Source of the DNA: Candidatus Moraniibacteriota bacterium
Lineage (GTDB): Bacteria > Patescibacteriota > Minisyncoccia > CAIUEV01 > JAHKAQ01
NCBI GenBank assembly: GCA_014729725.1
Contig: WJJL01000012.1
Coordinates: 1-35,978 of the forward strand
Length of the DNA: 35,978 nt
Direction of reading: 5' to 3'
Positions 1-35,978 of the stretch are shown here, piece by piece (within the stretch, counting starts at the first letter, position 1; every line of letters starts with the position of its first letter). The notes beneath the pieces are model-generated. The model did no database searches and had not been told where the DNA came from. It was given only the letters and a program-made list of their open reading frames with translations. The position numbers were made by a program, and so were the translations under genes.

Positions 1-396
1 AATGAAAATACGGCAAAAGAAGTAATGGAACTATTCAAAGGCAAACAGTTGGATCAGTTAGAAGATTGGAAAGGCGTCTTGCAAAGGTGCGCAAGTTGGG
101 GAGTGGCAAAACAAGTAATGAAACTATTTGAAGATAAATCGTTGGAGGAATTGGAAGATTGGAAGAATCTGTTGCAAAGCTGCGTCCTAGGAGGAGCGGC
201 AAAACAAGTAATGAAACTATTTAAAGATAAATCGTTGGATCAGTTAGAAGATTGGGAAGGCGTCTTGCAAAGGTGCATAAGTTGGGGAGCGGCAAAACAA
301 GTAATGGAACTATTTAAGGATCAAGATTTACAATTTTTAATAGACGAAAAAAAATGGTTAAGTGTTTTAGAGCGGCTTAAATATAAAGTTTTAAAA
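1..396 (+). repeat. 93-bp in-frame tandem repeat (31-aa units)
   Basis: Equivalent Met codons lie at 25, 118, 211 and 304, exactly 93 bases apart. The first three units are very similar at DNA level (gcaaaacaagtaatg recurs); the unit from 304 is diverged. A partial copy begins at the window edge. The DNA-level similarity suggests recent unit duplication, so repeat number may vary between strains. Confidence 0.85.
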
Positions 397-1113
397 GCAG
401 AGAAAGCTTTTATAATTAAAGATATAAAAGAAGAGCATAAAAATATCTTCAAAGAAGAAATTAATCAAGAAGAAATTAAGCAAATAGAACAATATTTGAA
501 TCAATTAGAATTTCCCGAGCTTTTGTTTTTTGATCTTGTTTTAAAAAAACAAGGATTTTTTAATAAAAGAACTTTAGATATTTTTTCTGGAAAAAGATTT
601 GCTGTTCAAATTGAAAAAACTAACAGCGAGTTATATATTTTTAAAAAAAACAATTGTATTTATATTGTAAATGAAATTAATCGAGATTCGGCTGAAGTTT
701 GGGAAAAACTCCATGAACAAGGGATACCGGTTGCTCCAATTTACAAAACTGACTTTAAGAAAGCACAAAAAAAAGCAAGAGTATTTTCGCGTTTTTGTGG
801 CTTAGCTTTAAAAAACATTGCTTTAAAAGAAGAGGGATTAAAAGAAAACCTGGAAGCTCAGAAAAAAGAAATATTAAATCAATTAGAAAAATTAAAAGTT
901 ATACACGGACATCCACATGATGGTAATTTTGTAGTGGAATTAATTGATAAAAAATATTATGAAGAAATGATGAAAAAAGATAAAAATGTTAACAAAATTC
1001 CCTGGAAAAAGGATAAATTTGAATATGATATAGAAAAATATGACGAACAAAAACATAAACCGGTAGTGCGCTTGATTGATTTTGATGAGGCTGAAGCATA
1101 TTTAGAAATTTAG
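1..1113 (+). CDS. Repeat protein with C-terminal atypical kinase-like domain (5' partial)
   Basis: The reading frame is open from base 1, and bases 1-24 already encode the end of a repeat unit (TAKEV before MELF), so the true start lies left of the window. Residue numbers below count from the Met at base 25. Residues 1-124 are four 31-residue helical-looking units with a core like LEDWKGVLQRC...AKQVM.LF; the fourth is degenerate. Residues ~185-362 resemble a protein-kinase/aminoglycoside-phosphotransferase fold: a catalytic-loop-like HGHPHDGN (294-301) and a DFG-like LIDFDEA (350-356). In typical members the loop reads HGDxHxxN; here the Asp position is His296, so catalysis is doubtful or atypical. 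No signal peptide or membrane segment is visible in the part present. The substrate cannot be told. The repeat/kinase architecture is seen directly; kinase homology is an inference from two motifs. Confidence 0.6.
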   Translation, partial: NENTAKEVMELFKGKQLDQLEDWKGVLQRCASWGVAKQVMKLFEDKSLEELEDWKNLLQSCVLGGAAKQVMKLFKDKSLDQLEDWEGVLQRCISWGAAKQVMELFKDQDLQFLIDEKKWLSVLERLKYKVLKAEKAFIIKDIKEEHKNIFKEEINQEEIKQIEQYLNQLEFPELLFFDLVLKKQGFFNKRTLDIFSGKRFAVQIEKTNSELYIFKKNNCIYIVNEINRDSAEVWEKLHEQGIPVAPIYKTDFKKAQKKARVFSRFCGLALKNIALKEEGLKENLEAQKKEILNQLEKLKVIHGHPHDGNFVVELIDKKYYEEMMKKDKNVNKIPWKKDKFEYDIEKYDEQKHKPVVRLIDFDEAEAYLEI

Positions 1114-1162
1114 CGATAAAAGAAGTTTTTAATAACGGTTATAACATTTTATTATTGTTTAA

Positions 1163-2008
1163 ATGCAAACAATTATTCCCAATCAATCAAAATTTAATGA
1201 AATTACTCAAAAAATCAAACAAGACGGGGTAAAAAACCTTCATTTTTTAAGCGATTTCGACCGTACTTTGACTTATGGAACACTTATTGGTAAAAAAACC
1301 TCTTCTATTATTTCAATTTTGCGGGATAACCATTATCTGACAGCTAATTATTCCCAAAAAGCTCAAGCGCTTTTTGATAAATTTTATAAGTGGGAAATTG
1401 ATCCTGATCTTTCCATTTCCCAAAAAAAGCAAATTATGCAAAAATGGTGGAGATCTCATTTTGAACTTTTAATTCAATCAGGTTTACACAAAGCTGATTT
1501 GGAGAGTATTGTGGAAAAAGGTAATTTGGTTTTAAGAAAAGGAGTCAGGGAGTTTTTAAAAAAGCTAAATAAACTTAATATTCCAATCATTATTTTTTCT
1601 TCAAGTGGAGCTGGTGAGGCAATAGAAATATTTTTTGAAAAAAATAAAATTAATTTTCAAAATGTTTATTTTGTGATTAATCGTTTTAGATGGAATAAAT
1701 CCGGAAAGGCTAAAGAAGTTGTTGAACCAATCATTCATAGCTTTAATAAGGATGAAACCCTGTTGAAAGATTTTAAACCGATTTTTGAAGCGGTCAAAGA
1801 TAGAAAAAATGTGATTTTAATGGGTGATAATCTTGGCGATCTTGGCATGGTAGAAGGTTTTGATTATAACAACCTTTTTACAATCGGTTTTTTGAATTCT
1901 TGCCACGATCAACTTGAGCAGGCATTTTATAAAAGTTTTGATGTGATTTTTAAAGGGGATGGAGCCTTGGAAAGCGCGAAACTGGTCAGCTGGTTTTTGG
2001 GAAGTTGA
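1163..2008 (+). CDS. UMPH-1-type HAD 5'-nucleotidase
   Basis: The 281-residue protein matches the layout of cytosolic 5'-nucleotidase III/pyrimidine 5'-nucleotidase (UMPH-1, HAD superfamily), which dephosphorylates nucleoside monophosphates. HAD motif I is DFDRT at 31-35 (nucleophile Asp31, acid/base Asp33). A helical cap follows. Motif II is the SSSG around 146-149. The family-typical FNKDE near 194-198 contributes the motif III Lys. Motif IV is GDNLGD at 221-226. All catalytic positions are present. There is no signal peptide, so it is cytoplasmic. The gene starts 49 bases after the upstream stop, so the two may be co-transcribed. The family call is firm; whether the substrate is UMP/CMP or another nucleotide is not decidable here. 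Confidence 0.85.
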   Translation: MQTIIPNQSKFNEITQKIKQDGVKNLHFLSDFDRTLTYGTLIGKKTSSIISILRDNHYLTANYSQKAQALFDKFYKWEIDPDLSISQKKQIMQKWWRSHFELLIQSGLHKADLESIVEKGNLVLRKGVREFLKKLNKLNIPIIIFSSSGAGEAIEIFFEKNKINFQNVYFVINRFRWNKSGKAKEVVEPIIHSFNKDETLLKDFKPIFEAVKDRKNVILMGDNLGDLGMVEGFDYNNLFTIGFLNSCHDQLEQAFYKSFDVIFKGDGALESAKLVSWFLGS

Positions 2009-2189
2009 ATTGCTCATATTGTTACAATTGAAGCAATTAGGGTTAGCTTTTGGATTCAAAAGCAAGGTGGAATGGCAGATATAAAATAAACAGGATAACA
2101 CCAAGAGAAAAAACCTCTCAGGCAATGCTTTTAAATATATCTAATCAAGAACCTGAAAAGACAACCTCAACTCTGAAACAGTACAAAAT
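2009..2189. other. Intergenic region upstream of the ilv promoter
   Basis: I see no gene here. It holds small inverted repeats. AATTGCT (2008-2014) pairs with AGCAATT (2032-2038). A perfect GCTTTTG-GATT-CAAAAGC hairpin lies at 2046-2063. A string CCTCTCAGGCAA (2114-2125) recalls the 3' core of glycine riboswitches but lacks its partner strands. Neither hairpin is followed by a T-run, so they are weak terminator candidates for the nucleotidase gene. Confidence 0.4.
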
Positions 2190-2218
2190 TTGACAGAAAA
2201 AAAATTTTCTATTATTTT
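2190..2218 (+). promoter_or_regulatory. Putative promoter of the ilv leader/operon
   Basis: A perfect -35 hexamer TTGACA (2190-2195) is followed after 17 bases by TATTTT (2213-2218). TATTAT at 2210-2215 is a better -10 but only 14 bases away. Transcription would begin near 2224-2226, about 20 bases before the leader peptide start, which fits an attenuator leader. Confidence 0.6.
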
Positions 2219-2246
2219 TTAAACAGTTAAGATTATTTTTTGATTG

Positions 2247-2315
2247 ATGAAAAAAATAAATTCAATTACAACCGGAACATTTTTGAGCTTGATTGTGGTA
2301 GTGGAATCCACCTGA
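2247..2315 (+). CDS. ilvL: ilv operon leader peptide (attenuation)
   Basis: A 22-codon reading frame starts with ATG at 2247 and stops with TGA at 2313-2315. It encodes a basic start (MKK), then ITTGT and the run LSLIVVVE. Twelve of 22 residues are Ile (3), Thr (4), Leu (2) or Val (3). Leader peptides of enteric ilv operons are likewise enriched in the amino acids the operon makes, and stalling at those codons controls transcription. It sits just after a promoter and inside a set of alternative hairpins ending in a terminator 96 bases before ilvE. No Shine-Dalgarno sequence precedes it, as for other genes here. It is too short for homology scoring; the case rests on composition plus RNA architecture. 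Confidence 0.75.
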   Translation: MKKINSITTGTFLSLIVVVEST

Positions 2316-2380
2316 AGTGGCCGGTTTTAAATTGAATTTAATTTTTACCAAGAACCAGGCCACCAAAGGGTGGTTTTTTT
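2258..2380 (+). promoter_or_regulatory. Transcription attenuator with mutually exclusive hairpins
   Basis: Three competing pairings can be drawn. (1) A protector stem pairs 2258-2275 with 2321-2339: about 17 base pairs, one mismatch, one bulge. A small local stem CCAC (2308-2311)/GTGG (2317-2320) adds to it. (2) An antiterminator pairs 2317-2326 with 2353-2363: 10 base pairs with one bulged A at 2357. (3) The terminator stem pairs 2357-2364 with 2369-2376. The antiterminator shares 2321-2326 with the protector and 2357-2363 with the terminator, so it excludes both. A ribosome stalled on Ile/Leu/Val/Thr codons would expose 2317-2326 and favour readthrough; one reaching the stop at 2313 would cover it and favour termination. 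Pairings are seen; the mechanism is inferred. Confidence 0.75.
2357..2380 (+). terminator. Rho-independent terminator (attenuator 3:4 stem)
   Basis: CCACC (2360-2364), loop AAAG, GGTGG (2369-2373), extended by two G-U pairs and one A-U pair, followed by seven T (2374-2380). It lies between the leader peptide stop and ilvE, where it would cut off the operon when antitermination fails. Confidence 0.8.
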
Positions 2381-2475
2381 AAATGCTTTTCAGAGGTTCC
2401 TTTATTACAAAACAACTAATCAGGACTGCTTATAATTTTCCAATTCAAATTAATTAAATTTTTTAATTTTAATTT

Positions 2476-3408
2476 ATGAAACATCAACCTCCCTACCCCT
2501 ACGCTTTTTTCGAAGGAAAAATCGTTAAAATTCAAAACGCCAAAGTCTCAATAATGATCAAAGGCATTCAATACGGCCAAGCTTTATTTGCCGGGATAAA
2601 AGGTTATTATGATCCAAAGAAAAATACAGTTAATATTTTTAGACTTAAAGATCATTATCAAAGAATGGTTGACGCTGTAAATATAGTCCCTTTTTCCTGG
2701 AAAATGAATTTTAAGGATTTTGAAAAGCTTTTTATAGAATTAACCAAAAAAAATAAGGTTAAAGAAAATTGTTATTATCGACCCAATGTTTACTCCAACG
2801 ATCCAACCATTGTTCCGATCTTTACCGAAAAGGACGATCAATTTTCTCTTTACATGATTCCCATGGGGGACTATCTGGATGTTAGCAAAGGAGTTAACCT
2901 TATGGTTTCGAGCTGGACTAAAGTTGCCGACAATATGATTTCCACTAAATCGAAAGTGAGTGGGATGTATGTTAATTCATCTTTGGCTAAATACGAAGCC
3001 GTGCAAAATGGCTATGATGACGCTATTATGTTAAATCCGGATGGTTCTGTCAGTGAAGGAAGCGCCGCCAATATTTTTGGAGTTAAAGACGGGGTGGTTT
3101 TTACCCCGCCTCTTGGTTCCAATAATTTGGCTGGTATAGCTAGGCGGACCGTTATCAAGCTTTTAAAAGAGGAGTTGGGAACAGAAGTCAAAGAACAGAA
3201 GTTCGACAGATCGCAGCTTTACACTTTTGATGAGCTTTTTATTAGTGGAACCGCTTCTCAGGTGGTTTGGATTAAAACAGTGGATAAAAGAACCATTGGT
3301 AAGGGAAAGATAGGGCCAATAACCAAACAAATCAAAGATCTGTATTTTGAAATAGTGAAAGGCAAAAACGATAAATATTCTTATTGGCTGACAAAGATTA
3401 AACTTTGA
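2476..3408 (+). CDS. ilvE: Branched-chain amino acid aminotransferase
   Basis: This 310-residue class IV PLP aminotransferase performs the last (reversible) step, moving the amino group from glutamate to the 2-oxo acids of Val, Ile and Leu. The PLP lysine is most likely Lys160 in STKSKVSGMY, followed by the family-typical NSSLAKYEA and by the SEGSAANIF phosphate-binding segment (193-201). GTASQVVWI near 258-267 corresponds to the GTAxE/Q region. The length is normal. It is the first gene after the attenuator and lies 26 bases before ilvD. The ATG is preceded only by A/T-rich sequence. A D-amino-acid or 4-amino-4-deoxychorismate-type relative is possible by fold, but the ilv context makes IlvE by far the best call. 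Confidence 0.92.
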   Translation: MKHQPPYPYAFFEGKIVKIQNAKVSIMIKGIQYGQALFAGIKGYYDPKKNTVNIFRLKDHYQRMVDAVNIVPFSWKMNFKDFEKLFIELTKKNKVKENCYYRPNVYSNDPTIVPIFTEKDDQFSLYMIPMGDYLDVSKGVNLMVSSWTKVADNMISTKSKVSGMYVNSSLAKYEAVQNGYDDAIMLNPDGSVSEGSAANIFGVKDGVVFTPPLGSNNLAGIARRTVIKLLKEELGTEVKEQKFDRSQLYTFDELFISGTASQVVWIKTVDKRTIGKGKIGPITKQIKDLYFEIVKGKNDKYSYWLTKIKL

Positions 3409-3434
3409 TTTTTAATTTAAATTAAATAAAAATA

Positions 3435-5051
3435 ATGCAATTACCATCTGACAAATTAAAAAAAGATACCGCCACTATGCCACATAGGGCGCTACTTAGA
3501 GCAGCCGGATTAAAAGACAGCGATTTTAAAAAACCCTTTATCGGTGTGGCGAATTCCTTTAACGATTTAGTTCCCGGCCATATCCATTTAAACGAGCTGA
3601 CCAAAGAGGTTAAAAGGGGTATTGAGGATGGGGGAGGAGTTCCTTTGGAATGGGGGGTTCCCGGGGTTTGCGATGGAGTTGCCATGTTTGTGGAAATGCG
3701 ACTTTCCTTGCCCTCGCGTGATCATATTGCCGATAATATTGAAATAATGACGCTTTCTCATAGTCTTGACGGTTGGGTTGGAGTGACTAATTGCGATAAA
3801 ATCACCCCTGGAATGCTTATGGCAGCCGCTCGGCTTAATCTACCCTCTATTATTTTAACCGGCGGGCCGATGAAAGCGGGAAAAGTTAAAGGAAAAAAAA
3901 TGGATGTAATTTCTAATTTTGAAGCGGTTGGAGCGATCAGTTCGGGAAAAATCAAGCAAAAGCAAGCTTATGAAATTGAATGCAAATCCTGTCCCGGAGC
4001 CGGATCCTGTGCCGGACTTTTTACCGCCAATTCCATGGCTTGTATGACAGAGGTTTTGGGAATGAGTTTAACTGGTTGCGCCACTACTCTTGCACTTGAT
4101 CCTAAAAAGAAAAAACAGGCTTATGAATCTGGGAAAAAAGCAGTGGAACTGGTTAAAAAACAAATCAAACCAAAAAATATAATGATCAAAGAGGCCTTTG
4201 AAAACGCGGTTAGGGTGGATATGGCTATCGGCGGCTCTACTAACACGGCGCTTCATTTACCGGCTATAGCTCGAGAAGCCGCAATTAAATTACCCTTAAC
4301 TTTATTTGACAAATTAGCCAAACAGACTCCCAATATTTGCCATATTAGACCGGCGGGTCCTTATATGATGGAAGACTTAGATAAAGCCGGCGGGATCCCC
4401 GCGGTTTTAAAGAGATTGCAAAAATTTCTTAAAAGTTCCAGAACCGTAAACAATAAGGATATAAAAGACATTGCCAAAACGGCTAAAGTCAAAGACAGTC
4501 AAATAATTCGTCCTTTAAGCAAACCTTTTTATAAAGAGGGGGGAATCGCGGTTTTAAAAGGTAATATCGCTAATAGTTCGGTGATAAAACAGACTGCTGT
4601 TGAACCGGAAATGATGAAATTCAGCGGCCCGGCTAAAGTTTTTAATAACGAACAGGCGATTCTGGATGCGGTAAAGAATAAAAAAATTCAAGACGGGGAT
4701 GTGGTTGTTATTAATTTTATGGGTCCGGCCGGAGCTCCGGGAATGCCGGAAATGCTTACCCCCACCGCTGCCATCAGCGGAGCCGGTTTAAAAGTGGCGC
4801 TTTTAACGGACGGTCGGTTTTCCGGTGGCACCAGGGGAGCTTGTATCGGTCATATTGAACCAGAAGCTTATAATAAAGGGGTTATCGGGCTTGTTAAGAA
4901 TGGCGATATTATTGAGATTGACATTCCCAAAAGAAAGCTAAATGTGAAATTAAGTCAATCGGAAATTATCAAAAGGAAGAAAAATTTTAAACGACCTAAA
5001 CGAAAAACCACCGCTTTTATGGAAAAATTCAGGAATGATTATAGTGATTAA
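3435..5051 (+). CDS. ilvD: Dihydroxy-acid dehydratase
   Basis: This 538-residue IlvD/Edd-family Fe-S dehydratase converts 2,3-dihydroxy-isovalerate or -methylvalerate to the 2-oxo acid. Hallmarks are PHRALLRAAGL (16-25), NSFNDLVPGH (40-49), NCDKITPGML (119-128; cluster Cys120, and Lys122 is the position carboxylated in the family) and CPGAGSCAGLFTAN (186-199; Cys192). NSF at the position of NTC in [2Fe-2S] enzymes suggests the other, [4Fe-4S]-like subgroup. The usual AMGHEGMR segment reads AMFVEMR here, one residue shorter and without the His, which is unusual. A 157-base gap separates it from ilvB, the largest gap in the operon. Confidence 0.93.
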   Translation: MQLPSDKLKKDTATMPHRALLRAAGLKDSDFKKPFIGVANSFNDLVPGHIHLNELTKEVKRGIEDGGGVPLEWGVPGVCDGVAMFVEMRLSLPSRDHIADNIEIMTLSHSLDGWVGVTNCDKITPGMLMAAARLNLPSIILTGGPMKAGKVKGKKMDVISNFEAVGAISSGKIKQKQAYEIECKSCPGAGSCAGLFTANSMACMTEVLGMSLTGCATTLALDPKKKKQAYESGKKAVELVKKQIKPKNIMIKEAFENAVRVDMAIGGSTNTALHLPAIAREAAIKLPLTLFDKLAKQTPNICHIRPAGPYMMEDLDKAGGIPAVLKRLQKFLKSSRTVNNKDIKDIAKTAKVKDSQIIRPLSKPFYKEGGIAVLKGNIANSSVIKQTAVEPEMMKFSGPAKVFNNEQAILDAVKNKKIQDGDVVVINFMGPAGAPGMPEMLTPTAAISGAGLKVALLTDGRFSGGTRGACIGHIEPEAYNKGVIGLVKNGDIIEIDIPKRKLNVKLSQSEIIKRKKNFKRPKRKTTAFMEKFRNDYSD

Positions 5052-5153
5052 TTTATAAATAGCGTTGGCTTTTGGTTTAGGTCCTTTTTCAGTCGGCCGG
5101 CGGGTAGAGGGAATGAATCTTAGCAATCAATATTATCCATAATTTTTAATAGC

Positions 5154-5187
5154 AATTCCTAAAACTGATTATTTATTTTAAGGAATT
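5154..5187 (+). promoter_or_regulatory. Hairpin upstream of ilvB
   Basis: AATTCCTAAAA (5154-5164) pairs with TTTTAAGGAATT (5176-5187), leaving one bulged A and an 11-base loop, 21 bases before the ilvB start. No T-run follows, so it is not an intrinsic terminator. It may be a processing or translational control structure in the 157-base ilvD-ilvB gap. The rest of that gap shows nothing I can name. Confidence 0.35.
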
Positions 5188-5208
5188 TTAAATTTTAATA
5201 AATTTTAT

Positions 5209-6897
5209 ATGACAGGCGCAGATATTTTACTTAAATCATTGATAAAAGAAAAAGTCGAAATAATTTTCGGCTATCCGGGAGGGGTTACCATTCCCCTGCA
5301 TGACAAATTAAAGGATTATCCGCAAATTAAGCATATTTTGCCAAGGCATGAACAAGGAGGGGCTATGATGGCGGATGGTTATTTTCGTCGAAGCGGGAAA
5401 GTTGGGGTTTGCCTTTCCACTTCCGGTCCAGGAGCCACTAATTTAATCACCGGAGTTGCCAACGCTTATATGGATTCAGTGGGAATGGTGGTAATTACTT
5501 GTCAGGTGGCTACCAATATGGTTGGAACCGATGCTTTTCAGGAAGTGGACATTACTGGAATTACTCAGCATATAACCAAACACAATTATTTTGTGGAAAA
5601 GGTTGAACATTTACCAAGGATTATTAAGGAAGCTTTTTATTTGGCTTCCACCGGCCGGCCCAGACCGGTCCATATCGATATTCCAGTGGATGTTTTAAAG
5701 GCGGAAGCGGAGAGATTTGATTATCCGAAAAAAGTTAATATTCCCGGATATTGCCTCCCTGAAAAAACAGATCCTAAAAAAATTGAACAAGCGGTGGAAT
5801 TGATTAAAAAATCAGCTCGGCCGGTGGCGCTTGTTGGTCATGGAGTGGCGATTTCCAAAGCGGAAAAACAATTAATGAAATTTGTGGAAAGCTGCGACAT
5901 TCCGGTAATTACTACTTTGCTTGGAATTGGCTCTATTCAGGAGGATCATAGATTAAGTTTTGGGATGCTCGGGATGCATGGAATGGCTTGGGCCAATTAT
6001 GCGGTAAGCAATGCGGATTTATTGATCGGAGTTGGCCTTAGATTTGATGATCGTATTACGGGGCGGATCGAGGAATTTGCCCAGGATGCCAATGTTATTC
6101 ATATCGATATAGATAAGGCTGAAATTGGTAAAAATAAAGTGGTGGATATTGGTCTTTTGGGTGATTGCAAAACCATTTTAACCAAAATTAATCAAAAAAA
6201 TCCTCAAAAATCTCACAAAGAATGGATAAATCAGATAAGAAAATGGGAAAAAGAAACTCAATTGGGAAAAATAAAAAAACAGGTGCGGTTGAAAAAATCC
6301 GATCATTTAATGGCTCAAGATATTATTGCTCAAATTGATAAACAAACCAGAGGTATGGCCGTGATCACAAGTGATGTAGGCCAAAATCAAATGTGGAGCG
6401 CTCAATATTATAAATATAAAAAACCCAATCAACTTTTAAGTTCCGGTGGTCTAGGTGCTATGGGCTTCGGTCTACCCGCCTCTATTGGAGCAAAATTCGC
6501 CACGCCTAAAAGCGATGTTTGGGCTATAATCGGTGACGGCGGTTTCCAGATGAATATTCAGGAATTGGGAACTATTATGGAATATAAATTGCCTGTTAAA
6601 ATTGTTATTTTAAATAACGGCTATTTAGGAATGGTAAGACAGTGGCAGGAGTTGTTTTATAAAAAAAATTATTGCTCCACCAGGTTGATAAATCCCAATT
6701 TTGTCCAAATCGCCAAAGCTTATGATATTGAAGCTTATCGAATTAAAGATATGAAAAATGCCGAAAAATATATTAAAAAAGCGGCAGCCTACAAAAAACC
6801 CATATTATTGGAATTTGTAATCGGTCAGGAAGATTGCGTCTTCCCGATGGTGCCTCCAGGAAACACTTTAAAAGAAACTATAATTAAAAGAAAATAA
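5209..6897 (+). CDS. ilvB: Acetolactate/acetohydroxyacid synthase large subunit
   Basis: This 562-residue ThDP enzyme condenses pyruvate with pyruvate or 2-oxobutyrate to start Val/Leu or Ile synthesis. The N-terminal Pyr domain carries the catalytic Glu48 in RHEQGG and the TSGPGATNL segment. A central domain follows. The C-terminal PP domain has the ThDP/Mg motif GDGGFQM (from ~442) through NNGYLGMVRQWQ. The protein is full length and directly followed (2 bases between) by the regulatory subunit gene, so the two are almost certainly co-translated. The ilvN partner and operon rule out a catabolic acetolactate synthase or another ThDP decarboxylase. Confidence 0.95.
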   Translation: MTGADILLKSLIKEKVEIIFGYPGGVTIPLHDKLKDYPQIKHILPRHEQGGAMMADGYFRRSGKVGVCLSTSGPGATNLITGVANAYMDSVGMVVITCQVATNMVGTDAFQEVDITGITQHITKHNYFVEKVEHLPRIIKEAFYLASTGRPRPVHIDIPVDVLKAEAERFDYPKKVNIPGYCLPEKTDPKKIEQAVELIKKSARPVALVGHGVAISKAEKQLMKFVESCDIPVITTLLGIGSIQEDHRLSFGMLGMHGMAWANYAVSNADLLIGVGLRFDDRITGRIEEFAQDANVIHIDIDKAEIGKNKVVDIGLLGDCKTILTKINQKNPQKSHKEWINQIRKWEKETQLGKIKKQVRLKKSDHLMAQDIIAQIDKQTRGMAVITSDVGQNQMWSAQYYKYKKPNQLLSSGGLGAMGFGLPASIGAKFATPKSDVWAIIGDGGFQMNIQELGTIMEYKLPVKIVILNNGYLGMVRQWQELFYKKNYCSTRLINPNFVQIAKAYDIEAYRIKDMKNAEKYIKKAAAYKKPILLEFVIGQEDCVFPMVPPGNTLKETIIKRK

Positions 6898-6899
6898 CC

Positions 6900-7391
6900 A
6901 TGACCACTAAAAGAAATCAACAAATTGTTTTAATTAAAGTAGAGGATAAACCCGGAGTTTTGAGTAAAATCTCCTCACTGTGTCGAAGAAGAAGGTACAA
7001 TATTAAGAGTTTGACAGTCGGCACTACGGATAAAAAGGGATTATCTCAAATCACTTTGGTTTTTTCCAAAGAAGAAGAGAGAATTCAAAATATCGCCAAC
7101 CAGATTGATAAACTAATCGAGGTTATTGAAGTGGAAGTGGTAAATCCCAGAAATGTTATCGATAAAGAGGTAATTCTTTTAATCGCTAAAAACGGGCGTT
7201 TGGAGGAATATATTTTCAAAAAATCTACTTCTTATGATATAAATGTAAGAACAATAAACGAAATACAAGGCAATCCGGTTTATGAGATTTTAGGGGAAGG
7301 GGGAGCCATAGAGCTATTTTTGGATGGGATTGATCTAAAAAATGATGTCGTTAAAATGGTAAGAAGCGGTTTGATAGCTTTAAAAATTTAA
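6900..7391 (+). CDS. ilvN: Acetolactate synthase small (regulatory) subunit
   Basis: This 163-residue ACT-domain subunit activates the large subunit and, in known enzymes, confers valine feedback inhibition. The ACT domain covers ~8-80: VEDKPGVLSKISSLCRRR...YNIKSLTVG, with the Gly-Val-Leu turn and the Asn-Ile-x-Ser-Leu segment where the effector binds. The C-terminal half (~85-163) is the usual IlvN/IlvH extension. The length fits the family. It starts 2 bases after the ilvB stop and ends 7 bases before the nitroreductase gene. There is therefore probably a second level of control besides the attenuator. Confidence 0.94.
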   Translation: MTTKRNQQIVLIKVEDKPGVLSKISSLCRRRRYNIKSLTVGTTDKKGLSQITLVFSKEEERIQNIANQIDKLIEVIEVEVVNPRNVIDKEVILLIAKNGRLEEYIFKKSTSYDINVRTINEIQGNPVYEILGEGGAIELFLDGIDLKNDVVKMVRSGLIALKI

Positions 7392-7398
7392 TTTTTCT

Positions 7399-7983
7399 AT
7401 GCGTTTTAAAGATTTGGTTAAAAAAAATCGTTCCTACAGACGTTTTAAAAGCGGGGTTTTAATTAAAAGAGATTTTTTGGAAGAATTAGTTCAAGTCAGC
7501 CGCTTTACGCCTTCTTCCAGAAATTTGCAGCCCTTAAGGTATTATTTGGCTTTTAATAAAAAGCAATGTGATAGTATTTTTCAGTGTTTGGGTTGGGCCA
7601 AGAATTTAAGAAACTGGAAAGGGCCGGAAAAAAATAAGAAACCCTCGGCTTACATTGTGATTTTATTTGATAAGAAAAGAGCTCAAGAGCTTGGATCAAA
7701 TGTTAATTTTGATGTTGGGATCAGCGCCCAGACCATGCTTTTAGCGGCTGCTGTTAAAGGATATTGCGGCTGTATGTTGGCTTCAGTTAATAAAGTTAAA
7801 TTAACTCGGAGTCTAAATATTTCCGATAAGCTGGAAATTGCTTTAGTGGTTGCTTTAGGAAAAAAAGGTGAAAGGATTGTTTTAGAGGATATAGATAAAA
7901 ATCAAGATACTATGTATTATAGGGATAATCAGGATATTCATCATGTTCCCAAAATCGTAAAAAAAGATTTAATAATTAACTAA
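7399..7983 (+). CDS. Nitroreductase-family flavoprotein inside the ilv operon
   Basis: This 194-residue single-domain protein matches the FMN-dependent nitroreductase fold. The N-terminal NRSYRRFKSG (9-18) gives the Arg-rich phosphate-binding start, and FTPSSRNLQPLRYY (~36-49) the flavin-contacting SS.N.QPW-like segment (QPLRYY here). GYCGCMLASVNK (~116-127) corresponds to the conserved GLGSCW.. segment. It lies 7 bases after ilvN and 6 bases before ilvC, so it must be co-transcribed with the ilv genes. The physiological substrate is unknown for most such proteins. The position suggests a redox role in amino acid metabolism, but nothing in the sequence names it. Confidence 0.8.
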   Translation: MRFKDLVKKNRSYRRFKSGVLIKRDFLEELVQVSRFTPSSRNLQPLRYYLAFNKKQCDSIFQCLGWAKNLRNWKGPEKNKKPSAYIVILFDKKRAQELGSNVNFDVGISAQTMLLAAAVKGYCGCMLASVNKVKLTRSLNISDKLEIALVVALGKKGERIVLEDIDKNQDTMYYRDNQDIHHVPKIVKKDLIIN

Positions 7984-7989
7984 TTTGAC

Positions 7990-9048
7990 ATGGCAAAAAT
8001 TAATTTTGGCGGGGTGGAAGAGGAAGTGGTAACCAGAGAAGAATTCCCGCTGGAAAAAGCAAGAGAAGTTTTAAAAGACGAAAAAATAGCCGTAATCGGC
8101 TATGGGGTTCAAGGTCCGGGTCAGGCTTTGAATTTAAGAGATAACGGTTTTGATGTAATCGTGGGGCAGCGAAAAGGTGGCGCTTCCTGGGAAAAAGCGA
8201 TTGAGGACGGTTGGGTGGAAGGCGAAACTCTTTTTGAGATTGAGGAGGCTTGTGATAAAGCCACCTTTATTATGTATCTTTTATCAGATGCCGGACAAAA
8301 AGATCAGTGGCCTGTTATTAAGAAATACTTAACTCCCGGAAAAACCTTGTTTTTCTCCCATGGTTTTTCTGTAACCTACAATGATTTGACCGGGGTGGTT
8401 CCTCCTGCCGGGATAGATGTGATTTTAGTGGCTCCCAAAGGCTCCGGTTTAACAGTTAGAATAAACTATCTGGAAGGTAGTGGAATTAACAGTAGTTTTG
8501 CGGTTTATCAGGATGCCAGCGGAAAAGCCCAAGAAAAGGCGAAAGCTGTCGGTATTGGAATAGGATCCGGTTATTTATTCCCCACCACTTTTAAAAAAGA
8601 AGTTTACAGCGACTTAACAGGAGAGAGGGGAATTTTACTGGGAGCCTTAGCCGGAGTTATGGAAGCTCAATACAATGAACTTAGAAAACACGGTCATAGT
8701 CCCAGCGAGGCTTTTAACGAAACCGTGGAGGAGTTAACTCAAAGTTTAATCAAGTTGGTTGGAGCCAAAGGAATGGACTGGATGTATTCCAACTGTAGCA
8801 CCACCGCTCAAAGAGGGGCGCTTGATTGGAAGGATAAGTTTAAAGAGGCGGTGGAACCGGTTTTCAAAAAACTTTACGAAAGTGTAAAAAACGGTACTGA
8901 AGCTAAAATTGTTTTAGAAAAAAACAGTCAGGAAAATTATCGCCAAGAATTAGACAAGGAATTAAAAGAGATGGGAGACAGCGAAATGTGGCAAACCGGA
9001 AAAAAGGTTAGAAAACTAAGACCGGAAAATTGGAAACAGGAAGCTTAA
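7990..9048 (+). CDS. ilvC: Ketol-acid reductoisomerase (fungal/Bacteroidota-like type)
   Basis: This 352-residue enzyme isomerises and reduces acetolactate or acetohydroxybutyrate with NAD(P)H. The Rossmann motif is GYGVQGPGQALNLRDNG (37-53), followed by VGQRKGGASWEKAIEDGW, whose length and sequence resemble the mitochondrial Ilv5 and Bacteroidota enzymes more than the E. coli or short actinobacterial forms. HGFS, APKGSG and the metal-site segment DLTGERGILLG are present, as are SPSEAFNETVEE and the C-terminal KVRKLRPEN, again as in Ilv5. It is the last operon gene. Its TAA shares the bases TTAA (9045-9048) with the stop of the convergent helicase gene, leaving no room for a terminator between them. 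Confidence 0.93.
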   Translation: MAKINFGGVEEEVVTREEFPLEKAREVLKDEKIAVIGYGVQGPGQALNLRDNGFDVIVGQRKGGASWEKAIEDGWVEGETLFEIEEACDKATFIMYLLSDAGQKDQWPVIKKYLTPGKTLFFSHGFSVTYNDLTGVVPPAGIDVILVAPKGSGLTVRINYLEGSGINSSFAVYQDASGKAQEKAKAVGIGIGSGYLFPTTFKKEVYSDLTGERGILLGALAGVMEAQYNELRKHGHSPSEAFNETVEELTQSLIKLVGAKGMDWMYSNCSTTAQRGALDWKDKFKEAVEPVFKKLYESVKNGTEAKIVLEKNSQENYRQELDKELKEMGDSEMWQTGKKVRKLRPENWKQEA

Positions 9049-10979
9049 AATAATTTGGTTTGACTTTCCCTGGCTTTTTTGATGGCTATTTTCTTTTTGA
9101 TTTTTTCAATTGAAGGATCGATTAATTCTTTAATATTGCTGTCTTTAATTAAATTATAAAAATCAGAGATTTTATTTTTCTTGGAAAATCTTTTTTGACT
9201 AAAAAGCAGATATAAATTTGATTTTGCTCGAGTGACAGCTACATAAAACAGTCTTTTTTCCTCTTGCTTATCTTTTGTATTTAAAGGAGTGATACCGTTT
9301 TCAAATCCGATGATAAAAACATATCTAAACTCGAGTCCTTTAGCGCTATGCATAGTACAAAGCGTTACTTTATCGGCTTTTTGGTCATAAAAATTTTTTA
9401 GCGAAAGTTTATTATAATAATCTAAAAATTTTTGTAGGGGATTTGCTAAATTTTCAAAAGCCACTAAAGCGTTTTTGAATTCAAAAAAAATCGTTTCTTT
9501 TTCAGGATTTTGTCCGCTTTTTTTTAATTTGAATTTTTTTATTATTTGAGCTGTCAAAGGGAGTAATTTATTTTTTTTGGAGTATTTTTTAATAAAGTCG
9601 ATATTTTTTTTGAATTTTTTAACTTTTTCCAATTCTTTTGAATCTAGCTGGGTTTGCAATTCAAGATTTTGTTCATTAAAGATTAAATTTTTCACAGTTC
9701 GGTCTTTGTTTGTTAATTTTTTAATTTTTTCAAAAGTGTTTCCGGGGATGTAGTTGAAAGGGGATTGAATTATTTCATGTAAATCCCGATCATTAGCTGA
9801 TTTTAAAAATTTTAAAATGTTTATAATAAAATTAATTTCTTTTTTTTGCCAAAAAGCCTCTTCCCCGGTTGCTTGAAAAGGAATGCCCGCATTCCTTAAT
9901 TGTTTTTTTATGGTGTTGGAAATTTTTTTTAGCCGATAAATTACGGCAAAATCTTTAAACTTGATTTCCTTTTCGCCCTTGTTTTGCATTTCGCTTGCCT
10001 GATTTAAATTGATCCCGCCTATTTTTTGACTGATTTTTTTCGTTATCCATTTAGCTTCGCTTATTTGATTGTAAGTTTTTATGAGCTTAACCTGGCCTTT
10101 TTGGTTTTGATAGGCTTTTAATTTTAAAACATCCGGAAAAATTTTATTGGAAATTTTGACGATTCTTTGTTTGCTGCGGTAATTAATATCAAAAGTTACA
10201 TGAGTTGGATTTTTGAAATGTTTCCCAAAATCGTTAAAGGCTTTTGGGTTAGCTCCTCTAAAAGCATAAATTGATTGATTTTTATCTCCGATAGCAAAAA
10301 TGTTTACCGGTTTTTTTACAATTGATTTTAAAATTTTAAATTGAATTTTATTGGTGTCTTGAAATTCATCAACTAAAACATATTTAAATTTAAAACCGGA
10401 TTTCTTATTTTTCTTGATAAGCTCAAAACTTTTTGTCAAAAGGTCGTCAAAATCATAAAGATTTTGTTTTTCAAGCTCTTTTTGATAGAGCTTAAATAAA
10501 GGCTGTGTTGTTTGACAAAGAGAAAGGTTTTTGGTTTTGGAAATTTCCAGCAGAATTTTTTTTGATTTTTTCAGTTTCGACCTTGGGATTTTATTTTCTT
10601 TGATTATTCGCCAAATTAATTGTTTCTTTTCTTTTTCCTCTATGATTTTTTTAGCTTTTTTTTTATCGAGTTTTTTTAAAATTTTTAATCCCAAAGCGTG
10701 AAAAGTGATAATTAAGGGATTTTGGTTTGAATTTTGAGACTTCACTCTTTCCTTGATTTCCTCAGCCGCTTTAGAGGTAAAAGTTAAAACCAAAATATCT
10801 TTGGGGTTGATTTTTTTTATTTGTATCAAGTAAAAAATTTTAGCTGTCAGAGTTTTGGTCTTGCCCGTACCCGGACCTGCCGTAACCAAGACAGCGCCTT
10901 TGCCGTTATTTAAAGTAATGGCTTTTTGTTGTTTGGAGTTTAGAGATTCAAGAAATTTCATCTGAAAGTTAAAAATCAT
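9045..10979 (-). CDS. UvrD/Rep/PcrA-family SF1A DNA helicase
   Basis: This 644-residue helicase has all core motifs: Walker A GPGTGKT (35-41), Ia LTFTSKAA (65-72), II DEFQDTN (204-210), III IGDKNQSIYAFRG, V CTMHSAKGLEF and VI LFYVAVTRAK. It should translocate 3'-5' on single-stranded DNA. It is shorter than E. coli UvrD (about 720), with a Lys-rich 2B region and C-terminus. The start chosen (Met at 10979) overlaps the stop of the EndoQ-like gene as ATGA, which implies translational coupling. A second Met (codon 10959-10961) is possible. UvrD, Rep and PcrA cannot be told apart by motif, and no symbol is given. Confidence 0.9.
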   Translation of the reverse strand: MIFNFQMKFLESLNSKQQKAITLNNGKGAVLVTAGPGTGKTKTLTAKIFYLIQIKKINPKDILVLTFTSKAAEEIKERVKSQNSNQNPLIITFHALGLKILKKLDKKKAKKIIEEKEKKQLIWRIIKENKIPRSKLKKSKKILLEISKTKNLSLCQTTQPLFKLYQKELEKQNLYDFDDLLTKSFELIKKNKKSGFKFKYVLVDEFQDTNKIQFKILKSIVKKPVNIFAIGDKNQSIYAFRGANPKAFNDFGKHFKNPTHVTFDINYRSKQRIVKISNKIFPDVLKLKAYQNQKGQVKLIKTYNQISEAKWITKKISQKIGGINLNQASEMQNKGEKEIKFKDFAVIYRLKKISNTIKKQLRNAGIPFQATGEEAFWQKKEINFIINILKFLKSANDRDLHEIIQSPFNYIPGNTFEKIKKLTNKDRTVKNLIFNEQNLELQTQLDSKELEKVKKFKKNIDFIKKYSKKNKLLPLTAQIIKKFKLKKSGQNPEKETIFFEFKNALVAFENLANPLQKFLDYYNKLSLKNFYDQKADKVTLCTMHSAKGLEFRYVFIIGFENGITPLNTKDKQEEKRLFYVAVTRAKSNLYLLFSQKRFSKKNKISDFYNLIKDSNIKELIDPSIEKIKKKIAIKKARESQTKLF

Positions 10980-12268
10980 TCAAATAAATTTTTTTGGCCG
11001 CCATATTTTTGAGCTTGAGTATTGTTTTCAAAAACTTTAATTATTCCAAAAACTCCGTCAAAACCTGGAGTGATATGCACTTGTCCTTTTCTCATCCGTT
11101 CTATTCCGCCAGCTAATTTTTCAAATCCGGCTTCTTTAATTTTTTCAATAGGCACTTTTCTTAAAATACTAAATTCATCTCCTAAAACGCTGTATAGTTT
11201 TTCGTAATCCCGCATAACTTTTTTGCCCGGTTTTTTAAACCCTCCCAGTTCGCTTAAAATTTCCAAAAGCGGGATAATATATTCCACCTTTTTGTGTTGT
11301 TTAGGCTTGTAATTGGATTTTTCATCTGCCAGCTCTCCAACACGATAATTAACTCCGACAACCAGAGGCTTGTTGCATTTGGGGCAGATACCCTTGTGTT
11401 TTTTGGTTTGTTCGCTGGTAAAAACCACATTGCACTTTCTATGTCCGTCACAGTGATATTTGCCTTCTTGGGGAAAAAATTCAATGGTCCCGATCATTCT
11501 TTTGTCGTTGCTTTGGATGGTTTTAATTATGTTTTTATAGGTAGGTTTACAATTTAAAATATTGGCTTCCCTTCCCATTTTTAGCGGAGAGTGAGCGTCG
11601 GAATTGGATAAAATGGTTAAATTTTTCAGCTGATCCAGACGCCAGTTCATAAAAGGGTCAGAGGATAATCCGGTCTCAATGGCGTAAATATTAGAAGAAA
11701 GTTCTTCAAAAGCCTCCTCAATCGAGTTAAAGCCGGATTTGGAGCCAAACAAGGAAAACCAGGGAGTCCAAATATGAGCCGGAATCAACATCGTCAGCGG
11801 ATTTGAATTAACGGTTATTTTAAGCAGTTTTTTGCTGTCCAATCCAAGAATAGGCCTGCCGTCGGAGGTTAAATTACCGATTTCGGAAAGTTTATTATTG
11901 ATTTTGGAAACGGTTTTAAAATCAGGCGCTAAAATCACATTGTGCATTTTTCTTACTTTACCGCCTTTACTGTATATGTTGCTTATTTCAGCTGACAAAA
12001 TAAAACGAACCGATTTTTTTTTGATAATGGCAGGCAGGGTTTTATCTTGTTTTTTGGCCAGTTTATTTTTTAGCTTAAAAAGGCCATCCTCGGCGGGCTC
12101 TAATTTTTTTCTGATTTCATTGAACCAGGCCGGATGAGTAAAATCGCCGGTGGCGATTACTTGTATTCCTTTGATTTTGGCGAAGCGGTAAATATTTTCA
12201 AGATCCATGCTGTGGCTGGTGCCTCTTGAATATTTTGAATGGACATGTAAATCTAAGATAAATTCCAT
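10976..12268 (-). CDS. EndoQ-like PHP-domain endonuclease (TIGR00375 family)
   Basis: This 430-residue protein fits the endonuclease Q family, which nicks DNA 5' of deaminated bases (uracil, hypoxanthine, xanthine). PHP metal-site segments are HVHSKYSRGTS (8-18), GDFTHPAW (41-48), SAEIS (92-96), AHIWTPWFSLFG (164-175) and SNSDAHS (221-227). A zinc-finger-like element follows, with Cys273/Cys279 and Cys295/Cys298, then the family-typical NYRVGELAD (307-315). EndoQ is best known from Thermococcales and some methanogens, with fewer bacteria. Related genes are often annotated as UvrD-like because of fusions to helicases. Here the helicase is a separate gene overlapping by 4 bases. The family call is solid; the activity is inferred from homologues. 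Confidence 0.87.
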   Translation of the reverse strand: MEFILDLHVHSKYSRGTSHSMDLENIYRFAKIKGIQVIATGDFTHPAWFNEIRKKLEPAEDGLFKLKNKLAKKQDKTLPAIIKKKSVRFILSAEISNIYSKGGKVRKMHNVILAPDFKTVSKINNKLSEIGNLTSDGRPILGLDSKKLLKITVNSNPLTMLIPAHIWTPWFSLFGSKSGFNSIEEAFEELSSNIYAIETGLSSDPFMNWRLDQLKNLTILSNSDAHSPLKMGREANILNCKPTYKNIIKTIQSNDKRMIGTIEFFPQEGKYHCDGHRKCNVVFTSEQTKKHKGICPKCNKPLVVGVNYRVGELADEKSNYKPKQHKKVEYIIPLLEILSELGGFKKPGKKVMRDYEKLYSVLGDEFSILRKVPIEKIKEAGFEKLAGGIERMRKGQVHITPGFDGVFGIIKVFENNTQAQKYGGQKNLFE

Positions 12269-12508
12269 TGGTTTTGGGTAAAATTATTAAATTGATTGCT
12301 TAAGAAACTTTGGAAAAATAAATCAACTACTGCAATTTCCTTAAAAATTAAAATTTATTCATATTAGCTTTTTTTATAGCCTCTTATTTTAGAGAGCATT
12401 TTTTATCGACTTTATTATTGAGCAACAGGCAATATTTTTTTACTACAATTCGGGAAACGATTTTATTATGAATAATTTTATTTTTTCAAGCAAATTTTAA
12501 AATTTTCA
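12269..12508. promoter_or_regulatory. Divergent promoter region, EndoQ-like / ModF-like genes
   Basis: This is a 240-base divergent gap, very AT-rich. For the rightward gene, TTGAGC (12418-12423) lies 17 bases from TACTAC (12441-12446), with TACAAT at 12444-12449 as an alternative -10. I could not pick a convincing leftward promoter. Confidence 0.35.
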
Positions 12509-14035
12509 ATGAGTAATTCTAAAAATTTTATCAGTTTTAAAAATGTTTTTGCGCGTCTTGGCGGAAAAATGATTTTAAAAGACATAAACTGGAGGCTAAA
12601 AGAAAATGAAAACTGGGCGGTCCTTGGTCCCAACGGCGCCGGAAAATCTACTCTTGTAAGGAGTTTGTGGGGTGGGGCGGATATTGTTTTTGGATCCATC
12701 ACTTATCATTTTGCCAAAAAAAATAAAAAAATTCCGGTTTTTCAAAAAAACAAAATTGGGTATGTTTCTTTTGAGCTAAGTAAAAATTTAATTAAGAAAA
12801 ATTTTTATAAGAATCTCCAAAAAGATTATTCCGGAAGGCTTGGCCAGATTGTTACAGCTAAATCTATCGTTTTTTCGGCCGTTGCCAAAGGCAAGATAAA
12901 GGAAAGAGTCAAATTATTTAATGAATTGGTGGAGTTTTTTAAAATCAAATCTCTGCTTGACAAAGATTTCTACGCGCTCTCCAGCGGAGAAATCAAAAAG
13001 ATTTTAATTTTAAGAGCCTTAATGAAAAAACCCAGACTTTTGATTTTAGATGAGCCTTTTGATAATTTGGATCAATCGAGCAAGAAAGAATTTTCCGGTT
13101 TGTTAAACGCTTTAATTGGGGAAAAGAAAATTCCATTAATTTTGGTTACTCACAATAAGGAGGAAATTTTAACTAAAATCAACAAGATTCTTTTTTTAAA
13201 AGACGGTAAAATTTTTGCCAAAGGAGGCAGGAAGAAAATTTTAAGTTCAAAATTATTAAAGAAATTTTATAATAAAGATCAAAATTTTAAATCGATAAGC
13301 GATAAACAGGGAAACTCAAAAATTTTAAAATTTTATCAAAACCCTCAAAAAGTACCCGATGAGTATGTTAAACTCAAAAATATAAATGTTATTTATGGTG
13401 GCAAAATGATTCTGAAAAATTTAGACTTTAGTTTTAAAAAGGGTCAAAATTGGCTTTTGACCGGACCCAACGGCGCCGGAAAATCAACTTTAGTAAAATT
13501 AATTACCAGTAGCCATCTTCAGAGTTACTCCAATGAGATTTGGATTTTTGGCAAAAAAAGAGGAAAGGGACAGTCCATTTGGGAAGCCAGAGCTTATTTA
13601 TCCTGGGTTAGCAGTGAACTTCAATTAAATTATAATAAGGATATCAAGGTTTTTGAGGTAATTGCCAGCGGGTTTTTTGATTCCGTTGGAATTTACCGGA
13701 CATTGAGCAAGGACAAGGAAAATAAAGTAAAAGCCTGGATTGATTTTTTAAAGATCAATAAACTCCAGCAAAAAAATTTCAATCTTTTATCCAACGGCCA
13801 AAAAAGAATAGTTTTAATTGCCAGAGCTTTGGTTAAATCCCCCTTGCTTTTGATTTTAGACGAACCCTTGAATGGATTAGATCCTTTAAACAAGCAAAAA
13901 GTGCTTAAAATTATTGAAAAAATTATTCAATTTACTTTTACCAATGTTTTGTTTATTGCTCATCAAGTAAAGGGTGCTCCCAAAGGAATTACCAATGTTA
14001 TGAAATTGGAGCAAGGAAAGGCAAGGATTAAATAA
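12509..14035 (+). CDS. ModF/PhrA-like tandem ABC ATPase
   Basis: This 508-residue protein has two ABC ATPase domains and no membrane segment. Domain 1 has Walker A GPNGAGKST (40-48), signature LSSGE (~157) and Walker B LLILDEP (~178). Domain 2 has GPNGAGKST (~319), signature LSNGQ (~428) and LLILDEPLNGLDPLN. The second half follows E. coli ModF closely (GQSIWEARAYLSWVSSEL..., GFFDSVGIY, LDPLN). ModF was called photorepair protein PhrA and sits beside molybdate genes in E. coli, but its role is unclear and no permease or molybdate gene is seen here. It differs from ABC-F translation factors, which have a linker and a different signature context. RidA follows 36 bases later. Confidence 0.82.
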   Translation: MSNSKNFISFKNVFARLGGKMILKDINWRLKENENWAVLGPNGAGKSTLVRSLWGGADIVFGSITYHFAKKNKKIPVFQKNKIGYVSFELSKNLIKKNFYKNLQKDYSGRLGQIVTAKSIVFSAVAKGKIKERVKLFNELVEFFKIKSLLDKDFYALSSGEIKKILILRALMKKPRLLILDEPFDNLDQSSKKEFSGLLNALIGEKKIPLILVTHNKEEILTKINKILFLKDGKIFAKGGRKKILSSKLLKKFYNKDQNFKSISDKQGNSKILKFYQNPQKVPDEYVKLKNINVIYGGKMILKNLDFSFKKGQNWLLTGPNGAGKSTLVKLITSSHLQSYSNEIWIFGKKRGKGQSIWEARAYLSWVSSELQLNYNKDIKVFEVIASGFFDSVGIYRTLSKDKENKVKAWIDFLKINKLQQKNFNLLSNGQKRIVLIARALVKSPLLLILDEPLNGLDPLNKQKVLKIIEKIIQFTFTNVLFIAHQVKGAPKGITNVMKLEQGKARIK

Positions 14036-14071
14036 ATTTTTCAATTCCTATAATCATTAAATTTAAAAATT

Positions 14072-14455
14072 ATGAAAAAAGTTATTTCCACCAAAAAGGC
14101 GGCCCCGGCAATCGGGCCTTATTCTCAGGCATTAAAGGCCGGAAACTTTATTTTTTTAAGCGGTCAGATTGGCTTAACCCTTAAAGGAGAAATTGTTTCT
14201 GAGAATCTCGAAGATCAAGTTCATCAAATTATGAAGAATATTCAGGCGATTTTAAAGGTAGAAAATTTGGATTTAAAAGATATTGCAAAAACGATTATTT
14301 TTTTAACGGACATGAATGATTTTGTTGTTGTAAACGAAATTTATGGCAAGTATTTTAATGGCATCTGCCCCGCTCGCTCCACGGTGGAGGTCAGTAAACT
14401 TCCCAAGGGGGCTAAAATTGAAATTGAGGCAATAGCGGTAAAGGATCAGTTTTAA
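14072..14455 (+). CDS. ridA: RidA/YjgF-family enamine/imine deaminase
   Basis: This 127-residue protein has the full RidA layout: APAIGPYSQA (11-20), FLSGQIGL (28-35), the substrate-carboxylate Arg102 in CPARSTVEV (99-107) and the catalytic Glu119 in IEIEAIA. RidA hydrolyses reactive 2-aminoacrylate and imines made by PLP enzymes, sparing targets such as IlvE. Its presence about 5 kb from an ilv operon fits that role, although ilvA, the usual source of these imines, is not in the window. Arg and Glu are both conserved, so an active RidA-subfamily enzyme is likely. It probably shares a transcript with the preceding ABC gene. Confidence 0.9.
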   Translation: MKKVISTKKAAPAIGPYSQALKAGNFIFLSGQIGLTLKGEIVSENLEDQVHQIMKNIQAILKVENLDLKDIAKTIIFLTDMNDFVVVNEIYGKYFNGICPARSTVEVSKLPKGAKIEIEAIAVKDQF

Positions 14456-14832
14456 AACCGAATTTTTTGTTTTGGATAGATCCTTTTTTTATTAGGATTT
14501 AGGGGTTTTAAAAAAATTTGCAATAAATTTTTTTTTATTATATAATTATAAATCCCAAAAGATTTTTCTGATCAAAAAAGAAAAAAAATATACAATTTAA
14601 TATTAAATTTGCTTGACAAATAAATTATAAAATTTTAACATAATCAGATTTGTTAAATTTTTATGAATTTGAAAGCTCTAAAATTACAGAGATAATTTTT
14701 TAGCTCCCTGAAACAGAAAAGTAAAAGTCAATGTAGGTATTGAACAGCCTCTGATCATGTTATATTATCCGGAATTACAATCATTAATTTTTTAAATAAA
14801 ATTATTAAATAATATATCTTTATAAAAAAACC
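14456..14832. other. 377-base intergenic region with long 5' leader of the surface-protein gene
   Basis: The region is very AT-rich. It carries a good promoter candidate at 14613-14641, leaving an untranslated leader of roughly 180 bases. Within that leader an 11-codon frame (ATG 14663, TAA 14693-14695; MNLKALKLQR) and a weak CTCT/AGAG stem (14677-14691) are visible, but no terminator or known riboswitch motif that I recognise. Confidence 0.4.
14613..14641 (+). promoter_or_regulatory. Putative promoter of the 1938-aa surface protein
   Basis: Perfect TTGACA (14613-14618), a 17-base spacer and TAACAT (14636-14641); CATAAT at 14639-14644 is a closer -10 match with a long spacer. Predicted start is near 14650. 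Confidence 0.5.
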
Positions 14833-17800
14833 ATGAAAAAAATTGTCACCCCAAAAGTTTCTCTTAAAAAGAGAAACCTAAAAAAGAGGATTAAAAAATC
14901 AATCTCTCAAGTGTTAAGCTTCCTTTTGGTTTTTCAATTATTCAGTCCGATTTTAACTTATGCCCGGGATAATGAGCAGGAGGCTGAAAACCAAAAACAA
15001 ATTCAACAGCAGATGGAGGAACAGATTGAAAAGCAACAGGAAGAAAGCGATCAAGATCAGGAAGACCAAGCAAAATCTCAAGAAGAGCAAAAAGATGACA
15101 ACAACAACCAAAAAGAAGAAAAGGAGAAAGAAAAAGAGGATCCCAAACCTAATGATCAAAAGGATCAAAACAATCAGGAAAAAGCCGATTCTTTAAAACA
15201 GGAAAAAGAAGAGCAAATTAAGCAAAAAGATCAATCTGATCCAAAAGAAAACTCTCCTAAAATCGACGATCAAAAAGCCAGTGACAATAAACAAGAAAAA
15301 ACTTCAAAACCCAATGAAGCTTTAGATGAGCAAAAAAATCAAAATAAACAAAAATTTACAGAACCCCAAAAAGAAGTATTACCCAAAGAAGATATTCAAA
15401 AAATCAAAGACACGAAGAGCTCAGAAGAGGAAACTGAGTCAAGTCAAGATAACCAGGAGGAGGAGGCCGGAAATTTTGACGAAAAAAAAGCTCCTGAAAA
15501 AGAATCTGAGGAAGAAAAACAGGATGAAAAATTATGGGTTGCTAACAAAGATGGATCTATTACCACCAAAAACCCCGTGTCGATAGATGTAAAATATGAA
15601 TATAAAAACAGCGGATTTTCCATTCAATTCAGCCGCATTGAGGAACCCGGGAAAATCACAATTCGTGAATTTTACCCTAAAGAAGAGCTCCAAGCTGTTG
15701 GCGGTAAGGCTTGGGAAGTAACCTCCACAATGCCTAACGGTAGCTTTAAATACGACCTTGAATTACCCTATCAGGAGGATCAGGATGTGGAAGATGAGGA
15801 AGCCTTAGAAGTTGTTTATAGTGAAGCAAAAAAGGATTATGAATCTTATGAAAAAACCGATTTTAAGGAAGTTGATAGAGTTAAGGAAATTGAAGAACAC
15901 AAAAAAAGAATTATCATTAAAGATCTTGATCATTTCACAATTTTTTTAATTACAAACCCTGAAGCAGTTTATACTGGATCTCCGTGGACACAGCAGCCTG
16001 ACAGAGGTTTCAAAGACGGAACTGTTCATTATCCGGAATTTAGCAATGGCGGTGAAACCGCTACCTGGAACTTTGATTCAATCGATCCTGGAATTTATCA
16101 GGTTTATATAAGTTGGACAACTAACGATAATCGAACTCAAAATGCTCCTTATACTCTAAACTATCAAGGAGGAAGCTACAGTTTTGATGTTAACCAGGAA
16201 GATATGGCTGATGGTTCCGCTTCACCGGCGGACGGTACTTGGTCCGGCTGGTATGAAATATCCGGCGGTCCTTATAATTTAAGTACTGCTTCCAATTTAG
16301 TTCTAACAACACTTGCCAACGCTGGCAGTGATTATGTGATTGCAGATGAAGTTTTGCTGGTGGAAGTGGATATTAAGCCTGATCATTACGGTTATAATGA
16401 AAATAATGGTTCCGGTGATGATTATGCCACTCCCAGACCAGGCGTTGAAATTCCTTGCGCAGGCACAACCAATGTGAATTCGGTTTCTGTTCATTGGAGT
16501 GATGTTTCAGGTGGTAATCCTTTAATTAAATATCAAAGACAATACATGCGCCCCGGTAGTTCTTCTTGGCAGGGAAATGAAATTTACTCCAATCCTTATA
16601 CTGATTTTAGAACTTTTGGAGGAGCTGGCGGAGTTGAAGGGGAATACAAAACCAGAGTAAGAGCTTTTTTAGATGCTGACGACAATGATATTTTAGATGC
16701 TGATGAGGCAGTAGCTGTCAGCGATTGGAGCGATGAATGTGCGATAACTTATGACGCCGATTATTTGGAAGCTCCGGAAAACTTAGGCTGGAACAGACAA
16801 GATCAATCATCCACTTATGACGAGGGGTATCCGGGTCCTTTAGATGTGCCCTGTCCGGTTTCTGGCAGTGCTTATTTTGATGGAACTGTTGGAGCGGCTA
16901 ATGTTTGGGAGGCGGTTTCAGGAAAAGATATTAGATATATAAGACACAATATAAGACCTAACGGTTCAGAAATTTTACTGGGTCAAAGTCATAGAGTTGA
17001 TAGTTCTGTCAGCGGTTTTGATTCTAATGACTTGAATTTTATTGCGGATAATTTGACAGATTCTTATGTTTATAATCATTCTAATGGCTGGGGAAGTTTT
17101 GGTTCAACCGAAGGAGAATACATTACCCGGGTTAGAGCTTTTGAAGATTCTAACAGTAGCGGTAGTTATGACTTTGGGGAGCCGATTTCTGATTGGAGTA
17201 ATTCCTGTTCAAGTACTTACATTACCACTTTTGGATTTCTTCAGGGGAGAACTTTCATAGATCTGAATAATAATGGTCTTTTACTTTCAGCTGACGGTGA
17301 CTGGTACGGCGGAGATACCGGATCGGATGGGGCTGGTATGGAAGATGGGTTTACCGCAAGAGTTTATAAAGACGATGGATCCGGAAATTTCTTAGCTTTC
17401 CCTGATTCTTCTAGTAATGAGATTACCACCTCCAATACAGGCAATCCGGGTCAATATAAATTTGAAAACTTACCCGCCACCGGAATTTATTATGTTTGTG
17501 GAGTTAACCGTTCAGGCTATACAATAAATATGCCCGCTGTCGGTCAAAATACGGTTGATACTTCCGGTAGTTCGGTTTCCGGTTATGCTCAAGGTCAAGT
17601 TGTTAACAATAATTCCGGTCAAGCTGATGAAGCTGATCGTTGTTGGAAAGTCGAACTTGATTCCGGTTTAAGCGAAGGAACTTATTTGGGAATTCCTTTT
17701 TCACCACTTGGCAGCATTCATGTTAAATCTTACCAATGTCCGGCCGGAGTTGGTGCATCAATTACTGATCCGGCCACCAAAAATAATTTCAAACCCAATG

Positions 17801-20649
17801 ATTCAGGCAATACAACCGAGGATTTAAATGCTCTTGGCTGCTCTTTGGTAGATGGTTATCGAATTGGGCATTTGGGAATTAATATAACTTCTCCGGTTCC
17901 ATCAGGCGGAGAAAGCGGTCAAGGCATAGGAGTTACTGGCGATACTTCAACCGGGCTCTTGAGCACTGATATTTTGGAAGGCGATTATATTTTTGGAGAA
18001 CTTGACAGCAGCGATGTTTGGGTAAACGAAAGCGATGTGTTGGGTTTTGCCTGTAACGGCTCCAACCCGGCTGGTTTTCGGGATAATAACGCCGAATTGG
18101 CAACAATCTCCAATTCCCAAGATGTTTATTGTAATTTGTATAAAGAAATAACAGCAATACCTGTTATTACTGTAGATTCTTTAATAACTAATGATAAAAC
18201 TCCTAAATTGAGTGGAACAGTGGACGATCCAACCGCTTCCATCGAAATAACCGTGAATGGCAGCACTTATACCGCTGTCAATAACGGAGACGGAACCTGG
18301 ACTTTGGCTGATGATACAGTGTCTGTTTTAGTTGATGGAGTTTATGATGTTGAAGCGACCGCCACTAATACTTCCGGAATTTCAGGCAATGATTCCACAA
18401 CCGATGAATTAACAATTGACACTGTTTCGCCTTCGCCAACCGCTTGGCATTCTAATATGACTCCTAATTTTATCACCAGATTGGGTGATCAGAGTGGTGG
18501 CAAGGTGGAGATGCAATTTAATAAAAATCCTGATGCTGATGTAGATTATTATCAATATCAGTATCGTAGCGCAAACCTCGATGGAACCTCGGCCGGAGAG
18601 GGGCTTATAACAATGACAGGGGTTACTTGTGATGCTTCAGATATTTGTACTTGGACCCCGACTTTTAATGATGGAAGAATTAATATTCACAGATTCAGAG
18701 CGGTTGATAAAGCCGGAAATTTAGGAGCCTGGTCAAACTGGAATAATGTAACTGATAATAATTTTAGAATCATTAATCCTGATGATTTTAAATATGAGGA
18801 TTTTGTAAATGCAACAGGAGTATTCGACACCGGAGTTTATAACTATATAGAATCTTATGGCGGTTATGGTATTAGAGAACAGGTTTCTCCAAGTTCAAAT
18901 ATTACGACAGCTTTACCAACAGATCCGACCAAGGATCCCGATATCACTATGGATTATACAGCTTCTGATACTGATACAGCTGTAAAGCAGGTAGAACTTT
19001 CTGTTTCTACAGATGGAGGAGCAAATTTTACCAGTACCGGAATCACCAGCGATACCGGATCTATAACATACACAGCTTCTACTGATGGAGAATATTGTTT
19101 TTATACTCAAGCTCAGGATATTGCTGATGATAGAAAATTGGATAATGGAGAGGGGAATTTTGAGGATTTAACCTCCAAGACTTGCGAATATACTGTAGTT
19201 GTTGATCTTACTATACCTGATGTTTCCTGGAACACCCCGACCGACTCCCGGACTATTAATGATACTCAAACTTTGAGCGCTAATTGCGACGGGGGAACAA
19301 CCGAATCTCAATATGTAAATTTTTGGTGGTGGAATTCCGCGAATCAAACAGTCAATGATGCTCAAAATAACGGTCAGTATCATTATGTAAGAAGAAGCGA
19401 TCCTTCAACCGGAACAGTTTCTGGCAATGATTTTAGCTGGGATTTGGATACATCTTCTTTGGATGATGGAGATTGGACATTGAGAGCGGCCTGTAAAGAT
19501 GAAGCCGGAAATTATAATCATGAAGAAATTGCTGTCGTTGTTGACAACACACCTCCTGTGGTAACCGTTGACAGTCAAATTACAGTTGACACCACCCCAC
19601 AAATAACCGGAACAGTGGACGATCCAACCGCTTCCATCGAAATAACCGTGAATGGCAGCACTTATACCGCTGTCAATAACGGAGACGGAACCTGGACTCT
19701 GGCTGATGATAGAATTTCGCCGGATTTGGCAATCGATGTTTACGATGTAGAGGTTTCCGCCGTTGACGCGGTGGGTAATGTTGGCACCGATTCAACCACT
19801 GACGAGTTAAAGATTGTTTCTCCCGCGGCGCCTTCTGTTTCGCCTATCCCTACCCCTACTCCTTCACCGGAATTTACTCCAAACTCAATGCCCTCAGTGG
19901 TTTCCTATGATTTGGCGATCGAGTTGGGTCATGGTTATTACTATGTAGATGACAGAGATGTTTTATTGGAAATTTATCCTCCTCAAGATTTTGAACCGGT
20001 GCAAATGATTATCAGTGAAAACGAGGATTTTTCCGGAGCCAGCTGGCAGCCTTATCAAAGTCAATACTGGTGGTATCTGGATGGAGACAGGGATGACAGA
20101 AAAGTGGTTTATGTTAAATTAAAAGACGTTTATGGTAGACAGACTGATGTTGCGATCAACCATATTATTTTAGTGGAAAAAGGCGATGAAAGAGCGCAAA
20201 ATGATGATGACGACGATGACGACGACGACGATGACGGCGGAACAACCACTATAACAATCAGTCCGAGCTACTCCGGGTCTTCATCGGATTATTCTTACAG
20301 TGATTCCACAACCGCTTCCGGTGAAGGTTCAAGCGATAACTCCGAATCAAATGAACAAGATCAGGGTGATTCCTCTCAACAGGAAGGGGAAGGGGAGGAT
20401 CAAGATGATGGAGAAGAGCAAGAGGAAGAAGACGGTCAAGACGACAGCGAGATTGAGGAAAAATATGGTTCCGCGGCCGGTCAAGATGATCAAGAAGAGC
20501 CAGGGGATCAAAATCAAAAATCTCTTTTAGGCTCTATCTTCTGGCCCGAATCAACCGCCGGTAAAGTATTTTCTTTCTTGATTATCGCGGCTGCTTTGGG
20601 AGGCTTGATTTTGTTGGCCAAAAGAAAAAAAGACGAAGGCGAGATTTAA
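14833..20649 (+). CDS. Giant multidomain surface protein with C-terminal FWPES anchor
   Basis: The 1938-residue protein has a basic N-region and a hydrophobic core (28-42), with likely cleavage after TYA (44), so it is secreted. Residues ~46-230 are Gln/Glu/Lys/Asp low complexity, probably an extended stalk. Residues ~385-515 resemble the golvesin/xanthan-lyase carbohydrate-binding domain (ATWNFDSIDPGIYQVYISW, NAPYTL, DYVIADEV). Fibronectin-like stretches follow. An SdrD B-like segment lies at ~801-895 (GRTFIDLNNNG ... GQYKFENLPATGIYYV). Two near-identical bacterial Ig-like units lie near 1113-1200 and 1576-1660. An Ig-like module (EIYPPQDFEP), 11 consecutive Asp (~1791) and Ser/Glu/Asp linkers precede SLLGSIFWPES (1897-1907), a membrane helix (~1912-1930) and KRKK. 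It probably mediates adhesion or glycan contact at the cell surface. No enzymatic motif was seen. Confidence 0.85.
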   Translation: MKKIVTPKVSLKKRNLKKRIKKSISQVLSFLLVFQLFSPILTYARDNEQEAENQKQIQQQMEEQIEKQQEESDQDQEDQAKSQEEQKDDNNNQKEEKEKEKEDPKPNDQKDQNNQEKADSLKQEKEEQIKQKDQSDPKENSPKIDDQKASDNKQEKTSKPNEALDEQKNQNKQKFTEPQKEVLPKEDIQKIKDTKSSEEETESSQDNQEEEAGNFDEKKAPEKESEEEKQDEKLWVANKDGSITTKNPVSIDVKYEYKNSGFSIQFSRIEEPGKITIREFYPKEELQAVGGKAWEVTSTMPNGSFKYDLELPYQEDQDVEDEEALEVVYSEAKKDYESYEKTDFKEVDRVKEIEEHKKRIIIKDLDHFTIFLITNPEAVYTGSPWTQQPDRGFKDGTVHYPEFSNGGETATWNFDSIDPGIYQVYISWTTNDNRTQNAPYTLNYQGGSYSFDVNQEDMADGSASPADGTWSGWYEISGGPYNLSTASNLVLTTLANAGSDYVIADEVLLVEVDIKPDHYGYNENNGSGDDYATPRPGVEIPCAGTTNVNSVSVHWSDVSGGNPLIKYQRQYMRPGSSSWQGNEIYSNPYTDFRTFGGAGGVEGEYKTRVRAFLDADDNDILDADEAVAVSDWSDECAITYDADYLEAPENLGWNRQDQSSTYDEGYPGPLDVPCPVSGSAYFDGTVGAANVWEAVSGKDIRYIRHNIRPNGSEILLGQSHRVDSSVSGFDSNDLNFIADNLTDSYVYNHSNGWGSFGSTEGEYITRVRAFEDSNSSGSYDFGEPISDWSNSCSSTYITTFGFLQGRTFIDLNNNGLLLSADGDWYGGDTGSDGAGMEDGFTARVYKDDGSGNFLAFPDSSSNEITTSNTGNPGQYKFENLPATGIYYVCGVNRSGYTINMPAVGQNTVDTSGSSVSGYAQGQVVNNNSGQADEADRCWKVELDSGLSEGTYLGIPFSPLGSIHVKSYQCPAGVGASITDPATKNNFKPNDSGNTTEDLNALGCSLVDGYRIGHLGINITSPVPSGGESGQGIGVTGDTSTGLLSTDILEGDYIFGELDSSDVWVNESDVLGFACNGSNPAGFRDNNAELATISNSQDVYCNLYKEITAIPVITVDSLITNDKTPKLSGTVDDPTASIEITVNGSTYTAVNNGDGTWTLADDTVSVLVDGVYDVEATATNTSGISGNDSTTDELTIDTVSPSPTAWHSNMTPNFITRLGDQSGGKVEMQFNKNPDADVDYYQYQYRSANLDGTSAGEGLITMTGVTCDASDICTWTPTFNDGRINIHRFRAVDKAGNLGAWSNWNNVTDNNFRIINPDDFKYEDFVNATGVFDTGVYNYIESYGGYGIREQVSPSSNITTALPTDPTKDPDITMDYTASDTDTAVKQVELSVSTDGGANFTSTGITSDTGSITYTASTDGEYCFYTQAQDIADDRKLDNGEGNFEDLTSKTCEYTVVVDLTIPDVSWNTPTDSRTINDTQTLSANCDGGTTESQYVNFWWWNSANQTVNDAQNNGQYHYVRRSDPSTGTVSGNDFSWDLDTSSLDDGDWTLRAACKDEAGNYNHEEIAVVVDNTPPVVTVDSQITVDTTPQITGTVDDPTASIEITVNGSTYTAVNNGDGTWTLADDRISPDLAIDVYDVEVSAVDAVGNVGTDSTTDELKIVSPAAPSVSPIPTPTPSPEFTPNSMPSVVSYDLAIELGHGYYYVDDRDVLLEIYPPQDFEPVQMIISENEDFSGASWQPYQSQYWWYLDGDRDDRKVVYVKLKDVYGRQTDVAINHIILVEKGDERAQNDDDDDDDDDDDGGTTTITISPSYSGSSSDYSYSDSTTASGEGSSDNSESNEQDQGDSSQQEGEGEDQDDGEEQEEEDGQDDSEIEEKYGSAAGQDDQEEPGDQNQKSLLGSIFWPESTAGKVFSFLIIAAALGGLILLAKRKKDEGEI
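18214..18316 (+). repeat. 103-bp direct repeat, copy 1 (Ig-like unit)
   Basis: This is identical to 19609-19711 except for one base (T18304 versus C19699). It encodes GTVDDPTASIEITVNGS followed by TYTAVNNGDGTWTLADD. Identity at silent positions indicates recent duplication or gene conversion inside the gene. Confidence 0.93.
19609..19711 (+). repeat. 103-bp direct repeat, copy 2 (Ig-like unit)
   Basis: This is the second copy of the repeat at 18214-18316, offset by 1395 bases, in frame. The flanking Ig-like sequence outside the 103 bases is clearly diverged. Confidence 0.93.
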
Positions 20650-20670
20650 TAGATCCAAAAAACGATTGTT

Positions 20671-20714
20671 TCAATAATTTAAAGCCCCTTTTTAAAGGGG
20701 CTTTAAATTATTGA
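20671..20714 (+). terminator. Perfect 21-bp inverted repeat, probable terminator
   Basis: The left arm 20671-20691 and the right arm 20694-20714 are exact reverse complements separated by TT, with the GC core AAAGCCCC/GGGGCTTT. It lies 22 bases after the giant surface-protein stop. The T-run is inside the stem rather than after it, so it is not a textbook rho-independent terminator, but the stem is very stable and symmetrical for both strands. Its right end overlaps the -35 of the next promoter. Confidence 0.7.
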
Positions 20715-20739
20715 CTGAGGCCGTGGATTTAAATATAGT
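20711..20739 (+). promoter_or_regulatory. Promoter of the 896-aa repeat protein
   Basis: TTGACT (20711-20716), exactly 17 bases, then TATAGT (20734-20739); each hexamer differs from consensus by one base. Transcription would start near 20747, about 22 bases before the ATG. The first four -35 bases lie in the inverted repeat at 20671-20714. Confidence 0.7.
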
Positions 20740-20768
20740 AAAATTAAAATAAAAGTTAACTTTCAACT

Positions 20769-23459
20769 ATGGCTTTAGATGAAATACCCGGTCTTGAAAA
20801 ATTAGAAGAAAAATATAAACTTTTCAAATCTCCTGAGGTAGCAAGGGCCGAAAAAAGGGAAGAAAGAAGAAGAAATATCGATGGAAAAAATCCTCTAAAA
20901 CATAAGAAAGATCCAAATTCCACTGAAACAATTCAGACTTATTTGAATAGATTTAGAGAAATTCTGGATAGGAAAGATCCAACACAAAGAAATCAAGGTA
21001 TAAAGGCTTTTAAAAGGTGGATTCATTCAAGATTTGTAATTAAACCTGAGGAAGTCCCAGAAAAATGGTTTAAAACTCAAATTAGAAATTCAGAAAAGCG
21101 AGGATTAGGCAATTCAGAACTTAAAGAAGAAGAAAAGAAGGAAATGATAGGGACGATAATTAAAGATCAGAAAGATTCAATAAATGAATGGATCGATTAT
21201 CTTTCTAGTGACCAAAACGAATCACTTTATCCCGATTGGGCAAAGTATTGGGTTTTAAGAGAAGTGCTTAGCTTAACTCCTTATGATAGAGATGAAAAAA
21301 AATTTAAAAAAAGAGATCAAAAAACTGTGGCTTCTTTTCCTAAATTAAATCCGGAAGCTTTAGCTTATGCGATTGATTGGGTTTTAAAATATTTTAACAA
21401 AAAACAAGAATTGAAGAGTCAAGATAAAGATCAAAAAGAAATAAAACAACAATTAGAAGATAGTTTATCTGAACTATTCCATAAAACGGATTTGGATGAA
21501 CCACAAAAGCATTTTTTTGATGCGGTGAAGCAATTAAATTTTAGTAAACTATACTCTTATGGAATGCAGATTTCCCAAACTAAAGAAATGGGAAATTTAG
21601 AGAAAATTAAAGGGAAATGGCAACATTACGAACAAAATTCAGACCCTGAAAAATTAACAGAATCTTTAAAAAACCGTGGAACCCAATGGTGTATTGCCCA
21701 AGTTGGTGTAGCTGCTAAATATCTTGGGGAAGGGGATGTTTATATTTTTTTTTCTTCAGATGATGAAAAAAAAAACAATCAACCCAGAGTAGGTATAACA
21801 ATTAAAAACGGTCAGGTTTTTGAAGTTAGGGGAGTCGGGGAAAATCAGAATCTTGATCCTTATATTACAGAAGTAGTGGAAGAAAAATTAAAAGAACTTC
21901 CCGGAGGCGGTAAATACTTTAAAAAAGTTGAAGATATGCAAAGATTAACTGAGATTGAAGAAAAACATAACAACAATCAAGAGCTTAAAAAGGAAGACTT
22001 GAAATTTCTTTACGAGCTTAATGGTTATAAGATTGAAGGATTCGGTTTTGTAGAAGATCCAAGAATCGAGAAAATTCGAAACCAAAGGGATATAAGAAAA
22101 GATTATGCTAAAATTTACAATGTTGAAGAAAGGGAAGTAATTTTTGATTTGGAAAACTTGGGTGAACAAACAAAAGTTTATATTGGAAATGAAGTTTATG
22201 TTGTTCCCCCAAACACCAATAAGGAAAGAGTTTTAAAACTGGGCGAAATTTTCGGTTTAAAGGCTGATTTAACGGGTTTGCCTAACAAAATAAAAGATGA
22301 ATTAATTTTTTGGCAAGGAGATTTAATTGATAAAGAAAAAGAAGATTTCTACTATCAAAAATTAACCAAAGTTGAAGGCAGTATTAATTTTCCTAATTAT
22401 AGATATGTTAACTTTAATCAAATGAGTTTTGTTGGAGGAAGGATTTCGTGCAATAATGTCAAGTTATTAGATTGCCCTGAATTAAAAGAAATAGGAGGAG
22501 ATTTATCAGCTCCCAAAGCCGAAACAGTCAAGTGTAAACAATTAAAAGAAATAGGAGGAGATTTATCAGCTCCCAAAGCCGAAACAGTCAAGTGTAAACA
22601 ATTAGAAAAAATAGGAGGAGATTTATCAGCTCCCAAAGCCGAAACAATAGAAATTCCGCAGTTAAAGAAAACAGGAGGTTCTCTTATTTTGGAGGGGTTA
22701 AATGAAGAAACAATAACCTTTGATCAACTTGAAGAAATAGGCGGACATTTTAAAATAAGTCTCTTTAAAGCAGTAATTGCCAATGCTTTGAAAAAGGTGG
22801 GAGGTGATATTAATTTGGGTGTTGAAGTAAAACATTTTTTTGCTACCAGTTTAAAACAAACAGGTGGGAAAGTTTGTGCTGATTCGCTAGTTAGTTTTGA
22901 AGCTCCTAAAATAGAAGAAATAGGAGGTTCTTTCTCGGCAGATAATTTAAAAGATTTTTTTCTTCCTAATCTTGAAAAGATAGGTACAAAGAGACGCTCT
23001 CTTTTTGGGGGTATTTTTGTGAGAAATGCAAAAACAATTAAAGCTCCCAAACTTCAATATTTGGGAGGAAGTTTAATTGCTCATCAAGCTATATTTATAG
23101 AAACTCCCAAATTACATACATTAGAAGGAGATTTTGAAGCCGGAAAAGTGGAAAGCTTAACTTTGAATAAATTGCAAAGATCAGGGTCTTTTTCAATTCC
23201 CAGTGCAACAACCTTCGATGCCCCTAAACTCAGACAAGTGGATGGGTATCTTGATGCGCTTTATTGTAGAATTTTTACAGCTCCGGAGCTTAAAATAATT
23301 AATGGCTATCTTACTCTTCCCCATGCTCAAGCTGTCGATGCTCCTAAACTGAGCTGGGTAAGTGGTGCTATATATTTTCCCAAAATACATAAGTTAAAAT
23401 ATAAAAATATTAATGAAGAGATATTAGAAAATGCTAAAGAAATTCTCGCAATTGATTAA
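20769..23459 (+). CDS. Trp-Cys-motif domain plus beta-solenoid-like repeat protein, unknown function
   Basis: The 896-residue protein has no signal peptide or membrane helix. The first ~300 residues are charged and helical. A compact domain follows: RGTQWCIAQ (Trp307-Cys308), YLGEGDVYIFFS, PRVGITIKNG and FEVRGVGENQNLDPYI. I recall similar domains from many CPR proteins but know no assigned function. From ~568 to ~870 come about 14 units of ~20-22 residues with the pattern PKL.EIGG.L.A..A....., each likely a beta-strand turn of a solenoid resembling LRR or receptor-L-type folds. Three units are nearly identical. It has its own promoter and sits between two surface-protein genes but lacks their export and anchor signals. 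A protein-binding role is the most that can be guessed. Confidence 0.6.
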   Translation: MALDEIPGLEKLEEKYKLFKSPEVARAEKREERRRNIDGKNPLKHKKDPNSTETIQTYLNRFREILDRKDPTQRNQGIKAFKRWIHSRFVIKPEEVPEKWFKTQIRNSEKRGLGNSELKEEEKKEMIGTIIKDQKDSINEWIDYLSSDQNESLYPDWAKYWVLREVLSLTPYDRDEKKFKKRDQKTVASFPKLNPEALAYAIDWVLKYFNKKQELKSQDKDQKEIKQQLEDSLSELFHKTDLDEPQKHFFDAVKQLNFSKLYSYGMQISQTKEMGNLEKIKGKWQHYEQNSDPEKLTESLKNRGTQWCIAQVGVAAKYLGEGDVYIFFSSDDEKKNNQPRVGITIKNGQVFEVRGVGENQNLDPYITEVVEEKLKELPGGGKYFKKVEDMQRLTEIEEKHNNNQELKKEDLKFLYELNGYKIEGFGFVEDPRIEKIRNQRDIRKDYAKIYNVEEREVIFDLENLGEQTKVYIGNEVYVVPPNTNKERVLKLGEIFGLKADLTGLPNKIKDELIFWQGDLIDKEKEDFYYQKLTKVEGSINFPNYRYVNFNQMSFVGGRISCNNVKLLDCPELKEIGGDLSAPKAETVKCKQLKEIGGDLSAPKAETVKCKQLEKIGGDLSAPKAETIEIPQLKKTGGSLILEGLNEETITFDQLEEIGGHFKISLFKAVIANALKKVGGDINLGVEVKHFFATSLKQTGGKVCADSLVSFEAPKIEEIGGSFSADNLKDFFLPNLEKIGTKRRSLFGGIFVRNAKTIKAPKLQYLGGSLIAHQAIFIETPKLHTLEGDFEAGKVESLTLNKLQRSGSFSIPSATTFDAPKLRQVDGYLDALYCRIFTAPELKIINGYLTLPHAQAVDAPKLSWVSGAIYFPKIHKLKYKNINEEILENAKEILAID
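22481..22646 (+). repeat. 60-bp in-frame tandem repeat, about 2.8 copies
   Basis: Units begin at 22481, 22541 and 22601. The first two are identical over 60 bases; the third matches except for small changes in its first ten bases, then diverges after 22646. Each encodes a 20-residue unit containing EIGGDLSAPKAETVKCKQL. This is recent expansion of a single solenoid turn. Confidence 0.93.
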
Positions 23460-23503
23460 TCCTCGACATAATTTTTAGAAAGTTTTATACTTTAAAAGTA
23501 AGT

Positions 23504-23520
23504 AAACCAAAATGGTTTTT
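23504..23520 (+). terminator. Weak hairpin followed by T residues
   Basis: AAACCA (23504-23509), loop AAA, TGGTTT (23513-23518), then TT. The stem is short, 45 bases after the 896-aa gene. A low-strength terminator is possible. Confidence 0.35.
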
Positions 23521-23548
23521 GGATTTTAATGATTTTTTGTGATATTAT
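23519..23548 (+). promoter_or_regulatory. Putative promoter of the second surface protein
   Basis: TTGGAT (23519-23524), an 18-base spacer and TATTAT (23543-23548). It lies about 75 bases before the ATG at 23622. The match is moderate. Confidence 0.4.
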
Positions 23549-23621
23549 AAAATTAATTTTGAAAGAATGGGTTGTTTAAACTCGAAAACCTAAAGGTTAT
23601 TCTAAATTTTTCAAAATAAAT

Positions 23622-26600
23622 ATGAAAAATAAAAAATTTCAAATTCAGAAAGGAAGATATTTATTTTTTTTGGGGTTTATATTTTTGATTTTTCCTTTTT
23701 TTTGCAGGGCTGATTTGGTGGTTACTTCCCACAGCGAACCGTTAAAAGACAAGGCCTGTTTTGATAAAGGAGCGGAGTCTTTTGAGGCTTGTTTTAATGA
23801 CATTGGCGATGCCATTGACGCTGCCAAAGACGGTCAAACAGTGATTATAGAACAAGGAGAATATTCCCAGAAAATCAAAATAGATAAACAGCTTAAGATT
23901 TTATGTAAAGACAAGGCGATTATAAAGGGTGATGATGGAATTGGGATTTTGATCGCTTCCGATAATGTGGAAATTAATAATTGTGAAATTAAAGGCTTTC
24001 AAAAAGGGATTGCCACCAAAGAAAGCGTGGCTGATATAGAGAACATCTCAATTTTGAATAATGAAATTCATGATTTGAAAAACTGGGATGACCCAAACAT
24101 GCCCTATGGATACGGATCAGACGCAATTGCTATTGGGCATGAGGCCGAACATTTGGAAGAACCGGCCAAGGAAGATCAGGGCTTGATTCAAAATTATTTT
24201 GATGGTTTGAATATTTCCGGAAACACGATTACCAATGTTTATAATGGAATTTCTCTTAGATTCGTAAGAACGCTGGATTATGGAAAGATTGTTAATAATC
24301 ATATTCATGATGTAAGATCGAACGCAATCCTGATTGATTCTTCTAGCTATATCGATATTATTGCCAACACTTTAATCAATAATGGTAAAAGCGGGATTTA
24401 TCTGGCTTCCAGCGGAGATTACGGAGACTCCACTCAACCGGCTTTTTCCCGGAATTGGCCCTGGACGCCTCAAAACGGGAATTTAAGCCCAAGCGGAATC
24501 TATATTCAAAACAATATTATCGAAAAAAACGGTTCCTGGGATAAAAACAGCGTTTACGAAAACTCTCTGGCCAACAACGGTGTCGCTGTGATAGCGGCTA
24601 AAAAATCCATTTATATAAATAACAATCAAATTAAAGATAACGAGCGGGGAATTACCAACCTTACGGATCTTTTAGTGGAAGCTCGAAGCAATTATTGGGG
24701 AGACGATAGCGGTCCTAAAGATAAAAACGATATTGATCTGAACAACGATGGGGTTTTTGAAGACCCTGACGGAAGCGATCCGAATAAAAACCCGGGCGGT
24801 ACGGGAAATACGGTAGCTGGTAAAATAAGATATGATTTTGGAAAATTTGTGGAGGTCCAAGGAAGCGCGGGTTGGGGTGGTAATCAGCCGCAGGACGGTT
24901 ACGCCGGGGATGGAAAAAATATTGATTATTACGCGGCTTGTGGAGAATTCATTACTCGTGAAATTCCTTATCTTAATCTTTGGACGGATGTTTTTGATGA
25001 TGGAACTTATCAAAGGCAGCTTTATTATAACGGGCAGTTTGTTGATGTTTTTGATCACTCTGAAAATTACACCGATTTTTTCACTCCCCTAGAACAAAAC
25101 GATGTTAACGGAGGGAATGGCGAGTATTATGTAAGGATAAAGGCTGTGGATAAAAACGGCAACGCTTCTGTTTCGGATTATTTATGGGGTTTTATCAAAC
25201 CGGATAAAATGAGTGGTTCCGGACTTGACGGCACTTGGTGTAAAATAAAAATCGACACAGTCGAACCTTATGTGGAAATTTCCTCTTCCAATCAAGATCC
25301 CACTGATAAAAAGAATATTGAAATTGAATTGAAATTCAACGAAAAAGTTTATGATTTTACAAGCGCTGATTTAACCGTAACAAATGCTGAAATTTCAGAG
25401 ATTAAAACCGATGATTATGTAACTTACATCCTGGATTTAATCGCCTCCAATGAAGGACTGGTGAAAATTTCTATCGATAAAAACAGTTTTGAAGATGAAG
25501 CCGGAAATTTGAATTCAGAAAAAGCAGATTTTGATTTAGACTATGCTGTTTTTCCCAAAATTAATTTTCTTGACGGCGTGGAACAGGAAGCTTTTCAAAA
25601 AGACAGAATTTTAATTTCGATTGAAGATAATAACATTGACGCTTCTTCTTTAAAATACGCTTTCAGTCAGGATAAGGCCTGTGATGACACCGATAATTTT
25701 GTTTATAATTACAACTCCAATCAGGCTTTTGAGTTATCCAACTCCGAGCTTAATTCAAAATATTTATGCGTAAAAGCCGCTGATTTGGCGGGCAATATCA
25801 GCTATAAAACAAGCTCCAATCCATTGAATTTGGTTTTTGAAAATCCTTCTATGCCTTTAAAGGAATCGGAACTCTACCCGGTCGATTATCCGGATACCGA
25901 CAAAGATAATAATGCCGATACCGGTTCAGATGATCCCGATTTAGATAATAAGTCCGGTCAGACTTTGGACGGGCATTATCCTATTGTGGAAATAAACTCC
26001 GGTGATTATTATGCTTTTGAAAGAAAAGTTGATTTGGAGATTTATCCACCGGATGACTTTGAACCTGCTCAGATGATGATTTCCAATGATTTGAATTTTA
26101 CCCAGGCCAATTGGGAAGTTTATAACAGCAAGAGAGAATGGGAATTAACTGAAGATCCGCAGAGAAAGACGATTTATGTAAAGCTAAAAGACACTCAGGG
26201 AAATGTAACTGAAATTGGCGAAAATCATATAGTTTTGGTGGAGGAATATGATGAGGAGGAATATGACGAGGAGGAATATGACGATGATCAAGAAGATGAT
26301 AATTCTCAAACCGGTCAAGTCGATACCTATCCGGTTTCGCGTTCCAATTCGATTAATAATTCCGGAAATTCAGGTAATCCTACAATTGTAACTCCGGCTC
26401 CAATTTACAGCAGAACCAGCAGGGATGGCGATGAAAATCAAGGAGATTATGATTTATACGACGAGCAGGAGGATCATCAAGAAGAAAAAGATCAGCAAGT
26501 CAGCTCTAGTTTAAACGATCTGGAGGTGGTTCCAGAGGAATCTTTCGCCCCTTCTCAGGAGCAGGAATCAAAATCTTTAGTCGGTTCAATATTTTGGCCT

Positions 26601-26747
26601 GATTCTTTAATCGGTAAAATATTTTCTCTTTTAATCATCTCGGGAGCTGTTATTGGTCTTATAATTTTGACTAAAAACAAGTTGGATAATATGGAGCAGT
26701 ATGAGGATGACCGGGATCAGGGAAATCAACCGCCCAAAATAATATAA
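23622..26747 (+). CDS. Secreted parallel beta-helix surface protein with FWPDS anchor
   Basis: This 1041-residue protein has a signal peptide (hydrophobic 13-28, likely cleavage after CRA at 30). Residues ~40-400 form a right-handed parallel beta-helix of the pectate-lyase/NosD type. The repeats are rich in Asn and Ile (NVEINNCEIKGFQKGIAT, NNHIHDVRSNAILID, NNIIEKNGSW) and the start (DAIDAAKDGQTVIIEQGEY) is typical. I see no clear lyase active site, so glycan binding or hydrolysis is open. An Ig-like segment follows (~560-640; FNEKVYDFTSADLTVTNAEI), then a calcium-binding-like DTDKDNNADTGSDDPD near 759 and an EIYPPDDFEPAQM module shared with the 1938-aa protein. An acidic linker leads to SLVGSIFWPDS (985-995), a membrane helix, and a Lys then acidic tail. 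The tail after the helix is longer than in its partner. Confidence 0.82.
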   Translation: MKNKKFQIQKGRYLFFLGFIFLIFPFFCRADLVVTSHSEPLKDKACFDKGAESFEACFNDIGDAIDAAKDGQTVIIEQGEYSQKIKIDKQLKILCKDKAIIKGDDGIGILIASDNVEINNCEIKGFQKGIATKESVADIENISILNNEIHDLKNWDDPNMPYGYGSDAIAIGHEAEHLEEPAKEDQGLIQNYFDGLNISGNTITNVYNGISLRFVRTLDYGKIVNNHIHDVRSNAILIDSSSYIDIIANTLINNGKSGIYLASSGDYGDSTQPAFSRNWPWTPQNGNLSPSGIYIQNNIIEKNGSWDKNSVYENSLANNGVAVIAAKKSIYINNNQIKDNERGITNLTDLLVEARSNYWGDDSGPKDKNDIDLNNDGVFEDPDGSDPNKNPGGTGNTVAGKIRYDFGKFVEVQGSAGWGGNQPQDGYAGDGKNIDYYAACGEFITREIPYLNLWTDVFDDGTYQRQLYYNGQFVDVFDHSENYTDFFTPLEQNDVNGGNGEYYVRIKAVDKNGNASVSDYLWGFIKPDKMSGSGLDGTWCKIKIDTVEPYVEISSSNQDPTDKKNIEIELKFNEKVYDFTSADLTVTNAEISEIKTDDYVTYILDLIASNEGLVKISIDKNSFEDEAGNLNSEKADFDLDYAVFPKINFLDGVEQEAFQKDRILISIEDNNIDASSLKYAFSQDKACDDTDNFVYNYNSNQAFELSNSELNSKYLCVKAADLAGNISYKTSSNPLNLVFENPSMPLKESELYPVDYPDTDKDNNADTGSDDPDLDNKSGQTLDGHYPIVEINSGDYYAFERKVDLEIYPPDDFEPAQMMISNDLNFTQANWEVYNSKREWELTEDPQRKTIYVKLKDTQGNVTEIGENHIVLVEEYDEEEYDEEEYDDDQEDDNSQTGQVDTYPVSRSNSINNSGNSGNPTIVTPAPIYSRTSRDGDENQGDYDLYDEQEDHQEEKDQQVSSSLNDLEVVPEESFAPSQEQESKSLVGSIFWPDSLIGKIFSLLIISGAVIGLIILTKNKLDNMEQYEDDRDQGNQPPKII

Positions 26748-26856
26748 GCAATACAGGTTTTAATTACTTGAATAAATTTTGTTTACTGCAATTTTTTTGT
26801 GGACAGTGTTTTGATTTGAGAATTTCTGATTTTTAGAGCTTTTTTAGATTTGGGAA

Positions 26857-26881
26857 AATAGATGGTCCACGCTCATCTATT
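26857..26881. terminator. 8-bp inverted repeat between convergent genes
   Basis: AATAGATG (26857-26864) and CATCTATT (26874-26881) are perfect complements with a 9-base loop. It spans the stop codon of the PrsW-like gene and lies 110 bases after the surface-protein stop. It could terminate either transcript; no clear T-run adjoins it. Confidence 0.35.
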
Positions 26882-27640
26882 GATTTTATGAATAATCTTT
26901 GCCTGTTTTTTTTGTAAACCGATTAACAGAAGAGCAAAACTTATGACAAGCAAAACATAAGAGATATAATTAAAAGGACTGTTGAACTGCAAAAGGATAT
27001 TAAAAATTCCGTGAATCAAAATCCCTCCCAAAAGCCCGATCAATAAAAAATATAGTTTGTTTTTTCGTTTAAATTTGAATTTACCCAAATAAAATCCGAT
27101 AATCCCGGTAGCGCACACATGGATTAAGACCGAAACAATCCCTCTTAAAAAGGCCAAAAGGAAAAAGCTAGCCTGATCCAGTTTTTGAAAAAACTCGAAA
27201 AAATAAAGACTGTTTTCCACAAAAGAAAAGCCTAAAGCCAAGGTGGTTCCGTAAACCACCCCGTCGATTATTTGGTTGAAAACTTTTTTATTAAAAATTA
27301 TTTTAAAAAGCACAAAAAATTTTAAAATTTCCTCTCCCATTGCTGACAAAAAAAGGATGGTAACCGTGCTTTTATTTAGGGATAGGTCTTTCAAGCTATA
27401 AAAAAGATATTTTTTAGTAAAACTCAGAGTTTCTTCAAAAATTAAGATAGCGGTGATTTTTTTAAAAGTAATAGCTAAAAAAGCCACGATTATTCCCCAC
27501 AGAAAAACTTTAACCACCATTTTTTTAGGTTCAGGTTCTTTTCTATCCTGATAAGAAAAGAATAAGATCCAGAAAATTACCGGGAAAACAGCGGTTATAA
27601 GAAAAAACAAACCGATTAAGCTGAAAAATTCAAGATTCAT
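26873..27640 (-). CDS. PrsW-like intramembrane metalloprotease
   Basis: This 255-residue protein has about seven hydrophobic segments. Conserved PrsW/CPBP-like signatures are EEILK (103-107), DGVVYG (126-131), GFSFVENSLYF (137-147), HVCATGIIGFYLG (174-186) and HGIFN (210-214). These give the paired Glu and His residues of the presumed metal site. PrsW of Bacillus cleaves an anti-sigma factor inside the membrane; no sigma or anti-sigma gene is nearby, so the target is unknown. It is convergent with the second surface-protein gene and divergent from the methyltransferase-like gene. All catalytic positions look intact. Confidence 0.87.
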   Translation of the reverse strand: MNLEFFSLIGLFFLITAVFPVIFWILFFSYQDRKEPEPKKMVVKVFLWGIIVAFLAITFKKITAILIFEETLSFTKKYLFYSLKDLSLNKSTVTILFLSAMGEEILKFFVLFKIIFNKKVFNQIIDGVVYGTTLALGFSFVENSLYFFEFFQKLDQASFFLLAFLRGIVSVLIHVCATGIIGFYLGKFKFKRKNKLYFLLIGLLGGILIHGIFNILLQFNSPFNYISYVLLVISFALLLIGLQKKQAKIIHKINR

Positions 27641-27686
27641 CTATTTTTATTTTTGTTTAACAACGGATAGGGTTAACTATTTTTTA

Positions 27687-27729
27687 TTTCAAATAGGCGC
27701 AAATCGGACTGCTCCACACTTATTTGAAA
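27687..27729. promoter_or_regulatory. Inverted repeat in a divergent promoter region
   Basis: TTTCAAATA (27687-27695) and TATTTGAAA (27721-27729) are exact complements, 25 bases apart, between the divergent PrsW-like and methyltransferase-like genes. It could be an operator or an RNA hairpin at the 5' end of the PrsW-like transcript. Confidence 0.35.
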
Positions 27730-27759
27730 ACATAATTTAAATTAGATAAGATCGCTTAT

Positions 27760-27788
27760 TTAACAATAAGCTTTAATATATTTATTAT
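27760..27788 (+). promoter_or_regulatory. Promoter of the methyltransferase-like gene
   Basis: TTAACA (27760-27765), exactly 17 bases, TATTAT (27783-27788); each hexamer is one base off consensus. The leader of about 80 bases contains AAATCTG (27801-27807) pairing with CAGATTT (27826-27832). Confidence 0.6.
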
Positions 27789-27875
27789 AAAAGCAAATCA
27801 AAATCTGTCCACTGGATTTTTATTTCAGATTTGTTAAATTAAAAGGTTACTTTATATTTTGACTTTGAATAAAAT

Positions 27876-29648
27876 ATGAACAAAAACAATAATATCATTT
27901 CTTCAAAAAAAAACCACAAGTTATCTGCCCCGTTTATTTCCAAAAAAATAAAATATATTCCTGAATCGATTTGCGATTATGTGGCGGAAAGCGTGGATCA
28001 TATTTTAAAAAAGAGACTGGAAATTGATAGGGGGCTTCAAAATAAAGATGTAAAAGCAGCGGATCCCGTAACCGCAAGTCAAGTTTTTATCGAATCTCTA
28101 ATTAGAAAAATCTATAAAGATATTGAAGAGCAAAACATTGTCTTGGGTCGAGAGATTGTTGATAAAGAGTTTGATAAAATTACTAAAAATCATATAAAGA
28201 AAAATTTTAAAATTATTAATTACTCTGAAAATAAATTTGACTATGTTTTTGATGATTTTGAATTTTACGATCAGTATTCTTTTAGATCAACCAAAGTAAT
28301 AATCGGGGCTTTGCCGTCCAATGATTATGAAAGTTTTTTGGATTTTGTAAATCGTAATATGGAACAATCAAAAGGGGTTTTGGCTATAGTAACCAATAAT
28401 TCTTTTATTTATGACACTAAATTTAATTTAATCAGAAAAAAATATATCCATTCTTTTGATGAAATATACGTTTGCAATTTAATCGGGGAGCTTTTTGGTT
28501 CAAAAGCTCTCCAGGGTGAAGATAATGAGTCCAAACAGGGGGTTTCAGTGGTTTTTTTTATAAAAACCAATTTAAATAAAAATAAATTCGCGCAAGTTAA
28601 ATATTTGGATGTGGTTAACAGCGAGGAGATAAAATTTAAAATTTTAAATAAAAACGCTTTTCAAAAATCTCAATGGGAAAGGATTCATCCCAGGCAGCCT
28701 TATTGGTACTTACAATATGAAGACACCACTTACGAAGAAGAGTTTATCGGCTACTGGGATGTAACCGATTTAATGCCGGTTTACAATCGAAACCCTTCCA
28801 GTTTTAAAACCGGGGTTAATTTAGATCTTATGCTAACCAAAACAAAGGGATTGTTTGATTTAAATGCTTATACTTGTCGCGCCAATGATCTAAAAAGGGA
28901 TTATTTGGAGCGTCATTTGGACTATTGGGAATATTTTTTCCCCTTATATTATCATTTCGTGGATTCTAATTCCAAAACCACCAGAGAGACTTTGGAGGGC
29001 TTAACAAGAAAGCCTAATTTGAACCCGCTTTTCATAGAAGATTTAAGATATAAACTTTCTTTAAGATTTATTTTGGATGGCGCCGGAGATTTAATTACAA
29101 CAGTAGGTCCTGAAGATGTTTTTGCCTATATTTGCGCTTTTCTTTATTCCAACTCTTATAAAAGACGCTATGATCAGCAATTGGAAATTTATTTTCCAAG
29201 AATTCCGCTTACTTCCAATAAGGATTTATTTGTGGATTTGGTAAAAAAGGGTCAAAAATTAATGAGGTTAAGGTTTATAGATATCAATTCATTTACTCAA
29301 ATCGATTCAATATTTTTTAAGGTTGAAAAATGGGGAATAAAGGTTCAAGGAGACAAGCGGTCTCATTTGGAAGATTGGGAAGTGGAAAAAATTTTTTATG
29401 ATAAAATCAATTCCAGGGTATATGTAAATTCCTCTCATTATTTTGAGGGCATAGAAAAAGAGATTTGGGATTACAAGCTAGGTCAAATTCAGGTTTTGGA
29501 TGCTTGGCTTAGAAGGTATTTACAAACTGGCGAAAAACTTAAGGTGGATGATTTAAAATATTTTATGAAACTGGCTGTTTCGCTTCGTGAAACTTTAAAA
29601 ACCATCAAACAAATTGATCTGGTTTTATCTAAATGGCCTGTTGAATAA
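27876..29648 (+). CDS. Degenerate Type ISP-like DNA methyltransferase/target-recognition protein
   Basis: The 590-residue protein aligns in order with the methyltransferase plus recognition half of Type ISP/LlaGI-like enzymes. It has YVAESVDHILKK...GL (35-54), then DPVTASQVF (63-71) where active enzymes have DPATGTGTF (SAM motif I). VIIGALPSNDY (141-151) stands where VIIGNPPY (catalytic motif IV) is expected. Next come LAIVTNNSFIYD (169-180), FDEIYVCNLIGELFG, GPEDVFAYICAFLYSNSYKRRY, FPRIPLTSNKDLF and a C-terminal LRETLKTIKQID. The helicase/nuclease half is absent and no partner gene adjoins. Both SAM-binding glycines and the NPPY tetrad are lost, yet the frame is open and the rest is well kept. 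It is probably a non-catalytic DNA-binding relative rather than decaying sequence. Family assignment is from memory of motif order. Confidence 0.7.
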   Translation: MNKNNNIISSKKNHKLSAPFISKKIKYIPESICDYVAESVDHILKKRLEIDRGLQNKDVKAADPVTASQVFIESLIRKIYKDIEEQNIVLGREIVDKEFDKITKNHIKKNFKIINYSENKFDYVFDDFEFYDQYSFRSTKVIIGALPSNDYESFLDFVNRNMEQSKGVLAIVTNNSFIYDTKFNLIRKKYIHSFDEIYVCNLIGELFGSKALQGEDNESKQGVSVVFFIKTNLNKNKFAQVKYLDVVNSEEIKFKILNKNAFQKSQWERIHPRQPYWYLQYEDTTYEEEFIGYWDVTDLMPVYNRNPSSFKTGVNLDLMLTKTKGLFDLNAYTCRANDLKRDYLERHLDYWEYFFPLYYHFVDSNSKTTRETLEGLTRKPNLNPLFIEDLRYKLSLRFILDGAGDLITTVGPEDVFAYICAFLYSNSYKRRYDQQLEIYFPRIPLTSNKDLFVDLVKKGQKLMRLRFIDINSFTQIDSIFFKVEKWGIKVQGDKRSHLEDWEVEKIFYDKINSRVYVNSSHYFEGIEKEIWDYKLGQIQVLDAWLRRYLQTGEKLKVDDLKYFMKLAVSLRETLKTIKQIDLVLSKWPVE

Positions 29649-29652
29649 TTTC

Positions 29653-29681
29653 TTTACAGAAAAATGACTATAAATTATTAT
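29653..29681 (+). promoter_or_regulatory. Putative promoter of the DUF3160 gene
   Basis: TTTACA (29653-29658), a 17-base spacer, TATTAT (29676-29681), with a perfect TATAAT overlapping at 29679-29684. It starts 5 bases after the previous stop, so the downstream gene probably has its own transcript. Confidence 0.55.
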
Positions 29682-29784
29682 AATTAAAGATTCGTTATTC
29701 TAAAGTGATAAAACTTAGCTCAAGCAAAAACCCAAGCTGACTAAAACTTACTGTTAAAGTAATCAGTAAAAAATAAAAATAAAA

Positions 29785-32202
29785 ATGAAAAATAAAAATA
29801 ATTTAGCGGGAAAAGGAATTAGAAAAACCTTTGTTTTGTTTGCGGGATTAATAATTATAGTTTTGATTTTAACCGGTTTTTTTATTTTTTATTTTATTTT
29901 TTCCTTGGATCATAAACAGGATAAGTCTTTAAATAAGCGATCTCAAGATTTGATAGGGCAGTCCGCTTTTAAATCTAGTGAAGCGCAAAAAGAAGAGGAT
30001 TTTTCAACTTACAAATTTATCGAGTTGGATTTTAAGCCTTCTATTGAGCCATATTCGATTACAATAAAAGAACTTTCCAATCTAAAAGCCATGGAAAAAG
30101 AACGGGGAGATCTTTTTTCGCGCCTTCAAAAAAATCAATTATTGGAAAATCATTTTTTAATCGACTTAAATAAGGAAAAGTTTTGGGATCAGGATCCGCA
30201 GGAGGTTGTTTTTCGAAACGATGACTGGACGGAACTTTATAAACAGATCAGCGGATCCAAAATTAAACAAAAAAGGGGCGGGGAAAACGCTGTTTTTATT
30301 ACCAGCGATTATCTTTTGCATGTGTACCATCGATTGCTGGAAAAGGAATTTGAATATGTGGAATATAACCGTTTTTATCCTAAAATTAAAAATTTAAGCA
30401 ATAATTTACTTGAAAAATCCATTGATCAATATAATCAAAGCCAAAATCCTGTTATCAAAGAAAGCTTTGAAAGGCTGATCGCTTATTTTTTAATCCCCTC
30501 GGCTTTACTGGAACCCTCTTATAAGGAGTTTGAAGAAGGGGAAAGCTCTCAAGACAGACATTCGGATACATTGGAAAAATCTCTGCTTTTTATTGATTCC
30601 TACAAAGAAAAAATTCCGGATTATTCTTATAAAATCGCTAAAAAGGAAATAAAATTAATAATGGAAGCCCAAGCTATGGAGGAATCGGTTTTATTCGGCC
30701 CCTTTTTGAGCAAGGCTCAGCTTAATTCTTTGGAGGATTATACTCAATACGGTCCCAGAAGCCATTACAATAAAAATTCGGTTTTGCGCAGTTATTTTAG
30801 AGCGATGATGTGGTACGGCAGATCCAATTTTCTTCTTTTAAGCGATGAGTTAACCCTTGATGCCTTAAACATTACCTTACTAATGGATGAAAACAATAAA
30901 CAGGATTGGGAGGATATTTATCACTCCACCGCTTTTTTTGTAGGTAAAAGCGATGATTTGAGTTTTTACGAATTTGGCAAGGTACTGGAAGAAAATTTTG
31001 GGGGTAAATTGGAAAGAGTGGATTTTTCCGTAGTAAATCAAATTCAAAAGGAATTAAAAAGCTATAAAAATCCTCAAATAATGTCTTTGGTAGTAAATGA
31101 TCTAACCGTTATGTCTTCAACTGAAACAGAGCTTAAGAATAAAACCAAAGGCTTTAGATTTATGGGGCAGCGGTTTACTCCTGATGCCTTTGTTTTCTCC
31201 TCTTTGACCCAGGGAAACGAACTTTCTGATCAAGATACAGGTGAATCTTTGCCTTCTATGACAAGCGCGATGCTTTTTTTCGCGGTTATGGGTAATGAAA
31301 CAGCCGAGCCTTTGGCTGAGGAATGGATTGAAAAAAATGCGCCTGATTCTCGAAATGTGTTAGCTAAAGAAATGAATAAACTGAAAAATTATTTTAGCAA
31401 CCAATCCAAAGAAGACTGGAATCAAAATATTTATTGGAGTTGGATTTATACTTTGCGGTCTTTATTCGATCAGGACAAGGATTTAACCGGCTATCCCATG
31501 TTTATGAAAAATTTTGACTGGAGTAAAAAAAATCTTCAATGCTCCTTGGGTTCTTGGACTGAATTAAAACACGACAGTTTACTTTATTCCAAACAGTCTT
31601 ACGCGGAAATGGGAAGCGGTCCGTTGGAGGAAGATGAAATTCCGGATGTCCCCAAGGGTTATGTGGAGCCTAATATAGAATTTTTAAACCGTTTAATCGC
31701 TTTAAGCGAAATGACCAATCAAGGCTTAATGGAAAGAGGCTTGTTGAATTCAAACTTTATAACCAGAAATAATAATTTTTTGGAATCGCTTCGATTTTTT
31801 AGAGAAATCGCTAAAAAACAATTGGAAAATCAGTTAATTTCCAACCAGGATTTTGAGCGTCTGAGATTGGAAACTTATAGTATAAATAATGCAATTAATC
31901 CTCTTCCTTCTCAGATCATAACCGAGGATAATGCCAGATCGGCTTTGATCGCCGATGTTCACACCGATACGATCTTGGGGGAGATTTTATATGAAGCTAC
32001 CGATATCCCCAATTTTATCTATGTGGCTGTGAAAGATGTTAATGGTGTGCGCTTAACCAAAGGATTGGTTTTTAGTCATTATGAGTTTAGCTATCCGATT
32101 GGCGAGCGTTTAAGCGATCAGGATTGGAGGAAATGGGTTTATGATAGAGATAAAGATCAGCTTCCTCCTATCCCCAATTGGGTTAATTCCATGCTCAGAT
32201 AA
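29785..32202 (+). CDS. DUF3160 family membrane-anchored protein
   Basis: This 805-residue protein has one strong N-terminal membrane segment (~15-41). The rest is soluble and would face outside. Signature segments of DUF3160 are FITSDYLLHVYHRLLEKEF (~172-190), GPRSHY, FRAMMWYGR, FRFMGQRFTPDAF and, near the C-terminus, ADVHTDTILGEILYEATD (~722-739) with TKGLVFSHYEFSYP. The function of the family is not known to me. It is often seen in bacteria with secreted or lipoprotein forms. There is no lipobox, so the hydrophobic segment is most likely an uncleaved anchor. The next gene, also N-terminally anchored, follows 132 bases later. Confidence 0.82.
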   Translation: MKNKNNLAGKGIRKTFVLFAGLIIIVLILTGFFIFYFIFSLDHKQDKSLNKRSQDLIGQSAFKSSEAQKEEDFSTYKFIELDFKPSIEPYSITIKELSNLKAMEKERGDLFSRLQKNQLLENHFLIDLNKEKFWDQDPQEVVFRNDDWTELYKQISGSKIKQKRGGENAVFITSDYLLHVYHRLLEKEFEYVEYNRFYPKIKNLSNNLLEKSIDQYNQSQNPVIKESFERLIAYFLIPSALLEPSYKEFEEGESSQDRHSDTLEKSLLFIDSYKEKIPDYSYKIAKKEIKLIMEAQAMEESVLFGPFLSKAQLNSLEDYTQYGPRSHYNKNSVLRSYFRAMMWYGRSNFLLLSDELTLDALNITLLMDENNKQDWEDIYHSTAFFVGKSDDLSFYEFGKVLEENFGGKLERVDFSVVNQIQKELKSYKNPQIMSLVVNDLTVMSSTETELKNKTKGFRFMGQRFTPDAFVFSSLTQGNELSDQDTGESLPSMTSAMLFFAVMGNETAEPLAEEWIEKNAPDSRNVLAKEMNKLKNYFSNQSKEDWNQNIYWSWIYTLRSLFDQDKDLTGYPMFMKNFDWSKKNLQCSLGSWTELKHDSLLYSKQSYAEMGSGPLEEDEIPDVPKGYVEPNIEFLNRLIALSEMTNQGLMERGLLNSNFITRNNNFLESLRFFREIAKKQLENQLISNQDFERLRLETYSINNAINPLPSQIITEDNARSALIADVHTDTILGEILYEATDIPNFIYVAVKDVNGVRLTKGLVFSHYEFSYPIGERLSDQDWRKWVYDRDKDQLPPIPNWVNSMLR

Positions 32203-32290
32203 GTTCTTAAATCTTATTCATTGATTTATTCGGCGATGGACCGTTTGTTCTTTTTGGAATTTCTGGTTTTTTTTGATTTTTTAAATGGCT

Positions 32291-32296
32291 TATAAT
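32291..32296 (+). promoter_or_regulatory. Perfect -10 hexamer before the Memo-CapA gene
   Basis: TATAAT at 32291-32296, 38 bases before the ATG. No convincing -35 lies 16-18 bases upstream (the sequence is a T-run). Confidence 0.35.
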
Positions 32297-32334
32297 TTTA
32301 AAATAAAAAGCTTGTTTTTTAAATTTGATCAACA

Positions 32335-34170
32335 ATGAAGCTTTCAAAATTTGTATATGGATTATTTTTTACTATTTTGTTTTTAAATATTTCAGGATTT
32401 TTTTATCTTTATGTTTTTTTAGTTGAAAAAACTCCCGCCAATTCGATTAAAAAACAAGAGACTCTTGACACAAGAGAGGATTTGAAGGGTTCCTCAAATT
32501 ATGATTTACAAAGTTTTTATAATAAAGATAAAAATTATGAATCGGTTTTTGAAGACTGCTCATCTAAAGCTTTAAAAGAACAAGCCTTAGCAGGAATCGT
32601 CTCGCATCATTTTTTAGCCAGAGATTTGATTGGTGATTTTTTCTGTCGTCTTCAAAATCCTGAAATCAAGAATTTGATTATCGCAGGCCCGGATCATTTT
32701 GGCCAACTTGATTTTGAATCAGCTTATGCGGCCACCAGTTTTAAAGATTGGGATACGCCTTTTGGGGCGATAACGGTTAATTCCGAGATTGATTTAGCTC
32801 AATACCTGAAAAAATCCCCTGATTTTGTAGTGGAAGATAATTTATTTGGACAGGAGCATTCCGTTTATACTTTAATTCCTTTTGCCCGAAAAACCTTTCC
32901 TTTGACTGAAATCACTCCCTTGATATTTAAAAAATCCAATAATTTTTCTTACTTTGAAGATCTGGGAAGAAAAATTTCCTCAAAAGTGGACCCCGGTAAA
33001 ACTTTATTAATCATAAGCAATGATTTTTGTCATTATAAATCTCAAAGAGATTGTCTTAAAATCGATAAAAAAAATATCGATTATTTAAATCAACTTAATT
33101 CCTTGGTCGATTTTGGTAAAATTAAAAGTGACTGTCCTCAATGCCTGGCTTTTTTAAAAGGCTATCTTGGACAAGAGGATTATTCTTTTAGGTTGTTTGA
33201 AAATAAAAACTCCGCTGATTATGGAGGAGGCATTGATAATGTTACCGGTTATATAAGCGCGGGATTTTTTAAGTCTTTTGAGGAAGAAAAAATCGCCGCA
33301 AAAAATCAAATCAGTCTTTTATTTACCGGAGATTTGATGTTTGATAGATATATTCGGCAAGTTGCTGCTCAAAAAGGCAATGATTTTATTTTTGGCGACA
33401 CAGGGTCATTGCTGCAAAAACAGGATTTGGTAATAACTAATTTAGAAGGGCCGATTACCATGAATCCTTCTATCAGTCAGGGAACTCCCATAGGCGGCCC
33501 CGGCAATATGATTTTTACTTTTGATCCGAGTTTGGCGGAGACTTTAAAGCAGTTCAACATTAAGATGGTCAATATTGGTAACAATCATATTTTGAATTTT
33601 GGACAAAAAGGCCTGGAACAGACTAAAAATTTTTTGGATCAAGAAGAGATAGAATATTTTGGAACTGTAAATCAGCTTAATAATTCGGGTTTAATTAAAA
33701 ATTTTCAAGGAGTTGAAATCGGGTTTTTAAATTATAATCAATTTGCCCGTTTTCAAACTTTTGAGGAGTTTAAAAATAAAATTCGACTCTATAAAGATAA
33801 ACATGATCTGGTCATAGTTTATGCTCATTGGGACAGGGAATACCAAACCGTTCCCCTCCCCAAAACCAGAGAAAAAGCTCATGAAATGATAGAAGAGGGC
33901 GCGGATTTAATTATCGGCTCCCACTCGCATGTTATAGGAGAAAAAGAGGTTTATAAAGGCAAAAAAATTTATTACTCCCTGGGAAATTTTATTTTTGATC
34001 AGTATTTTAGAGCTGATGCCCGGTCCGGTTTACTGGTGGAAGTTAAAATTGATCCTTTAACTAAAATTTTAACTACAAGAGAAATTTTTGTGAAAATGAA
34101 AAAAAATGGTCAAACAAAAATTTCAGAAGAGCCGGAAAAGCAATCTTTGTCCGCGCTTTCGGGGTTTTAA
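32335..34170 (+). CDS. Memo-like (AmmeMemoRadiSam B) and CapA-like fusion protein
   Basis: The 611-residue protein has an N-terminal anchor (~7-30) and then two domains. The Memo/AMMECR-B-like domain (~85-312) has SHH (90-92), GPDH (118-121), EHS (174-176) and SNDFCHY (228-234), which supply the His/Asp set known from Memo metal sites, plus CPQC (267-270). The CapA/PgsA-type metallophosphatase-like domain (~326-590) has LLFTGDLMFDR (328-338), TNLEGP, NIGNNHILNFG, YAHWDREY and GSHSHV with YYSLGNFIFDQ. CapA proteins are linked to poly-gamma-glutamate capsule export, but no pgsBC genes are here. Both metal sites look intact. The substrate is unknown; an extracytoplasmic metal-dependent redox or phosphoesterase role is an inference. 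Confidence 0.85.
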   Translation: MKLSKFVYGLFFTILFLNISGFFYLYVFLVEKTPANSIKKQETLDTREDLKGSSNYDLQSFYNKDKNYESVFEDCSSKALKEQALAGIVSHHFLARDLIGDFFCRLQNPEIKNLIIAGPDHFGQLDFESAYAATSFKDWDTPFGAITVNSEIDLAQYLKKSPDFVVEDNLFGQEHSVYTLIPFARKTFPLTEITPLIFKKSNNFSYFEDLGRKISSKVDPGKTLLIISNDFCHYKSQRDCLKIDKKNIDYLNQLNSLVDFGKIKSDCPQCLAFLKGYLGQEDYSFRLFENKNSADYGGGIDNVTGYISAGFFKSFEEEKIAAKNQISLLFTGDLMFDRYIRQVAAQKGNDFIFGDTGSLLQKQDLVITNLEGPITMNPSISQGTPIGGPGNMIFTFDPSLAETLKQFNIKMVNIGNNHILNFGQKGLEQTKNFLDQEEIEYFGTVNQLNNSGLIKNFQGVEIGFLNYNQFARFQTFEEFKNKIRLYKDKHDLVIVYAHWDREYQTVPLPKTREKAHEMIEEGADLIIGSHSHVIGEKEVYKGKKIYYSLGNFIFDQYFRADARSGLLVEVKIDPLTKILTTREIFVKMKKNGQTKISEEPEKQSLSALSGF

Positions 34171-34178
34171 AGCTTGTT

Positions 34179-34197
34179 ATCTAATATTTTTTTAGAT
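34179..34197. terminator. Hairpin between convergent genes
   Basis: ATCTAA (34179-34184) and TTAGAT (34192-34197) enclose a 7-base T-rich loop in the 21-base gap between convergent stops; the right arm covers the stop of the glycosyltransferase gene. Only six base pairs form, so it is at best a weak bidirectional terminator. Confidence 0.35.
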
Positions 34198-35400
34198 TAA
34201 TTTGTCAAAAAGCTCCAAGTATTTTTTGGAAACATTATCCCAAGTCATAGGACGGCTTTCTTTAAAGGCTTTTTTCCCCATAGCTGACCTTTGCTTTTTG
34301 TCTTTGAGCAGGTTTTTTATAGCTTCTGTATAAGCTTTGGAATTTTGGGGCGGTATAATTAAGCCGATTTTTTTATTCTTAAATTCATTGGCTTGGATAA
34401 AATCGGTTGAAATAACAGGACGCCCCGAACTTAAAGCATAAGAGAAAGTGCCGGAAACCGATTGATTAGGGTCGACTGAAGTGCAAAGATAAATATCGCA
34501 GGCTTTTAAAAATTCGATTAATTTCTGATTGGATTGATAGGAGTTTATAAATTTGACATTTTTATTTAACCGGAGCCGTCGGGTTAATTCTTTTAATTTG
34601 TCTCTGTATTTTTCGCCTTCCTTTTGCTTAATATTGGGATGGGTTTGACCGACTATTAAATACAAAAGATTCGGGTAATTTTTAATAAGTTTTGGCAAAG
34701 CTTTTATCACATATTCGATTCCTTTATTTTGACTCAAAAAACCAAAAGTTAAAAGCACGGTTCGCTTATTTAATCCCAGTTTTTTCTTGCATAAGACATT
34801 TTTTTCGTATTTGTAATCGGGAACCCCATGGGGAATTGTTTTTATTTGATTTTGGTTGATTTTATAGTCGTTAATCAGAATTTTTTTAGATGTTTTATTC
34901 ATTACCACTATATAGTTTACTTGATCCGCGATTTTTCTAATAAGGGTTTTAAAAATATAATTGGGTTTGGGGATAACTGAATGAAAGGTTATAACTACCG
35001 GTTTTTTGACTGTTTTTAAAAAATTTAAAATAAATCTTCCGTAAAGTCCGCCAAAAATTCCAAATTCGTGTTGAATATTTACAACTTGGATCTTTTTGTT
35101 GGAATTAATGAATTTGGCGCAATTTTGATAATCTTTTTTATCGTTTCGATTAATGTTTAGAATAGAGTCTTTATATTTTTTCTTGTCTTTTTTTTCATCG
35201 ATAAGAGAGATTAATTTGAAATTCAAAGCTTTCTGGCTGTTTTTTTCCATAGAAGAAAACAAATTTTGAGTAAAAGTAGCAATCCCGCATTTTTTTGGCG
35301 GGAAATTGGAAATATAGACGATTGTGGGTTTTTTACCTGAATAACTTTTATTATTATAAAAATTATAAACCGTCTTTTTTAATTTGTTCAACAAGTTCAT
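34192..35400 (-). CDS. GT4-family glycosyltransferase
   Basis: This 402-residue GT-B enzyme begins with a basic stretch and then PTIVYISNFPPKKCGIATFTQNL (~25-47), the glycine-bearing acceptor-side loop of GT4. QHEFGIFGGLYG and HSVIPKP follow. The C-terminal nucleotide-sugar half has LTFGFLSQNKGIEYVIKALP, IVGQTHP, FINSYQSNQKLIEFLKACD and SVSGTFSYALSSGRPVIST. The donor is probably a GDP- or UDP-sugar. It overlaps the upstream GH130-like gene by 38 bases, so the two should be co-translated. That partner makes mannose chemistry plausible, but this is inference. No good Met lies shortly downstream, so the overlapping ATG was kept. Confidence 0.88.
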   Translation of the reverse strand: MNLLNKLKKTVYNFYNNKSYSGKKPTIVYISNFPPKKCGIATFTQNLFSSMEKNSQKALNFKLISLIDEKKDKKKYKDSILNINRNDKKDYQNCAKFINSNKKIQVVNIQHEFGIFGGLYGRFILNFLKTVKKPVVITFHSVIPKPNYIFKTLIRKIADQVNYIVVMNKTSKKILINDYKINQNQIKTIPHGVPDYKYEKNVLCKKKLGLNKRTVLLTFGFLSQNKGIEYVIKALPKLIKNYPNLLYLIVGQTHPNIKQKEGEKYRDKLKELTRRLRLNKNVKFINSYQSNQKLIEFLKACDIYLCTSVDPNQSVSGTFSYALSSGRPVISTDFIQANEFKNKKIGLIIPPQNSKAYTEAIKNLLKDKKQRSAMGKKAFKESRPMTWDNVSKKYLELFDKLI

Positions 35401-35978
35401 TTATATTTAGGGATTTAGCTCCGATTAATTTATCCGCGGCGCCATAATATATTGTTAAATTCTCTCCTTCCGGCACCGCAGCGGTAGGAAAGACTACATT
35501 GTTGACTACTCCCTGCTTTTCCCAGTCTTGTTCAGGGCTAAATAAAGGCTGCTTTAATCTTGCGATTAATTTTCGGGGATCATTCAAATCAAGTAAAGCA
35601 GCTGCGGCATGATAGATTTTGCTTTCATTAGTGTCTTGTACCGCGTGATAAATCATCAGCCAGCCATCTTTGGTTTCGATAGGCACACAACCCCCTCCGA
35701 CATTTCTAGATTCAAACCAATATTTGGGATTTAAAACTATATACTCGCTTAGATTTTTTAAATATTGCCTCCAGTAATCATCGGTTAGGTCTTTAAATTT
35801 ATCAAATTCTATAACTTGAATTCCGGGCAGGATTCTGTGAAATAAAATATATTTTCCGTTAATTTTTTTTGGTAGTAAAAAAGCGTCTTTTTCCCATAAC
35901 TTAATTTCTTCCCCCAGTTTTTGCTTGTAAATCGCTTCAAAAAGAAAATAGCGTTCCTGTAGTTTGGAATTTCTGAAA
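35363..35978 (-). CDS. GH130-family glycoside phosphorylase/hydrolase (5' partial)
   Basis: The frame stays open through the right edge of the window, so the N-terminal part of the gene is missing. About 204 residues are visible. They match the GH130 five-bladed propeller: WEKDAFLLPKKINGKYILFHR, FESRNVGGGCVPIETKDGWLMIYHAV, AAALLDLNDPRKLIARLKQPLFSPE, GVVNNVVFPTAAV and the closing YYGAADKLIG. GH130 members act on beta-mannosides, commonly as phosphorylases. A GTG at 35684-35686 could be read as a start, but conserved family sequence continues well upstream of it (to 35978), so that is an internal Val. It overlaps the following glycosyltransferase gene by 38 bases. Confidence 0.85.
   Translation of the reverse strand, partial: FRNSKLQERYFLFEAIYKQKLGEEIKLWEKDAFLLPKKINGKYILFHRILPGIQVIEFDKFKDLTDDYWRQYLKNLSEYIVLNPKYWFESRNVGGGCVPIETKDGWLMIYHAVQDTNESKIYHAAAALLDLNDPRKLIARLKQPLFSPEQDWEKQGVVNNVVFPTAAVPEGENLTIYYGAADKLIGAKSLNINELVEQIKKDGL

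Follow-up and report, generated by a model that had tools for sequence, protein, structure and literature searches.

Ribosome-mediated attenuation is a textbook mechanism, known from the enteric ilv, thr, his and trp operons. In Escherichia coli, the leaders of ilvGMEDA (ilvL) and ilvBN combine a peptide rich in branched-chain amino acids (BCAAs), a protector formed from its early codons, a mutually exclusive antiterminator and terminator, and ilv genes downstream. The Corynebacterium ilvB-II motif of ilvBNC carries a BCAA-enriched uORF of 15–17 codons with terminator/antiterminator hairpins (PMC10272879), and M. tuberculosis ilvB1 has a uORF-controlled leader (PMC13236596). Leaderless short-ORF attenuators that sense cysteine are reported from mycobacteria (Canestrari et al. 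2020, as cited in PMC13236596). Other observations count against reading such a leader as a sensor: codon substitutions in the similar-looking leader of Streptomyces ilvB had no effect (PMC1262725), and leader ORFs can raise expression by re-initiation (PMC4833913). T-boxes (RF00230) also sense tRNA charging and choose between terminator and antiterminator, but they bind the tRNA directly, whereas the sensor proposed here is the translating ribosome.

We analysed a leader upstream of ilvE in a window of 35,978 nucleotides (the whole stretch of DNA under study), and consider it very probable that it is a ribosome-mediated attenuator which adjusts expression of ilvEDBN-(nitroreductase)-ilvC to how much charged Ile, Val and Leu tRNA, and perhaps Thr tRNA, is available. 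It shares the design of enteric ilvL and ilvBN described above, but belongs to another phylum, shows no sequence similarity to them, lacks a Shine-Dalgarno (SD) site, is shorter (22 codons), and has its antiterminator arm directly at the stop codon. With the Corynebacterium and M. tuberculosis leaders it has in common the short BCAA-rich uORF, the terminator/antiterminator pair and the ilv operon downstream; whereas ilvB-II of the Actinobacteria is conserved in sequence and structure within one genus, the leaders of Patescibacteria share only the logic. The mycobacterial cysteine attenuators, as far as the citing paper describes them, resemble some relatives of our leader in apparently starting at a 5′-terminal AUG; the window leader differs in its codons and in a 5′ UTR of about 22 nt.

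The ilv operon and its leader elements

The window is one contig of a genome of 1.14 Mb (94.7% completeness). Reduced genome size, together with TGA-rich ilvD genes in genomes of the same phylum (17 and 24 in-frame TGA codons in G930 and G878, which we take to be as in Gracilibacteria/Absconditabacteria), points to a host within the Patescibacteria/CPR, in agreement with the initial annotation, which had judged a CPR bacterium likely. An IlvE search of genome contigs returned no CPR relative, and matched only Actinobacteria (mostly Actinomarina), Deinococcales and a few Pseudomonadota. The genes around the leader are as follows.

Ending at 2008: UMPH-1-like gene, about 350 nt before the terminator
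2476–3408, + strand: ilvE, branched-chain aminotransferase (TIGR01122 / NF005146 above cut-off)
3435–5051, + strand: ilvD, dihydroxy-acid dehydratase
5209–6897, + strand: ilvB, acetohydroxyacid synthase large subunit
6900–7391, + strand: ilvN, acetohydroxyacid synthase small subunit (ACT domain)
7399–7983, + strand: nitroreductase-family gene, between ilvN and ilvC
7990–9048, + strand: ilvC, ketol-acid reductoisomerase

The operon (2476–9048) includes neither ilvA (threonine deaminase) nor leu genes, so the window does not show where 2-oxobutyrate comes from. Its nitroreductase-family gene is retained in a second genome of the family (G002) at 57% identity.

Upstream of ilvE, the initial annotation had described a promoter, a 22-codon frame and three competing hairpins, all of which we located:

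2190–2218, + strand: sigma-70-like promoter TTGACA-17-TATTTT (TTGACA 2190–2195, TATTTT 2213–2218)
2247–2315, + strand: leader peptide ORF of 22 codons, MKKINSITTGTFLSLIVVVEST-stop (ATG 2247–2249, TGA 2313–2315)
2258–2275, + strand: protector 5′ arm (region 1), leader codons 4–10, from the minimum-free-energy (MFE) fold and duplex energy
2317–2328, + strand: antiterminator 5′ arm GTGGCCGGTTTT, beginning 1 nt past the leader stop codon
2321–2339, + strand: protector 3′ arm (region 2), overlapping the antiterminator 5′ arm, from the MFE fold and duplex energy
2351–2363, + strand: antiterminator 3′ arm AGAACC-A-GGCCAC (region 3)
2357–2380, + strand: intrinsic terminator (regions 3:4), 8-bp stem and seven T

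The promoter has 10 of 12 consensus matches, and its −10 box ends 28 nt before the leader ATG, which gives the 5′ UTR of about 22 nt. Both amino-acid stretches of the earlier description are in frame: the I/L/V run (within LSLIVVVE) at codons 13–19 supplies the control codons Leu13, Leu15, Ile16 and Val17–19, and ITTGT at codons 7–11 adds Ile7, Thr8, Thr9 and Thr11. The antiterminator pairs GTGGCC with GGCCAC and, past one bulged A, GGTTTT with AGAACC, being somewhat longer than the 2317–2326/2353–2363 first proposed; protector and terminator lie where they had been placed, and the protector reaches beyond the listed arms in the MFE fold. The terminator reads AGGCCACC-AAAG-GGTGGTTT at 2357–2376, with the T run continuing to 2380. 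Only 41 nt separate the leader stop codon from the terminator, and 160 nt separate it from ilvE.

We compared these elements with shuffled sequence. Singly, the promoter match (25 sites found versus 23 expected) and the terminator count in the window (equal to that of shuffles) are not significant. Together, the elements exceed chance: a composite of an ORF with at least five I/L/V in eight codons, a terminator, and an antiterminator no more than 6 nt from the stop appeared in 0 of 3000 dinucleotide shuffles of 2190–2475. The protector duplex (−20.0 kcal/mol) was far stronger than the mean of shuffled leader codons (−8.6; p = 0.001), as was the antiterminator duplex (−14.9 versus −6.9 in shuffles; p = 0.0035). 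The MFE fold of 2225–2400, a check suggested by the initial annotation, gave z = −2.0, which is likewise not significant by itself.

Ribosome position and terminator folding

The RNA 3′ of the ribosome was folded codon by codon with a mask that, counted from the first base of the codon in the A site, extended 12 nt downstream, in an equilibrium-based model that assumes this 12-nt downstream footprint. The predicted probability of the terminator, P(terminator), was 0–0.05 with the A site on any of codons 2–19, all Ile, Leu and Val codons included, while the terminator's 5′ arm paired upstream; it was 0.91 at codon 22 and 0.90 at the stop codon. Untranslated RNA also terminated (P(terminator) 0.88), because the protector holds region 2. 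Mutual exclusivity of the antiterminator with both protector and terminator, as originally claimed, thus follows from the shared arms and from the ribosome-masked folding. Since stalling at Ile7 or at Thr8, Thr9 or Thr11 would act likewise, a threonine input to the attenuator is possible in this model.

These results suggest the following mechanism. Transcription would begin near 2225, and a ribosome would start the leader peptide without an SD site and trail RNA polymerase. With plentiful branched-chain aminoacyl-tRNAs, the ribosome would get as far as the stop codon (2313) and hide the antiterminator arm at 2317–2328 under its footprint; the terminator at 2357–2380 would then form, and transcription would stop before ilvE. 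A ribosome stalled on the Leu, Ile or Val codons 13–19 would leave 2317–2328 free to pair with 2351–2363, blocking the terminator and allowing the operon to be transcribed. Were the leader not translated, the protector (2258–2275/2321–2339) would keep region 2, and termination would be the default. We infer leader translation, coupling of ribosome and RNA polymerase, and the response of the operon to amino acids from this arrangement.

Leader peptides before biosynthetic genes in other Patescibacteria

We then compared the locus with other genomes. The only other member of the window's family with this ilv operon (G002; IlvE 64% identical) has the same order of elements: TTGACA, the leader MIASKNMRQLVKIIVLTP-stop, an antiterminator starting at the stop codon, the terminator GACCGCC-TATCC-GGCGGTT, and ilvE. 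The two leaders have no evident sequence similarity. Beyond this genome, 12 further leaders of the same design precede BCAA genes in the phylum, making, with the window, 14 leaders in 13 genomes of three classes. The leader peptides of the relatives, which have 10–18 codons versus 22 in the window, are as follows.

G189: MKPDLFANIIAIVVAT
G457 and G444: MKKLALSLLIIVIIIL
G478: MNFIRNSIIISVIIIAA
G741, before ilvB: MNASFVILVNVVGIPLN, read from an internal ATG
G741, second leader, before the thrC-like gene: MKNTIIIIDL
G1028: MKRLILIISVLIIIL
G1029: MHKFATIISIVVIIIF
G1030: MNKSFSIISFVIIDL
G931: MKYFAQAIIAIIIIL
G748: MNKNIIIISP
G816: MKNVSIIGIIINTRY

TTGACA or TTTACA is also found upstream of the leaders in G002, G189, G457, G478, G1028, G1029, G1030 and G931. 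Many other genomes with these BCAA genes showed no such leader; the device is therefore frequent in the phylum, not universal. The equivalents in at least 12 other genomes suggest that reduced CPR bacteria use the stalled-ribosome switch widely.

The leaders were gathered in two ways. A scan for stop-adjacent antiterminator/terminator pairs on both strands of 45 loci (662 kb) gave 24 candidate pairs, nine of them within 400 nt upstream of BCAA genes, a zone that makes up 3.1% of the scanned sequence (binomial P about 2e-8). At least five I/L/V codons in eight were present in 7/9 leaders of this zone versus 4/15 elsewhere, so that seven of the 11 I/L/V-rich leaders fall in it (P about 9e-9): those of the window, G002, G189, G457, G444, G478 and G741 (before ilvB). 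Across the candidate set, ILV scored highest among 1140 amino-acid triples. A candidate before rimO in the UGA-recoded genome G878 (L163) had no BCAA link and was dropped. For the second set, a thrC-like gene with a LeuA-type C-terminal domain served as bait in the G457 class, and the upstream regions were inspected. Most leaders were chosen by the same features that were later modelled; those of G1029, G931 and G748 were spotted visually from their Ile runs and not through the antiterminator score, and they also shift from the antiterminator towards the terminator at the leader end (G931 weakly, with P(terminator) 0.35 at the stop).

The bait gene, a threonine-synthase-like protein with a C-terminal LeuA-type (2-isopropylmalate synthase) domain, heads Patescibacteria BCAA operons (L094:1091–2929, L098:6645–8498, L103:10757–12694) and, of the 353 genomes in the G457 class, 37 match it, some over part of its length; this fusion could act in the Ile branch under feedback control. 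In some Patescibacteria, the leader peptide upstream of it seems to give way to T-box-like elements (L275:2565–2732, minus strand, in G736; L276, L281 and L290 by eye).

The recurrence of the design bears on the simplest alternative, that an ordinary intergenic terminator and a chance short frame are unrelated and that ilvE has its own promoter downstream of 2380. Promoter and terminator matches are singly at chance level in this AT-rich region, and Ile/Leu-rich short frames are common at low GC; even so, the composite is absent from the 3000 shuffles, the upstream gene already ends at 2008, about 350 nt before this terminator, and the same composite precedes BCAA genes in 12 other genomes with I/L/V as the best triple. 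We regard chance assembly as very improbable.

The initial annotation had looked to related leaders for retained Ile/Leu/Val codons and compensatory base pairs. The codons and the re-pairing stood, in the f157 relatives and in the logic of G002; the window leader itself has no close homologue, and its relatives are too few for column covariation. In f157 relatives the Ile run is retained while both protector arms are replaced and mostly still complementary, as judged by eye and from duplex energies rather than column counts, since a MAFFT alignment of six leaders misplaced the antiterminator arm. The protector arms are as follows.

G1028: AAACGTCTC/GAGACGTTT
G1029: ACAAGTTC/GAACTTGT
G1030: AACAAATCAT/ATGATTGTT, with a bulge
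G457: CGCGT..TCTCTTC/GGAGAGA..ACGCG
G931: AGGCT/AGCCT only, no better than shuffles

Most protectors of f157 relatives are singly at best marginal (p 0.02–0.15). Pooled over 13 leaders, the protector, which was not a selection feature, gave p = 8e-5; we set aside the pooled antiterminator value (p 1e-15), which selection inflates. Five leaders (those of G748, G816 and G931 and the two of G741) have a weak protector or none, and some leaders may depend on masking at the stop codon alone.

Four genomes (G658, G757, G478 and G439) have His-run leaders with the same kind of switch upstream of hisG, so that codon identity follows the operon. In G658 (L246, about 314 nt upstream of the hisG match), a TTGACA-like promoter is followed by the stand-alone leader MKAQFAQIHHHLLIPYMLLKKRQ-stop, a terminator and hisG. 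In G757 (L250:12023–12349), G478 (L244:7488–7823, minus strand) and G439 (L248:7651–7986, minus strand), a gene for YerC/YecD (TrpR-related) lies directly before hisG and ends in a C-terminal tail with a His run (AHHHTNT, VVHHHKSASSGKRVT and VVHQHHSTSSGKRVS, respectively). These genes score above the TIGR02531 cut-off, the domain ending at residue 99/108 or 91/111, and orthologues in G842, G867, G797 and G421 have no His-run tail. The regulator tail thus seems to serve as the leader peptide, an unusual arrangement. P(terminator) was 0.50–0.99 at the stop and at most 0.04 at the His codons, apart from the third His codon in two genomes (0.29 in G757, 0.91 in G658). Since His runs were what we looked for, all four are leads, not a statistic. 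A first scan of leaders up to 40 codons, covering runs of His, Trp, Phe, Thr, Arg and Cys, gave two Phe matches and one His match, before hisG of G757, and nothing for Trp, Thr, Arg or Cys; it missed most his cases because the frame was longer or the arm did not adjoin the stop.

This match of codons to genes speaks to another alternative, in which the leader ORF acts by being translated as such (coupling, re-initiation or mRNA shielding) and senses no Ile, Leu or Val. The Streptomyces substitutions and the re-initiation precedent (PMC1262725, PMC4833913) lend it some weight, but 160 nt from stop to ilvE is far for re-initiation, every BCAA leader found has an Ile or Ile/Val/Leu run just before its antiterminator, and the runs are of Ile alone before the threonine-synthase-like gene (G741 and G748) and of His before hisG; we give it little credence. 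Least probable is a tRNA- or metabolite-sensing riboswitch (a T-box or other class) beside an incidental ORF: T-box-like leaders do appear to precede some orthologous genes in the phylum (G736 L275, RF00230 E = 0.002, 30.3 bits, below gathering), but Rfam models of known leaders, T-boxes and riboswitches gave nothing in the window, whether at the gathering score or at looser thresholds (amino-acid families such as Leu_leader, Thr_leader and Phe_leader unmatched, the best being Phe_leader at 17 bits versus 55; matches at 2150–2480 at noise level, rli38 E 1.9 and Phe_leader E 2.3; RF00230 unmatched in the region even at E = 10), only 41 nt lie between stop and terminator, and the relatives' leaders, wholly different in sequence, keep their I/L/V codons, unlike an aptamer.

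A ribosome-mediated attenuator would account for the run of control codons, the terminator, the exclusive antiterminator and the protector, and for the conservation of codons and pairing in relatives. The likeness to enteric ilv/thr/leu attenuation first noted for this locus is borne out by the masked-ribosome switch and by the leaders of the same design in relatives.

Translation starts without Shine-Dalgarno sites

We investigated initiation, since the SD-less leader start had been raised as a puzzle for tight coupling of transcription and translation. An SD-like motif was found before none of the 20 window genes, nor before the leader. At −18 to −3, such motifs occur in 2/65 upstream regions in the window's class (8/65 further upstream) and in 10/322 in the G457 class (25 further upstream); the 16S 3′ end (L260) reads GGATCACCTCCTTT, with the anti-SD intact. 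Because genes there generally have no SD, the leader start is normal for its genome. NusG was present in 7/7 genomes tested. With SD-less starts the norm, the anti-SD intact and NusG present, the puzzle is resolved in part and sharpened on the side of coupling; the window leader would have a direct SD-less start on its UTR of roughly 22 nt.

In G1028, G1029, G1030 and G748, the −10 box ends 6–7 nt before the leader ATG, so that in these four the leader mRNA is probably leaderless, with the AUG at its 5′ end. By inspection, the second G741 leader, unranked by the scan, has a −10-like GATAAT ending 9 nt before its ATG. Across G457-class loci, TATAAT-like boxes peak 6–11 nt before the ATG of long ORFs, with a second peak at 21–32 nt, as if leaderless mRNAs were common in this class.

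The mechanism is known; its presence in Patescibacteria and its SD-free use appear new. Within the open-access literature covered, which takes in few subscription papers and no preprints, nothing relevant turned up when Patescibacteria, CPR or Parcubacteria were searched for leader peptides or attenuation; the initial annotation, too, had known of no description there. A broader reading, to which we assign an even chance, is that SD-free, often leaderless attenuation is widespread for BCAA and His synthesis in the phylum, arose many times in unrelated sequences, alternates with T-box-like leaders upstream of one and the same gene, and recruited the C-terminal tail of a YerC/TrpR-like regulator in some his operons. 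If true, transcription and translation would have to be tightly coupled in bacteria where Shine-Dalgarno signals are hardly used.

The usual picture of CPR bacteria is one of auxotrophic symbionts that regulate little. With an attenuator coupled to translation, members of the group that retain BCAA synthesis would also be monitoring the charging of their own tRNAs, and the first ribosome would have to load promptly behind RNA polymerase without SD sites. Being short and portable, these leader sequences could serve to probe coupling, and initiation that is SD-free or leaderless, in a phylum whose members are difficult to grow.
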